From Okeania sp. KiyG1 (GTDB lineage Bacteria; Cyanobacteriota; Cyanobacteriia; Cyanobacteriales; Microcoleaceae), in contig NZ_BLZO01000121.1 in NCBI RefSeq assembly GCF_014132355.1, positions 94,571 to 158,570 of the forward strand: 64,000 nt of DNA, read 5' to 3'. Shown piece by piece: positions 1 through 64,000 of this stretch. Each line of letters opens with the position of its first letter. The first letter of the stretch is position 1. The position numbers and the translations under genes were made by a program. The notes under the pieces were generated by a model. The model saw nothing but the letters and a program-made list of their open reading frames with translations, had not been told where the DNA came from and did no database searches.

Positions 1-668
1 CTTTAAAAGGGGACCTTTAGACCCAATTTTTCAGTAAGTAGAGGGTAGGGAGTAGGGAGTAGGGAGAAATAGTGAATTTGTCAATAGCTACAATTACTTA
101 AGTACTTATACTTGGATAAAATTTGTTTTTTTGAAGTTATCCATCCTCGCGAAAAATTTAGATAATGAGGCTGATACTTAACGTAAATACTGAATTACAG
201 TCTTTTAAAGATAGGAGTTTTTAATTTTAGGTATAAGAAAACCATGATATCTTATGTACAGGGTATGATACCAAATTTCTGAAATAACGCAAGTACGTAA
301 AATATTTTGTAATGATTTGGAGAAAATCAGAGCTGGTTTTATAGGAATAAATAATTTTAATGACTGAATTAATAAATTAAATTTATGCTTTTGTTGATGA
401 TTAGCGATCGCATCTCCTGAAAGAAAGTTAACATTTTGGTAGTACTGGTGAGAGATGTTTAAAGAATTTAGGGCTTATAACGTTTCACGGAAGTCACAAG
501 TCAAAAGTCAGAAATAAATTAGCTATCTTTAGTCATCTTTAGATGACTTCTGCTTTGAGCCAAGAAATTTACTTCTTGGCGGATGAATTGAGTTGTATGC
601 CATCTTTGTTCATATTGAAATAATTTGACAAAATTGCATATATATGGTGATAGCAAACTTACTGTTTA
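1..668. other. Non-coding upstream stretch, AT-rich
   Basis: No gene is supported here. Bases 1-40 look like the right-hand end of a MITE-B copy (AGGGGACCTTTAGACCCAATTTTTC), followed by a short GTAGGGAGTAGGGAG polypurine run. The rest is AT-rich, and a weak purine-rich ribosome-binding region precedes the next gene. A regulatory role is possible, but nothing specific is visible. Confidence 0.4.
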
Positions 669-3600
669 ATGAACTTAATGGACGAAGAAAGGTTACAAGC
701 TTACATTTCCCTAATTCAAGAATTGCTGAATTGCCCCAGTGGGGAAGAAGCGGAAATTCTCAACAGACACCCGGAACTTATAGATGAGGGTTTGGTGCAG
801 GTGTGCAGGCAAGTAGTGGAAAATTTGCAGCGGGAAGGGCAAGAAAACCAGGCGCAATTTCTACAGCATTTGGCACAACAATTGGCAGAGTTGCTTAATC
901 TCCAGTCTCCCGGTGGTGGGGTAGCTCCCAAAAAGGCGACACCTGAAGAATATTTGAGATTTTTGATGGAGGTTTTGCAAGCTGAGGTTGACAGTAATAG
1001 TGACCCTGGGGTTGTCTATCCACTTCTAGCAAAAAATCAAGATAAACTCGACTTGACTTTTGCAGAGGTTCTCAAAGAGTGGTTTGAGTCAAAGCTTGAC
1101 CCTGATAATTCTGAGAGAAACCAATTTCTGGCACAAATTCTTAATGATTTTGCTGTTAATATTTTTAACTTTCCTTTAGGCAACGGAGCAAATAATCTGG
1201 AAATAGCTATCGCCTCCTACAAAGAAGTTTTACAAGTTTTAACTCTAGAAGCTTTTCCCCAAGACTGGGCAATGACTCAAAATAATTTGGGTCTGGCTTA
1301 CGGTAACCGCATTAGAGGAGAGCGTTCAGAAAATCTGGAAATAGCGATCGCCTTCTATCAAGAAGCTTTACAAGTCTATACCTGTGAAGTTTTTCCTCAA
1401 GACTGGGCAATGACTCAAAATAATCTGGGGAATGCATACTCAGAACGCATCAGAGGAGAGGGATCAGAGAACCTGGAGAAAGCTATCGCTTGCTACAAAG
1501 CAGCTTTACAAATTCGGACTCGTGAAGTTTTTCCCCAAGACTGGGCAATGACTCAAAACAATCTGGGAGAAGCTTATCGTACTCGCATTAGGGGAGAGCG
1601 TTCAGAGAATGTAGAGAAAGCCATTGCCTTCTACCAAGAAGCTTTACAAATTCGGACTCGTGAAGCTTTTCCCCAAGATTGGGCACTGACTCAAAATAAT
1701 CTGGGTATGGCCTATAATGACCGCATTAGAGGAGAGCATTCAGAGAATGTGGAGAAAGCCATCGCCTGCTATGAAGCAGCTTTACAAATTCGGACTCGTG
1801 AAGCTTTTCCTCAAGACTGGGCAATGACTCAAAACAATCTGGGTATTGTCTACAATGACCGCATTAGAGGAGAGCGTTCAGAGAATGTGGAGAAAGCCAT
1901 CGCCTGCTATGAAGCAGCTTTACAAGTCTATACCCTAGAAGCTTTTCCCCAAGACTGGGCAATGACTCAAAATAATCTGGGACAAGCCTATCGCACTCGC
2001 ATTAGGGGAGAGCATTCAGAAAATGTGGAGAAAGCCATCGCCTGCTATGAAGCAGCTTTACAAGTCTATACCCTAGAAGCTTTTCCCCAAAACTGGGCAG
2101 CAACCCAAAACAATTTGGGTATTAGCTACAATGACCGCATTAGAGGAGAGCGTTCAGAGAATGTGGAGATGGCCATCACCTGCTATGAAGCAGCTTTACA
2201 AGTTCGTACTCGTGAAGCTTTTCCTCAAGAGTGGGCAATGGCTCAAAATAATCTGGGTATTGCTTACTCAAACCGCATCAAAGGAGAGCAGTCAGAGAAT
2301 ATAGAAATAGCTATTGCCTACTACGAAGCAGCTTTGCAAGTCCGTACCCGTGAAGCTTTTCCCCTAGACTGGGCAACAACTCAAAATAATTTGGGGAATG
2401 CCTACAATGACCGCATCCAGGGAGAGCGTTCAGAGAATGTGGAGATGGCAATCGCCTACCACAAAGCAGTTTTACAAGTTCGTCGGACTCGTGAAACTTT
2501 CCCCCAAGAATGGGCAAGAACTCAAAATAATCTGGGGAATACCTACCGTAACCGCATCCAGGGAGAGCGTTCAGAGAATGTGGAGATGGCGATTGCCTAC
2601 TACAAGGCAGCTTTACAAGTCCGTACCCGTGAAACTTTTCCCCAAGAGTGGGCAACAACTCAAAATAATCTGGGTATTGCTTACTGGAACCGTATCAAAG
2701 GAGAAAAGTCAGAGAATATGGAGAGGGCGATTGCCTGCTACAAGGCAGCTTTACAAGTCCGTACCCGTGAAGCTTTTCCCCAAGAATGGGCAAGAACTCA
2801 AAATAATTTGGGTCTTGCCTACTCAGACTGCATCCAAGGAGATCGCTCAGAGAATATAGAAATAGCTATTACCTACTACGAAACAGCTTTACAAGTCTTA
2901 ACCCTAGATGCTTTTCCCCAAGAGTGGGCAACAACTCAAAATAATTTAGGAAATGCTTACGAAAACCGCATTCAAGGAGAGCAATGGGAGAATATGGAAC
3001 AAGCGATTGACTGCTACCAAGCAGCATTACAAGTCCATACCCCTGACTTTTTCCCTCTCGACTGCCTCCGAACAGGTCGCAACCTGGGCAACCTGGGCAT
3101 TGATATGGAAAACTGGGAAATTGCTATCTCTGGTTACAACCAAGCTATCCTTGGTGTAGAGAAAAGTCGCTATTGGGCAGTCTCCGAACTTACTAAAAGG
3201 GAAATTATAGAAAATAACCTAATCATTTATGAAAAAATGGTGCAAGCGTGCATCAAGCATCAAGACTATCGCCAAGCTATCCTCACTGTTGAGCGTAGTA
3301 AATCTCAAACATTAATCGAACTCCTCAACAGTGCCAACCTCTATCCCAAAAATGCCACCGATGACCAAAAACAAAGCATCAGCGAATTACGTCGCCAAAT
3401 CGCCTCCTACCAACAACAACTTATGGATAGTAGGCAACAGGCAACAGGCAACAGGCAAGAATTAATAGGAGGAGGTTTGGCAGAAGAAAGAGGAGAAAAT
3501 TTTTCTTACGTACCCGAAGCCAACATCCGTACCCAACTCCAAACTGCCAATCAAGAATTCCAACAACTCCTAGAAGAAATTGGCGACTCAGACTTCGCCC

Positions 3601-4778
3601 TTACCCAACAAGTTACCCCCCAACTGCCAGACTTCAGGCACCTGCTCAACTCCGAAACTGCCATCCTGGAATGGTATCTCCCAGCCAATAATGAATCTAA
3701 CTTTTACCTTTTCCTGATTACTCCTACCCCAGACAAAAATTTCCAAATTCACCACCTCACCTTCACACCCGAAGACCATCAGCAACTCCAAGAAGCCATT
3801 CGAGATTACCGCAGCGACTATGGCGAAACCACCTGGGAAACCCAACTAGAAAAATATTTACAAATCCTCAGCCAAGCCTTGCAGCTACCAAAAATACTTT
3901 TGCAACTTACCAACTATCAACGATTAATTCTAATTCCACATCGGGAACTCCACCTAATTCCTTTTCACGCTCTTCCCATTTCCGAAAGTGAAAGCCAACT
4001 TCTAGGGGATAAATTTCTTGTGCAATATTCTCCTAGTTGCCAAATTTTTAATAATCTCTCTCAACGACCCCCTCTTGACCCCCATTCGCCTCCTTTTTTC
4101 GCCATTCAAAACCCTACACAAGACCTTACTTATGCAGATTTAGAAGTGGAGCAGTTGTGCCGTCAGTTCGACCCGCAACAAATTCTCGTTCTTCCCCATG
4201 ACAAAGCTACTAAAACTGCCCTCAACCAACAAAAAACCAGGAATTTCTTGGGTCAGACTACCTATATCCATTTTTCCTGTCACGGAGAGTTCGATGAGGA
4301 ATTTCCCCGCAACTCTTATCTGCGTCTAGCAAATCGGGAAAAACTGACATTTCTCGACATCTTCGAGAATCTGGATATCCCTAACTGTCGCCTTTTAATC
4401 CTTTCTGCCTGCAAAATGGGTTTAGTAGAAACTCCTCCTACTGATGACTATGTAGGTTTAGCCAGTGCTTTTTTTTATGCAGGAACTCGGACAGTTGTGG
4501 GTAGTTTGTGGGAAGCTGATGATTTAGCAACGGCGTTGTTGATGATTCGCTTGTATCTGGAGCTACCAAAGTTTGGTTCAGTGGTAGAGGCATTACGAGA
4601 AGCTCAATCTTGGTTACGGAATGTTTCCTGTGAGGAGGTTTTGGCTTGGTTGCGGGGTGGTCTGAAACTGAGTGAAGATTCTTTAGAAGAATGCGAGTTA
4701 TACTTAGAGTTGTATGATGACGACCGCCCCTTTGCAAATCCTATATATTGGTCAGCATTTACAGCGATCGGGATATAA
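669..4778 (+). CDS. TPR-CHAT protein (caspase-like CHAT peptidase with 14 TPRs)
   Basis: The 1369-residue protein has three parts. Residues 1-75 form a helical N-terminal domain of a type common in cyanobacterial CHAT proteins. Residues about 170-800 hold about 14 tandem repeats of about 50 residues (AI.CYEAALQ..TREAFPQDWA.TQNNLG), which are TPR-like. From about residue 990 to the end is a CHAT domain. The likely catalytic His lies in HFSCHG (about 1200) and the Cys in LSACKMG (about 1245), followed by the family motifs DDYVGLASAF and GSLWEADD. CHAT domains are clan CD (caspase-like) peptidases; in bacteria several act in immunity or regulated cell death after a sensor partner is triggered. 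The substrate cannot be read from the sequence. Two unrecognised genes follow on the same strand. The TPR DNA is itself a near-identical repeat of about 150 bp, so copy number may vary between strains. The family call is firm and the biological role is open. Confidence 0.92.
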   Translation: MNLMDEERLQAYISLIQELLNCPSGEEAEILNRHPELIDEGLVQVCRQVVENLQREGQENQAQFLQHLAQQLAELLNLQSPGGGVAPKKATPEEYLRFLMEVLQAEVDSNSDPGVVYPLLAKNQDKLDLTFAEVLKEWFESKLDPDNSERNQFLAQILNDFAVNIFNFPLGNGANNLEIAIASYKEVLQVLTLEAFPQDWAMTQNNLGLAYGNRIRGERSENLEIAIAFYQEALQVYTCEVFPQDWAMTQNNLGNAYSERIRGEGSENLEKAIACYKAALQIRTREVFPQDWAMTQNNLGEAYRTRIRGERSENVEKAIAFYQEALQIRTREAFPQDWALTQNNLGMAYNDRIRGEHSENVEKAIACYEAALQIRTREAFPQDWAMTQNNLGIVYNDRIRGERSENVEKAIACYEAALQVYTLEAFPQDWAMTQNNLGQAYRTRIRGEHSENVEKAIACYEAALQVYTLEAFPQNWAATQNNLGISYNDRIRGERSENVEMAITCYEAALQVRTREAFPQEWAMAQNNLGIAYSNRIKGEQSENIEIAIAYYEAALQVRTREAFPLDWATTQNNLGNAYNDRIQGERSENVEMAIAYHKAVLQVRRTRETFPQEWARTQNNLGNTYRNRIQGERSENVEMAIAYYKAALQVRTRETFPQEWATTQNNLGIAYWNRIKGEKSENMERAIACYKAALQVRTREAFPQEWARTQNNLGLAYSDCIQGDRSENIEIAITYYETALQVLTLDAFPQEWATTQNNLGNAYENRIQGEQWENMEQAIDCYQAALQVHTPDFFPLDCLRTGRNLGNLGIDMENWEIAISGYNQAILGVEKSRYWAVSELTKREIIENNLIIYEKMVQACIKHQDYRQAILTVERSKSQTLIELLNSANLYPKNATDDQKQSISELRRQIASYQQQLMDSRQQATGNRQELIGGGLAEERGENFSYVPEANIRTQLQTANQEFQQLLEEIGDSDFALTQQVTPQLPDFRHLLNSETAILEWYLPANNESNFYLFLITPTPDKNFQIHHLTFTPEDHQQLQEAIRDYRSDYGETTWETQLEKYLQILSQALQLPKILLQLTNYQRLILIPHRELHLIPFHALPISESESQLLGDKFLVQYSPSCQIFNNLSQRPPLDPHSPPFFAIQNPTQDLTYADLEVEQLCRQFDPQQILVLPHDKATKTALNQQKTRNFLGQTTYIHFSCHGEFDEEFPRNSYLRLANREKLTFLDIFENLDIPNCRLLILSACKMGLVETPPTDDYVGLASAFFYAGTRTVVGSLWEADDLATALLMIRLYLELPKFGSVVEALREAQSWLRNVSCEEVLAWLRGGLKLSEDSLEECELYLELYDDDRPFANPIYWSAFTAIGI

Positions 4779-4929
4779 GGCGAATGGCGTTGCTGATTTT
4801 GGGTATAAATAAATGGGTAAAAGTTATAGACCTGATTGAGAACCTAGTCAAATCATATAGTCATTTAGTAACAGTTATATAATTGATAATTATGTCTGAT
4901 GTAGATATTAATTGGAGTGAAAATAAACA

Positions 4930-5298
4930 ATGGCAGTTCCACAAACCGAAGAGATTATCCGTAAATTCATCAGTGTTCTGAACCAAGAAAGTAAAAAACC
5001 AGATAGCCAGATTTTTCCTGAAAGTGCTTGGCAAAAATTAGAAGACCTGAAAAAAAATTTAGAGCAAACAAATGACGAACCCAAAAATATCTATTTAACA
5101 ATTACTAAATGGTGTAAGGAAAACCAGTACAAAACTATTACAAACGCTTTAAAAAGTGCAAGGAAAGACCCTATAAAAGATGACGAATACCCACCACCTC
5201 CCGACCCCAGAGACCAACCAATTACAAATATTTCCCTACGCTCGGCAATTGAAGACGCTCAAGAAAACCGTCAACAATTAATAATTAATAATGAATAA
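4930..5298 (+). CDS. Small helical protein of unknown function
   Basis: This 122-residue protein lies 151 bp after the TPR-CHAT gene on the same strand. I do not recognise the family. Residues 5-85 look all-helical and compact, with conserved-looking Trp (SAWQKL, TKWCKEN) and charged positions, followed by a proline-rich linker (EYPPPPDPRDQP). Its size and position resemble small adaptor or effector-associated domains encoded beside CHAT proteases, but that is inference from context only. The last residues (QQLIINNE) and the stop codon are read from the start of a MITE-B repeat, so the original C-terminus has probably been replaced. Confidence 0.7.
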   Translation: MAVPQTEEIIRKFISVLNQESKKPDSQIFPESAWQKLEDLKKNLEQTNDEPKNIYLTITKWCKENQYKTITNALKSARKDPIKDDEYPPPPDPRDQPITNISLRSAIEDAQENRQQLIINNE

Positions 5299-5400
5299 TT
5301 AATAATTAACAATTATCTCTCCTTGAAAAGAAGATGATTAACGCTGAAGGAAAATTTTTTCTCCTTTAAAGGAAAGGTTTTAAACCTTAATTATTCGCCA
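5270..5400 (+). repeat. MITE-B copy overlapping the end of the preceding gene
   Basis: The copy begins with tandem AATTAATAATTAATAATGAATAATT, then CTCTCCTTGAAAAGAAGA, a TTTCTCCTTTAAAGGA core, and ends in AAACCTTAATTATTCGCC. The same modules recur throughout the window (for example near 22080, 23705, 30378, 30750, 53075). It provides the last codons and the stop of the 122-residue gene. Confidence 0.75.
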
Positions 5401-5776
5401 ATAATACCAATTTAATAAATGTCTGTTACAAATAGTAGAAGTAAGAAAGAAGGAAGAGGGAAGAAGGAAGAAGGGGTAAGCATTGAAAAAAAGGGGAAAA
5501 CGATATAAATAACTATATAAAATGAACTGAATTAGCTATTTTTAAGCATATGTGTTATAGATATACTTTTTATAGCATTCTTTTTTCAAATTGGTATAAC
5601 CAGTAATAATTCAGCCTTCATTTATCAGGGGTGAGCAGAGTTAACTCAGATTAAATACAACGCTTTCCACTGTTATGAGGTACACCCATCGCGGGCAAGA
5701 TGCCCGCACCACAAGATTAGCTGATAGCTGAATGCTGATAGCTGTTTGCTTACAATAACCAACCTTTATAATTAGA
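5401..5776. other. Non-coding gap
   Basis: No gene is seen. A purine-rich tract (AGAAGTAAGAAAGAAGGAAGAGGG) lies near 5440-5480, and a short inverted motif (GCGGGCAAGATGCCCGC) near 5692-5708. The TAGCTGATAGCTGAATGCTGATAGCTG string near 5719-5745 resembles MITE-A internal sequence. Confidence 0.4.
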
Positions 5777-7360
5777 ATGAATATCAATCAAGAATTTATT
5801 TATGCTCCTAATATTCGCTTGTTTACCTATCATTTAAAAACGGTAAATTTGACGAATTACCAACAGTTTGAACTAAAAATTACAGACATTCAAACTTTCT
5901 ATCAAATCCTCTTAGATTATTATGGCGCATTAGACCAAAACCAGAATCCATCAAAATTAAAATTACGCTCTGATTTCTCAGACTTCCTCAACTCCGGTCT
6001 ACCGAATTTAGACTTAATTTATCATCCTCAAGGCAGAGGTTGCCAAAGAATTACTCTAGCAAATAACTCCCCATACAAAGGATTTATCTATCCTCAATTT
6101 CTTAATGATACATATAGTTTTTCTCTCACCATTTATCATCCCCAAAATCCAGGAAAAGACAAAGTTGCCTTTGCCAACTTATCTCAATTAAAACCACCCC
6201 GTCAGTTTTTTTCAGGAATTAATCACAACTCAGACCAAACATTACAAAAAACACAAAAAAAAGCCTTTTGGGGAAGCACAATCATGTTAAGCGGTTTTCT
6301 CCCAGAAAAACCCGAAACTCCCGCAGAATTAAAACCCCTTGCTGACCGTTACTTACAAAATTTTCTTAATCTCGAAAACCTCGAAGATGCACCACCCTTT
6401 TATACCAGTGGCGAACTTCTAGATGGCTATATTTACGAATATCAAAACCCCAATAATTATCATCCCTACGGACACATAATTATCCTATTTATCTTTGCGG
6501 AAATTACCACAGAAAAACTCAACAAAATTCAATGGGATTTACCAGAACTATTTTTATATCATCATAAAAACAAGCAAAACTTTGCCGACAGCAAAAAAGA
6601 ATATAAAACTGCCCTAGAAGATATCAAAAAAATCGAAGATCTTATTCAAAAATTTCCAGTTTATCTTCCTACTATTGGAGAAGAAAAATTGAGAATTGAG
6701 AGTGCGGAGTCAAAAGCAATATTAGCCACTTCCAATCCCGTAGAAATATTACATAAAACTTCCCTAGCTAACTCATCTACCCTTTCAGACCAACAACTAA
6801 AAAACCTCAAACAACAAATCAAAAATCTGCTAGACCTCTCCCTAAAAAATTCTCAATACCTCCGCAGTTTAGGAAACTTTCAAAACACAATAGATATCAA
6901 CCGTGAAAATTATCTCAACAAAATTAACCGCCTAGAAAAATTAACCCAGAGCCAACTAAATATTTGGCAAGACTATGCCAACCTAGACTTTCAACGCTTC
7001 CAACGACAAATTCAAGCAGACCTAACCTATCTCCATCAAGGCTCACTTTTACTAGATAGAGCGATCGCTACTATTCGCGGTTTAGTAGAAATAGACCAAG
7101 CAGAACGGGACCAACAACGACAAAAAGCCGAACTATTACTGCAAGACAACATTCAAGCGATCGGTCTAGGGGTAGGAACGGGAGCTATTCTGGCCTCAAC
7201 TTTCGGTTTAGTTACTCAACCTGCTACTTGGCCATGGCAAAAAAACCATAGCTTACTTCCTCATCCCTTTCCAGCAGCAGTTGTGGTTAGTAGTTTAACG
7301 GCTTTGCTGGTATGGCAATGGACAAAAAATCATTTAAAGAAAAAGCGCAATTTAAAGTAG
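5777..7360 (+). CDS. Coiled-coil protein with C-terminal membrane anchor, unknown
   Basis: This is a 527-residue protein of no recognised family. Residues 1-250 are a mixed alpha/beta region rich in aromatic residues (YHP, FIYPQF, YEYQNPNNYHPYG). Residues 265-450 are charged and helical, probably coiled coil (KKEYKTALEDIKKIEDLIQ, DLDFQRFQRQIQADL). Residues 455-520 contain two hydrophobic segments, AIGLGVGTGAILASTFGLV and AAVVVSSLTALLVWQW, followed by a basic tail (KKKRNLK), which suggests anchoring with a large cytoplasmic domain. It follows the TPR-CHAT gene and the small helical gene in the same orientation, but the 478-bp gap makes one transcript uncertain. A link to the CHAT protein is inference only. 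Confidence 0.75.
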   Translation: MNINQEFIYAPNIRLFTYHLKTVNLTNYQQFELKITDIQTFYQILLDYYGALDQNQNPSKLKLRSDFSDFLNSGLPNLDLIYHPQGRGCQRITLANNSPYKGFIYPQFLNDTYSFSLTIYHPQNPGKDKVAFANLSQLKPPRQFFSGINHNSDQTLQKTQKKAFWGSTIMLSGFLPEKPETPAELKPLADRYLQNFLNLENLEDAPPFYTSGELLDGYIYEYQNPNNYHPYGHIIILFIFAEITTEKLNKIQWDLPELFLYHHKNKQNFADSKKEYKTALEDIKKIEDLIQKFPVYLPTIGEEKLRIESAESKAILATSNPVEILHKTSLANSSTLSDQQLKNLKQQIKNLLDLSLKNSQYLRSLGNFQNTIDINRENYLNKINRLEKLTQSQLNIWQDYANLDFQRFQRQIQADLTYLHQGSLLLDRAIATIRGLVEIDQAERDQQRQKAELLLQDNIQAIGLGVGTGAILASTFGLVTQPATWPWQKNHSLLPHPFPAAVVVSSLTALLVWQWTKNHLKKKRNLK

Positions 7361-7629
7361 TGGACTGAAACGCCTAAAATGGTGCATCGGGTAGGGGCGA
7401 GTTCTGCGGGTAGGGGCGGGTTCCGCGTTAAGTTAATGGTTTTACCCACGACTGAGTAAACCCGCCCCCGCCCCAATAATCTAATTTTATGAATTAGATG
7501 TGTCAGTCCAGTAGGGTGGGCAAATTTTACTTGATTTTCTGCAAGTCTTGATTGCTCTACAGAAATTATCAGTCATTTGTTATCCGATCAAAACACTCTG
7601 ACGCAACATAAAGGATAATACTTATTTAA

Positions 7630-8130
7630 AATTAAAAATCAGAAATAAAAAATATATTCATTACTATTGTGACATACGCAATAGTAGAGTCAAACCTCTA
7701 TGAATTCTGAACTTGAAGTTATTTACCCTCTCATCAAACTACTCTGAGCAATCAGCCAACAAAAATCACTCTAGTTATTATAAATCAGAAATAAAAAACA
7801 TATTAATCACTGTTGCGACATACGCAATAGTAGAGTCAAACCCCTATGAGTTCTGAACTTGGAGTCATTTGCACTCTCATCGAACTACTCTGAGCAATCA
7901 GCCAACAAAAATCACTCTAGTTATTATAAATCAGAAATAAAAAACATATTAATCACTGTTGCGACATACGCAATAGTAGAGTCAAATCCCTATGAGTTCT
8001 GAACTTGGAGTCATTTGCGCTCTCATCCAACTACTCTGAGCAGTCAGTCAACAAAAATCACTCTATTTATTAAAAATCAGAAATAAAAAAGATATTCATT
8101 ACTATTTTGATATACGTAATAGTAGAAAAT
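7630..8130. repeat. Tandem 146-bp repeat, about 3.4 copies
   Basis: The anchor AAATCAGAAATAAAAAA recurs at about 7636, 7782, 7928 and 8074, an exact period of 146 bp. Each unit contains the small inverted repeat CTATTG...CAATAG and the string ACTACTCTGAGCA. The second and third copies are the closest to each other. No open reading frame spans it. It lies between two genes transcribed in the same direction. Confidence 0.85.
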
Positions 8131-8239
8131 TGCACTATCACAACAGCCACTTGACATCTTTCTGGCAAGAATTTAATTTTTATATTACATTGGTAGCATA
8201 AGTAATACGCGAAGCGATCACCCAGACAAAAAGCTATTA

Positions 8240-8408
8240 AAAAAAGTTTTAGAGGATATCTGAAAAGTTGTTTAATGCTGAATTTTGCCCCCCTAGCCCC
8301 CCAATTCTGGGGGGAACAAGAATCCATTAGCTGGTAAAAGTCCCCCAAAATTGGGGGATTTAGGGGGCGCGTGATTTAGCAAATGAGACTTCTCAAACAA
8401 CCTCTTAG
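8240..8408. repeat. Palindromic MITE with C/G-rich arms
   Basis: The outer ends are related in inverted orientation (AGAGGATATCTGAAAAGTTG on the left; CTTCTCAAACAACCTCTTAG on the right). The inner arms are strongly complementary: CCCCCTAGCCCCCCAATT pairs with AATTGGGGGATTTAGGGGGC. This gives a long hairpin typical of cyanobacterial MITEs. It carries no gene. Confidence 0.65.
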
Positions 8409-8456
8409 GAGTCTTCATTATATAACTTTTGACTTCTGACTTAATTTAATTTAGAG

Positions 8457-9560
8457 ATGAATAGAAAAACAGTAGAATCAGGATTAATATTACTCGCCCT
8501 CACAGGTTCTCAAGCTTACGGTACTTCTACACCTTCATCAGATTTTGACTATAAAGGAGTTTTTATTGCACCTAAAGATTATTATTTAGGCTTCAAATCT
8601 TTTGAACAAAAAGACCAAGGTTGGGATGAACCAGGAACAGGTTTATATCCGGTATTAGATAATGTCAAAGATTGTGTGGTTTATGAGTTAAGAAAGTTTC
8701 TGACCTTGGTCTACAACAATAATCCGAATATATTAGAAACTCTCTGGTTAGATTCAGAATTTTACTTGCATTTATCGCCAGTGGGAAAAAAGCTAATTTC
8801 CTATCGTCAGGCATTTATTTCCCAAAAAATCAGAGCTTCTTTTGCGGGCTATGCTTACTCTCAAATTAAACGAGTGGAAACTCATAGAAAATGGCTATTA
8901 AATCCTCCAGCAAAAAAGCCAGAACCTCAAGATTTTGGACTGAATAAAAATAGCTATCGACCTTTAACAAAATCAGAGGTTAATGCTTTTATGGAATTCC
9001 TTTATATGTTGGTTAGAGACTGTATAGAATTTTTAGAACCAACTCAGCAACTACGAGATTTGTTGTTAGAAAAAATTGATTATAAAGCGATTATTAAACA
9101 GCACCCTATTTCTGAGGAATTATTACCAAAAGTGCAAGAATATACCCGAGCAAAAAACGATTTTATTCATCTGTTGCACTTAACTCAAGCTTATCGGCAA
9201 GGTTTAAGTCAATGGGAAGCTTATTGTAGTTGGAATAAAGGTAGAAATTTGCAACGGAAGGAGTTAGAAAAGAAGTGTGGATATGATGCCAAACACATGA
9301 GTCATTGTATTAGGTTGTTAAGAATGGGAATTGAAATTTTGCGGGAGGGGGTACTTTATGTGAATCGGAAAAAAGTGGGAGATGCGGAGTATTTATTATC
9401 GATTAGAAATGGGGATGTTATTTATGAGGATGTGAAAAGATTAGCTGATGATTTGTTTGATGAGATTAAAGAGATAAAAACTGAATTACCAGAACAAGTA
9501 GACCGGGAATTTTTGAATCAAGTTTGTGTAGAGTTGGTGGAAATGGCGGGAATTTGTTAA
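8457..9560 (+). CDS. Predicted nucleotidyltransferase (RlaP-like, PF10127-type)
   Basis: This 367-residue protein opens with the minimal nucleotidyltransferase signature: GSQAYGTSTPSSDFDYKGVF at residues 17-36, with GS at 17-18 and the likely metal-binding Asp29 and Asp31. The rest is helical, as in the RNA-ligase-associated (RlaP) and YcgL-like group, which transfer nucleotides to unknown targets. The substrate cannot be deduced. The gene stands alone, with no RNA-ligase gene next to it. The start follows a weak purine-rich site (TTTAGAG). The call to the nucleotidyltransferase superfamily is good; the subfamily is less certain. Confidence 0.8.
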   Translation: MNRKTVESGLILLALTGSQAYGTSTPSSDFDYKGVFIAPKDYYLGFKSFEQKDQGWDEPGTGLYPVLDNVKDCVVYELRKFLTLVYNNNPNILETLWLDSEFYLHLSPVGKKLISYRQAFISQKIRASFAGYAYSQIKRVETHRKWLLNPPAKKPEPQDFGLNKNSYRPLTKSEVNAFMEFLYMLVRDCIEFLEPTQQLRDLLLEKIDYKAIIKQHPISEELLPKVQEYTRAKNDFIHLLHLTQAYRQGLSQWEAYCSWNKGRNLQRKELEKKCGYDAKHMSHCIRLLRMGIEILREGVLYVNRKKVGDAEYLLSIRNGDVIYEDVKRLADDLFDEIKEIKTELPEQVDREFLNQVCVELVEMAGIC

Positions 9561-9728
9561 TGATTTAGCTCTCAAAATAAAAGACGAGTAGGGGAGTAGC
9601 GGAGATTGAATATTGAAGTAATTAGGGTTCGCTGAAAAAGTCTTTTAGTAGGGGTAGGAAACAGGATAAATGGGAATGAGCGAGGAGACAGAGTGAAACT
9701 CTCAATCCTCCCCCTAATTTAGCTGAAT

Positions 9729-11040
9729 CTGGCATTCATCCCGACACCATAAACTTGTTTTGGTGCTCTCCTGAATGCCAGTGTTTTTATGATATACTGC
9801 TTGACAGCAAATAAAATTCGCTCCTTATGCTTAAAGTAGTCAAAGTAAGACTTTACCCTAATAGCCAACAACAAGAAGCCTTAAGTCAATCTTTTGGCAA
9901 TTGTCGCTGGTTGTGGAATTACTGCCTGAATTTGATGAACCAAACATATAAAGAAACGGGAAAAGGATTGTCAGGATATGAAATTAAGAAGCTAATACCT
10001 CAACTTAAAAAAGAGTATGAATGGTTATCCTTGGCTTATTCGTCTTGCTTACAACAAGTGTGTTTAAATCTCGGTGGAGCTTTCAATAACTTCTTTGAAC
10101 GTAGAACTCGCATATCCTAGGTTTAAATCAAAACATGGAAAGCAGTCAATTCAATACCCTCAAAATGTTAGGGTTTTATCTGATTACTTAATAATCCCCT
10201 GTTAGGGGAGAAATAAAAGCTGTTATTCATCGTCCCATTGAGGAGAAAATTAAGACTGTAACCATCAGTAAAAACTGTTGCGATCGATACTTTGCTTCAA
10301 TTTTATTTGAAGATGGTAAAGAGAAACCATTATCATCAACAGAAGGAAAAGCTGTAGGGGTTGACGTTGGGTTAACTCACTTCTGTACAACGTCATCAGG
10401 TTTAAAATATGATAATCCCAGATTTTTGACTAAACATGAAAAGAATTTAAAACGAAAACAACAGCAACTATCTAGAAAAGAAAAAGGGTCTAATAACCGT
10501 AATAAAGCTAGAAAGAAAGTTGCTAGAGTCCACCGCAAAATAACTAACTGTCGTGAGGATTTTCTACACAAACTATCCCGTAGAATAGTTGACGAAAACC
10601 AAGTCATAGTAACAGAAAATCTAAACGTTAAAGGTATGATGAAAAACCATTGTCTAGCTAAAGCAATAGGGCAAGTAGGATGGGGAATGTTTACTCCTCA
10701 TGCTTAAATATAAAGCAGAAGAAAATGGTAAAACCTATGTTGAAGTTGATAGGTTCTTTCCTAGTTCTAAGACTTGTCATGTTTGCTTAAATCAGGTGGG
10801 TAGCTTACCCCTTGATATCAGGCGATGGACTTGTCAATCATGTAATACTACACACGACAGAGATATTAACGCAGCTATTTCTCTCAGAGACGAGGGACTA
10901 CGAATTATTTCCTGTGGGACACGGGATCAAGCTGATCGCCAAACTGTAAGACGTAGCAGTAGAGGACGTAAGAAATCTAGTACTACGCTAGTTTCTGGGT
11001 AAGAAGCCGACGCTTTATCAAAGATTTAAGCGTTCGGTAG
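9729..11040 (+). mobile_element. IS200/IS605-type element with dead tnpB
   Basis: The left end carries a hairpin at 9729-9781 with perfect 10-bp arms (CTGGCATTCA / TGAATGCCAG). The right end carries a hairpin at 11009-11036 (CGACGCTT / AAGCGTTCG) just after the tnpB stop. Subterminal hairpins are what TnpA Y1 transposases recognise, and the right-hand one is also where the TnpB guide RNA ends. No tnpA is present, so it would depend on TnpA from elsewhere. Confidence 0.75.
9827..11002 (+). pseudogene. tnpB: tnpB pseudogene (RNA-guided nuclease family)
   Basis: The protein is split into three open segments. The N-terminal part (MLKVVKVRLYPNSQQQEAL...NCRWLWNYCLN) ends at 10120. The middle region reads through stops near 10180-10200, and the RuvC-like VGVDVGLTHF near 10355 and VTENLNVKGM near 10610 are still visible. 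The C-terminal zinc finger (CHVCLNQVG...CQSCNTTHDRDINAA) starts in a shifted frame at 10700. At least two frameshifts and internal stops make it non-functional. The tail (RDQADRQTVRRSSRGRKKS) is typical of the family. Confidence 0.85.
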
Positions 11041-11089
11041 TTCACAGGATACTCGACGTTGATGAGAGTGCATTTTGCCATCAGGAAAC

Positions 11090-11308
11090 CTAGACATCCA
11101 AGCTCTCTTTGAAAGTACCTTGCCAATTCAGACTTTTATCGCCCCACCATTGTTCTTGAAAAGAATAATAATTATCGTAATATTTTAGATAATCTTTCAC
11201 TAAATCTGAAAGAGTTTTTTTCTGAGGAGTAAGAGGTTTACTATGGCATTGATTTGAAGTTTTTACTACTCTTTTTTTTTCGTTGTAGCAGTCCATAATC
11301 GTACTCAC
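11090..11308 (-). CDS. Possible small hypothetical protein
   Basis: A 72-codon reading frame on the minus strand lies just beyond the right end of the tnpB element. The peptide has a plausible composition (TLSDLVKDYLKYYDNYYSFQEQWWGDKSL), with aromatic-rich helices and no low complexity, but no family is recognised. Its 3' end is close to the insertion-sequence boundary, so it may be the truncated N-terminal part of a longer gene. Low confidence. Confidence 0.3.
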   Translation of the reverse strand: MSTIMDCYNEKKRVVKTSNQCHSKPLTPQKKTLSDLVKDYLKYYDNYYSFQEQWWGDKSLNWQGTFKESLDV

Positions 11309-11666
11309 AATAACTGTATTTATACAATTCTAGAATAGAAGTTATTTAATTATTGAAATAGCTTAATATAGTATGTGGATAATTAATTAATGAATAAATA
11401 CTTCTAAGGTTTAGGAAGGGAAGTTTGACAATAACTTCTATTTTTTGCTCAATTTCAAAAGTTGCTTTCACATTCCCCAAAATTAATGGCTGATAACGCA
11501 GTTCTTGCGCAGGAGGCTAGCTAATAGCTAAAAATCCAAAGTTTAAGTCCCCCACTATATTTGAAAATTAGTGGTGCCCCTTTTATGGAGGTTTTAATTC
11601 CCCATTATACACCTTGAGAAGCTGATAGCTGACCGCTGACCGCTGACTGCTATTTCAATTTTTGAA
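11309..11666. other. Non-coding gap with MITE-A-type debris
   Basis: AT-rich. The strings ACTTCTAAGGTTTAGGAAGGG (near 11400), GCGCAGGAGGCTAGCTAATAGC (near 11507) and GCTGATAGCTGACCGCTGACCGCTGACTGC (near 11622) are modules of the MITE-A family. No intact pair of ends was found. Confidence 0.45.
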
Positions 11667-12005
11667 TTAATCATCTCTAGTAAAACTAGATTTTCCCCTA
11701 ACTTCCTCTAATGTTAAAGACGGTCTATTTTTTACCTCTGGGTCAGCTCCTACTCGAATCAATAAATCTGAGAATTCTACTTTTTTATTAAAAGGTCGAA
11801 TAGCTTTAATCTTCACACCTGAACTAATTAATTTTTCTGCGACTAACTTAACTTCTTTTATACTTACTTCTGAACCAAACCAAATTGAATTACTAGGCAT
11901 ATCTGCTACTACAGTTGGTCGAAGTATTAACTGATAATCTAAAGTTCTTAAAGCTTTTTCAACCACTCCATTGTCAACATCTTTAGGAAAATACTCAACT
12001 ATCAA
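11667..12005 (-). CDS. Small protein translationally coupled to the muramidase gene
   Basis: This 112-residue protein of unknown family starts with TTG, overlapping the TGA stop of the upstream muramidase gene (TTGA at 12002-12005), which suggests translational coupling. It is predicted alpha/beta (YQLILRPTVV, EVKLVAEKLISSGVKIKAIRPF, SDLLIRVGADP) with no signal peptide. The pairing suggests a common role, but I cannot name it. The TTG start is chosen because it opens the frame at the overlap and no ATG lies nearby. Confidence 0.6.
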   Translation of the reverse strand: MIVEYFPKDVDNGVVEKALRTLDYQLILRPTVVADMPSNSIWFGSEVSIKEVKLVAEKLISSGVKIKAIRPFNKKVEFSDLLIRVGADPEVKNRPSLTLEEVRGKSSFTRDD

Positions 12006-12772
12006 AGATTGTTCATTTTTATCAAAAAATTATCCCCTGAAAGACTTAATTCATTCTCCAAAACTTCCCGATATACTCTGGGTAAATTCTTACTCATAGA
12101 ATTAGTTTCAATTCCATATCCTAAACTCGTCCATGTTCCAGATAACAACCGCAAAACTCGGTCTAATTTCCCCCTTCTTAATAACCCAGGAATATCTGCC
12201 TTCCAATATTTGCGATCGCTTAACCAACCATGTACAACAGCATCTTGATATTTTGGCTCAAAACTGTAAGATTCCCAAAACATAAATCTGCCACGTTGTG
12301 GATGATAACGTTTTGCCATGAGATACCAAGTACTTGTTAACATTTGATATCGTCCAGCTGCAGTAGTACAATTTCCTTTATTCGGACCAGAAACGATAGT
12401 AATACACCAGTCTGGATGTTTACTCAGATTAGATACATTTTTACCTGTATAAACAACATGATAAGGTCGAGGATAATTAGATTCGCTAGCTGAAATAGTT
12501 CGCATTAATGCACGAATATAAGGATCTCCACCTTTCATTGCTAGCTGAGGCCATTTTTTGCCATTATTGTAATTATATTTATTAGGAGTAGGAGAAATTA
12601 ATTTAGTTATTTCCTGTTTAGCTATGTTGAAACTTCCCTTAAAAGTTCGGGAAAAAGAAACAAAAGAGATGATAACTATAAATATAACAATTAAGCGTTT
12701 GAACAACATAAAACGAGCATGAAAAGGCGTTGACTTCTGTGTTCTGATAATCTGAGGTTTAACCCTATGCAT
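12002..12772 (-). CDS. Membrane-anchored lambda-type muramidase / lytic transglycosylase
   Basis: This is a 256-residue protein. A hydrophobic segment at residues 22-42 (MLFKRLIVIFIVIISFVSF) suggests an N-terminal membrane anchor or uncleaved signal. Residues 80-230 match the phage lambda R-like endolysin family: the probable catalytic Glu97 in ISASESNY, the YHVVYTG segment, and TTAAGRYQMLTSTW, a strongly conserved signature of this fold. Such enzymes cleave the glycan strands of peptidoglycan. It could act in cell-wall remodelling or be a domesticated phage gene; no other phage gene is nearby. It overlaps the next gene by a few bases. The N-terminal anchor is not typical of a free phage endolysin. 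Confidence 0.82.
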   Translation of the reverse strand: MHRVKPQIIRTQKSTPFHARFMLFKRLIVIFIVIISFVSFSRTFKGSFNIAKQEITKLISPTPNKYNYNNGKKWPQLAMKGGDPYIRALMRTISASESNYPRPYHVVYTGKNVSNLSKHPDWCITIVSGPNKGNCTTAAGRYQMLTSTWYLMAKRYHPQRGRFMFWESYSFEPKYQDAVVHGWLSDRKYWKADIPGLLRRGKLDRVLRLLSGTWTSLGYGIETNSMSKNLPRVYREVLENELSLSGDNFLIKMNNL

Positions 12773-13474
12773 CTAAATAATCAAGGAGGGATTTTCTAAA
12801 CATTTTTTTTGCAGCTTTCTACAATAAATTTCATGCAGTAAACTTTCCTAATAAATGTCTAGTTTAAAAAGTAGCCCTCCCCCTTTTTTAACCGAATAAT
12901 TAATAATTAATAATTAAATAATTCAGGTTTAAAGCCGACCCTTTTTAGGGGAAAAAAGCGGTCGAAGGATCGCGTTAGCGGAGTGGCTCTGTCAAGAGTT
13001 TGTCTCCTCGTCATATTCAATAGACCAAGAGAATAAATAATATTTCCTGATATTCAATTCCGTAACGGTTAAAACCGGAGGTAATTATCAATTATCAATT
13101 AATGAAAATAGCTAATTTTTTTACAACAATTACTGTATTGAAATAATTCTCAAATTTGCTGTGGCATAACTTAAAAATTATCTTAACTTATTACTGTAAG
13201 CATTTCCTGCGGGATGCTACACAAACAGAAAATAATGAATAATTCCTTCTCAGGTTGAATGAGTGTACCTTACTAATAACTTTGAATTCTCTCTCAATTT
13301 TTCAATTGCTTTTACCGAATAATTAAGGTTTAAAACCTCTCCTTTAAAGGAGAAAAAAGCGGTCGTGGGATGGATAGGTTTCCTAAGCATATCCAATCGA
13401 CTAAGAGAAGAAAAAATTTCCTTAAGTATCAATCCTCTCCTTGAAAAGAAGAGGTAATTATTAATTATTAATTA
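12773..13474. repeat. Intergenic region with two MITE-B copies
   Basis: The first copy runs from about 12890 (ACCGAATAATTAATAATT, AGGTTTAAAGCC) to about 13108 (GTAATTATCAATTATCAATT). The second runs from about 13312 (TTTTACCGAATAATTAAGG) to about 13485 (GAGGTAATTATTAATTATT). Between them lies AT-rich sequence with TGTAAGCATTTCCTGCGGGATGCTACGC-like MITE-A material near 13195-13220. No gene is supported. Confidence 0.6.
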
Positions 13475-14137
13475 TTAATTATTAATTATTTTGAATAGCT
13501 CTTCCCAAGATTTTTCTGGTGCTTCTTCCTGAGTAACAATTTCCACAATTTTATTACAGGCTGCTGATTGAAATATTGCCTCAACAGAAACTTGTGCTAC
13601 TTTTGTTCGAGGAATACTACCCTCAAATAAGCGATCGGCAGATTCCATAACAATAGGAAATTGATTATCATCATTTTTCAGACCCCCAGGGCGAACAATA
13701 GTATAATTCAGACCACTTTTCTGAATATATCCTTCAGCTTGTTTCTTCCAGAACAAAATTAGCCAGAACAAATTTAGGGGATGAAAAAATTTAGACACAC
13801 ATAGGGATGAAACTAAAATAAAACGTTCAATACCTTTCTGTTTAGCAACATCCACTAAATTTTTAGTTCCTACATAATCCACCTTATATGGACCAGTAAA
13901 GTCAAAACTAGGTTTAGCACCCGTAGCACATAACAGTACTGTGCTATCTTCAATAGCAGTGTCAAGACCTTGATAATTCAGGACATCTCCTATTACCAAC
14001 TCTGCTTCTGGAGGCAAAATTTCTTTAGCTGTTTCTAAATCACGAACCAGAGCTTTTACAGGAATATCTCGTCTTACTAACTCTTGTACAATCCGACGAC
14101 CTGTTTGGCCAGTTGCTCCAGCAACAAATACTTTCAT
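13475..14137 (-). CDS. NAD(P)-binding epimerase-like protein (atypical SDR)
   Basis: This 220-residue protein has the dinucleotide-binding loop GATGQTG at residues 7-13, a second-strand RD motif (VRDLETAKE), VGTKNLVDVAKQKGIERFILVSS in the middle and NYTIVRPGGL near residue 160. These are typical of atypical short-chain dehydrogenases with a single Rossmann domain (NmrA/Tic62-like family), many of which bind NADPH as redox sensors or act on small metabolites. The usual YxxxK catalytic pair is not present, as is common in this group. The last residues (FKIINN) and stop are read from adjoining MITE-B repeat DNA (AATAATTAATAATTAA), so the native C-terminus may have been altered. Confidence 0.85.
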   Translation of the reverse strand: MKVFVAGATGQTGRRIVQELVRRDIPVKALVRDLETAKEILPPEAELVIGDVLNYQGLDTAIEDSTVLLCATGAKPSFDFTGPYKVDYVGTKNLVDVAKQKGIERFILVSSLCVSKFFHPLNLFWLILFWKKQAEGYIQKSGLNYTIVRPGGLKNDDNQFPIVMESADRLFEGSIPRTKVAQVSVEAIFQSAACNKIVEIVTQEEAPEKSWEELFKIINN

Positions 14138-14204
14138 TTTTCAATCTATATTAAAGTTATAAATTTTAACAATTTTTGACTCGAAGTTAGTAGTCAGTGG
14201 TTAG

Positions 14205-14370
14205 AAGGGAATTTTATCAAACAGGATTGGGTCGCGCAACCCCGCCTTTTAAGGCGAAATATTTTTGGAGCGGAACTCAAATCTCCTACTTCCCCTCCTG
14301 GGAGGAGGAGGGCGAGGTGGGTTAACTTCTGACTTCTGAGTTCTAAATTTTGACTTCTGACTTGGTCAAA
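14205..14370. repeat. MITE-C copy
   Basis: It contains the block GGGTCGCGCAACCCCG, then CCTTTTAAGGCGAAATATTTTTGGAG, and ends in repeated ACTTCTGACTTCTGA. The same block appears at about 49786 in this orientation and, inverted, at about 18775-18935 and 63406-63477. Target duplications were not resolved. Confidence 0.55.
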
Positions 14371-14533
14371 GATAGGGTCTTCGGATAGCTCGGTCTCTCT
14401 AGTTAAGAGACAACTTGGGTTTTCAAATCCTGATCGTCTTTACCTAAATAACACGGGAGCATGAAAGCCATCGTCTTTTAAGCGATGGATGAAAAGCGAG
14501 GAGCCGGATTTTAATCCGAAGTATTTTATTTGA

Positions 14534-14930
14534 CCGAGGAAAGTTATACTTGTAGGGGCGAATGGCATTCGCCCCTTCATTTTTAGATGGTGACAATCTA
14601 CCTAATTATGGTGAGAAACCCAATGATTGGAAACCGTCAGGAAAGAGAATAAAGCGATGCAGCGCCGCCAAAGGGGGTTTCCCCCATGAGCGACTGCATC
14701 AAGACAGCGTGGTTTGTATAGAACAGGTAATAATTGCTTGATTAATGCAGACTGTAATGGGGCTGCAAATATAATCACAAAAGTAAGCCGCAAAGCCAGG
14801 GTTAAACTTAAGCCGACTGTGTAGGGGCACTGCGAAATTGTCCCCAAAGAGTATATCTTTGGTCAGCGCTCGAAAAACGAAGCAACATGGATTTATCCTG
14901 TTGCGTAGTATCAACTTAGAATCCCCGTGA
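14534..14930 (+). pseudogene. tnpB: tnpB C-terminal fragment
   Basis: Translation shows the end of an IS1341-type TnpB: EESYT, then FLDGDNLPNYGEK, PSGKRIKR, RGLYRTGNNCLINADCNGAAN and CRGTAKLSP, in two or more frames. Two palindromic inserts break it: GGGGCGAATGGCATTCGCCCC near 14557, and a GATGCAG...CTGCATC block near 14655-14700. The same inserts occur at the same places in the copy at 48.9-49.2 kb. There is no start codon and no RuvC core. Confidence 0.75.
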
Positions 14931-14936
14931 CTTAAG

Positions 14937-15144
14937 CTATCCCTTACCCATAACTCCTGAAACCCTTGTGGGAGGGTGGGGAGGATGGGGAGGATGGGGA
15001 GGAGCGGGAGGAAGAATCCTGTCTACAGTTATCAAAAAACGTATTTTTCAATACATTTTCTCCCGAAAAGACGAACTAAGACTTACCCATAACTTGTCAA
15101 TAATGTCTACGTTTTATGTCAAGAAATATGTGGGTAAAGCATAG
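14937..15144. repeat. 208-bp MITE with 10-bp target duplication
   Basis: The ends are inverted repeats: CTATCCCTTACCCATA on the left; the right end reads CTATGCTTTACCCACATA on the opposite strand. The target GTGACTTAAG is duplicated at 14927-14936 and 15145-15154. Removing element plus one duplicate restores the TnpB terminal hairpin. It has no coding capacity. The family of the parent element is unknown. Confidence 0.8.
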
Positions 15145-15170
15145 GTGACTTAAGTCCGGGGAGTAGTCAA

Positions 15171-15405
15171 TAACTCTCAACTTTTAAAGATAAATATAAA
15201 TTCTTTGTATAGGAATTAAATCATTTGTGATAATTTTATTGCTTCGGTTTTTCTCCCATACCTGTTCCCTATTCCCTATTCCCCATTCCCTAAAATCTAG
15301 AATATCTCACAACTCAAATAAGATTGCTATCTAGTTTATATAGCAATTTGGAAATCCTCAAAATATTGGATATAGTGTATATATATATACATGGGAGAAT
15401 GAATC
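15171..15405. other. Promoter region of the DUF1997 gene
   Basis: No gene is seen. Short direct repeats CCTGTTCCCTATTCCCTATTCCCC lie near 15261-15290. The run TATAGTGTATATATATATACATGGG lies 10-35 bp before the next start. A ribosome-binding site is weak (GGGAGAATGA). Confidence 0.35.
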
Positions 15406-16104
15406 ATGGATCGCAACTTGGCAGGACATCAAACTTTAGAGATGGACAAAAACTTAGTTAGTGATTTCTACGCAAGCGCAACAGAAACAGACCTCTCGGA
15501 AACTAGCTCAATTACCTGGTTTAAGACAAAATATAATGACTGCATGAAATTATATGCAGATGTAGATACTGTAGCAAAGCACTTTGCGTCTCATAGAAGT
15601 TGGTTTTGTCAATGCGCTCATCCGATGAAAGTTGAGCCTCTTGGAGAAAATGGCTATGATTTGTTGATTGGAAAATTTGGTTCTTTTGGATACCAGGTTG
15701 AAGCTAGAGTCGGTCTAGAATTGGTGCCACCAGACTCCGCAGGAATATATAAAATCAGAGATATTCCAGTGCCTAATTATACACCTCCCGGATATCAAGT
15801 AAACTTTCAATCAGAAATGAAATTGCTAGAGTTACCCACAGAACAGTTTTTTACTCACAAGGAGATTCAAAAGTTTGGACTGCCTCCTGTGATTACTGGT
15901 GCAAAATGGGATTTAGATTTGACTGTAGGTGTAAAATTTCCCCAGTTTATTCAGAAAATGTCCCCTAGTTTGATTCAGAAAACTGGCGATAGTTTATTAC
16001 TTAAAGTAGTACAACAAGTATCTAAATGCTTGAGTCACAAAACTCAAATAGATTTTCATACCACTCATAATTTGCCATTTCCCAAACAAAGAAAACGAAA
16101 GTAA
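15406..16104 (+). CDS. DUF1997 family protein
   Basis: This 232-residue protein belongs to a family (DUF1997) found in cyanobacteria and plastid-bearing eukaryotes, with no settled function. The recognisable core runs from about residue 45 to 215: DTVAKHFASHRSWFCQCAHPMKVEPLGENGYDLLIGKFGSFGYQVEARVGLEL, then PPGYQVNF, TGAKWDLDLTVGVKFPQFI and a C-terminal helix LLLKVVQQVSKCLSHKTQ. The beta-rich core resembles lipid-binding START-like folds, which is inference. No signal peptide. The tail (PKQRKRK) is basic. It is convergent with the DUF4079 gene, separated by 56 bp. Confidence 0.8.
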   Translation: MDRNLAGHQTLEMDKNLVSDFYASATETDLSETSSITWFKTKYNDCMKLYADVDTVAKHFASHRSWFCQCAHPMKVEPLGENGYDLLIGKFGSFGYQVEARVGLELVPPDSAGIYKIRDIPVPNYTPPGYQVNFQSEMKLLELPTEQFFTHKEIQKFGLPPVITGAKWDLDLTVGVKFPQFIQKMSPSLIQKTGDSLLLKVVQQVSKCLSHKTQIDFHTTHNLPFPKQRKRK

Positions 16105-16160
16105 AGATATAGAACCTGAAAATCAGGGAAAATATTAATCCCCTGATTGATTCCAATCTT

Positions 16161-16628
16161 TTACATATTGCTAATAATCCTTAACAGAATTTGGACTCCC
16201 GTTACCGCTTGCCAGCTAAAAAGACCAAGAATTGACACATTAAGAACAATATGACTGTAGCGAGCCCAATCTTGCCCTTTCTGCATAAAAGGAGTTAAAG
16301 AGGCAGAGATAGCGATCGCTCCTGTCATCCCTAACCCTGCTAACAGATGAGGGCCAAAAAATAATTTTCCATTATTGATATAAGTGACGGCCATTCCACC
16401 AAGAGACCCTAAAACCATAAAAGCTAAGATAAAAGAGCCAACTTGGTGATGTTTGATTTTAAATTTAGCAAATTCTTTTTTCTTTTCTGTATCTGTAGCA
16501 GTTCTACTATTACGAACTTTGATGCCGAGATATAAGGCATAAATTGTCAAGGCCAAAAGTACCCACATAATGGCGGGATGAAAAAAATTGAGCCATGGTT
16601 TAATAGATTCTGGAATTGGCAGATCCAT
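16161..16628 (-). CDS. DUF4079 family four-helix membrane protein
   Basis: This 155-residue integral membrane protein has four predicted transmembrane helices: residues about 15-35 (HPAIMWVLLALTIYALYLGI), 60-83, 92-113 and 125-150. Histidines sit near helix ends (FFHP, KIKHHQVG, GPHLLAG, YSHIVLN), a layout reminiscent of cytochrome b561-type haem proteins. DUF4079 is widespread in cyanobacteria and plants and is sometimes linked to thylakoid redox roles. Function is unknown. It has its own promoter region facing the ankyrin gene, which is divergent. Confidence 0.8.
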   Translation of the reverse strand: MDLPIPESIKPWLNFFHPAIMWVLLALTIYALYLGIKVRNSRTATDTEKKKEFAKFKIKHHQVGSFILAFMVLGSLGGMAVTYINNGKLFFGPHLLAGLGMTGAIAISASLTPFMQKGQDWARYSHIVLNVSILGLFSWQAVTGVQILLRIISNM

Positions 16629-16718
16629 AATTAATCTTCTCTCTGGGATTAGTAAAAAAACTTCATAAAAGTTAGCATAACAGCAAGTTAATCTTATGTG
16701 ATCTTAAAAACGTAGATT

Positions 16719-18209
16719 ATGGTTGTCGGTATGGCTTCGCAAAAAGAAGAAATTTTCTTAGTCCAGGCTGTTAAAAATGCTAATTTGGCCCAAGTATGTA
16801 CCTTACTGGCTCAAAATATTGATGCTAATGCTCAAGCTCTAGATGGTACAACGGCTCTAATGATTGCTGCAGAAAAGGGGTACACTCAAATAGCCTCTGC
16901 ACTACTAGATAAAGGCGCTGATGTCAACTATATAAGAAAAAAGTTTGGGTCAACAGCTTTAATGTTAGCTGCAGCTCATGGACGGGTGGAAATGGTAGAA
17001 CTTTTGCTAAGTAGGGGTGCTGATGTCAATGCCAAAAATGATGATGGTAGTTCCCCACTAATGGTTGCTTCAATGAATGGTTATATTGCAGTGGCCAAGC
17101 AATTAATTGCTGCTGGAGCTGATGTTAATGTAGTAGATAAAGACCATGATACAGCTTTGGGTTTAGCAACGAGTCAAGGTTATCAAGATGTAGTTAAGGT
17201 CTTGCTAGATGCTGGGGCTGGGGTAGATGAGTCTACTTTATCTATAGTTGCTGATAGTAATTATGCAGAAATGAGAGAAATTTTGATTAATCATGGTGTG
17301 AATGTAAATACTAGAAATTTACAAGGTAAAACATGGTTAATGCAAGTAGCAGAAACAGGCGATCTATCTGCTGTAAATACTCTATTAAAAGCTGGTGCTG
17401 ATATTAATTTTAAAGATAAAGATGGAGAGACTCCACTTATTTTAGCTGCCGATCTAGGTCATTTAGAAGTAGTAAAAGTTTTGTTAGAAGCAGGGGCAGA
17501 TGTAAATATTAAAAGTAGAAATGGTGGTACAGCTTTGATGGCTGCTGCTGCAGAAGGAAATGTAGCGATCGCTTCTACTCTATTGGATGCTCATGCTGAT
17601 GTTAATTCTCAAGATTTAGAAGGGGAAACAGCTTTAAGTTTTGCTGTAGTAGAAAATCATACTGAAATGGTAAAACTACTGCTTAATTATGGGGCCGAAA
17701 TTGTTACTAAAAATCAAGCAGGCGATACACCTTTATTTGGAGCAATTTTTCATGGGTATACAGATATTGTATCAATTTTATTGAACAACATAGAAAAGCA
17801 AAATTTGACATCTTTATTGAATAGTAAACATCTTGGAGAAACAGCTTTAACTTTGGCAATATGGCAAAAACATCAAGAAATTATTAATGTTTTGCTAGAT
17901 GTAGGGGCAGATGTGAATATTCCTGCTCAAGGTGGCTCTACTCCTATGATGAAAGCAGCATATCAAGGTGATATTGAAACATTAAAAATACTCTTAGAAA
18001 AAGGAGCTGATATTAATCTTAAAGATGATAATGAAGCGACAGCTTTAATGTGGGCAGCATATCAAGGTCATGCTGAAGCTGTAAAACTATTAATTGATTA
18101 TGGTGCTAATTTGAATGATAAAAATCAAGGCGGTTGTACGGCTTTAATGCTTGCAGAATTTAATGGTTATCAAGATATTATCAGCTTACTTAATAGCGCT
18201 GGTTCATAG
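16719..18209 (+). CDS. Ankyrin-repeat protein
   Basis: This 496-residue protein is made almost wholly of about 14 ankyrin repeats of 33 residues (for example GTTALMIAAEKGYTQIASAL, DGETPLILAADLGHLEVV, GGCTALMLAEFNGYQDII). It is a solenoid scaffold for protein contacts, cytoplasmic, with no signal peptide. The start at 16719 gives MVVGMASQKEE; an inner ATG at 16731 (MASQKEE) is an equally good start. The partner is unknown. The stop codon (TAG, 18207-18209) is created at the junction with a MITE-A: before insertion the frame would have ended TAA at the same place, so the protein is unchanged. Confidence 0.93.
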   Translation: MVVGMASQKEEIFLVQAVKNANLAQVCTLLAQNIDANAQALDGTTALMIAAEKGYTQIASALLDKGADVNYIRKKFGSTALMLAAAHGRVEMVELLLSRGADVNAKNDDGSSPLMVASMNGYIAVAKQLIAAGADVNVVDKDHDTALGLATSQGYQDVVKVLLDAGAGVDESTLSIVADSNYAEMREILINHGVNVNTRNLQGKTWLMQVAETGDLSAVNTLLKAGADINFKDKDGETPLILAADLGHLEVVKVLLEAGADVNIKSRNGGTALMAAAAEGNVAIASTLLDAHADVNSQDLEGETALSFAVVENHTEMVKLLLNYGAEIVTKNQAGDTPLFGAIFHGYTDIVSILLNNIEKQNLTSLLNSKHLGETALTLAIWQKHQEIINVLLDVGADVNIPAQGGSTPMMKAAYQGDIETLKILLEKGADINLKDDNEATALMWAAYQGHAEAVKLLIDYGANLNDKNQGGCTALMLAEFNGYQDIISLLNSAGS

Positions 18210-18445
18210 TAAGCATTCAGCAGTCAGCCAGCCTCCTATGGTCGGAACTGCGGACTTCAGCTATCAGCTATTGCTTTTAGTTTAGGATCAAAGCAATATT
18301 TAATTGTCTTACTACAAAAGTTGCCTTTCTTGTCCTTAAAGTCAGTTGTTAATTTAAACACTGTCCTATAAGAAGAGAATCTTGTTGCTGAAGTCCGCAG
18401 TTCCTCCGGAGGAGGCTAGCTGACAGCTAATAGCTGAATGCTTAC
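18209..18445. repeat. MITE-A copy with 8-bp target duplication
   Basis: The element starts GTAAGCATTCAGC and ends GCTGAATGCTTAC, inverted repeats of 13 bp. The target GGTTCATA is duplicated at 18201-18208 and 18446-18453. The inside holds further inverted modules (GAACTGCGGACTTCAGC / GCTGAAGTCCGCAGTTCC). No gene. Confidence 0.9.
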
Positions 18446-18689
18446 GGTTCATAATCCTCAAATTAAATTGGTATAACGTTGAATTATAGCAGGGAACTCT
18501 TAACAGAGCACAGTGGGAAAAGTGTTTCTCTGTGTTATGGTTCATCATCAATCTATATCAAACACTAACTTGTTTCTTAGTTATAGAAACAGAAAAATAT
18601 TTATTTTATTTTGAAGAGGGGAGTTATATCATGTCCGGTTGAATACTTATAGGACTTATGGATTACAACCTAACAACCTATTTTCGTCA

Positions 18690-18943
18690 TTGTTATATCA
18701 AATCCGGTAGCATCGGTATAATTCAGCATTAAGAAAAAATAGTCAATATTGTAGGGGCGAACGGCCGGAAAGCTGACGCAAAGCTCCTGTACGGGGTGCC
18801 CGTACAAAAGTTAACCCACCCTTAACCCAACCCACCCCCGCCCCTCCCAGGAGGGAGCCAGGAGGGGAAGTAGGGGATTTGAGCTTCGCTCCAAAAATAT
18901 TTCGCCGATCAAGGCGGGGTTGCGCGACCCAATCCTGTTTGAT
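18690..18943. repeat. Mosaic of MITE-D end and inverted MITE-C
   Basis: ATATCAAATCCGGTAGCATCGG near 18694 is a MITE-D end. It is followed by a TTGTAGGGGCGAACGG mini-palindrome half and an inverted MITE-C block (GGCGGGGTTGCGCGACCC near 18913-18930) with a C-rich tract (CACCCCCGCCCCTCCCAGGA) in between. No gene is supported. Confidence 0.5.
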
Positions 18944-18947
18944 AAAT

Positions 18948-19167
18948 AGGGCTTGCTGAATAAATATCAAAGCATTTACAGGTAAAGGTTTTAGACTTTT
19001 TAGGTCTAGAAATTGTACCTGGTTTTCAGCCCTTCATGCTCATGCATGGAGCGTATTTTGGGCAAGAGTTGGGCAAAAAAATACTCCCCTACTCCCCTAC
19101 TCCCCTCCTTGGAGGGGTTGGGGGTGGGTCCCCTACTCCTTAAAAAAGACTTTTGAGCGCAAACCCT
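18948..19167. repeat. MITE-E copy with 4-bp target duplication
   Basis: The ends are AGGGCTTGCTGAATAAA and, inverted, AGGGTTTGCGC. AAAT is duplicated at 18944-18947 and 19168-19171. The same ends bound the IS5/IS1182-type element at 37849-42233, so this is likely a non-autonomous derivative. It lies 180 bp upstream of cpeB. Confidence 0.75.
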
Positions 19168-19216
19168 AAATATTTGGTTTCGAGCGTAGCTTCTGGACAT
19201 CCCATTGGCTAATTAG

Positions 19217-19909
<693 letters not shown>

Positions 19910-19920
19910 TTACCAAATTA

Positions 19921-20203
19921 ACACGGGAGCATGAAAGCCATCGTCTTTGAAGCGATGGATGAAATGGGACTCGATGGATTAAAATCTATCCTATCTTTTT
20001 CTTTCTTGGGAAAAGCCGTGCACTGCATCAATTCGTAAGCACGACACTTAATTTTGATTTAAGTCGAGTGTCTAGGGGCGTTTTGACTCGTCCTGTGAAG
20101 TTAAAATTCTGGTCAGCTAAAAAGACATTACCCAATGCGGTTTTAACCCCCAATCGCAGTATCCTTTTAGAATCCCCGTCGATTTATCGCGGGGAGAAGT
20201 CAA
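19921..20203 (+). mobile_element. tnpB-derived remnant between cpeB and cpeA
   Basis: The left end (ACACGGGAGCATGAAAGCC with hairpin CCATCG / CGATGG) is the same as at 14451. The right part still encodes the last residues of a TnpB (SRGVLTRPVKLKFWSAKKT from 20069, then LLESP). It ends in the hairpin CCCCG TCGATTTATCG CGGGG at 20174-20194, then AGAAGTCAA. No start or nuclease core remains. It sits inside the expected cpeBA transcript, so its hairpins would be in the mRNA. Confidence 0.75.
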
Positions 20204-20235
20204 GATTAGCCAAGTAAGTTTCAATACCAATCTAA

Positions 20236-20760
<525 letters not shown>

Positions 20761-20775
20761 TAAATAGGGATTTAG

Positions 20776-20812
20776 GCAAGATTATAGAACTCTTGCTTTA
20801 AAATTTCTTTAA
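20776..20812 (+). terminator. Possible rho-independent terminator after cpeA
   Basis: A 6-bp stem (GCAAGA / TCTTGC, 9-base loop) lies 16 bp after the stop and is followed by TTTAAAATTTCTTT. A second hairpin (AAGAAC / GTTCTT) follows at 20816-20834. Confidence 0.5.
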
Positions 20813-20834
20813 TTCAAGAACTTTGGGGGTTCTT

Positions 20835-21180
20835 AGTTTGTTACTTACCTAATAGTGGGTGAGCAACTAACCAAGAGTCCCTGAGTTTTTTTAACTGAGG
20901 TGGTATAGCAGAAGGAAGCACCGAAAGAGCGAAAAATCTGGCTTTGTCTGAGTTAAAACTCAGATTCTGCACCTCAATTTGTCCGATAAATAAAAACTAT
21001 AAATATTAGTACGTTGCTCAGTATTTTCAGATAACCACAAACCTGTATCGCCCAAAATTTGAATTCTTGGAGATACTAAAGGAATAATTCTGATGCTGCA
21101 TAAATGCTCCCTTTGAAGCAAATTATTTCAGGATTTACGCATAACTACTACTTATGGTATGGGTTAACGGCCGTTAACCC
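20835..21180. other. Non-coding gap after cpeA
   Basis: No gene. Short inverted pieces are visible (CTGAGTTAAAACTCAG near 20957-20972; GTTAACGGCCGTTAAC near 21163-21178, a perfect 16-bp palindrome that may terminate the convergent gene). Confidence 0.45.
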
Positions 21181-21768
21181 CTACAAATGTTGTATAACTT
21201 CTTCTTTTGGGTAATTCCTGTATTTATCTGAGTGCTTCTGTTGTTTCCTTGTATTTTTTGACTTCTTACTTTTTGCCCGCTGCTCAACTACTTCCGGTGG
21301 CGGACCATAATCTCCATCACTGAAGTATACTCGCTCCACTATATGTTGTGGTTCTACTTCTATCCACAGACGTGCTCCCCCGGCTTGACTTTTATTAGGT
21401 TGATGAGGTTGATAAACGATTTGGCAAGGTCCGTTAATTTTCAGAGCGTGGCAATAATCTTTTTTATCTCCTACTTTTACGGCAACTGCTGGATGAGAAG
21501 TTCCATTGTCTCGGTTATAGTCAATGGTCTTTCGTAGAACATGAATAAAGGTATTGCCTGTACGTTTATTTTTGTTCCAAGTACCTTCAGGACCACGGCG
21601 ACCTGGTGTAATCTCTGGCATTCCCCGTTTGTTTAATGGAATCATCCAAAGTCTTTTGATTTTTTTAGCACCTCTAACACGGCTTTGATTCAGAAGTGTT
21701 CGTAATCTACCTGTGGAAATATTCAGTAGAAATGCTGCTTCTGTTGTGGTTGTATACTGTACATTCAT
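21181..21768 (-). CDS. HTH DNA-binding protein of unknown role
   Basis: In this 195-residue protein, residues 6-45 (TTTEAAFLLNISTGRLRTLLNQSRVRGAKKIKRLWMIP) form a winged helix-turn-helix of the excisionase/MerR-like type. The middle (residues 85-150) is beta-rich and unrecognised (HPAVAVKVGDKKDYCHALKINGPCQIVYQP, ARLWIEVEPQHIVERVYFSDG). The tail is strongly basic (RAKSKKSKNTRKQQKHSDK). It may be a regulator or a plasmid/mobile-element accessory protein; no partner gene is beside it. The start ATG is supported by the intact HTH. Confidence 0.7.
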   Translation of the reverse strand: MNVQYTTTTEAAFLLNISTGRLRTLLNQSRVRGAKKIKRLWMIPLNKRGMPEITPGRRGPEGTWNKNKRTGNTFIHVLRKTIDYNRDNGTSHPAVAVKVGDKKDYCHALKINGPCQIVYQPHQPNKSQAGGARLWIEVEPQHIVERVYFSDGDYGPPPEVVEQRAKSKKSKNTRKQQKHSDKYRNYPKEEVIQHL

Positions 21769-22435
21769 AACTATAACGTCTTAGTTTTTATATTTTAGAA
21801 TTAAATTTATTATCTAAATAATTTTTGAAATTAGCTTTTTTTAACAAAAAAGTCAATAGGCAAAAATAACTAAGAAGTTATCTCTAATATAATGGCCTAT
21901 TTCTAAAAAAGGCGATCGCTGATATAGCAATTCCTAAAAAGTGTGAGGTAAAAAATTCTAGGTTTTTGGGAAGAAAAAGACAACTGTACAGGGGCGTGCC
22001 TGATAAACGCTATATGTGAGTTTGGTCATAAAAAAATATTCCTCCTTTGAATTTTTCTCTTGATTTTAAAGATTCGTTCAACAATGAATAATGAATAATG
22101 AATAATTACCTCTCCTTGAAAGAAGAGGATTGACAAATTCATGAAAATTTTTCTTTATTATCCCCTTAAAAGGGGAGACTTTAAACTACAATTTTTCGGT
22201 AAAGTTACACATAACATAAAGAGTTGGCATTGAGGAAATATTTATGGTATTTAAGGGAACTTTTGTGAAGATTCTGTGAAGTTTAGCAGGATTTATGTGT
22301 GTTTTTTTAAGATTCAGTGAAGTTATGAATAAACGCTTGCTATTTTAGAGAATATGTAAATATTATGTATTATAGTTTGCTACTTTAGGCAAAAATAAAA
22401 ATAGCGGGTAAAAACTATTTAAATGTGAGCTAACG
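21769..22435. repeat. Non-coding stretch with a MITE-B copy
   Basis: MITE-B modules run from about 22082 (AACAATGAATAATGAATAATG, CCTCTCCTTGAAAG) to about 22200 (CTACAATTTTTCGGTAAAG). The rest (21769-22080 and 22200-22435) shows no gene. AAGATTCTGTGAAG and AAGATTCAGTGAAG near 22268 and 22310 are a short direct repeat upstream of the dead PEP-CTERM gene. Confidence 0.5.
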
Positions 22436-23654
22436 ATGAATATCAAAGATTTCAAGTCTGTTTTAATTTTTTCTGTAGCAATAGTATTAGGAGTTTTTGT
22501 TGCTCCTACAAAAGCTGCAAATATTTCTAGAGTAGTTAACTTTTAGGACTTGCCCCTTGGACCTGAAGAATTTTACCGAAAAATTGGGTTTAAAGCCTCC
22601 CCCTAAAAGGGGGACTTTATGTTATTATGGAAACAGCGGAAAGGTATTCAACCGCTCTAAAAACCTATAGCTACTTAACTGTAGCGTTTGCACCTTGAAA
22701 ACTAGAGTTATGGGGTTTTGTACAGTAATGCTTGTACATGGAAAAGCTCTAAGCAACAAGTACCAGAGAACCAACATTTTTGTTTGAGGTTTGAACTGTA
22801 CCGTAGGGCATACGGGAACAGGCTCTTGGAATAGAGCAAACGCTTGGGGAGAGAACCATCTCTGGGCTAAGTATCGCAAGGTAATTAGTTTAAGTGGACT
22901 CAGTGAACCAAGAATCCTGGTTTCAGGAGAATCTCCGCGCCTTTAGGCCGGAGAGTATGTCAAAATGGTTCTGATGGCGCTGGAGGATTTACGAGTCAGG
23001 ATGCCTTTTTTAACAATAGCTTTAATTCCACCTTTGGAAGTTGGTCAGGATGGTCGTATTCAAATACCTCTGACACTACAACATCAGGTTTCATGAATCA
23101 ATATAGTGCCTTTACTGGTACTGGGTTTGGTGGAACGGGAAATTATGGCGTAGCTTTTACCTTTAATCCGGGTGATGCCATGATTGAGCTACCTGATGGT
23201 TATTCGGTTGATTCTGTAAGGATTACAAATACAACCTACGCTGCTCTCTCTATGCTGAATGGAGATCGGTTTGCCAAGAAGTTTGGTGGTCTATCTGGCA
23301 ACGATCCTGACTTCTTTTTGTTGACAATTAATGGTCTGGATGATTCTAATACTTCGGTAGGAAGTGTAGAGTTCTATTTAGCGGATTATCGTTTTGCAGA
23401 TAACTCCCAAGACTTCATTGTTGATGATTGGAGTTTAGTCGATTTATCGCTTCTCAACGCTGCAACTAAACTTTCCTTCGCACTCACCTCATCTGAATAA
23501 TGACCCTCAATTTGGGCTAAATACCCCAGCATATTTTGCTTTGGATAATCTGATTTTACACAAATCTGTAAAATCTGTACCAGAATATGCTTCAAATCTT
23601 GGTTTATTAGTATTGGGTGCTGTTGGCGTTGGTTCAATGTTAAAGCGCAAATAG
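22436..23654 (+). pseudogene. Broken PEP-CTERM / DUF4465-type secreted protein
   Basis: The signal peptide is intact (MNIKDFKSVLIFSVAIVLG...PTKAANISRVVNF), but codon 37 is TAG. Translation past it gives DLPLGPEEFY, and a 387-bp insertion (22577-22963) follows. The protein then resumes as NGSDGAGGFTSQDAFFNNSF, WSGWSYSNTSDTTTSG and NQYSAFTG, typical of DUF4465 proteins with PEP-CTERM sorting. A frameshift near 23496 (TCTGAATAATGACCC) separates this from the C-terminus (DPQFGLNTPAYFALDNLILH, then VPEYASNLGLLVLGAVGVGS and LKRK), a degenerate PEP-CTERM motif, membrane helix and basic tail. Three lesions make it a pseudogene. The 135-codon frame at 23093-23500 is part of it, not a gene of its own. 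Confidence 0.85.
22577..22963 (+). mobile_element. tnpB-type remnant inside the PEP-CTERM gene
   Basis: The insertion begins with a MITE-B end (CGAAAAATTGGGTTTAAAGC) and closes with the TnpB terminal hairpin GAATCTCCGCGCCTTTAGGCCGGAGA followed by TATGTCAA. The same arrangement ends the intact element at 42.3 kb. No tnpB core remains. It lies between FY and NGSDG codons of the host gene. Confidence 0.7.
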
Positions 23655-23699
23655 GATTAATTGCTAGAGTTATGGATCTATAAGCTCTAGGCAAACATA

Positions 23700-24145
23700 A
23701 TAAGGTATTCAACAATTAATAATTAATAATTAACTATTACCTCTCCTTGAAAAGAAGAAGATTGACGCGGAGCGTGAAAATTTTTTCTTCTCTTGGTCTT
23801 ATGGATATGGCGAGGTCTCCTCGCCATATCCATAAGACCGCTTTTTCTCCTTTAAAGGAGAGGTTTTAAACCTTAATTAGGGTTTGCTGAATAAAGTATG
23901 AGTGTTAGGGGTAGGAGTCAGAACTCAGGAGTCAGAACTCAGGAGTCAGAACTCAGGATAAATGGGAATTATAGAGGAGGTAGTCGGAAAAATTGTCCCA
24001 AGATTGGTCTGCCATAATCGTCCCAAAATACTAGCTTTATGCAGCTCTTTCCACTGAAAACAGGCGAACTTTTTTAGACCCAAAAATGCTACAACCAATA
24101 TCAGTCAATGCTTTGATATTTAATCAGCAAGCCCTAATTATTCGG
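23700..24145. repeat. MITE-B copy carrying a nested MITE-E
   Basis: MITE-B runs from about 23707 (CAACAATTAATAATTAATAA, CCTCTCCTTGAAAAGAAG) and contains an inner palindrome around GATATGGCGAGG/CCTCGCCATATC (23811-23833). It continues on both sides of a MITE-E at 23879-24135 as TTTTAAACCTTAATT | ATTCGGTAAATG. The MITE-E has ends AGGGTTTGCTGAATAAA and TAATCAGCAAGCCCT, with AATT duplicated at 23875-23878 and 24136-24139. Its interior contains three direct repeats of AGTCAGAACTCAGG. Confidence 0.85.
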
Positions 24146-24214
24146 TAAATGTAATAGTAAGGTGCGTTTTGCTGACGCAAAGCTCCGCTAACGCTGTACG
24201 ACAAGAAACGCATT

Positions 24215-27200
24215 CTACAACTTTCCCACTCCCCCACCACCAGGAGTTTCAATGACAAATACATCACCAACATTCATCTCCACAGTGGCTGTACTCCCCA
24301 ATTCTTCAATTTTCCCATCACTGCGTTCTACATAATTTTTTCCTACTAAACCATTACCCCCACCATTCAAACCAGGGGGGGAAACAACCCGATGACCTGA
24401 TAATATCCCGGCAGTCATCTGCTCCAAGAAACGTATCTTCCGAATTACTCCATTGCCACCTTTATATAAACCTTCACCTCCACTCCCGGAACGAATGGCA
24501 AAATTTTCTAGCAATACTGGAAATCGCCATTCCAAAACTTCGGGGTCGGTTAACCGGGAGTTGGTCATGTGAGTATGTACTGCGTCGGTGCCATGAAAGT
24601 TAATACCTGCACCGGAACCTCCACAAATGGTTTCATAATATTGATATTTACTATTGCCAAAGGTGAAATTATTCATTGTTCCTTGGGAGGATGCCATTAT
24701 TCCTAAGGCATTGTATAAAGTATCGGCTATGGTTTGAGAAGTTTCGACATTTCCAGCGACAATAGCTGCTGGATATTTGGGGTCTAACATACTACCTTTG
24801 GGGATAATAATTTCTAATGGTTTGAGACAACCTGCATTGAGGGGAATATCATCATCAACTAGGGTACGAAAGACATATAAAACTGCTGCTTTACATACTG
24901 CGGTTGGTGCATTGAAGTTTGTGGGAAGTTGGGGAGATGTTCCTGTAAAGTCTATTTTGGCACTGAGATTTTTTTTGTCGAGACTGACAGAAACTTGAAT
25001 TTTATTGCCGTCATCGAAGGTGGATGTGTAAATTTTTTTGTTGAGTGATGAAGAGAGTTTTTTGATTGCTCGCCGTACTGATGTTTCGGCGTTATTTTGG
25101 ACAAATTTCATGTATGCTTGTACGGTTTCTAATCCATATTTTTCTGTCATTTTTTGCAGTTCTTGTGTACCTTTTTCATTTGCTGCTATTTGTGCTTGGA
25201 GGTCGGCGATATTTTGGCTGGTGTTTCTGGCAGGATATTTGCCGGAGGTGAGGATGTCTAATATTTCTGTTTCTTGGAATTTTCCGTTTTTGACGAGTTG
25301 GAAGTTATCTATTAATATTCCTTCTTCTTCTACTGTTTTACTATGGGGTGGCATGGAACCGGGGGTAATTCCTCCAATATCTGCATGATGACCGCGGGAG
25401 GCTACATAAAATATGGGAGTTTCTATTTTTTCTGTCTTTTCAGAGGGAGTTAGGCAAGTAGTTGTTTCATTTTCAGAAATAATATTTTGATTGGGAATAG
25501 GGTCTACGGATTTTAATTTTTGAGTGATAGATTTATCACCTAAAGCAATATTTGTATTGGATAAAGTTTCTTCACTGGTATTAGTTTCAGGAAAAGTATT
25601 TGTCTGATTCTCCCAAATTAATTTTTCATTGCCAGGAAGCTGTACAGATTTTAATTTTTGAGTGATAGATTTATCCCCTAAAGTGATTTTTGTATTGGAT
25701 AAAGTTTCTTCGCTAGGAAACTGTACAGATTTCAACTTTTGAGTAATAGATTTATCGCCTAAAGTGATTTTTGTATCGGATAAAGTTTCTTCAGTTGAAT
25801 TAGTTTCAGGAAAAATATTTGTCTGATTTTGCCAAATTAATTTTTCATTGCCAGGAAACTGTACAGATTTCAACTTTTGAGTAATAGATTTATCGCCTAA
25901 AGTGATTTTTGTATCGGATAAAGTTTCTTCAGTTGAATTAGTTTCAGGAAAAATATTTGTCTGATTTTGCCAAATTAATTTTTCATTGCCAGGAAGCTGT
26001 ACAGATTTTAATTTTTGAGTAATAGATTTATCGTCTAAACCAATATTTGTATTGGATAAAGTTTCTTCACTGGTATTAGTTTCAGGAAAAATATTTGTCT
26101 GATTTTCCCAAATTAATTTTTCATTGTCAGGAAGTTGTACAGACTTCAACTTTTGAGTAATAGATTTATCGTCTAAACCAATATTTGTATTGGATAAAGT
26201 TTCTTCACTGGTATTAGTTTCAGGAAAAGTATTTGTCTGATTTTCCCAAATTAATTTTTCATTGCTAGGAAACTGTACAGATTTTAATTTTTGAGTGATA
26301 GATTTATCGTCTAAACCAATATTTGTATTGGATAAAGTTTCTTCGCCAGGAAACTGTACAGATTTTAATTTTTGAGTAATAGATTTATCGTCTAAACCAA
26401 TATTTGTATCGGATAAAGTTTCTTCACTGGTATTAGTTTCAGGAAAAATATTTGTCTGATTCTCCCAAATTAATTTTTCATTGCTAGGAAACTGTACAGA
26501 TTTTAATTTTTGAGTGATAGATTTATCGTCTAAACCAATATTTGTATTGGATAAAGTTTCTTCGCCAGGAAACTGTACAGATTTTAATTTTTGAGTAATA
26601 GATTTATCGTCTAAACCAATATTTGTATCGGATAAAGTTTCTTCACTGGTATTAGTTTCAGGAAAAATATTTGTCTGATTTTCCCAAATTAATTTTTCAT
26701 TGTCAGGAAGTTGTACAGACTTCAACTTTTGAGTGATAGATTTATCCCCTAAAGTTATTTTTGTATCGGATAAAGTTTCTTCACTGGTATTAGTTTCAGG
26801 AACAATATTTGTCTGATTCTCCCAAATTAATTTTTCATTGCTAGGAAACTGTACAGATTTTAATTTTTGAGTAATAGATTTATCGTCTAAACCAATATTT
26901 GTATCGGATAAAGTTTCTTCGCCAGGAAACTGTACAGATTTTAATTTTTGAGTAATAGATTTATCGTCTAAACCAATATTTGTATCGGATAAAGTTTCTT
27001 CACTGGTATTAGTTTCAGGAAAAATATTTGTCTGATTTTCCCAAATTAATTTTTCATTGTCAGGAAGTTGTACAGACTTCAACTTTTGAGTAATAGATTT
27101 ATCGTCTAAACCAATATTTGTATTGGATAAAGTTTCTTCACTGGTATTAGTTTCAGGAACAATATTTGTCTGATTTTCCCAAATTAATTTTTCATTGCCA

Positions 27201-30109
27201 GGAAGCTGTACAGACTTCAACTTTTGAGTAATAGATTTATCGTCTAAAGCAATCTTTGTATCGGATAAAGTTTCCTCACTGGAATTAGTTTCAGGAACAA
27301 TATTTGTCTGATTTTCCCAAATTAATTTTTCATTGCCAGGAAGCTGTACAGACTTCAACTTTTGAGTAATAGATTTATCGTCTAAAGCAATCTTTGTATC
27401 GGATAAAGTTTCCTCACTGGAATTAGTTTCAGGAAAAGTATTATTGTTCTTGTTTTGTAAATCATGGTTAGCAATGACAGAAGGAACTTTTGGTTTTTGT
27501 AGAGGTGGAAATACGGGGGTAATAACTGTTATGTCTGGTAAATGAGTACCACCGTTATAGGGATTATTTAAAACATAAACGTCTCCTGGTTTGAGGATAT
27601 CTTTTTTATCAGAAATTACGGCATTAACACTTTCGCTCATGGAGCCTAAATGTATGGGAATGTGAGGTGCATTGGCAACTAATTGACCGTCTCTATCGAA
27701 GATGGCGCAGGAAAAATCTAGTCTTTCTTTGATGTTTACTGAGGAACCAGTTTTTTGTAATGTTATTCCCATTTGTTCGGCGATCGCTCTAAATAGGTTA
27801 TTAAATATTTCTAGCATTACTGGGTCTGCTGATGTTGGGATTTTTGTTTGAGATGTTGTGGTTGGATCTAGAGATTTTTCTGTGTTTTTGCTCTTGGTTA
27901 ATACGAGGTGATTTTTGAGGGTTAATTCTGCTTGCCATCCTGGTTCAATAATATTTGTTCCGGTTTTTTCTATGATTAAGGCGGGACTATTAATTTTTGT
28001 TCCTGGTTGTAGGTTTTCTCGTAGATAAATAGGTGTATCTTGCCATTTTCCGGCGGTGTAGATTTTTGTTTTTGTAATTGGAGTTATGGCAGTTTTTTGA
28101 GTGGGAGAATTTTCTGTTTCTTCTGGGGTTTCCATTTGTTGAATAAGTTCTAGGGAAACTGCTTCAATAATTAGAGATTTTTCTGTCATTATAAATCCAT
28201 ATCTTTGTTGATGGGCTGTTTCAAATTCGGATTTCATTATGGAGATATTTTCGGCAAAGTCTACGATTAATGTTGAGTCGCTGCCTTGATATTTGATGTG
28301 AACTTTCGATAAGGATATTTGATTTTGATTGGAGTTTATTTCTTGTTTAGCTTCAGTTTCTAGTGTGGCTAAAATTTCTTTAATTTCTGGCAATAATTCT
28401 GGAGTTAGTATTTTTTCAACTGCCTTTTCTTTCATAACTCGAATATCTGCCAATCCCATGCCATAAGCTGATAAAACTCCGGCATAAGGATGAATAAATA
28501 TTTGTTTCATCCCCAAAGCATCAGCAATTAAACAAGCGTGTTGACCGCCAGCTCCACCAAAACAACAAAGAGTATATTCTGAAACATCATAACCTTTCTC
28601 CAAAGAGATTTTTTTAATCGCATTTGCCATTTTTTCCACAGCGATCGCTAAATATCCACTAGCTACTTCTTCTGGTTTTTTACTATTACCTATTTCTACT
28701 GCTAACTGAGTAAACTTTTCTCGAACAATCTCCAAATTTAAAGGTAAATTTCCATCTTTCCCAAAGACTTTCGGGAAAAATTCCGGCTGTATTTTTCCGA
28801 CCATGACATTACAATCTGTCACTGTTAAAGGTCCGCCTTTTCCATAAGCAGCAGGTCCAGGATTTGCCCCAGCAGATTCAGGTCCGACACGATAACGAGA
28901 ACCATCAAAAAATAAAATTGAACCTCCACCAGCAGCCACAGTATGTATCGACATCATCGGAGTTTGTAACCGTACCCCTGCAATTTCTGTTTCAAATTCT
29001 CGCTCGTATTCTATTGTTTTATTTTCTGCTCCAGCGTAATGAGCAACATCAGTAGAAGTACCGCCCATATCAAAACTAATTATCTTATGAAAACCAGCCA
29101 TTTTACTTGTTTGAACTGCTCCAACAATTCCACCAGCAGGTCCAGATAAAATACTATCTTTACCTTGAAATTTTTGAGCATCTGTTAAACCGCCATTTGA
29201 CTGCATAAACATTAATTTAACTGCCTGTCTTTCTGAAATATTGCGACTATTTAAAACACCTTTTCCAAAAGTTAAAGTTAAATCTTTTTTCTTCTCTCCT
29301 CCTCCTCCTGCTTCACCACCTATTTCCTTTCTTTCAAAACTAAGTTCTGAGGAATTTTGGATAGAAGATATATTCTCTGTTTCTAAATTTTCAAAGCAGT
29401 TCAAAGAATTACTGACTTGATTGACATATCTTAGTAAAATTGGTGATAAATAAGCATCAACAACAGTAGTATCTCCCCGACTAACTAATTTCATTAAAGG
29501 GCTAACTTCGTGAGATACAGATATTTGAGTAAATCCTATTTCTTGAGCAATTTCTTTAATTTTTTGCTCATGCTTCGGGTAACGATAACCGTGCATTAAA
29601 ACAATGGCGCAACTTCTAATTCCTGCTGCATAAACTTCTTGAAGTTGAATAGTTAACTCCGTTGTTTGAAGTGGAATAATTTCTTCACCTTTCGCCGTAT
29701 AACGTTCCTCTACTTCAATAACTTTCTCATACAACATTTCCGGCAAAATAATTTCTCTAGCAAAAATATTTGGTCGGTTTTGATAACCAACTCTTAGAGC
29801 ATCTTTAAAACCCTTCGTAATAACTAAAACTGTACGGTCGCCCTTCCTTTCTAATAAAGCATTTGTAGCGACAGTAGTACCCATTTTAATCACTTCTATT
29901 TCTTCAGAAAAAATGGGTTGATGTTGAAGAATTCCTAATATTTCACGAATTCCTTGTACTGGAGCATCTTGGTAGCGATCGGGATTTTCTGATAATAGTT
30001 TATGAATAATAATTTGACCGTCCGGAGCTTTAGCCACTATGTCAGTAAATGTACCTCCACGGTCTATCCAAAATTGCCAAGAGTTGTTAGTAATAGATGT
30101 GTTAGTCAT
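24215..30109 (-). CDS. 5-oxoprolinase / hydantoinase A-B fusion with giant tandem-repeat insert
   Basis: This 1964-residue protein is a fused HyuA-HyuB enzyme, the ATP-dependent 5-oxoprolinase/N-methylhydantoinase type that opens lactam rings (for example 5-oxoproline to glutamate). HyuA signatures: [14 protein letters not shown] (13-26), [65 protein letters not shown]. HyuB signatures: [26 protein letters not shown] region upstream, [23 protein letters not shown], then after the insert [32 protein letters not shown], and a glycine-rich end ([11 protein letters not shown]). Usual family length is near 1200-1300; the excess is about 690 residues of tandem repeats (about 880-1565) plus a short linker near 236-290. 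Both halves otherwise keep their motifs and the frame is open, so the gene is probably expressed. It stands alone; a decayed copy of its first codons lies upstream. Confidence 0.93.
   Translation of the reverse strand: [1964 protein letters not shown]
25480..27450 (-). repeat. In-frame tandem repeats (138-bp unit) within the oxoprolinase gene
   Basis: There are sixteen copies of the core EETLS(D/N)T(N/K)I.[12 protein letters not shown]. Full units are 46 residues (138 bp) and include [19 protein letters not shown]. Four short units lack that part and read [11 protein letters not shown]. Variants such as KIALDD, NIGLDD and KITLGD fall in blocks, a sign of unequal crossover or slippage. The frame is kept throughout. 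Confidence 0.97.
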
Positions 30110-30252
30110 ATCAATTTAGAATGCAATAAATTTGAGTAGTTTATAACAGGATATTCAGAGTTATACCTAATACTTATGTAGGTGAGGTAGACTTGATTTT
30201 CTTTTTTGTTCGTTAAAACAACAAATCTTGTATGTCATTCAAGGGATAAAAG

Positions 30253-30628
30253 TTATAATTGCAAAACTTTAACAGTTTTATCATCTCTTCCACTCACCAA
30301 AAATAATTGATCTGAGCTAAACATATAAAGGAGGCAGTCTACATTTTCTGATAGTAGTTTATAAATCATAATTTTACCGAAGAATTAAGAATTAAATAAT
30401 TAAATAATTAAATAATTTAGGTTTAAAGCCTCCCCTTTCAAGGGGAAACAAGAAAAATTTTCCTTTTATTCAATCCTCTTCCTTTTAGGGAGAGGTAATT
30501 ATCAATTATCCATTATCAATTATCAATTATTGAACATCCGTAGCTTTAGCAACTAGGTCAGTAAATGTTCCTATACAGTCTATTCAAAATTGCCAAGAGT
30601 TGTTAGTAATGGATGTATTAGTGGGACT
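30253..30628 (-). pseudogene. Chimeric relic: duplicated hyu 5' end joined to a WD40 tail
   Basis: Read on the minus strand from 30625, it gives [12 protein letters not shown], stop, IDCIGTFTDLVAKAT, closely matching the first codons of the oxoprolinase gene ([28 protein letters not shown]). After a MITE-B (30378-30535) it continues GKIMIYKLLSENVDCLLYMF (hyu has [12 protein letters not shown]), then SSDQLFLVSGRDDKTVKVLQL and a stop at 30253-30255, which is a WD40 blade. It has no start codon and an internal stop. Confidence 0.7.
30378..30535. repeat. MITE-B copy
   Basis: It starts GAAGAATTAAGAATTAAATAATT, has AGGTTTAAAGCCTCCCCTTTC in the middle and ends GAGGTAATTATCAATTATCC. It is inserted in the chimeric hyu relic. 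Confidence 0.7.
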
Positions 30629-31268
30629 TACACAAAATAGAGGCATAAACATAAAATAGTCCCAAATATATATAGGTAGAGAGTTTCACGTCAAAAAGGT
30701 ATAATTCTTTCACTACCAAGGGTTACAGCTATTTTTAGGGCGTAGACTTCATTAATTGATAATTGATAATGGATAATTGATAATTACCTCTGGTTAAAAC
30801 CGTTACGGAATTGAATATAAGGAAATATTATTTCTTCTCTTGGTCGATTGGATATGGCGAGGGGACCTCGCCATCCCATCCTACGGACTGCTCCGCAAAC
30901 GACCGCTTTTTTCCCCTTAAAGGGGAGGCTTCAAGGCGCGAATTATTTAATAATTAATAATTAATAATTAATAATTCGGTAATTCCCTTATACAGACAGA
31001 CTTTTCTTGCTGAATGCTACGCAAACAGGCATTTTTTGACCAGATAATGTGTAAATACCATTAGAAAATAATATTTTTATAGATTTTTAATGATACATTT
31101 AATTTGAGTTGAAAAAATGAATAATTACTTCTAATCTTTATACTTACTAATTTATACCAAATCTGATTCATATAAAGATATCTATAATTTTCCCTATTCT
31201 ATCAGAAATACAGCGCGCGTAAAATTGTTCCATCCCATCGCTATAACATTACTTCTATCAATTTATTA
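30629..31268. repeat. Non-coding stretch with another MITE-B
   Basis: MITE-B in the opposite orientation runs from about 30750 (TTAATTGATAATTGATAATGG) to about 30985 (AATTCGGTAATTCCC), with an inner GATATGGCGAGGGGACCTCGCCATCCCATCC palindromic block. The remainder to 31268 is AT-rich, with no gene seen. Confidence 0.55.
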
Positions 31269-31759
31269 TTATTCTTCTTCATGTAACTTCCCTTCAGAAA
31301 TTACCGTTGTTTCTATCTCCATTTTCAAATTTTTATGATTACCTATGTCTCGTATCCATCTCAAAAGCGTATTTGCTAACCTCGCCGCTACTACAGTTCC
31401 TTCAAAATTAAAATCAGGATTTTGTAAACCCTTTCCCAACATTTCCTTACCTATATCTGTAATAAAAACTAATACTGCTCTATTTTTTACCTCAATTCTA
31501 ATTGCTCCTGATTTTTCTAACTCCTCATATACTCCTTGATATTTACCTATTTTTTACCGTATTTTTTCCTTTTAACTCTAGTAGTTAATTCACTTTTTTT
31601 TACTCCTATTGCTGTTTCTCCTTCTCCCCCTAAATCCCATAAAGTAAGTAGCAAACGAGTTTTATTTACATCCTCAACACTTTCTTCTCCAAAACTTTCT
31701 TGAGCGGACTCTAAATTAATATTTGTTTCTGCTTCTAAATTCTGATTTTCTGTTGACAT
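31269..31759 (-). pseudogene. Frameshifted hypothetical gene
   Basis: The first 70 codons (MSTENQNLEAETNINLESAQ ... TRLLLTLWDLGGEGE, RVKRKKYGKK) stop at 31547. Shifting frame at the run GGTAAAAAATAGGTAAATATC gives GKYQGVYEELEKSGAIRIEV, AVLVFITDIGKEMLGKG, GTVVAARLANTLLRWIRDIG and EGKLHEEE to a stop at 31269-31271. Both halves are well composed and together would make a protein of about 160 residues. The family is not recognised. It is either a recent pseudogene or a site of frame slippage at A6. Confidence 0.65.
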
Positions 31760-31829
31760 CTCCAGATTCCCTTATTTTTATGAAACCATCAATAAACGCC
31801 AGTGAAGTTCTCTCCCGTTAAATCGGAGA

Positions 31830-33220
31830 TTATAACGGGAGCTTCTCAAACAAAGAAGCTTCTTGTTTCACAGGCTGACTAACGCCTAAGCCTCCACAAG
31901 CAGACAAGATGATACCCACCTCGTTTAACCCTTTATTTAATATATTAATTGCTGCATTCTCGTCCCTATCCAAAACTGTTTGACATTTAGGGCAAGAATG
32001 AGTTCTAACTGATAAAGTTTTAGGTACTTTTTGACCGCAACTACTACAATGCATGTGATGTATTGTGAGGATGTACGGGCGAATGGCCATTCGCCCCTAC
32101 TTACATGAACACCTTAAATAATTAATAATTAATAATTAATAATTAATAATTAAAGAATCATATCAAATCCGGTAGCATCGGTGTTATTTAATCTTTAAAG
32201 ATTCAGAGTCTATATTGTAGGGGCGAATGGCCATTTTTTCTTGCCGATTGTATGATGATCGACAGAATTATACTACTGTGAAGCCAACGGATTTGAGATC
32301 ATTCATTATTCATTATTCATTATTCATTATTCATTATTTACCTACATCATAAATTGATTTTGATAGTTTAGTATTTTTTGCTAAACCTCTAATATTTAAG
32401 TTTTCCACTGCAATCATGTCATATTCTTTCACTAATTTATGAGCAGTTTTATAGTGAAAATCTTCTCTTTGTCTAGCTATATGTTGATGTAATCTAGCTA
32501 TTCTATTTTGTGCTACCCTCCAGTTGTTAGACCCTATTTCTTTTCTAGATACTTTTTTTTGCTTTCTTGCTAAATTAGATTGGGATTTTCTATAGAATTT
32601 AGGGACAGAAACTGTCTCGCCAGTATTGGTAGTTAAGAACTCTTTTAAGCCGACATCAATACCTATAGCTGTTTTGATATTTTCTGTAGAAATTAAACTA
32701 GGAACTGACTTATCTTCTAAACTAAAACTCACATAATAACCGTCAGCTTTTTTGGTTATAGTTGCAGTTTTGATAACAAACCCATCTGGAATTGGTCTAT
32801 GAACTATGACTGGAATAGCACCAAACCTCGTAGTAATTATTTGTTTTCCATCAAATTTAATTACTGATGAGCGGATGATTAACTCTACTGAAACAAAATG
32901 ACCTTAATTTTCCTGATTTTTTAAATCTTGGTCGTCCTCCACGTTTACCCTTTTTGTCAGGTATTAGCCTTTCATGTCGGCTCTTAGCCGAAACGTTTCC
33001 AAGCTTTATCTAGTCTTTGTAAGTTAATTTGTTGAACTTCGTATGGAGATTTCTTTGTAGTCAGGAAATAACTGTTTTGTCTGTTTAAGTGCTGATTGCT
33101 GAAAATAATAATCTGGTCTACTAGAAATTTCACCAATAGGACATGAAATTAATGAACAACGGTCAACTTGACATCTAGTTCTATTTAACCAGTCTAGTCT
33201 TTGACAAGCGTGCATAATTC
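31830..33220 (-). pseudogene. tnpB: tnpB pseudogene
   Basis: Segments in different frames: an N-terminal part (RLDWLNRTRCQVDRCSL, DYYFQQSALKQTKQLFPDYK, to 33024); the RuvC region (GIDVGLKEFLTTNTGET, AVENLNIRGLAKNT) at 32334-32732; and, after an insertion, the zinc finger and last motif (HCSSCGQKVPKTLSVRTHSCP, LDRDENAAINI) at 31830-32060. It is related to the intact tnpB at 58.2 kb (shared SFSLEDKSVP-like and RTHSCP strings). Dead because of frameshifts and the insertion. Confidence 0.85.
32100..32335. repeat. MITE-D and AT repeats inserted in the tnpB remnant
   Basis: MITE-D spans 32160-32299, with ends ATATCAAATCC and GGATTTGAGAT. It is flanked on the left by AATTAATAATTAATAATT and on the right by ATTCATTATTCATTATTC tandem pentamer/hexamer runs. 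A half palindrome TTGTAGGGGCGAATGGCCAT lies inside. Confidence 0.7.
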
Positions 33221-33449
33221 CAATGTCTTCGCAACAGTTCTAGCCAATAATCAATTTTGACTGACTGTTCAAAAGTGGGCTTAATTTTGTAGCAATGAAT
33301 AATTATCATAATTTTTATACTACTCTTTATTGCTATATTTGAACATCAATCGATACCTGTTTAATTTGCAGCTCGGCAATTCCCCTCCCGTTAAATCGAA
33401 GATTATAACGGGAGACCCCGAGACCGTATCAAGTTGGAAAAAGGTATTT

Positions 33450-33668
33450 CTACTTGAATTCTTCTAACTGATCTAATCGTAACCAAATATTTGGAGTCGG
33501 TACTTTGCCGAATTTGACAAAAGCGTAATCTCCTTTTGTATCAACAACTTCTCCCTGACTATCAAATATATAGGGAGGAAACCTTGTGTCACTAGCTTTG
33601 GCCTCTAAGCTATTTTCAAGTTTTTCTCGCACAACACGAACTACACTACCTTTTTTAATGTTTGCCAT
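33450..33668 (-). CDS. ndhO: NAD(P)H-quinone oxidoreductase (NDH-1) subunit O
   Basis: This is a 72-residue NdhO, a small hydrophilic subunit of the cyanobacterial/chloroplast NDH-1 complex on the thylakoid membrane, used in cyclic electron flow and respiration. Family landmarks are present: [36 protein letters not shown] and [12 protein letters not shown] at the end. Length is normal for the family. The start is ATG at 33668. It lies just beyond the left end of a dead insertion sequence (33386-33414 hairpin), 31 bp from its stop codon. Confidence 0.93.
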
Positions 33669-33734
33669 ATATGATTTCCATCTCTTTTATTTTCTGTTGA
33701 AATTCTAATATGGAATGAGGGCAAATGACCCAAC

Positions 33735-34130
33735 GTTGAACCTAACAGTTATCGAATAATTAATAATTAAGGTTTGCTGAAAAAGTCTTATGGGTAAGGG
33801 TAGGAGTCAGGAGTCAGGAGGAACGGGGAATTATAGAGGAGGTAGGAGTAAGAATTGTCCTAAGATTGTTCTGTCATAATCGTCCCAAAATACTAGCTTT
33901 ATGCAGCTCTTTCCACCGAAAAGCTAACACTTTTTTAGATCTAAAAATTCTACAACCTTTATCTGTCAATGCTTTTAGATTTATTCAGCAAGCCCTAATT
34001 CAATAATTCTCGTTTAAAGCCTCCCCTTTTAAAGGGAAAAAAAGTGCTAGGATATTTCCTTATATTCAATTCCGTAACGGTTTTAACCAGAGGTAATTAT
34101 CAATTATCAATTATCAATTATCCATTAATG
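33735..34130. repeat. MITE-B copy carrying a nested MITE-E
   Basis: MITE-B pieces ATCGAATAATTAATAATT (left) and CAATAATTCTCGTTTAAAGCC...GGTAATTATCAATTATC (right, to about 34130) are split by a MITE-E at 33769-33996. Its ends are AAGGTTTGCTGAAAAAG and TTATTCAGCAAGCCCT, with AATT duplicated at 33765-33768 and 33997-34000. The MITE-E interior resembles the copy at 23879 (AATTGTCC..AAGATTG, CATAATCGTCCCAAAATACT). Confidence 0.85.
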
Positions 34131-34394
34131 AAAATATGAACTTCTAAATTGAGGGGGCTGCCAAAATCTGGTCTTATAGAACCCATTTGGTATATTTTCT
34201 TGAAATACAAAGGGTTCAGAAAAGCCGTTTTAAGCGGCCTAATAACTATAAGGGTTCAGGAAACCGAAAAATTATGAAAAATGACTGCCACAATCATAAA
34301 ACCCAGATGGGTATTGGACTTGTAACTTATTAAATAGATACCAAATGGCTTCTATAAGGAAGATTAAGTCGGAGCAGATAACTCTCAACTTCTA
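34131..34394. other. Non-coding gap downstream of mutM
   Basis: No gene. Two related strings, AGGGTTCAGAAAAGCCG (34209) and AGGGTTCAGGAAACCG (34251), and a small inverted repeat GCCGTTTTAAGCGGC (34222-34236) are visible. Confidence 0.35.
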
Positions 34395-35303
34395 CTACCC
34401 TTCTTGGCATTGAGGGCAAAAATGAGTAGACCGACCCGCCAGTTTAATTTTCTCTAAAGAAGTACCACAAATTCTACATGGTTGACCAGCACGATTATAA
34501 ACCCAAGCTACACCACCATAATTACCATTAACTCCCTTAACATTTAGAAAGTTGCTGAATGTTGTACCACCTGCATCTATAGAATTTTGTAATACTTTGA
34601 GTATAGCTAGATGCAGTTGTTCTATTTGGGTTTCTGTCAAATCTTTGCACAGAGTTGTTGGTCTAATACCACTGAGAAATAGTGCTTCATCAGCATAAAT
34701 ATTACCTAACCCTGCAATTGTTGTCTGGTCTAAAAGGGCTGTTTTAATTGCTCTATGTCTTTTATCAAGTTTTTTGATCAGATATTCTAGGCCAAATTCA
34801 GGGGAAAATGGTTCAGGACCTAGTTTTTTCAGACCAGTAATAATGTGAGATATTTCTGTTGCGGGTGGTACTCCCCACATCTGGCCAAAAGTGCGTTGGT
34901 CTACAAATCTTAATTCATGGGTAGGATGACCTTCACCTCCTGAAGAGCGATCGCCAAAAAATATTCTCACTCGGGTGTGTTTATGTAGACTTTCTTCTGG
35001 TTTTACCCATAACAGTTGGCCTGTCATTCGTAGATGTACTCCTAACCAACCATCTTGACTTTCTTTAAGTTGCGTAAGTTTTGGAGTTTTTGTATCCCAC
35101 TTGTAGAGTTGGGCAAGTAAATATTTACCTCGTCTATGCCACCCCGCGATCGCTTTTCCCTGCAAACCGCCCAAAAAATGACCTACAGAAATTGGGTGGG
35201 CAACTGTGCGTTCTAACAACACTTCCCCACCCACTATTTTTTTGTTGAGAGTCAGTTGATTGAGACCTCGTTTTACTATTTCTACTTCTGGCAGTTCTGG
35301 CAC
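34395..35303 (-). CDS. mutM: Formamidopyrimidine-DNA glycosylase
   Basis: This 302-residue Fpg/MutM base-excision-repair glycosylase and AP lyase removes oxidised purines such as 8-oxoguanine. The N-terminus is MPELPEVEIVKRGL; after removal of Met, Pro2 is the catalytic nucleophile and Glu3 assists. Other landmarks: LRMTGQLL, LRFVDQRTFG, GLGNIYADEALF (helix-two-turn-helix) and the C-terminal zinc finger CRICGTSLEKIKLAGRSTHFCPQCQ. It is slightly longer than the E. coli enzyme because of an insert near residue 70 (YKWDTKTPKLTQLKESQDG), as in other cyanobacteria. It follows psaE at 165 bp, a linkage often seen in cyanobacteria. Confidence 0.96.
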   Translation of the reverse strand: MPELPEVEIVKRGLNQLTLNKKIVGGEVLLERTVAHPISVGHFLGGLQGKAIAGWHRRGKYLLAQLYKWDTKTPKLTQLKESQDGWLGVHLRMTGQLLWVKPEESLHKHTRVRIFFGDRSSGGEGHPTHELRFVDQRTFGQMWGVPPATEISHIITGLKKLGPEPFSPEFGLEYLIKKLDKRHRAIKTALLDQTTIAGLGNIYADEALFLSGIRPTTLCKDLTETQIEQLHLAILKVLQNSIDAGGTTFSNFLNVKGVNGNYGGVAWVYNRAGQPCRICGTSLEKIKLAGRSTHFCPQCQEG

Positions 35304-35468
35304 AGTCCTAACTATAATTTTCAGAGTCTTAATTATTATATAGACACTGTAGAAATTTTTTCTAGTTAAGCATCGATCCGAGCCAGTTTTGGCCTATTTT
35401 TGTTTATTTAATTAGAATTGTTCAAATGAGGTTTTGTTATAGCTCTGGGTTCAAAGAATAGTTTAAGG

Positions 35469-35699
35469 CTAATTCTTTTTACCTTTAGGAGCTTCTACCT
35501 CTACTACTTCTGAAGTACCAAAGTTATTAGTGTTAACGCCAGCTGCACTACCACTAAAACCCGTGTAATTTACTTTGTCAAAGCGAACAATAACAGGGTA
35601 CTTGATGCCACTTTTGTCAACGGAAGCAACTGTACCAATCTCGTTATACCAGTAGGATTCTTTGCGTAAAATCCGAACTTTAGAACCACGTTGAACCAT
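35469..35699 (-). CDS. psaE: Photosystem I reaction centre subunit IV
   Basis: This 76-residue PsaE is the peripheral stromal-side subunit of photosystem I, an SH3-like barrel that helps dock ferredoxin and supports cyclic electron flow. It has [41 protein letters not shown] and GVNTNNFG near the C-terminus, all typical. The start is ATG preceded by AAGGGAAAAAAA. It is upstream of mutM in the same direction. Length is normal. Confidence 0.97.
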
Positions 35700-35790
35700 G
35701 AATTTTTTTTCCCTTAAAGTTTAAGAATGGTAAAACCGTCCTCTCATCCTATATCTTTTAAGTCTGAGATTTTTTTAAGTTTTGTTGCAA

Positions 35791-36411
35791 TTAATTGAGC
35801 CAGGATACTTGAACAAAATGAGCTGGACGACCCCATAAATCTTGAGTTACAGAAATATTTACCACTCTTAAATTGAAAGGAATAGCAGTTGTTAAATATT
35901 TTTGGGCTAAATTACCTAGCTCTGGTGCTATTTGGAGTGCTGCTGTAGCTGCAATGCCAAAACCTAAGAGTTGCTCAATTGGTTTCCTGGGCATAAGTGT
36001 ATTTATACCTAGAGCCAATCCTAGAGTAAGAGTCATTGCCACTGATAAGTTTGTCCCACATCTAGGATGTACTGCCAAGTCCCATTCTCCAGAAGTAATT
36101 CGTTGTAATGCTACTTCTACTGCTTCCTCTAATTGAGATTCATTTATTGAACCATAAAGGTAAAATCCTTGTGGTGTAGACATTCCTCCAATTGATTCGT
36201 CAAAGGATGTTGAATTTCCTGAGTTTGCTAATTCACTGAGTACCCAAACTGTAGCGTGTTCTAGAGCATGAACTTGTCTAGTTGTCAATATTTCTTTTAA
36301 GCCAGGAATAAATTCTAGTTGTTGAAGAACATCACTATCTTGCGTAGGTTGGGGGGCAAAATTAAAGGGAAACTGTTGGTTTCCAGAGGAAGTAGAGGTG
36401 CTTGCTGTCAT
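35791..36411 (-). CDS. DUF6391 family protein
   Basis: This 206-residue cyanobacterial protein of unknown function (DUF6391) has two conserved-looking blocks: GLKEILTTRQVHALEHATVWVL (residues 34-55) and WDLAVHPRCGTNLSVAMTLTLGLALG (about 114-139). Their His/Cys content (HALEHA, HPRCG) suggests metal binding, which is inference. Two hydrophobic helices follow (AMTLTLGLALGINTL, LLGFGIAATAALQI), so it is probably membrane-associated. The C-terminus ends RPAHFVQVSWLN. It lies 91 bp upstream of psaE on the same strand and may share its region of transcription. Confidence 0.8.
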   Translation of the reverse strand: MTASTSTSSGNQQFPFNFAPQPTQDSDVLQQLEFIPGLKEILTTRQVHALEHATVWVLSELANSGNSTSFDESIGGMSTPQGFYLYGSINESQLEEAVEVALQRITSGEWDLAVHPRCGTNLSVAMTLTLGLALGINTLMPRKPIEQLLGFGIAATAALQIAPELGNLAQKYLTTAIPFNLRVVNISVTQDLWGRPAHFVQVSWLN

Positions 36412-37092
36412 GTTTTTTTAATTTGTTTGCTTTTAGCAATTGAATATTTCTAGATTTTATTCTTTTATACCAATTTTAATTTAACCTGTGAGTTCTTGTG
36501 GATATTAAGAGAATAGTAAATAGTCAAATTATTATGAATAATTTCTATCATGTCTCTTTGAATACCCATAGTCATTTCGGTTATCAGTTATCAGTTATCA
36601 GTACCTCGCAGCTATTGCCAGAGGCTTGAAATACTGAAGTTTATCTTCTCTTGGTCGATTGGATATGGCGAGGTTTCTTCCCCATCCCACCCTACGGGAA
36701 GCTCCGAAGATAGAACTCCGTTCCGAGATACGCGTTTCGCATCAGCGTTGCGTTGCGCCAGCTTTGCGTTGCGCCAGCTTTGCGTTGCGCCAGCTTTGCG
36801 AAGAAAAGCAAAAGCAAAAGCAAACGACCGCTGTCTTGGTCGATTGGATATGGCGAGGGGACCTCGCCATCCCATCCTAGGTCATGCTCCGCAAACGACC
36901 GCTTTTTTATCCCCTTGAAAGGGGAGGCTTTAGACCTTCTTTTTTGGTAAAAAATTTAGGAAATAGGTAATGGGGAATAGAGAGTAAATAACAAGGGGAA
37001 ATTTGTTTGCTCCGCATTCGGTACGGAAAAAATATTCTCGCTTCAACAGCTATATAATTTTGATTATGGCTAATTAATCACAGGGTCATTTC
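36412..37092. repeat. Intergenic repeat mosaic with short tandem array
   Basis: MITE-B modules (TTCTCTTGGTCGATTGGATATGGCGAGG) occur at about 36645 and again at 36832, so an internal segment is duplicated. Between them, 36745-36800 holds three near-perfect copies of TTGCGTTGCGCCAGCT and then AAAAGCAAAAGCAAAAGC. The MITE-B end (GGCTTTAGACCTTCTTTTTTGGTAA) lies at 36928-36952. No gene. Confidence 0.6.
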
Positions 37093-37221
37093 ATATTAAA
37101 TCCGGTAGCATTGGTATAATTCAGTATTGAGGAATAATTTATTAGTCTTCTAGAGTAAAATAGCCTTTTTTCCCTACTGACCATAGGAATTATATTACTC
37201 CGAAGCCCATGGATTTGATAT
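37093..37221. repeat. MITE-D copy
   Basis: Ends ATATTAAATCCGGTAGCATTGG and, at the right, GAAGCCCATGGATTTGATAT form inverted repeats. It is 129 bp with no coding. Related copies are at 32160-32299 and partly at 18694 and 49853. Confidence 0.75.
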
Positions 37222-37317
37222 CATTCTAGATTTTAGCCATGAATTTATTGATTTTCAGACAGCTAAAGATACATTTCCTCAAACTTGGAATAACGTGGTT
37301 TCGTCAATACATAAAAT

Positions 37318-37574
37318 GTAAGCATTTCCTAGGTCATGCTGCGCAAACAGCTATTAGCAGTCAGCTAGCCTCCTCCGGAGGAACTGCGGACTTCAGCAAC
37401 AATACTCTCTTCTTAAGGACAGTGTTTAAATTAACAACTGACTTTAAGAGCAAGGAAGCCAGCTTTGATAGTAAGACAATTAAATATTGCTTTTATCCTA
37501 AACTAAAAGCAATAGCTGAAGTCCGCAGTTCCGACCATAGGAGGCTAGCTGATGGCTGACGGCTGAATGCTTAC
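37318..37574. repeat. MITE-A copy with perfect 8-bp target duplication
   Basis: Ends GTAAGCATTTCC and GCTGAATGCTTAC. CATAAAAT is duplicated at 37310-37317 and 37575-37582. Inside are inverted arms containing GAACTGCGGACTTCAGC and its complement GCTGAAGTCCGCAGTTCC. Confidence 0.92.
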
Positions 37575-38665
37575 CATAAAATGGTATAGTTTAGAATGAA
37601 AAACCCCTGGAATGAGAGTTAATATTAGTGCATTATTTAAATGTATAAAATTATTTCCTCATTCAACTTATAATTCTTTTATATTCTCAAATTAATAGTG
37701 GTAATTAAGTATTACAAATTCAAGTTTATTGGTTTCTGAAACTATCAATAAAGGGGTTAATTTTTGAGTTTTTTTACATACAGAAAACTTTTAGATACAT
37801 CGCCTGTCATATCTACTTATTAGTTATATAATTTCCGTTTGAATACTTAGGGTTTGCTGAATAAATTTCAAAAACTTACTCAGTAAGAATTTAAGGCATT
37901 TCTAATCAGAAATTGTAGCCAATTTTCAGCTAAAATAGACAAAAAACCAGGTATCTATAACTGCACACACCATGTACAGAAAAGTAGGCCAACGTAACAC
38001 TGCACCAGAAAATTTTGAACTGCTGTTCAATGGCCAATTATCCCCAGACAATGGTTGGGTAGTGATGGCTAGTTTAATTTTTTGGTCAGAATATGAAGAT
38101 AAATATGCCAGTTTATTCTCTGAAGAAAGAGGATCACCCTATTTCCTTTAGAATGGCGCCCAAGGGCGTTAATTATTAAAGAGAAATTGGGTATAAGTGA
38201 TAGGGAAACAGTAGATAAAATTAAGGAAAACCCTTACTTACAATAGTTTATCGGCCTTGAATCCTAGAACAACCAAGCCCCATTTGATGCCTCAATGTTG
38301 GTTAATTTTAGAGAGAGAATAGGTGCAGAATTAATCAATCAAATTAATTCAGATATGGTTAAGACTCAGGGTAAAAATCCTCACGGGGTGACAATGGCCT
38401 CAAAAGTATTGCTAACAATGGTTTAAAGGATTAAAGTAACTCTTGAAAATTACGCTCAATAGTAAAAATAATAATCATTATTAGTAGGGGTATTGGCGAT
38501 CGCTACCCATCAGTATCCCCAATCTTAATTGATTGTTATGTCAACTGTTAATGGTAGCCATAAGTCACATTTTATGGTTAAAAAAGTCGGTCCTCTTACA
38601 GAAATAGACCGACCCAAATGCAATTTTTATCATTGTATGAGTCATATTTTAAACAATCTTTGACC

Positions 38666-39251
38666 GTAAGCATTCAGCGATTAGCAGTCAGCTATCAGCA
38701 AACCCTAATTATTCATTACTTCTAAGGTAAGCATTCAGCTATTAGCGGTCAGCTGTCAGCTTTTTAAAGAATGAAGTAAAAATTCGTTTAACTTATACTA
38801 TATTTTCGTAAGTATTTCCTGCGGAATGCGGAGCTAACAGCTATTAGTAGTCAGCTCGAGCGCAATAAGACCCTGCTTTTAAGGACATAGTTTAAATGAA
38901 TATAGGCTTTAAAAACTTTTGTAGTAAGATTAATTCTAGCTCAATTAATACAGCTTTAAAGCTACACGAAAAGCAATAGCTGAAGTCCGCAGTTCCGACC
39001 ACAGGAGGCTAGCTGATAGCTGACGGCTGTTTGCGCAGCATTCCGGAGGAAATGCTTACCTTCTAAGATTTAGGAAGGGGACTTTAACAGTAACTTTTAT
39101 TCTGTCTCATTTCTCAATTATTTTTACCTTCCCCAAAATTAATAGCTGAAGTTCGCAGTTCCGACCATAGGAGGCTAGCTGAAGTTCGCAGTTCCGACCA
39201 CAGGAGGCTAGCTGACGGCTGTTTGCGCAGCATTCCGGAGGAAATGCTTAC
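38666..39251. repeat. Large compound MITE-A in the IS4-type transposase
   Basis: Ends GTAAGCATTCAGC and GAAATGCTTAC. CTTTGACC is duplicated at 38658-38665 and 39252-39259. The interior contains further GTAAGCATT and AAATGCTTACC junctions (38728, 38807, 39050), so it is a tandem or nested compound of 586 bp. Confidence 0.85.
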
Positions 39252-39563
39252 CTTTGACCAATACTCAACTTCAAACTTTAAAAATTTTAGTTTGGTTAAT
39301 TACTGCTCCATTTAACTGTCCAAATAGAAAGGTTAGCTGCTTGTTTTCCTCTTCCCATTAAATATGAAAGTCGTCGTCGCCACATTCAACGGTTTTTAGC
39401 ATTATATTCTTTTAAGTTTACCAATGTGATTGGTTCCTCATTATAGAGAAAATTCTTGATTAATAATTTTCTCTAGGTAGTCGGCTAATTTTAACCATTG
39501 ATAGAACGATAGGGGAAAGCTCAGAATATTTTTGTTATAGGTGTAATCTACAAAAAACGTGCC

Positions 39564-39827
39564 GTAAGCATTCAGCTATTAGCAGTCAGCTATCAGCAAA
39601 CCCTAATTATTTATTACTTCTAAGATTTAGGAAGGGGACTTTAACAGTAACTTTACTTCTAAGATTTAGGGAGGGAACTTTAACAGTAACTTTTATTCTG
39701 TCTCAATTTATCAATTATTTTTACCTTCCCCAAAATTAATAGCTGAAGTTCGCAGTTCCGACCATAGGAGGCTAGCTGAAGTTCGCAGTTCCGACCACAG
39801 GAGGCTAGCTGACGGCTGAATGCTTAC
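39564..39827. repeat. MITE-A copy in the IS4-type transposase
   Basis: Ends GTAAGCATTCAGC and GCTGAATGCTTAC. Flanks AACGTGCC (39556-39563) and AACGTGCT (39828-39835) are an 8-bp duplication with one difference. Its interior repeats ACTTCTAAGATTTAGG twice and GTTCGCAGTTCCGACCA twice. Confidence 0.85.
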
Positions 39828-42299
39828 AACGTGCTTTACCTATTTATTGGCAAATTTTAGACAAGAAAGGTAGTAGTAATTTAGGAGAGCAGAAAGCACT
39901 TATTAAGCCTGTTTTACGTTTACTAAACAAATATGAATTAGTAATTATTGGAGATAGAGAATTCCATGCTCCAGAGTTATTTCACTGGTTGAAACATCGA
40001 AAATCACCTCAAAAATTTATTTTGTTTTCAGACAAAAAATGAATACTTACTATAGAAAACCAGGCAAAAATTATCAAAAATTGAGTTCTTTGCCTCTATG
40101 TCCTGGGACTAAAATCTTTTGAGTAATATTAATCTTACTCAAAAAAAAGGGTTTGGTCAATTTAATTTAGCAGCTTATTGGAAAGGTAAATATAATCAGA
40201 AAGTTGAAAAAGCGAGTGCTAATTGATGAGGTCTCCTCGGAATGAAAGACGCACTCAAGACAGAACCATGGTACTTATTGACAAATCTTGACAATTTAGA
40301 TGAAGTATTAAAAATTTATCGGTCAAGAATGGGTATTGAAGCTATGTTTAAAGACTGTAAAACAGGGGGGTATAATCTAGAAGGAAGTCAAGCTAATACC
40401 CAAGGTTTGACCAATCTAGTTTTACTCATTGCTATTGCTTATACTATTTCATGCCAACAAGGTAAAATTATCAAAAAATCCGGTTACCAAAAATACATTT
40501 TTCCATTGAAAGAACCTGTTCAAAAAGATAGAAGACATAGTAATTTTTGGCTTGGTATTTATGGTGAATTGTGGGTCATAGCTTGGGAATATTTAATCGA
40601 TATTGTCCAAGGTATGATGAATCTATCACCACAGAAAAAGCCCGATTATCAAAGAGGATTAAAAGCGATGTCTATGTTATTAGATTAAGTATTTGTACTT
40701 TCAAGAGTTCACAGTTTATTTAATAACTAAAAAAATTTTTAGTGGGCTGATATAAATTTTATTAGTGGCCTTAAATTGAAAAATAAATCAACTTAAGATG
40801 GGGTTGTAGTTGAGCGTACGCTTAACTATAACCCCTACTAATAATGATTATCATTTTCACTATTGATTGCAATTTTCAAGAGTTACTTTAATCCTTTAAA
40901 CCATTGTTAGCAATACCTTTTGAGGCCATTGTCGCCCCGTGAGGTAAAAATCAGGAAAATGAAGAGGAAAAAAAACACAAAATTAGAAGAAATCAATGAG
41001 CATCAAAATCAAGGTATAGCGCTGTGCGCAGGCAACAGCTCCGGAAAGCAACAGCTCCGGAAGGGGGAATAAAAAACCGATATTATAAGGCTTTTAGCTA
41101 TTGGACATCTCTTGTAATTTGTAAATATGCCAGCGCACATTGCTATAAATTAATCATAGATGCCACCTGCGCTCCTGCCGATATCAGCTATCCGACGGAC
41201 TTAAATCTATTAAATCAAGGGAGAATTCAAACCGAAAAAATCATAGATATTCTCTATGAACCAATCAAAAGTAAGTTTAATAAAAAACCTATTACTTGCC
41301 GTCAAATAGCAATAAAAGAATACTTAAAGGTAGCAAAAAAAAGACGACCTATTCGTAACGCAATCAGGAAAGCCATCAAAAAACAACTGAAATATGTAAG
41401 TAAAAATTTAAAAACCATAAAGCTGCTAATAGAGAATAGTGCCAGTCTAGAAAGTCTGAGTCAAAAACAATATAAAACATTGCTAGTAGTGAGTGAAGTA
41501 TATCGTCAGCAACAATCAATGTGGGATAACAAAGAAAAACGAATAGATGACAGAATAGTAAATATAAATCAACCTCATGTCCGTCCCATAGTGAGAGTAA
41601 AAGCAGGAATTAACACAGAATTTGGAGCCAAATTATCTGCAAATTGCATTGATGGATATGTATTTTTACACCGATAATTGTTGGTCAACTATAATAAGTC
41701 AGTAGATTTAAAAGCTCAAGTTGAAGATTTTAAAAATTACACAGGTCATTACCCAGAGTCAGTTCATGCAGACCAGATTTATAGAACTAGAGAAAACCGA
41801 AAAATCTGTAAAGAGAAAGGTATTAGAATGAGTGGTCCTCCTTTGGGAAGACCATCAAAAAATATTGATAAAGAGCAGAAAAAACAAACTCAATTAGATG
41901 AAAGATTACGGAACCATATTGAGGGCAAATTCGGGCAAGCAAAAAGAGGATTTAGTTTGGGAAAAGTAATGGCTAAACTTTCTGAAACTTCCACAACTGC
42001 CATAGAACTCCGTTCCGCTGCGCGATCGCAATTACTTTTTTAGTAATCAACCTTTCTACCCTCACCGGAAGAGGCTTTTTCTCTTTTTTTATACCTTTTT
42101 GGAGAAAAAACTGTTTTTGCGGTCTATTTAATCATTTAAACTTATAACTTAGTTAATGATGATAATAAAAAATTATAATCACCTTTTCTTTGAATAACAA
42201 ATCAACCGTTTTCAGATTTTTTCAGCATGCCCTACTTATAAATCAGTCAGCAAAAAGTAGAGATATATACAGATATTTGGTGTTTAAAGGAGAGGAGCT

Positions 42300-43640
42300 G
42301 TTTTTTGACATCCTCCCCGGCCTAAAGGCACGGGGATTCCTACCGAGCCTAAGCTCCTCGGTGGGTTGACGTATCACAGGCTGCTGCTACCTTGGCGGTA
42401 GTCTTACGCTTGCCTCCACGTCCGTTTTTTGTCTCGGACTGCCCGCCCGCGACTAATATATTTATTGCTGCATTCTCGTCTCTATCGTGTTTTGCACCGC
42501 AGTTGAGGCACTCCCATTCTCGCACCTGAAGGTCTAGCTTCCCACCTTTAAAGCCACAATTTGAGCAAATTTGAGAGGTAGGCTCCCAACGATTAATTAC
42601 TCTAAAATCGCGACCATATTTTTCAGCAATTCCATCTAGAAGTGTTCGGAATTGTCTCCAACCTAAATCGGATATAGCCCTGGATAATTTACGATTCTTA
42701 ACCATCCCAGAAACGTTTAAATCTTCTAAAACAATTGTTTGGTTTTCACGAATTATTTCAGTAGATAATTTATGTAGAAAATCTGTCCTTGTATCTTTCA
42801 GTTTGGCATGGAACTTAGCAACTCTAATCCTGGCTTTTTCATACCTTTTAGAGCCTTTAGTTTTATGAGATAATGACTTGCTTAACTTTCTTAACTTCTT
42901 AATTCGTTTCTTAAGTGGTTTAGGAGCATCAACCTTTGTACCATTACTAAATGTAGCAAAGGTTTTAATGCCTAAATCTATACCTACTGAACTATCAGTT
43001 TTAGGTAAGACTTCTGGTTGTATTTCTACTACAAAACTCAAGAAATATCTATGAGCAGAATCTTTAATTACTGTTACTGATGATGGAGCAGCAGGTAACT
43101 CTCTTGACCATACTATTTTCAGCTTTCCTATCTTGGCTAAATAGACTTTATGTTGACTAATCTTAAAGCCACCTTTTCTAAACCTAGCAGTTTGCTTTGA
43201 CTTTCTACTTTTAAATTTAGGAGGTCTAACAGGTCTACCTTTTCTCTTGCCTTGAGTTGATTTAAAAAAGTTTTGATAAGCCTGATTTAAATCATTCAAT
43301 GATTGCTGCAATGGTATGTTAGAAACCTCTGACAACCATTCTCTTGCTTCAGTCTTTTTAGCAGATGTAATAAAAAGCTTTTGTAGTTCTAAATTATTAG
43401 GTTTCTTTTCTCCTGATTTATACTTCTGTTGGGAGTAAGCTAGACTATCATTCCAAACCACACGGACACAGCCAAATAGCTTGGCTAATCGGTATTTTTG
43501 TCCCGGGGTTGGATATATACGGTACTTAAATCTAGCTTTCATAACTTGACTTTTAAACTAACAAAGTAATAACATATTTATAGACAAAAATCAACTAAAA
43601 AGTCGCCCTAGAAGGGCGAGGCTTGAAACCCATTTTTCTG
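42300..43640 (-). mobile_element. IS1341/IS605-type element with intact tnpB
   Basis: On the minus strand the right end carries the TnpB terminal hairpin GAATCCCCGTGCC TTTA GGCCGGGGAGGATGTCAA at 42306-42334, 14 bp beyond the tnpB stop. The left end near 43600-43628 has a small hairpin CGCCC TAGAA GGGCG. No tnpA. It would need a TnpA in trans, for example from the element at 57.7 kb, if the ends are compatible. Confidence 0.75.
42349..43542 (-). CDS. tnpB: TnpB, RNA-guided endonuclease of an IS605-family element
   Basis: This 397-residue, apparently full-length TnpB is of the family ancestral to Cas12, which uses an RNA transcribed from the element's 3' end to cut DNA. The RuvC triad is intact: Asp189 in GIDLGIKTFA, Glu273 in VLEDLNVSGM, and the Asp in HDRDENAAINI (353-359). 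The zinc ribbon is CSNCGFKGGKL...CLNCG (326-348). N-terminal MKARFKYRIYPTPGQ is typical. The guide-RNA-like hairpin follows the stop directly. It is one of two intact tnpB genes in the window, against several dead ones. Confidence 0.93.
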   Translation of the reverse strand: MKARFKYRIYPTPGQKYRLAKLFGCVRVVWNDSLAYSQQKYKSGEKKPNNLELQKLFITSAKKTEAREWLSEVSNIPLQQSLNDLNQAYQNFFKSTQGKRKGRPVRPPKFKSRKSKQTARFRKGGFKISQHKVYLAKIGKLKIVWSRELPAAPSSVTVIKDSAHRYFLSFVVEIQPEVLPKTDSSVGIDLGIKTFATFSNGTKVDAPKPLKKRIKKLRKLSKSLSHKTKGSKRYEKARIRVAKFHAKLKDTRTDFLHKLSTEIIRENQTIVLEDLNVSGMVKNRKLSRAISDLGWRQFRTLLDGIAEKYGRDFRVINRWEPTSQICSNCGFKGGKLDLQVREWECLNCGAKHDRDENAAINILVAGGQSETKNGRGGKRKTTAKVAAACDTSTHRGA

Positions 43641-43799
43641 GTCACAACACTATGGAAAAGCTTTGATATTAAATAGTTTTTAGAAGAGCTTTGGCTTTTC
43701 TACTATTAGTGACTTAATACCAAAAAAGCTTTATTCTTCCTTCATCCCCCTCCGATTCTGAATGGAGAATTTTTCATCTATTCTGTATAGTAGTATTGA

Positions 43800-44552
43800 C
43801 TAATTTGTTTCTTCTTGCCTTTGACCATTACGGAATACTCCGGGAAATCTTTTTCCTTCAGCATCTATAATAATCCCGACACCATGAGGTATTCCTCCTC
43901 TTAACTCTCCTTCATAACGAATTCCATTAGGATATGTACAACTTCCTTTGCCATCTAGTTCTGAATTATAAAAATCTCCTTGACATCGTATACCATCAGC
44001 ACGAGTAAATACTCCTGGGCCAAAAGGAGAGCCAGCAAAGAAATCTCCCTCATAGCGATCGCCATTGGCATAAATAAATTGACCTTGACCAGTAGGCTGA
44101 CTACTAATCACATTATTAGACAGATTCTCCACTAAGTTAAAATCTCCGACAAAGCGATCGCCATTGGCGAAAATAATTGTACCTGACCTAATCTGTCCAT
44201 TTTGGAATACTCCTGTCACTCTGGAATCATCAGAGAATATAAAAGTCCCCTGTCCATTAGGCAGACCATTCCTAAACTGTCCTTCGTAGCGATTACGATT
44301 CAAATAGACATATACACCACTTCCTTCTGGTCTTCCATTGACAAAATCTCCAGCATAATTATCTCCATTGGAATAATTGCATTTCACTCTGCCAGTAGGA
44401 GGGTTTCCTTCACACAAAGGTGCTTCTTCTTCTGTTTGTTCTTGTGCCATTAAGGACTGAGGATGCCACATCAAAATTGTGTATCCCAGGCAAGAAGCTG
44501 TTAGTATTGCTATTTTTAGTTGTTTTATTGATAGCATCATGGCCAATATCAA
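43800..44552 (-). CDS. Secreted MORN-repeat protein
   Basis: This protein is up to 250 residues. An N-terminal signal peptide (IKQLKIAILTASCLGYTIL) ends near MAQEQ, so it is exported. Residues 60-245 are about eight MORN repeats of the type GDNYAGDFVNGRPEGSGVY, NRYEGQFRNGLPNGQGTF and GIRYEGELRGGIPHGVGI, with two cysteine pairs (CEGNPPTGRVKC, CQGDFYNSELDGKGSC). MORN repeats form elongated beta sheets that can bind lipids or other proteins. A second ATG at 44537 (MLSIKQ) is a more likely start than 44552. Function unknown; next to two secreted proline-rich proteins. Confidence 0.88.
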   Translation of the reverse strand: MILAMMLSIKQLKIAILTASCLGYTILMWHPQSLMAQEQTEEEAPLCEGNPPTGRVKCNYSNGDNYAGDFVNGRPEGSGVYVYLNRNRYEGQFRNGLPNGQGTFIFSDDSRVTGVFQNGQIRSGTIIFANGDRFVGDFNLVENLSNNVISSQPTGQGQFIYANGDRYEGDFFAGSPFGPGVFTRADGIRCQGDFYNSELDGKGSCTYPNGIRYEGELRGGIPHGVGIIIDAEGKRFPGVFRNGQRQEETN

Positions 44553-44653
44553 GCCTATTTATTAATTTAAAGAGTTTCTATTATTTTTTGATTCCATTAT
44601 TATATAGAGTTCTACAGAACTGTGGGATATAGATAATTACTGAAAAGCAACGC

Positions 44654-45440
44654 TATATATTCAGTCACGAAATGCTGTTTTGATGTTGAATAAAAAGTCA
44701 TGTGCAGGGGCGAGTTACACCCAATAATAAAATACTATCACGATTTTTTTGAGGATACAAGGGCAAAAGCCTTGCTACTTTTTTTGGAGCTTCACAGGAT
44801 GATAATTTTTCTTTGGTTGTGAATAATAGCGTTGGCGGAGCAAGTGCGGTAGCTACATCACTTCTGCATGAGTATATATGGATGTGTTGATGGGGTAAAA
44901 CATTTTTCGGCGTCACAACTTCTTTGTCTTAGAGCTTCACAGAATGATAATTTTTCTGGTGTTTTGATGGTGTGAGTATCTCTTCTATATATATTCAGTC
45001 ACGAAATGCTGTTTTAATGTTGAATAAAAAGTCATGCGTAGGGGCGAGTTACACCCAATAATAAAATACTATCATAATTTTTTTGAGGATACAAGGGCAA
45101 AAGCCTTGCTACTTTTTTGGAGCTTCACAGGATGATAATTTTTCTTTGGTTGTGAATATAGTGATCACTTCTGCATGAGTATATATGGATGTGTTGATGG
45201 GGTAAAACATTTTTCGGTGTCACAACTTCTTTGTCTTAGAGCTTCACAGAATGATGACTTTTCTGGTGTTTTGATAGTGTGAGTATCTCTTCTATATATA
45301 TTCAGTGGCGAAATGCTGTTTTTGCGTTGAATAAAAAGTCATATGTAGGGGCGAGTTACACCCAATAATAAAATACTATCATAATTTTTTTGAGGATGCA
45401 AGGGCAAAAGCCTTGCCTTTTTTGGAGCTTCATAGAATGC
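44654..45440. repeat. Tandem repeat of about 307-334 bp, 2.4 copies
   Basis: The anchor TATATATTCAGT(C/G)(A/G)CGAAATGCTGTTT occurs at about 44654, 44988 and 45295. Each unit then carries GGGGCGAGTTACACCCAATAATAAAATACTATCA and AGGGCAAAAGCCTTGC. The second unit lacks a 27-bp piece (GCGTTGGCGGAGCAAGTGCGG) present in the first. No gene is supported inside. It lies between the MORN gene and the proline-rich genes. Confidence 0.88.
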
Positions 45441-45572
45441 AGATTGCTCATCAGTGTATCTGTGGCCAAATCATTGTCTAGCAACAACTGCATTGGTAAT
45501 GATGAAGCCTGTTTATAGGGACACAGCCAAATAAGTAGAGCAAGTCTAAAAAATTAGGATAATTTATTTTTT

Positions 45573-46796
45573 TTACTCTTCAGTTGTTGGCTGACTTCCT
45601 ACCTCTTTTTGAACTTCCACACCACTTTGCTCAAACACAACAACTGGGTCAGCTCCTGTCTTAAAGTCCACTCGCTTTACCAATACCTTACCATTAGCTA
45701 GTCGTTGTCCAATTTTTACATATCTACTTGTAGGTTCTGTAGGAACCTTAACAATGATTTGCTTTTGATTTCCTACCTGCACAACTCCACTAACTTCTAT
45801 ACCATCGGCAATAGTAGTATCTGGTGGAGGTGGTGGTGGAGGTGGTGGTGGTGGAGGTGGCGGTGGTGGTGGTGGAAAACCTGGCCCTCGCCACTGAGGA
45901 GGTGGGGTTGACCCTATTGGCAATTCTGGTATAAATGGTACTTGTTGAGTAGATGAACTGGGCAACTCTGGGGGTTTTGGTGGAGGTGGTGGCTCTTGAG
46001 ATTGTGATTGTTGTGTAGTACCTGGAGGATGAGTGGCAACTGTTGCATTACTATTTTTCCCTGACTGAGTATTGTTTCCTGATGCTACTTGTCTGTTTGT
46101 ATTTTGCGGTGGCCTATTGTTGGCCGTTTGTCTTGATGGAGTTATTGTTTCTCTTGATGGAGAGGGAGATTGAGCTGAACTTGAATTTTGTCTGTTTGTG
46201 GCAGATGGCTGTTGTGAATTTTGTTGTTGAGCAACTTGGTTTGAGTCTGTCCCTTGGTTTTCTCTAGTTACAGTTAACTCTGGTTCTCTCCAAGAAGAAG
46301 GGGATTTGGTTTCTGGTAGAGTTGGAATATTTGGTACTTGTTGACTATCTAATTCAGGAAGTTGGGTAGATACAGAATCTCCTGTTCGATCCGGTCTCCG
46401 ACTTGGTACTGGAATACTTGGTAAATTTGAGAAAGGGTCTCTGGTTTCTGGAATGGTTGAAACAGAAGTAGGTGTTTGAGTTTGAACTTCTTGTTGGAGG
46501 GATTGTGTTCTTTCATTCGGGTCTGTAGACCTAATTAAGTCTTTTGCCGTATCTGACTTTTGGGGAACATCTGGAGATGGGAAAGGTTCGTCAACAGCAA
46601 GTGGTGAAGGAGATTCTGGAGGGTCTATGGGAGTAGGAGAAGATTCTGGGGTATTGGCAGTAGAACTGTTTCCTCTGTTAAAAAATGGTAGAGATTCACA
46701 TCCACTTATCCAGACTGATAATAACCCTGGTCCTAATATTAGTAAAAATTTACGCATTGCTAGTTCCGAAAAGCATAATATTGTCAAGGGTAGCAA
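45573..46796 (-). CDS. Proline-rich lipoprotein with PilP-like C-terminal domain
   Basis: This protein is 394-407 residues. The likely start is an inner ATG at 46757 (MRKFLLILGPGLLSVWISGC), giving a lipoprotein signal with lipobox WISGC. A long disordered Pro/Ser/Gln linker holds an uninterrupted run of about 17 prolines (near residue 315). The last 75 residues are folded and beta-rich: GIEVSGVVQVGNQKQIIVKV, SRYVKIGQRLANGKVLVKRV and DPVVVFEQSGVEVQKEVG. This resembles the PilP/GspC-type domain that binds the PilQ secretin or other envelope partners, which is inference. It forms a tandem paralogous pair with the upstream gene (shared STANT../SNTVANLIQSTDPEER and RDPFS..P.IPVP segments), 35 bp apart. 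Confidence 0.8.
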   Translation of the reverse strand: MLPLTILCFSELAMRKFLLILGPGLLSVWISGCESLPFFNRGNSSTANTPESSPTPIDPPESPSPLAVDEPFPSPDVPQKSDTAKDLIRSTDPNERTQSLQQEVQTQTPTSVSTIPETRDPFSNLPSIPVPSRRPDRTGDSVSTQLPELDSQQVPNIPTLPETKSPSSWREPELTVTRENQGTDSNQVAQQQNSQQPSATNRQNSSSAQSPSPSRETITPSRQTANNRPPQNTNRQVASGNNTQSGKNSNATVATHPPGTTQQSQSQEPPPPPKPPELPSSSTQQVPFIPELPIGSTPPPQWRGPGFPPPPPPPPPPPPPPPPPPDTTIADGIEVSGVVQVGNQKQIIVKVPTEPTSRYVKIGQRLANGKVLVKRVDFKTGADPVVVFEQSGVEVQKEVGSQPTTEE

Positions 46797-46831
46797 AAAT
46801 TTAGCAAAATCATACTACCTTTGCGATCGAG

Positions 46832-47458
46832 TTAACAACCATGTTCTACAAATGAGTTTGTATTTTGTTCAAATGGTGAACCATTAGATAATGGTAATGG
46901 TCTTCTTCGTCTTTGTTGAGCAACAATTGGACTATCATCGCTTGGTACTATCCTTCTAACATTTTGTCGCCAAGTAGTGGGGGCTGTAGTTTCAGGAAGA
47001 GTCGGTAGACCTGGTAGTTGTTGGCCTTGTATTTCTGGTAATTGGGCTACGGAAGATTCTTCTGGTGCTATTTCTGGTACTGGTATTTCAGGAACAACAG
47101 AAAATGGGTCTCTACCTCTGGGAACAGATATTGTTTCAGAAGGTTGAACTGTGGTATCTTGCTCATTTCCTAAGTTTTGCTGTAAAACTTTTTCTCTTTC
47201 CTCTGGGTCGGTAGATTGGATTAAGTTAGCAACTGTATTGGACTTTTCTGGAACTTCTGCTGATGGAATGGTGGATTGTGATTGTGAATTAGAAGATGGA
47301 GCATCTGGAACTTGAGCTAGGATTTGGTTAGAAAAACTGGTAGAATCTGATAATGCCATTAGTTGCGTATCTTCATCATTAAATGCTACAGATTCACCTC
47401 TAAATATCCAGAAGGCTAATATTCCTATGCTGACGAAATATAAGAATTTTTTGTTCAT
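46832..47458 (-). CDS. Secreted paralogue of the proline-rich lipoprotein
   Basis: This 208-residue protein has an N-terminal hydrophobic segment (FLYFVSIGILAFWIFRG) acting as signal or anchor. The body aligns with its downstream neighbour: EKSNTVANLIQSTDPEEREK, PRGRDPFSVVPEIPVP, QLPEIQGQQLPGLPTLPETT and PTTWRQNVRR. It stops at SFVEHGC without the folded PilP-like C-terminal domain of the neighbour, so it is either a shorter functional form or a truncated duplicate. It is transcribed in the same direction, 35 bp upstream of its paralogue, probably as one unit. Confidence 0.75.
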   Translation of the reverse strand: MNKKFLYFVSIGILAFWIFRGESVAFNDEDTQLMALSDSTSFSNQILAQVPDAPSSNSQSQSTIPSAEVPEKSNTVANLIQSTDPEEREKVLQQNLGNEQDTTVQPSETISVPRGRDPFSVVPEIPVPEIAPEESSVAQLPEIQGQQLPGLPTLPETTAPTTWRQNVRRIVPSDDSPIVAQQRRRRPLPLSNGSPFEQNTNSFVEHGC

Positions 47459-47571
47459 TTGAAATTTTGTTGACCTTTTAATAAATTTTACCAGATAGCT
47501 TCTGTTGAAAGCCCTCGTGTTTTAACTGGGGGATGAAAACAAGGGAGTCGTTTAGACTAGGCAACTTTAGT

Positions 47572-47870
47572 GTAAGCATTCAGCTGTCAGCTATTAGCCA
47601 TCAGCTATTGCTTTTAGTTTTAGATAAAAGCTTTACTAATTTAGGCAGAATTTATACTTAAGGAGCCATGTAAGAATAAGTTGTACAAATTTTATCTGAG
47701 ATAAATTCTGAAATATCGCTTCCATTAAAAAAACTGTTCAAGTTATTTTTACACGACTACTAACTATAAAAGCTGGCGCTCAACAGTCTATATTCATTAA
47801 AACCTCATCATGATAGCTGATAGCTGACTGCTAATAGCTGTTAGCTCCGCATTCCGCAGGAAATGCTTAC
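47572..47870. repeat. MITE-A copy with perfect 8-bp target duplication
   Basis: Ends GTAAGCATTCAGC and GGAAATGCTTAC. ACTTTAGT is duplicated at 47564-47571 and 47871-47878. It lies just upstream of a dead tnpB. Confidence 0.92.
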
Positions 47871-47927
47871 ACTTTAGTTTTCCTATGATATTGTAATGCA
47901 CAATAAGTTTTCCAACGCCTTTTTGAA

Positions 47928-49295
47928 ATGTACTGTTGTCAACAAGTTTTAGTAGGTAAAAATCCTGAATTAATTGCAACTTTAACATTTTTATGTGAAC
48001 AATCTCACAAGCTAACTAACATGGGAATATATTATGGTCGGCAATTATATTTTAAGTCGAGAAAAGGTATTGGTAAGTTTTACTTAGAAAAGGTCTACAA
48101 AAACAACAACCACTATAAAGTTTTACATCTCTTTTGCAGCACAACAAGTATTGAGAAATGTAGCTGAATCATTTAGGTCTTAATTTATGGTCTAGTTAAA
48201 GCCTATAGTTCAGATAAAATTGCAGACAGACCCAGAATACCTAACTATAGAAAGAAAGGAAAAGGAATATTAGCTAAAGTTAGTTATCCGGCTCAAGCGT
48301 TAAAGCTCAAAGGTAATCAAATTAGAGTACCACGCTTGTAATACCTGTAAACGCTGATTTGGTAAGAATTGCTTTTATATTCATAAGCCGAGTAATATCG
48401 AATTTAATGCTCTTAAATACCTGATAATCATACCAATCAATAGATGTTTTTACTATGAATTTGTCTATAAAAAAGAAGTAGTTAAGCCTCAATTAAATCA
48501 AGAAAATGTATTAGGAATTGACCATGGTGTCAATAATTGGTTGACTTGTGTATCTAATGTCGGTACGAGCGCGGGTTGTAGATGGTAAACACCCACCCTT
48601 TTAGTTCTCCTCCCGGGAGGGGATAGGGGTGAGTTGGTAAAACAAACAGGTATCAACTATCAAAGAAAATAAACCTTTAGGATTTTGGTCAAATCAACTA
48701 GCTGCCATTACTGAAAAACGTAACTGCTAAATCCGATTTGGGGGTAAATAAAGCAGCCAGGATAGTAATTAACCATTGTTGAGAGCATCATCTTGGTACA
48801 ATTGTTTTTGGGTGGAATAAAAGCCAGAAAAATCAAATAAAATTAGGTCATAAAAAGAATTCATAATTTGTACCAATTCCTACAGTTAGACTTAAAGAAA
48901 GAATAGCTCAATTGTGATCTGAATATGGAATTATTTTGATAGAAACTGAGGAAAGTTATACTTGAAGGGGCGAATGGCATTCGCCCCTTCATTTTTAGAT
49001 GGTGACTATCTGCCTAATTATGGTGAAAAACTCGGTGCTGGTGCTCGGACTCAGGTTCCGAGCAAGGAAGCACCAACCCTACGGGCCGATGATTGGAAAC
49101 CGCCAGGAAAAAGAATAAAGCGATGTAGCGCCGCCAAAGGGGGTTTCCCCCATGAGCGACTGCATCAAGACAGCGTGGTTTGTATAGAAGTGCTAATAAT
49201 TGCTTGATTAATGCAGACTGTAATGGGGCTGCAAATATTATTAGAAAAGTAAGCCGCAAAGCTAAGTTTAGACTTAAGCCGACTGTGTAGGAGCA
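47928..49295 (+). pseudogene. tnpB: tnpB pseudogene with palindromic inserts
   Basis: Recognisable TnpB pieces in changing frames: MYCCQQVLVGKNPEL, CEQSHKLTNMGIYYGRQLYF, RPRIPNYRKKGKGILAKVSYPAQALKL-like residues, GIDHGVNNWLTCVSNVG, FWSNQLAAITEKRN, CEHHLGTIVFGWNKSQKNQ-like residues, EETEESYT, FLDGDYLPNYGEK, PSGKRIKR and LINADCNGAANI. Insertions include a C/G-rich block near 48575-48640 and the two palindromes also found at the same sites in the 14.5-kb copy. Confidence 0.8.
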
Positions 49296-49303
49296 CTTTG
49301 ACT

Positions 49304-49701
49304 GTAAGCATTCAGCTATTAGCAGCCAGCTAGCCTCCTCCGGAGGAACTACGCTCTTCAGCAATTAGTAATTATTAATTACTTCTCAGGTTTAGGAAGG
49401 GGACTTGAACAGTAACTTTTATTCTGTCTCAATTTCTCAATTATTTTTACCGAATAATTAATAATTAATAATTAATAATTAAATAATTCGCGCCTTGAAG
49501 CCTCCCTTGATCGGGGAAATAAAGAAATAATATTTCCTTATATTCAATTCCGTAGCGGTTAAAAACCGAGGTAATTATCAATTATCAATTATCAATTAAT
49601 GAACTTCCCCAAAATTAATAGCTGAAGTTCGCAGTTCCGACCATAGGAGGCTAGCTAATAGCTGACGGCTGTTTGCGCAGCATTCCGGAGGAAATGTTTA
49701 C
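49304..49701. repeat. MITE-A copy carrying a nested MITE-B
   Basis: Ends GTAAGCATTCAGC and GGAAATGTTTAC. CTTTGACT is duplicated at 49296-49303 and 49702-49709. Inside, a MITE-B at about 49449-49607 splits the MITE-A string TTATTTTTACC | TTCCCCAAAATTAATAGC, which is continuous at 39115-39140 and 39717-39740. Confidence 0.88.
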
Positions 49702-49764
49702 CTTTGACTTGTCCCCAGAGAGTGTATTTCAGCTAAGGAGAAACAAAGCAACAAGGATTTATCA

Positions 49765-50023
49765 AAATCATAAGGGTCGCGCAACCCCGCCTTTTAAGGC
49801 GTAATATTTTTGGAGCCTTGCTCAAATCCCCGTTACAAAAATAACTTCTGATATTATGTCCGGTAGCATCGGAGTGTGTATAAAATTAAGGTGATAATAG
49901 GAGAAAGCCTTCTGCTTCCTGCCTCCAGCATAGCTGCTTTCCTTCCACCAAAGTCTAATTATTCAACCGGACATGATATGACTTCTGACTTCTGACTTCT
50001 GACTTCTGACTTTGTTAACGGTG
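49765..50023. repeat. MITE-C/MITE-D insertion
   Basis: It contains GGGTCGCGCAACCCCG and CCTTTTAAGGCG (MITE-C), ATGTCCGGTAGCATCGG (MITE-D-like) and a run of ACTTCTG repeats. It separates GGATTTATC from GTTGCGTAGTATC, which are nearly adjacent in the intact copy at 14890-14912. The exact ends are not resolved. Confidence 0.6.
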
Positions 50024-50051
50024 TTGCGTAGTATCAACTTAGAATCCCTTA

Positions 50052-50187
50052 GAGCTGATTTATAAACTGAGCTAAAACTCTTATGCTATCTAAGTCTCAG
50101 GAATTTCTGGTTTACTGACCCAAAATCGGCAAAACCTCTGTCCTGTAAGAGAATCAGCCTCTTAATATTTACTTTATAAATCAGCTC
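50052..50187. repeat. 136-bp MITE in the tnpB terminal hairpin
   Basis: Perfect 15-bp inverted ends: GAGCTGATTTATAAA and TTTATAAATCAGCTC. TTA is duplicated at 50049-50051 and 50188-50190, matching IS5-group 3-bp targets. The insertion point is the loop side of the same hairpin that is interrupted at 14937. Confidence 0.85.
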
Positions 50188-50215
50188 TTAGGCTTCAGTC
50201 AGGGGAGTAGTCAAA

Positions 50216-51455
50216 ATAGTTCAAGGTCATTGAAGAAGGCAGAAGGGAAAATTCATTGGGATAGTCAACTATCGGCCACTCAGTGTCTTATAACCCCAAG
50301 CAATTTTAAGCATAGGAAGTGACGGTGGGGTTATTAACCCCACAAAAGAAGAAATAATACCATATTTTTCAGTTTTTTGATCGGACATCAATAACTATAG
50401 CGTTTTGAGGCGGCATATAGAGACTAAGAAACTGTTTGTAAAGTTTTGTAAAGTAAAGAGTTGACGGAGCCTAGTGACAGCTATATCGCCCTTTAAACTG
50501 TAAAAACTTAGTTATTTATCCTAGACTTTGCAGTCCGCAATACCCAATTTCCGAGGGGTAAAAATACTTCATAATTCTTTACAAACAACCTCTAAGTGCT
50601 ATAAACAAAGGTATGGAGAGAATAGTAAAGAAGGGAAAACAGCATTAAACAGTAACAAATACAAATATAAATATAAGGTACTCAATCGGCGCGCTTTTTT
50701 TTTCTAAAAAACTCAATCTATAATTTACAGAGCAAATAAAAACACTACATACAGTAAAGCTAATATTAATTGTGAACTAGGTATACCAAAATTAAATTCT
50801 TAAAAAAAAATCAGGATATTTATTTAGATTACTTTCTATAATTTAAAAAAATTCTATTAGTTTGAGCGATAACTTATTGATTTATAGTGAGTTATACTTT
50901 TTCTCTATTGCCTTCTGAAGCTATTTCCTTTGAACCCCCCTTAATTATCAAATTCATGCTAATATCAAGTTAATTCAATATTATTTATATTAATACAATT
51001 AAAGTGAAATTAAGAAATGATTTGAACGATCTAGTATCTTTAGCTAAAAATTTCATTGAATCAGCAAACATTTATCATTTATTGGGTAAAAGCTATTAGC
51101 AAATGGTTCAAAGTTTAAACTGTAAAACCCAACTGATACAAAGAAAATAATATTTGGGGAAACTAGAAACAAAGACTCTAAAATCTCAAATATCAATGGG
51201 AATTAGTTGATATCCTATTCAATTTTTCCTATCAACTGGAGTGGGAAACAGTTAACTGATGAGCGATCGCTCAATAGTGATTGTCAATTACAAACCTGTT
51301 AAAAATATTACTGTTGACTTGATAACTCTTAAGACTGGTCTACTCACATAAATTAAGTAGATATTAATAGAGATTTTAGATAAAAATCTACTTAATTGTA
51401 GTATGTTGAATTTAGTCATTATAGAACCGAGATTAGGTATAAAAGGAAAAAAATC
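50216..51455. other. Long non-coding stretch upstream of gpmI
   Basis: No gene is supported in 1.24 kb. About 50424-50595 looks like a MITE, with AAGAAACTGTTTGTAAAG on the left and CTTTACAAACAACCTCT on the right. The rest is strongly AT-rich, with a GCGATCGC at 51264 and AAAAGGAAAAAAATC before the gpmI start. A long 5' leader or an unrecognised small RNA is possible. Confidence 0.45.
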
Positions 51456-53054
51456 ATGGGCACAGTTTCTATATCTCCGGTTGTACTAATTATTCTAGAT
51501 GGTTGGGGTTATCGAGAAGAAAAAGAAGGAAATGCCATTGCTGTTGGTGAAACACCTATAATTGATAGCCTTTGGCAAGCATATCCTAGAACTTTGATTC
51601 AAGCTTCTGGGAAGGCAGTAGGTTTACCAGAAGGCCAAATGGGCAATTCGGAGGTTGGTCACTTAAATATTGGTGCAGGGAGAATTGTACCCCAGGAGTT
51701 GGTAAGAATATCTGATGCAGTAGAAGATGGGTCAATTGCTCAAAATCAAGACATAGTTAAATGTTGTCAAGATGTTAGTGAACGTAATTCCAAACTTCAT
51801 TTAGTGGGTTTATGTTCCCCTGGAGGAGTTCATTCTCATGTAAACCACTTATTAGGTTTACTGGACATGGCTAAAGCAAAAGGAATTTCTGATGTTTGTA
51901 TTCATGCTATTACTGATGGACGTGATACAAATCCAAAATCAGGAGTCCAGGCACTCAAACAAATAGAATATCACATTAAACAAAGTGGTGTAGGACGCAT
52001 TGCAACTATTAGTGGTCGCTACTATGCAATGGACAGGGATAAACGATGGGATAGAATTCAAAAAGCTTATGAAGTGATGACCACAGACGGTTATGGAGTA
52101 GGTTGTTCTGCTTCTGATTTACTACAGCAGTCTTATACTGAGGGTATAACAGATGAATTTGTCATCCCAGTTAGAGTATCCCCTGGAGCTATAGAACCTG
52201 GAGATGGAGTAATATTCTTTAATTTTCGTCCAGATCGTGCCCGTCAATTGACTCAAGCTTTTGTAGAACCAGATTTTAATGGGTTTGAGTGCCAGAAAAT
52301 TCAACCATTGACATTTTTAACTTTTACTCAATATGACCCTAGTTTGCCCGTCTTAGTGGCTTTTAAGCCTCAAAACTTAAATAATATTCTTGGAGAAGTA
52401 ATTTCTCAGCATGGTCTCCGTCAACTCCGCACTGCTGAAACTGAAAAATATGCTCATGTAACTTACTTTTTCAATGGAGGTTTAGAACAACCATTTGAAG
52501 GAGAAGACCGAGAATTGATTCAAAGTCCAATGGTTGCTCATTATGATGAAGCACCAGAAATGTCAGCAGAAGAAGTGACAGAAGTAGCGATCGCTGCTGT
52601 GGAAAAACAAATCTATTCTCTCATTGTGATTAATTATGCTAACCCTGACATGGTAGGTCACACTGGGGTTATGGATGCGGCAGTGAATGCAGTTAAGACA
52701 GTTGACCATTGTTTAGGACAACTTTTAGATAGTATTAGTAAAGTAGGTGGCACAGCAATCATCATTGCTGATCATGGTAATGCTGAATATATGTGGGACG
52801 AACAAGGAAGTCCTTGGACAGCTCACACTACAAATCCTGTGCCATTTATACTCATAGAAGGAGAGGGGCGAAAAATTCCCGGTCATGGCACTGAGGTGCC
52901 TTTACGACAAGATGGCTGTTTAGCAGATATAGCACCAACTATTTTGGAAATTCTAAAGTTGCCCCAACCTCCTGAGATGACTGGAAGGTCAATAATTGAA
53001 AATGCTGGATATGATATTCAACAAGATCGTACTCCTGTACGAGTGGGTTTGTAG
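51456..53054 (+). CDS. gpmI: 2,3-bisphosphoglycerate-independent phosphoglycerate mutase
   Basis: This 532-residue cofactor-independent mutase interconverts 3- and 2-phosphoglycerate in glycolysis, using two manganese ions. The nucleophile is Ser65 in QMGNSEVGHLNIGAGR. Metal ligands are visible in LDGWGYR (Asp15), NYANPDMVGHTGV and IADHGNAEYMWDE, and the substrate-binding loop is HAITDGRDTNP. Length is normal for the family. The start ATG follows AAAGGAAAAAAATC. secG follows downstream, a common cyanobacterial pairing, but here a MITE-B lies between them. Confidence 0.97.
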   Translation: MGTVSISPVVLIILDGWGYREEKEGNAIAVGETPIIDSLWQAYPRTLIQASGKAVGLPEGQMGNSEVGHLNIGAGRIVPQELVRISDAVEDGSIAQNQDIVKCCQDVSERNSKLHLVGLCSPGGVHSHVNHLLGLLDMAKAKGISDVCIHAITDGRDTNPKSGVQALKQIEYHIKQSGVGRIATISGRYYAMDRDKRWDRIQKAYEVMTTDGYGVGCSASDLLQQSYTEGITDEFVIPVRVSPGAIEPGDGVIFFNFRPDRARQLTQAFVEPDFNGFECQKIQPLTFLTFTQYDPSLPVLVAFKPQNLNNILGEVISQHGLRQLRTAETEKYAHVTYFFNGGLEQPFEGEDRELIQSPMVAHYDEAPEMSAEEVTEVAIAAVEKQIYSLIVINYANPDMVGHTGVMDAAVNAVKTVDHCLGQLLDSISKVGGTAIIIADHGNAEYMWDEQGSPWTAHTTNPVPFILIEGEGRKIPGHGTEVPLRQDGCLADIAPTILEILKLPQPPEMTGRSIIENAGYDIQQDRTPVRVGL

Positions 53055-53074
53055 TCAGTCAGGCAGGTAGGAGA

Positions 53075-53511
53075 CAGTTCAACAATTAATAATTAATTAT
53101 CAATTATTAATTATCAATTATTACCTCTCCTTTAAAACGGATAGGATTGACTCAAAGGAAAATTTTTCTTTTTATCACATTACAAAAAAGAGGAGGCTTT
53201 AAACCACAATTTTTCGGTAATGGAAAACAAAAGGAGATTTTTCAAGAAGTGGTCAGCTTTTCCTGCGGAATGCTGCGCAAACAGTGATCGGTAGATTTTG
53301 TTTGAGACTTCCTCGGATAGCGGAGCATTCCGGAACAGAAAAGAGATTTCAACTCCTCCGAAGGCCATCCTACTGATAAGCAGCCAGGGATTTTTACCCA
53401 GAGCTGCTATAAGCTGATAGCTAGTTAAACTTCTAAGTCAAGCTTTGTTTTCTAAAAATTATCTCCCTCAAGATCAGTGAAATTATTGGATTTTTTAACG
53501 AATTAAAAACT
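53075..53511. repeat. MITE-B copy and spacer between gpmI and secG
   Basis: MITE-B runs from AACAATTAATAATTAATTATC (53080) through CCTCTCCTTTAAAACGG to ACCACAATTTTTCGGTAAT (53221). Then CCTGCGGAATGCTGCGCAAACAG (53263) is MITE-A-like end material without a partner. No gene is supported. Confidence 0.6.
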
Positions 53512-53745
53512 ATGAATGTTGTTCAACTTGCAGAAATTATCTGGATTATATCGGCTATAGGTATTGTTGTATTTGTATTGTTACACAGCCCCAAAGGTGA
53601 TGGAATTGGTGGTATTGGTGGACAAGCTCAATTGTTTACTAGCACCAAAAGTGCAGAGATAACTTTGAATAGGATTACTTGGACTTTTTCTGTACTTTTT
53701 ATGGGTTTAACTATACTTCTTAGTGCAGGATGGTTACCACAATGA
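53512..53745 (+). CDS. secG: Preprotein translocase subunit SecG
   Basis: This 77-residue SecG is the small two-helix subunit of the SecYEG channel in the plasma/thylakoid membrane. Helix 1 is about residues 7-26 (IIWIISAIGIVVFVLLHSP), then the conserved glycine-rich loop GDGIGGIGGQAQLFTSTKSAE, then helix 2 (ITWTFSVLFMGLTILLSAGW). Length is typical for cyanobacteria. It is downstream of gpmI by 457 bp, most of it repeat DNA. Confidence 0.93.
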   Translation: MNVVQLAEIIWIISAIGIVVFVLLHSPKGDGIGGIGGQAQLFTSTKSAEITLNRITWTFSVLFMGLTILLSAGWLPQ

Positions 53746-53844
53746 GAATTTAGAATTCAGAATTTAGAATTTAGAATTCTGGATGTAAGGAAATTTAAAG
53801 GTTTGAGAATGTTCTAACTATCCTGGCAACTACTATACTACATA

Positions 53845-53866
53845 TTCCCAGACATTTGTCTGGGAA
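53845..53866. terminator. Bidirectional terminator hairpin between convergent genes
   Basis: A perfect inverted repeat has 10-bp arms (TTCCCAGACA / TGTCTGGGAA) around TT. It lies between secG (ending at 53745) and the convergent TPR gene (ending at 53885). A direct repeat AGAATTTAGAATT precedes it. Confidence 0.65.
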
Positions 53867-53884
53867 ACAAGTAAATTTAGTCAA

Positions 53885-54706
53885 CTATTTTAGGTTAATA
53901 AACTTTTCCAAATTATTAACTAACTTAGGAGGCCAACGACGAATATTAGCTACCCAATCAAGGTCTTGATACCGGGGGTCTAATCCTACAGCAGCTACCC
54001 AGTTACTTTCCGCTTCTCCTTTTTTGCCTTGTTGCCAGAGACAAGCAGTTAATGCTGCCCGCATATCAGCAAAGTTAGGATATTTACGAACCAGACTTTT
54101 TATGGTTTTTACTGCTTCCTGAGTTTGTCCAATTTGGTAAAGAGCTAGAGAATAATTGGCACGAGCAAAGGCATATTCAGGAGCTAATTCAGAAGCTTTT
54201 TTGTAATCTTCGGTCGCTTTTTCCCATTCTCCCAGCCCTCCTTCAGCATTACCACGGTTATTGTAGGCAACTGGATCTTCAGGGTCTAATTCTATAACTT
54301 GATTATAATCAGCGATCGCTTCTGACCATTTATTTAGTCTTTCATAAGCAATACCACGATTTAGATAAGGGTCTGGAGCATTAGGAAAAATTTCTATTGC
54401 TTTTTGATAATCAGATATTGCCTCTTCTATTTTATTTTGGCTAAGTCTAATATTACCTCTGTTGCTCAAAATTGCTGGATTATCGGGATATTGTTCTAGG
54501 ATTTGAGTCCATAAATTTTCGGCATTGGCAAAGTCACCGTTATTACTGGCGTTTAAGGCTCTATCAAATAGATTTTCTAATTCTTCTAATTGAGTGGGGG
54601 TAATATTCTGTGGTTGAGTGGCAGCTATTACTGTTACTGGGTTGCTCAAGCAAAATACAGATAATAAAAGGATTGTTATGAAAAGTTTGCGAATTAAGTG
54701 TGGCAT
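53885..54706 (-). CDS. Exported TPR protein
   Basis: This 273-residue protein has a signal peptide at residues 1-29 (LFITILLLSVFCLSNPVTVIAA), so it acts in the periplasm or thylakoid lumen. Residues 40-265 are about six TPRs (FDRALNASNNGDFANAENLW, AILSNRGNIRLSQNKIEEAI, PDPYLNRGIAYERLNKWSEA, PVAYNNRGNAEGGLGEWEKA). The C-terminus is DPRYQDLDWVANIRRWPPKL. This is a widespread cyanobacterial/plastid family of lumenal TPR proteins that act as assembly or scaffold factors; the specific partner is unknown. It is convergent with secG. Confidence 0.88.
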   Translation of the reverse strand: MPHLIRKLFITILLLSVFCLSNPVTVIAATQPQNITPTQLEELENLFDRALNASNNGDFANAENLWTQILEQYPDNPAILSNRGNIRLSQNKIEEAISDYQKAIEIFPNAPDPYLNRGIAYERLNKWSEAIADYNQVIELDPEDPVAYNNRGNAEGGLGEWEKATEDYKKASELAPEYAFARANYSLALYQIGQTQEAVKTIKSLVRKYPNFADMRAALTACLWQQGKKGEAESNWVAAVGLDPRYQDLDWVANIRRWPPKLVNNLEKFINLK

Positions 54707-55174
54707 ATTGATAATTTGTTTATAGCAGTAATAAAGATAAATAGTATTATATTGTCTGACGCTTCAATTTTTCTATAGTATAGGTAATTTCAGTTATCAG
54801 TTATCAGTTATCAGTTATCAGTACCTCTAGCTGTAGCAAGAGGCTTAAAATATGAAATATTCTCTTTTTTATAGTTGTTTAACTTAAAAATGAGACGTTT
54901 TTTCGTCTGAAACTTCCTCAGAGTCAGAAAGCTTTGTCTCAATCTAAAGTTAAATGACTATATCCCCTTAAAAGGGGAGGCTTTAGACCAAAATTTTCTG
55001 GTAATGATTTGAAACTTTTATTCTATAGTAAGTCGTTCAATTTCCTGTAATATTATTGTTAATAAAGGAATTATTAGTTTAATTTCCAGAAAAATTACTT
55101 GTTATTTTGATTGTGAGTAATACTAATTTGTTAAAAATATGGAAGAGCTTGCTCCTCATAATTAGTGACGGATT
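54707..55174. other. Non-coding gap
   Basis: Tandem CAGTTATCAGTTATCAGTTATC runs lie at 54791-54822, followed by MITE-B-like modules (CCCCTTAAAAGGGGAGGCTTT at 54963, AATTTTCTGGTAATG at 54991). No gene is seen. Confidence 0.45.
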
Positions 55175-57310
55175 TTATGGTTCAATCCAACCTTGAAAAG
55201 CTGCTACTAAAATATTAGCAACTGGATTATCTAGAGCTTCTTTGAATGCTTCTGTTCCTCCTGATTTTAATGCTCCTATTACTCGCTGTTTTAATGTGGG
55301 GTTATTTTCTACAATTTCAACAGCTTGAGCAACTACTGCCATTTTATCTGCTGTAGTTTCTGTAGGATTTGATTGTTCTAATTGTTTGAGAAGTTGTTGA
55401 ATTTCTGCTGCTGTTTCAGCTAATGTTTTTTGTTGAGCTTCATAAATATTTCGAGCAATTTTTGAGTCTTTAATTTCTCCTTGGCTATCAGCTAAACCAT
55501 AAATTTCTCCTTTGTTGCCAACTGCACCACGAATTGCTCGAATTTCTCCGTCTTTTCCAATTCCATAGTTTTCTCTAATATCAATTTTATCTCCTATACT
55601 TTCTGGCATATTTGTATCTCCTTTATTACTATAATTTTCTATATTAACACCACCAGACCGATTAAATGCTTTATCTACCCAAGCTTCTAGTTTTTTTGTA
55701 TATTTTTCCTTTTCTGCCAAAAGCAATCTAAGTTGTTCCGGTGAAAGTGCTTCTAGACTGTCATAAGTATTAAAATATTCAGAATGTAAAACTGAATGGT
55801 TAGCTTGAGGTGTCGTTTCAGCTTTTATCAATAATCCTTGACGATTTTTCCCTCGCTTTTCCATAGAAATAATTTCTAATTCTGCCTCTGGATGGTTTTC
55901 CTGTAGCTTCCGAAATGAATATGCAACTATTCGGGGGTCTACTGCTTGGTTGTGATAGATGTTTAGTATCTCTACCATCGGAGTAATAAAATCCACAAAT
56001 TCACCTTCCTCAAAATTCTTTCCCCAATCAGCAGGTTGACGGAGAGGGTTATCATTAAGACTTTCTTGAGGAGTAAGCTTGAGAAATTCAGGTCGTTTTT
56101 CTGGGGGCAAGCGCATATAGACATAATCACACTTGATACGATCTAGTTTAGTTCTTCTGGTTATCCTCCAGTCCTCAATAAAAGCTCCGGTTAAGGTTGC
56201 TCCTGTGAGGTCAGTTCGATCTAGAAAAGTTCCTACTAACTTAGCACGGGAAAGGTCAGCATCTTGAAGGTTGGCTGAGTTGAGATTGGCTTCTATGAAA
56301 CTGGCATTAGTTAAGTTTGCTCCTTGGAGATTGACTCCTTTAAGGTAGTTTGAGCGATTGAAGTTTTGATTTTTTCCTTGACCTGTTCTAACTAACTCTC
56401 TGACTTTAGGCTCTTTTAGATAGGTTGTTCCTGGTCGTATGCGGTCTAGTTTTATTGTGTTTTTCCAACAAGTACGGGTTATGTCAGCTCCTGTAAAATC
56501 TGTACTTTTGAGAGTAGCTTTAGTGAAATCAGTATCAGTTAAATTTGCATCTGTGAAAGAAGTTCCACCTATTGCAGCAAAGGCAATAGCTATGCCACGA
56601 GTTAGAGCATATTTTTCATCTCTTTTAATTGCTTCATAAGCAATGTGATAACTTAACATTATTTGGAGTCCAGTAAGGGCAAAGGCGAAAGTGACTGCGA
56701 AGGTTTGGTCGAAGAGCCCGGGTGCAACGGTGGCTCCGGCGAAGGTTATGACTCCAGCAACCCCGAGGACTCCAGCAACCCCGAAGTCTCCAGCAACTGC
56801 AAGGACTCCGGTAAAGGCTACGAACATAGCTATGGCTGCAGTAGCGACAAATACGGAGGCGACGAATCCGTCTTCAGAAAGGACGACCCCGAAGGTGAAG
56901 GCTGCGATTAGGTTGACGCGAGGTACTCCATGATGAATAATTGTTGCCCAAAATATAATAAGTAAAGCTAAGGCTACTAAAGCAGTATTCTGCTGTTCTA
57001 GATTATCTAAGTTGTATATTCGCCATAAAAAAAGTAAACTGAACAAAATAAAAAAAGCTGGAATTACGACCAAAGCACACGCAACAACAAACAGAACTGC
57101 TGCCCAACGCTTTTGTAATCCTGCCTTAGCTCCAAAAAATTTAGCACCCCTCAGATTCGCACCTCGAAAATTAGTACCTCGAATATCCGCTCCACTAAAA
57201 TCTGCTCCAGATAAATCTTTTCCCTTAAAAGATAAACCCCGAAGACTCAAACCTCGGAAATCTCGTCTACCTTTTTCATATTCCTGCAATATCTCACGCG
57301 CTCTCATCAT
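55175..57310 (-). CDS. Pentapeptide-repeat membrane protein with signalling-like C-terminal region
   Basis: This is a 711-residue protein. Residues 18-60 are pentapeptide repeats (LRGLSFKGKDLSGADFSGAD). Residues 68-230 are hydrophobic, with several transmembrane helices rich in Ala/Val/Phe (GVAGVITFAGATVAPG). Pentapeptide repeats return at about 246-280 and 318-380 (NLQGANLTNASFIEANLNSANLQDADLSRA). Residues 440-530 form an alpha/beta domain (DPRIVAYSFRKLQENHPEAE, LSPEQLRLLLAEKEKYTKKLE), and the last 90 residues are helical (IARNIYEAQQKTLAETAAEI, AFKEALDNPVANILVAA). The C-terminal pieces recur in many cyanobacterial multidomain proteins and resemble proposed death/immunity-associated modules, which is a tentative reading. 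The composition of the hydrophobic segment is more GC-rich than its surroundings. Confidence 0.82.
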   Translation of the reverse strand: MMRAREILQEYEKGRRDFRGLSLRGLSFKGKDLSGADFSGADIRGTNFRGANLRGAKFFGAKAGLQKRWAAVLFVVACALVVIPAFFILFSLLFLWRIYNLDNLEQQNTALVALALLIIFWATIIHHGVPRVNLIAAFTFGVVLSEDGFVASVFVATAAIAMFVAFTGVLAVAGDFGVAGVLGVAGVITFAGATVAPGLFDQTFAVTFAFALTGLQIMLSYHIAYEAIKRDEKYALTRGIAIAFAAIGGTSFTDANLTDTDFTKATLKSTDFTGADITRTCWKNTIKLDRIRPGTTYLKEPKVRELVRTGQGKNQNFNRSNYLKGVNLQGANLTNASFIEANLNSANLQDADLSRAKLVGTFLDRTDLTGATLTGAFIEDWRITRRTKLDRIKCDYVYMRLPPEKRPEFLKLTPQESLNDNPLRQPADWGKNFEEGEFVDFITPMVEILNIYHNQAVDPRIVAYSFRKLQENHPEAELEIISMEKRGKNRQGLLIKAETTPQANHSVLHSEYFNTYDSLEALSPEQLRLLLAEKEKYTKKLEAWVDKAFNRSGGVNIENYSNKGDTNMPESIGDKIDIRENYGIGKDGEIRAIRGAVGNKGEIYGLADSQGEIKDSKIARNIYEAQQKTLAETAAEIQQLLKQLEQSNPTETTADKMAVVAQAVEIVENNPTLKQRVIGALKSGGTEAFKEALDNPVANILVAAFQGWIEP

Positions 57311-57659
57311 TAGTATTCCTGGAAAATTGAGAATTTAGGGTCACTTAGGTCGATACATAAAGTCAAAAGTCAAAAGTAAGATTTTAGAGGTTTCAAACCT
57401 CAACCGAGAGGTTTTAAAGGCCAAACGAGAGGTTCTAAACCTTAACTGCTGTTTGCTAAAGGCTAATTTGATAGACTATCCTAGATAACAACAAATATCT
57501 ACAAAACTTCTAATGTATCATACTTCTAATCTCTGTTAATATTTTTAGGACTTACGCAGAGACTACATATAGAACCCCTTAGTGGTATCTTCATAAATAT
57601 TAAATTTTTTAGCTAGACTGCCGAGAAGCCTCACACCATAATTTTTAATTTGGTGTCAG
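57311..57659. other. Non-coding gap before the IS200/IS605 element
   Basis: Short direct repeats AAAGTCAAAAGTCAAAAGT (57359) and AGAGGTTTCAAACCTCAACCGAGAGGTTTTAAAGGCC... variants (57387-57440) are visible. No gene. Confidence 0.35.
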
Positions 57660-57708
57660 ATGAATCGGTGGTCAATTAAGTAGGCTCGATGCCTACTTAT
57701 TGGCAATA

Positions 57709-58119
57709 CTATTCTGGTGTTTTCTGGTTTTCAATATACTTTTTCAAAGTAGAAATTGTCACCCCGCCACAAGAAGCAATAAAATAAGAGCCATTCCATA
57801 AAATATCTTTCCAGTAAATAGCATTAATTTGTTCTGCAAATTCTTTTCTTAACCGTCTGCTTGTGACTGTTTTGACGTTATTAACTAGCTTACTTAACAT
57901 GACGTTGGGATGGTACTGAAACAAAATGTGAACATGATTTTCTTCCCCATTAAATTCTATTAATTTGCATTCCCATTTAATTAATAATTCTTCAAGAATT
58001 TCATTTAAGCGAGTCAGCATTGATGCCGTAAAAACATCTTTCCTGTACTTTGTTGTTAAAACTAAATGGGCCTTTAAATCTGACACTGAACGGCCACTTG
58101 ATACAAAATCTGATTGCAT
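57709..58119 (-). CDS. tnpA: IS200-type Y1 transposase (HUH)
   Basis: This 136-residue TnpA is a single-strand transposase acting on subterminal hairpins as a dimer. The HUH pair is His62 and His64 in EENHVHILF, and the catalytic tyrosine is Tyr128 in TLKKYIENQ. SDLKAHLVLTTKYRKDVF at the N-terminus and SRRLRKEF in the middle are typical. Full length for the family. It is divergent from tnpB with 50 bp between starts, giving a shared promoter region. Confidence 0.95.
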   Translation of the reverse strand: MQSDFVSSGRSVSDLKAHLVLTTKYRKDVFTASMLTRLNEILEELLIKWECKLIEFNGEENHVHILFQYHPNVMLSKLVNNVKTVTSRRLRKEFAEQINAIYWKDILWNGSYFIASCGGVTISTLKKYIENQKTPE

Positions 58120-58169
58120 AATAGTTGCAATAGTGTTATAATAAAATCATACACCAAATTAAAGTAGAT

Positions 58170-59399
58170 ATGCGAACCGCTTACCAGTACAAGTTATTGC
58201 CCAACAAAGAACAAGCCGCAGTAATAGAGTTGTGGCTGGAATTGTTGTGTCGGCAGTACAACTATAGGTTAGGGGAGCGGTTCTCGTGGTGGGAAGAAAA
58301 TCGTTGTCCAGTTAACGCTTGCCCCTTGGTGATGCCAATTCCTCAACTCAGAAATAATCCAGATTATTATTCTCAAAAACGAGATTTGGTCAATACCAAA
58401 GACAAGTTTCCTTCCTACAAGCTAATTCATTCTCAGGTTTTACAGGATTGCATTAAACGGGTAAAACTTGCCTTTGATAGATGGTTTACAGCAGATAAAA
58501 ATGGAACTAGATTAGGGAAACCAAGGTTTAAGGGAAAAGGACGTTATCGAAGCTTTTGTTATCCTCAAATCAAGCAAGACTGCATTGAAGGAAACAAGAT
58601 CAACTTGCCCAAAATTGGTAAGGTAAAGTTGATTCAGCATCGACCAATACCAGAAGGATTTCAAATTAAAACTGTTAGTATTAGTCGCAAAGCTGATGGT
58701 TATTATGTGACGCTATCCCTAGAAGATAAGTCGGTTCCTCAGTTCACAACTGAAGTTAAACCTACCTCAGAAAATACTTTGGGAATAGATATGGGGTTAA
58801 AAGACTTTTTGGTAACAAGTAACGGAGAGTCGGTTCCCATTCCTCAATATTATCGCTCATCTCAGAAGCGATTAAAGACTTTACAGAAACGTTTATCTCG
58901 AAAGAAAAAAGGCAGCAAAAGATGGTTAAAAGCTCTTCTAGCTGTGGCTAAACAACATAAAAAGGTAGCTGACAAGCGTAAAGATTTTCATTTTAAAACA
59001 GCCAATGAATTGTTATCAAAAGCTGAAGTTTTCGCCCATGAAAACTTAAACATTAAAGGGCTAGCAAAAACCCGTTTGAGTAAATCAATTAATGATGCTG
59101 GATGGGGCCAATTCCTGTCTATTCTTGCTGTCAAAGCCGAAAATGCTGGACAGAAAACCATAGCAGTGAACCCCAAAAATACTAGCCAAGATTGCTCAAA
59201 TTGTGGTGAAAAAGTCAAGAAAGAATTAAACATACGAACCCATTCTTGCCCGCACTGCGGCATAGTAATAGACCGCGACTTGAATGCGGCGATAAATATC
59301 AAAAATAGGGCGGTAGGGCATTCCGTCCTTAAAGCTCGTGGAGCTCGACGGGATACCGGGGCTACGAAACGAGAAGCCCACACTATAGCCTCAGCTTAG
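58170..59399 (+). CDS. tnpB: TnpB, RNA-guided endonuclease
   Basis: This is a 409-residue full-length TnpB. RuvC motifs are intact: Asp207 in LGIDMGLKDFLV, Glu291 in FAHENLNIKGLA, and DRDLNAAINI at 368-377. The zinc ribbon has Cys342, Cys345, Cys360 and Cys363 (CSNCGEKVKKELNIRTHSCPHC). The C-terminal tail SVLKARGARRDTGATKREAH is typical. The stop codon lies within the terminal hairpin, so the end of the gene and the presumed guide-RNA scaffold overlap. It differs clearly from the tnpB at 42.3 kb. Confidence 0.95.
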   Translation: MRTAYQYKLLPNKEQAAVIELWLELLCRQYNYRLGERFSWWEENRCPVNACPLVMPIPQLRNNPDYYSQKRDLVNTKDKFPSYKLIHSQVLQDCIKRVKLAFDRWFTADKNGTRLGKPRFKGKGRYRSFCYPQIKQDCIEGNKINLPKIGKVKLIQHRPIPEGFQIKTVSISRKADGYYVTLSLEDKSVPQFTTEVKPTSENTLGIDMGLKDFLVTSNGESVPIPQYYRSSQKRLKTLQKRLSRKKKGSKRWLKALLAVAKQHKKVADKRKDFHFKTANELLSKAEVFAHENLNIKGLAKTRLSKSINDAGWGQFLSILAVKAENAGQKTIAVNPKNTSQDCSNCGEKVKKELNIRTHSCPHCGIVIDRDLNAAINIKNRAVGHSVLKARGARRDTGATKREAHTIASA

Positions 59400-59554
59400 T
59401 GTGGGAGATGTCACCCTTGAGACAGCTATACTGGAGACAGCTATACTGGAGGTAATAGGTAAGAGGGAAGAGGTTCGAGGGAAGATGTGGGGAGAAATAA
59501 TACAAAAAATTTAACACACCAACAGAAGATTTTTCCTCACTCATTGATGCCCAA

Positions 59555-59722
59555 AAAGACTCTTACACCATAATTATATAGCTACCATCAGGGTTCTATA
59601 CAAAAACTAAGACGTTATAGTTTTGTACATCATCAATTAAAGACTCTTACACCATAATTATATAGCTACCATCAGGGTTCTATACAAAAACTAAGACGTT
59701 ATAGTTTTGTACATCATCAATT
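59555..59722. repeat. Perfect 84-bp tandem duplication
   Basis: Two copies, 59555-59638 and 59639-59722, each start AAAGACTCTTACACCATAA and contain the inverted repeat AAAACTAAGACGTTATAGTTTT. A related palindromic string, AAAACTATAACGTTATAGTTTT, lies at 59837-59858. It sits between the IS200/IS605 element and the 3' end of cpeY. Confidence 0.9.
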
Positions 59723-59900
59723 CTCGATATTTAATAGGTTGAGCTGAGGTAATAAAACTACCCCATCCCCCTATCTACCAATCACCCCATCTGCCCGTCT
59801 ATTTTTAAATAGGTCTGTTTAGGGGTTCTATATATCAAAACTATAACGTTATAGTTTTTAGACTCTATATATATTACCTTTGCGTAAGTCCTGGTCCCGA

Positions 59901-61175
59901 TCAAATCATATTTTTTGCTTTAGCTTGAATCAATAAATCTGAGTCATTCGCAACTAAATCACCAGCTTGACTATCCCCTAACTGCTTTAACCCCAACAAA
60001 CAAGCATATTTCAAATCAAAAATTCTTGTATTACTAATAGTCTCCCTAAGTAAAGGTATAACCTTCTCATCTCCTAAATTAGCCAAAGCAAGTGCAGCAG
60101 CACCACGAGACTTCTGAAACTGAGGCGCTGTGTTATGCAATGCTTCTACCAATAAATTATAACCATCAACATATTTAAGCAAACCCAAAAGCTTGACTAC
60201 ATGATAGTGAGCACCATAATCATTATGAGCGCTTTCTGCAAAGGTTGCCATTAACGCTGCACCTGCAATTTCTGAGTAAGTCTCTAAAAGGGTTTTGCCA
60301 GCCAGATAACATCTACCAAAATCTGTACTGTATAATTCTTGAATCGCAAATTCTAAAGTAGGAGTTTGGTCGTATTCATGGACTAATTCTAAATCATTGG
60401 GATGGTCACGAACTACCAAATCTAAATAGGGTTCGATTTCAGAAAAGTTAATTTTACCTGTAGGTATACCTGTTTCTGCTAGGAGTCTAATTCCCCGGAG
60501 ACGAAAAACCATGGAAACTGGGCATTTAGCAATATTAGGAATAGATGGATAATATTTAGTATCGATTAGGTCTTGAATACAGCCCCGTCTAGCATTAACA
60601 TTTGAGTGTTCTAAAAATTCTACCACTTTTGTCATCTGGGAATAATCCTCTGTTAAACGACAAACAGTAGCGATCGCTGCACTAGCAATAGGTTCGTCAT
60701 CAGATGCTGTAAATTTTTGAATCTTATCTATTGCAGGTTTATAGTTAAATTTTCCTAACACCTGAATAATCAAACGATAACTTTGATCGGGTTTTTCCAA
60801 CAACTGAGCAATTTCTGCAAGAATTTCTAAATCTTCAGTTCCTATTTCGCCAATTGCCCAGACAGCATTTTCTACAGTGTAACAGTCTTCGTCACTTAAG
60901 CAAGCTCTAATTGCAGGTAGTGCTGATGTTGCATTTAAACGTCCCAATGTTTCGATCGCTTTACGTCTGGCAATTTTATGTTCTAGAATTGGGTTTTTAT
61001 CTTGTAGAGTTTTGATTAAGACATTGATTGAACGAACGCTTGGAAAGTTGACTAAATGACTTGCTGCAATATAGCGATCGGATTTGTCTTCTAATTCTTC
61101 GAGTGGTGTTTCTAATAAAGAAATGGCTTTTTCTTCACTTAATCCGGGAAATATATTAAAAAAACGCTTATCCAT
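59901..61175 (-). CDS. cpeY: Phycoerythrobilin lyase CpeY (HEAT-repeat, E/F type)
   Basis: This 424-residue bilin lyase of the E/F clan is built from HEAT/PBS-lyase repeats (AIETLGRLNATSALPAIRAC, TVENAVWAIGEIGTEDLEIL, GAAALALANLGDEKVIPLL). The N-terminus MDKRFFNIFPGLSEEKAISLL and SRYIAASHLVNFPSVRSINVL-type sequence match CpeY proteins of phycoerythrin-containing cyanobacteria, where CpeY, helped by CpeZ, attaches phycoerythrobilin to Cys82 of CpeA. It is about 39 kb from cpeBA and 2.8 kb from a second beta-subunit gene, so the phycoerythrin set is dispersed; no cpeZ is seen in the window. Assignment to the E/F lyase clan is certain; CpeY specifically is likely. Confidence 0.9.
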   Translation of the reverse strand: MDKRFFNIFPGLSEEKAISLLETPLEELEDKSDRYIAASHLVNFPSVRSINVLIKTLQDKNPILEHKIARRKAIETLGRLNATSALPAIRACLSDEDCYTVENAVWAIGEIGTEDLEILAEIAQLLEKPDQSYRLIIQVLGKFNYKPAIDKIQKFTASDDEPIASAAIATVCRLTEDYSQMTKVVEFLEHSNVNARRGCIQDLIDTKYYPSIPNIAKCPVSMVFRLRGIRLLAETGIPTGKINFSEIEPYLDLVVRDHPNDLELVHEYDQTPTLEFAIQELYSTDFGRCYLAGKTLLETYSEIAGAALMATFAESAHNDYGAHYHVVKLLGLLKYVDGYNLLVEALHNTAPQFQKSRGAAALALANLGDEKVIPLLRETISNTRIFDLKYACLLGLKQLGDSQAGDLVANDSDLLIQAKAKNMI

Positions 61176-61476
61176 TTTTTCTGTTGTTAATTACAATCAA
61201 CACTTAATTAGTTTCTTTAATAAATCATATAGCAGTTTGCAACAAAAGCCTACACTGAAAGCTGTTAGTGTCAGTTTATATCATATCCGTTTAATTAATA
61301 ATATTTTTTTATAGCAAATGAAGCAAAGGTTAGGAGAGATTGAATGAGGAGTATAGCATAAGGAAGAAGGAAAAATATTGCGTTGTCTGAGTTTTAAATT
61401 TTTTATATGCTGGCACCCTTTCTTTCAACTTCTATAAATATAAAAAATGGGATAAACTACAGCTATAAAGGTTTTT

Positions 61477-62318
61477 GGCGTTGCTGAATTAGGGTATGAT
61501 TTGGGAAAAGAGCGATCGCCAAAAAAGTCAACTTATTAGAATTCAAAATTATGCAATGTCCTGAATGTAAATCAGATCATATCAATAAAAATGGTCATAA
61601 AAAGGAAAGCAAAACTATATTTGTGTCCATTGTGGCCGACAATTCATAGAATGTTATGAACCTGGTAGAGGTTACTCTCAAGCTCTTAAACAAGAATGTC
61701 TAAAAATGTATATCAATGGTATGGGATGAGCGAGGTATTGAAAGAGTCAAGAAAGTGCATCATACCACAATTATTAATTGGGTCAAACAAGTAGGGAAAC
61801 TCTTACCTGATTGTTATGATCCACAGGAAACTCCTGAAGTAGGAGAATTAGATGAATTAGAAACTATGGTATGCTCAAAAAAAACAAAATTTGGCACAGG
61901 AGCTGCAGTAGACCACTTTAAACAGGGTATTTTGGGATGGGTTTTAGGAGACCATAGTGCCAAAACTTTTGCTCCCAGGGCGGGAAGTTATTAGTAAATG
62001 GAAATGTTATTTTTATGTGACAGATGGATGGAAAGTTTACCCAAATTTTAAACAGTGATGGAGATCAAATTATTAGTAAAACATACATGGTTCGATTTTG
62101 TTGGTGAAAATACGCTTATTAAGACATTATTTAGCAAGGTTACATCGTCAAACTCTTTGCTATTCTAAGTCTGAAGAAATGCTCAAATATTCTATTCAAT
62201 TATTAATTCACGCTTCTAAAATTTAGAGATGTGCCAACTCCTTATTCAAATAATATAAATTATTTTATAGTGAGCGCGATCGCTCTTTTTCCAAATCATA
62301 CCTTAATTCAGCAACGCC
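61477..62318 (+). mobile_element. IS1-type insertion sequence with intact ends
   Basis: Inverted ends GGCGTTGCTGAATTAGGGTA (left) and, on the other strand, GGCGTTGCTGAATTAAGGTA (right), extending over about 40 bp to include GAGCGATCGC. AGGTTTTT is duplicated at 61469-61476 and 62319-62326. It is 842 bp long, typical of IS1-like elements. Confidence 0.92.
61551..62226 (+). pseudogene. IS1-family transposase, frameshifted
   Basis: Recognisable parts: MQCPECKSDHINKNGHKKES, HCGRQFIECYEPGRGYSQAL in a second frame, RGIERVKKVHHTTIINWVKQ and GELDELETMVCSKK, then after a shift YFYVTDGWKVYP, SKTYMVRFCW, RHYLARLHRQTLCYSKSEEM and SIQLLIHASKI to a stop at 62224. Several frameshifts make it inactive. The zinc-finger N-terminus and the GELDELET...YVTDGW DDE region are of the IS1 type. 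Confidence 0.85.
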
Positions 62319-62326
62319 AGGTTTTT

Positions 62327-63354
62327 TTATGACCAAAAAGTAAGGTCTCAAGCCTTCCCTTCTCAGGGGATGAAAAAAATAAACTTCAGTATTTCAAGCT
62401 TCGTAAGCATTTCCTGCGGAATGCTGCGCAAACAGCTATTAGTAGTCAGCTAGCCTCCTCCGGAGGAACTACGCTCTTCAGCAATTAATAATGAGTAATT
62501 ACTTCTAAGGTTTAGTCCGTGGACTTTGCCATTAACTTTTATTCAAACTCAATTTCAAAGGTTGCTTTTATCTTCCTCAAAATTAATATAGCAATCAGGA
62601 ATCAGTTGTGAGAATTGAAGTGTTCCTTAAAAGTACAGAATATAGGAATTATTGCATTTATATGATATGTTTTTTTCTTCTTCTCTGTTGCCTTCCGGAG
62701 CTGTTGCCTGTTGCCTAAAATTTCCAATATCTCACAACTCAAATCATATTGCTATAGCTGATAGCTAACTGCTGAATGCTTACAAGCTTACTACTTCAGA
62801 AGGAGGTACTGTTAACTAATAACTGATAACTGAAATGACCTAATCTAGACTTCAACTCCTGCTAAAAGCTTTATAAAAATCTTCTATAAAAACATCTCTA
62901 ATTTTTTAAAAATCTCAAAAAATGATGGTTACTGTGTAAGCATTCAGCCATCATATATCAGCTTTCATCCATGAGTTATTAACTCATTATTTTGAAAGGA
63001 GAAATTAGTATCCAAAAAGTTAAATATAAAGAACAAGATCATCAGTTAATCTTAGTAATTTATTACTTTAAAAGCTAATAGCTGACTGCTGAATACTTAA
63101 TTTTTACCTTACTGTTAACTCTAATATAGTAAGTATTTAGTCCTCATATCTCAGTTTTCAGCTATTGCTTTTAGTTGTAAATCAAAGCTTTACTAATTGA
63201 ATCATAATTTATATTTACGCATACAAAGCTGGCTGAAACAGTCTATATTCATTAAAACCCTTTTATTAGAGCTGAAAGCTGACAACTAATAGCTGAATGC
63301 TTACCTAATATATCTGGACAAAACAACTCGCCAATAATGTAGAATCTTAACGAA
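62327..63354. repeat. MITE-A cluster
   Basis: Copies or pieces: 62404-62782 (GTAAGCATTTCC...GCTGAATGCTTAC, with only AAGCTT shared by the flanks) and about 62938-63100 (GTAAGCATTCAGCC...GCTGAATACTTA). A third, 63129-63304, has CTAATATA perfectly duplicated at 63121-63128 and 63305-63312. No gene is supported in this 1-kb stretch. Confidence 0.75.
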
Positions 63355-63490
63355 GTCAGAAGTCAGAAGTCAGATAGGGAGCCTTCGGTAGGGCGACGTA
63401 CAAAAGTTATTTTTGTAACGGGGATTTGAGAAGAATTACAAAAATATTTCGCCTTAAAAGGCGGGGTTGCGCGACCCATGTTATTTTGAT
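63355..63490. repeat. Inverted MITE-C copy
   Basis: It begins AGTCAGAAGTCAGAAGTCAG and contains AAAATATTTCGCCTTAAAAGG and CGGGGTTGCGCGACCC, the complement of the block at 14223 and 49786. Confidence 0.6.
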
Positions 63491-63936
63491 AAAATAAATT
63501 GAGATTTCGGTTTTCTTTGAATAGTTGTTGATAAATTGATTTTAAACAACAAGCAAGATGCAAAGATATGAATTATCTATTGGATTAATTTGTATCAAGT
63601 TTGTGTTAGGAGATTATGCCTTCAGAAAAATTCTCCAAGCTATTTTTAGAAAGTTATTTTTTTAACATCTTGTAGTTTTCTATACTCTCCATAACCAAAA
63701 CAACAGAGGTGTCTTATTCATTTAATATTTTTTGCAAATTTGTCAAGCAATTCAAGAACAAAAGTAATAAAAATTAACTTTTAATTCTTTTAACTATAAT
63801 TGATATTATTAATAATAAAGTTTTATTACTTTGTTTCTCATAAATGAGATTTTAAACTGCTAGTGCTTTATATAGTTATATCAGTGACTATATTTAAGTC
63901 ATATATTTCAGAATTAGCTTTACTAAGGAGAATTCA
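63491..63936. promoter_or_regulatory. Leader region of the second phycobiliprotein beta gene
   Basis: A 445-bp AT-rich stretch without a gene. It ends with a good ribosome-binding site (CTAAGGAGAATTC) that strongly resembles the one before cpeB (TTAAGGAGAGCTC). Promoter elements could not be assigned with confidence. Confidence 0.4.
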
Positions 63937-64000
63937 ATGCTTGATGCTTTTTCCAAGGCCGTGACTAGCGCTGATGCTGGTGGTAAATTTGTTGGTGGTG
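63937..64000 (+). CDS. Phycobiliprotein beta subunit, start only (second phycoerythrin-type beta)
   Basis: Only 21 codons are inside the window: [21 protein letters not shown]. Nine of the first nine residues match CpeB at 19349 (MLDAFSKAV), and the following S/ADA..G.FVGG matches beta chains of phycoerythrins and related rod phycobiliproteins. It could be a second cpeB or a phycocyanin-type beta chain; the bilin-binding cysteines lie beyond the edge. The gene continues past 64000. Confidence 0.85.
   Translation, partial: MLDAFSKAVTSADAGGKFVGG

Follow-up and report, generated by a model that had tools for sequence, protein, structure and literature searches.

An enzyme gene of Okeania sp. 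KiyG1 carries 16 tandem, in-frame repeat units in a turn of its HyuB half, between two strands that hold putative metal ligands. We consider it probable that this array is a coding minisatellite, filtered for reading frame, that occupies a permissive loop in a working enzyme. Units would be gained and lost through replication slippage or unequal recombination between copies, while nonsense or out-of-frame products would be eliminated by selection on the enzyme. Such a frame filter would be expected, as the last metal ligand, in the C-terminal part of HyuB, is encoded downstream in the same frame and the genome yielded no other copy of the gene. The array would be translated and form a mostly disordered surface loop, whose length may be tolerated since the turn has kept its base intact. 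Most likely each unit holds one possibly constrained peptide, in an array that is translated and tolerated.

Among its relatives this metabolic enzyme, of which only one gene was found, offers a natural series in which the same unit is present in 1 to 16 copies. With such a series one can measure what loop length is tolerated in an active-site hairpin, and whether peptides acquire a function once repeated. The finding also draws attention to the abundance of minisatellites in the two Okeania genomes sampled, where they make up about 6% and 3% of the bases examined. In a literature search, with subscription papers mostly outside its reach, none of the titles and abstracts dealt with the array.

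The enzyme and the site of the insert

The window, the whole stretch of DNA analysed, is 64,000 nucleotides long and comes from a genome of 10.98 Mb in 198 contigs (the window genome, G000). At 24215..30109 on the reverse strand it contains an ORF of 1,964 residues, open along its full length, in which the Pfam domains Hydant_A_N, Hydantoinase_A, Hydant_A_C and Hydantoinase_B follow in order. From the ORF, these domains and a genome search that revealed no other HyuB gene, we annotated it as a fused HyuA/HyuB enzyme of 5-oxoprolinase (OPLAH) type. The closest solved relative is N-methylhydantoinase 7hk5 (E 2e-129), and the ORF falls below the NCBIfam cut-offs for both caprolactamase and acetophenone carboxylase. 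Family membership suggests 5-oxoproline as the substrate, with ATP-dependent opening as the probable reaction. Like other members of the superfamily (5-oxoprolinase, N-methylhydantoinase, caprolactamase, acetone carboxylase), it has the Hydantoinase A and B domains and residues aligned to the metal-ligand tetrad.

To place the insert, a cyanobacterial HyuB profile was aligned with caprolactamase CapB (6yra_B) and acetone carboxylase alpha (5svb_A). The available text of the CapB report names Asp41, His99, Asp102 and His124 as metal ligands (PMC8453981), and that of the acetone carboxylase report names His150, Asp153, His175 and Glu89 (PMC5543143). On the reverse strand of the window, Asp798 (27716..27718) aligns with CapB Asp41, His856 (27542..27544) with CapB His99 and acetone carboxylase His150, Asp859 (27533..27535) with Asp102 and Asp153, and His1574 (25388..25390) with His124 and His175. 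All four residues were mapped through 6yra_B; through 5svb_A the two His and the second Asp were counted. The Asp-His-Asp-His tetrad thus appears complete by alignment and is spread over either side of the insert, in line with the first-pass annotation, which had seen the enzyme motifs persist on both sides. His1574 comes 715 residues after Asp859, whereas the corresponding distance is 22 residues in CapB and acetone carboxylase. The HyuB alignment that the annotation had proposed puts the insert in the turn that joins the two metal-binding strands (D859 to H1574), which in CapB holds Lys112-Gly113 (counted by hand on the alignment). Judging from these solved relatives, the insert would lie at the protein surface.

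Structure of the array

The insert occupies 25412..27508 (reverse strand; aa 868-1566), with 699 residues between HLPDITVITPVF and FYVASRGHHADIGG, close to the roughly 690 residues of repeats first estimated for this interval. Within it, the array proper (25505..27415, reverse strand; aa 899-1535) consists of 16 units, 11 of 138 bp, four of 81 bp and a last one fused to the flank. It lies between two linkers of 31 aa on the same strand, the left one (27416..27508) resembling the single-copy Trichodesmium proteins and the right one (25412..25504) resembling single-copy relatives. The peptide DKSITQKLKSV occurs exactly 16 times in the insert, at spacings of 46 (11 times) or 27 residues (four times), so that the earlier count of sixteen repeats with a full unit of 46 residues (138 bp) stands. 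Cutting the array at EETLS gives 11 units of 46 residues, four of 27 and a final unit that continues into the flank. Tandem Repeats Finder (TRF) reports periods of 138, 81, 219 and 357 bp with scores up to 1700, which excludes a chance origin. The frame is intact in all units, the four short ones included, as had been noted; the remaining two same-strand frames contain 47 and 77 stops within the insert.

The charge-hydropathy composition of the array falls on the disordered side and that of the enzyme part on the folded side. Within the unit, the DKSITQKLKSV core has the highest helical hydrophobic moment (0.50-0.53). No Pfam repeat family matched the array above cut-off, and a search of the unit profile against solved structures gave a best match with an E of only 0.11; a known repeat domain of solenoid or adhesin type was rejected on these two results. 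Weak Pfam and NCBIfam matches in the array (BsuPI, choice_anch_M, SelT) were under the cut-off and were set aside.

Copy number and turn length among relatives

The comparison used one genome per species, with array lengths taken from draft assemblies. When 62 family genomes were searched with a profile, the unit turned up in 12, all from the genus of the window genome (6 of 6 genomes) and a sister genus (6 of 7); the sister-genus genome without it (G032) is 81% complete. Within the genus, DKSITQKLKSV copies number 16 in the window genome, 11 in SIO3B5 (G001), 14 in SIO2C9 (G004), 14 in SIO1I7 (G005; four in shortened form), and one each in SIO2B3 (G002) and O. hirsuta (G003). In the sister genus, Okeania SIO3I5 (G017) has 15 copies and Okeania SIO2F4 (G022) at least six, in an array cut by a contig end, while three Trichodesmium genomes and Hydrocoleum CS-953 have one unit copy each, in a one-unit insert of 85-101 residues in the HyuB turn between the metal-binding strands. 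The single copy of T. erythraeum has decayed to NNYITQKSKYI. In total, six Okeania-type genomes, the window genome included, have the unit multiplied. Unit spacings across genomes are 46, 27, 26, 12, 50 and 52 residues, all whole codons in one open frame, and every array version seen in the Okeania-type genomes compared keeps the reading frame.

In the loci read outside the unit-bearing genera, the turn is 6 to about 28 residues long, save in G016 and G025, both from a third genus, where the same HyuB turn holds an array of 53 residues with four copies of an unrelated 11-residue unit (GGNRQENSLLK-like). The turn has therefore been expanded at least twice, with differing sequences. The earlier statement that ordinary HyuB proteins have only a short turn holds for most relatives and fails for these two genomes. 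A tree of the HyuB flanks, built from 11 unit-bearing genomes and four outgroups (SIO2F4, with its contig end, was left out, and outgroups G046 and G049 fell out in a motif search), leaves 7 of 12 inner branches open. For the single copies of G002 and G003, the left boundary resembles that of the array-bearing G001, which suggests that copies may have been lost rather than never gained.

The array resembles coding minisatellites (intragenic VNTRs) in its head-to-tail whole-codon units, its block duplications and a copy number that varies among close relatives: the unit length is a multiple of three and the six same-genus genomes have 1-16 copies. Coding minisatellites of bacteria are described mostly from surface or naturally repetitive proteins. 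Unlike the usual ones, the Okeania array lies in a metabolic enzyme, within the hairpin at the metal site, and no further copy of the gene was found.

A second variable loop is found in the HyuA half, at about aa 238-294 (29228..29398, reverse strand; edges approximate, from match ends). Before the motif MFMQSNGG, this loop holds other tandem sequences of about 45 residues in G017 (two copies), G035 (three) and G012 (two), and in G001 a repeat of GTGNREQGTG type.

Selection on the unit

In the window genome, all core peptides are identical (16 of 16) and their codons differ, with a pooled pS of 0.31 and pN of 0.02 (codons 12-23). For the unit tree, 77 of the 82 units were used, four G005 cores with 12-residue spacing and one G001 core with 26-residue spacing being dropped. 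Non-homologous codons were masked, namely the left ends of the first units in G001, G002 and G003, the right flanks of last units and the left ends after odd spacings. Parsimony then gives 318 changes with no nonsense change, against 15.3 expected, and no unit contains a stop. Single-base steps that pass through a stop depend on the order of changes within a codon; there are two in the four-gene run and one with IQ-TREE.

On the FastTree tree, the core (codons 13-23) shows 38 synonymous against 42 non-synonymous changes, and the rest of the unit 57 against 181 (OR 2.9, p 1e-4); the IQ-TREE tree gives OR 2.6 (p 1e-3). With a neutral N/S of about 2.8-3.0, the core looks constrained and the remainder near neutral. 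These tests are to be read with the changes partly non-independent, as units recombine, and with the core chosen beforehand for looking constant. Shuffles of codon order reach the observed minimum in 1,618 of 20,000 runs, and a homogeneous null does so in 50 of 20,000. By subset, the effect stems from the four same-genus arrays (OR 4.7, p 7e-4; 50 of 55 cores used) and is absent from the two sister-genus (g7) arrays (OR 1.5, p 0.44) and from four single-copy genes (OR 1.1, p 1). Without masking, the run has 475 changes with 22.3 nonsense changes expected, the core 43 synonymous and 43 non-synonymous changes and the rest 88 and 301 (OR 3.4, p 1e-6), and 253 of 20,000 codon-order shuffles reach the minimum.

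We tentatively conclude that the amino acids of the core peptide are under some constraint, which shows clearly in the same-genus arrays alone. The first-pass description of a constant, helix-like DKSITQKLKSV is thus borne out for the helical moment and for these arrays, and is less clear elsewhere. The constraint may be weak and may serve, for example, a short amphipathic helix that keeps the loop soluble or packed. As a counterpoint to a neutral filler, identical cores with differing codons and an OR of 4.7 exceed what neutral filler predicts.

The same results bear on a reading in which the array is a selected multivalent tag or scaffold, where the amphipathic helix of each unit would bind a partner, the enzyme itself or a membrane and copy number would tune the clustering of the enzyme. 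The excess of synonymous changes in the core on both trees, its helical moment and the retention of at least one core in all 12 unit-bearing genomes speak for it, though the persistence of one unit proves little, since deletion between repeats always leaves one. The two sister-genus arrays and four single-copy genes without constraint and the frequency of the shuffles speak against it, and its odds were lowered when the core effect shrank after masking (OR from 3.4 to 2.9; shuffles from 253 to 1,618). Moreover, the unit is present just once in two same-genus species and in Trichodesmium, with a decayed copy in T. erythraeum, and an unrelated array occupies the same turn in G016 and G025. Since relatives with a single copy exist, many copies would hardly be required, and a scaffold, though possible, need not be assumed. 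On balance we regard it as unlikely. Slightly less probable still is its more specific form, a tether tuned by copy number, in which a disordered loop of 700 residues next to the metal site, bearing as many as 16 amphipathic helices, would be selected for enzyme clustering or partner recruitment, the number of helices being set by a genome-wide minisatellite engine.

Assembly, splicing and gene decay

The array could be an assembly artefact, a short repeat inflated or scrambled in a draft genome, and the exact repeats of 218 bp in the window genome and 434 bp in G004 would be hard for short reads alone. We find this very improbable, as six separate genomes have arrays with genome-specific variants, all in frame, and the window contains no N; the exact copy number may nonetheless be wrong.

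Inteins and introns typically lie between conserved motifs, and so does the array, which might then be excised as an intein or intron, or skipped by translational bypass, to give a mature enzyme with an ordinary turn. This too has little to commend it: no Rfam match over the gathering score and no Pfam intein domain was found, the RNA structure is no better than that of shuffles (z +0.87; 633 nt tested), and the kept frame and absence of stops would be unnecessary. An intein or intron was accordingly rejected by splicing domain, structured RNA and shuffle test (Pfam, Rfam, shuffles).

It is just as doubtful that the array grows in a decaying gene, the enzyme being no longer needed. The HyuB flanks of the array have pN/pS of 0.07-0.16 (13 pairs examined), about 0.1, and HyuB on either side is firmly under strong purifying selection. 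The residues aligned to the four metal ligands are kept, and five of the six same-genus genes are a single open frame. These facts outweigh two signs of breakage, a gene split in one species and a broken copy of the gene start upstream in the window. The HyuB locus is single in all six same-genus genomes, the window genome among these, and its Hydantoinase_B Pfam match is interrupted at profile positions 106/111 in five of them and at 106/102 in the window genome.

The split gene is that of O. hirsuta, where the enzyme frame, through a real break or a draft error, lies in two ORFs of 303 and 1,047 residues with the break within the HyuA half. The broken copy (30518..30622, reverse strand) is a decayed version of roughly the first 35 codons of the gene, with stops, and lies about 400 bp upstream.

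Minisatellites in the sampled genomes

We ran a TRF census of arrays with at least 200 bp, at least 2.5 copies and a period of at least 18, counting ORFs of 200 or more residues. The sample of the window genome comprised 858,570 bp in stretches of five contigs (C94, C93, C121, C85 and C118; 7.8% of the assembly, window included). It turned out that it contains 53 arrays, covering 6.25% of bases. Most lie outside ORFs (38 of 53), with a median period of 128 bp and periods that are not multiples of three in 27 of 38. The 15 arrays inside ORFs (14 ORFs) all have periods that are multiples of three (15 of 15), partly by construction, since a long ORF cannot contain an out-of-frame array with stops. 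In 400 kb of Okeania G002 there are 16 arrays (3.2% of bases), 12 of them outside ORFs. The two controls, G020 and G025 (a single 400-kb stretch of each), have six and four arrays with none outside ORFs, and repeats make up 0.8% and 3.5% of their bases, the latter mostly one 13-kb array in an ORF of 4,852 residues. By this comparison, what sets Okeania apart is its intergenic arrays and not the overall amount of repeats.

As intergenic minisatellites, with periods similar to that of the enzyme array, occur in the two sampled Okeania genomes and in neither control sample, the mutational source of the enzyme array looks like a general process, and the array itself looks like a coding, frame-filtered instance of it. 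The earlier proposal of a loop expanding by slippage or unequal crossover gains from the 1-16 copies among same-genus genomes, the repeated 219- and 357-bp blocks and the commonness of minisatellites in the sampled part of the window genome. Trichodesmium genomes have been called repeat-rich in PMC9950141, and these repeat-rich genomes and their relatives belong to the same clade as Okeania. The repeats treated in the available text of PMC9950141 are paralogues, transposases, retrons and group II introns, and not intergenic minisatellites or the HyuA/HyuB enzyme.

Many units have short stretches in common with other arrays: among 74 consensus units, genic and intergenic, there were 114 BLAST rows across arrays (overlapping rows counted), so that not every array has a sequence independent of the others. 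The enzyme unit had no match to other arrays in a DNA search of the whole genome: all matches with E <0.001 lie inside its own array (17 of 17), and the 39 others listed have an E of 0.378 or more. That the array is a selfish in-frame repeat element inserting into genes, which the first-pass annotation had suggested and which its long, modular, in-frame build would fit, is the least probable reading, since the search for the unit elsewhere, there proposed as a check, found it in the enzyme gene only, both in the genome and among the 62 family genomes (82 of 82 matches; 12 genomes).

About half of the 14 array-bearing ORFs encode what we take, by eye, to be ordinary TPR, WD40 or HEAT-like proteins. 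Besides, L128:9573-11777 encodes a polyprenyl synthetase with five 38-residue repeats in an N-terminal extension, and L118:4412-7129 a nitrite/sulfite reductase-like protein with a C-terminal extension of tandem repeats. In the window, about 13 units of 138 bp at 1194-3046 lie in an ORF of 1,374 residues for a protein that is TPR-like by eye; that it has the 138-bp period in common with the enzyme array is apparently a coincidence.
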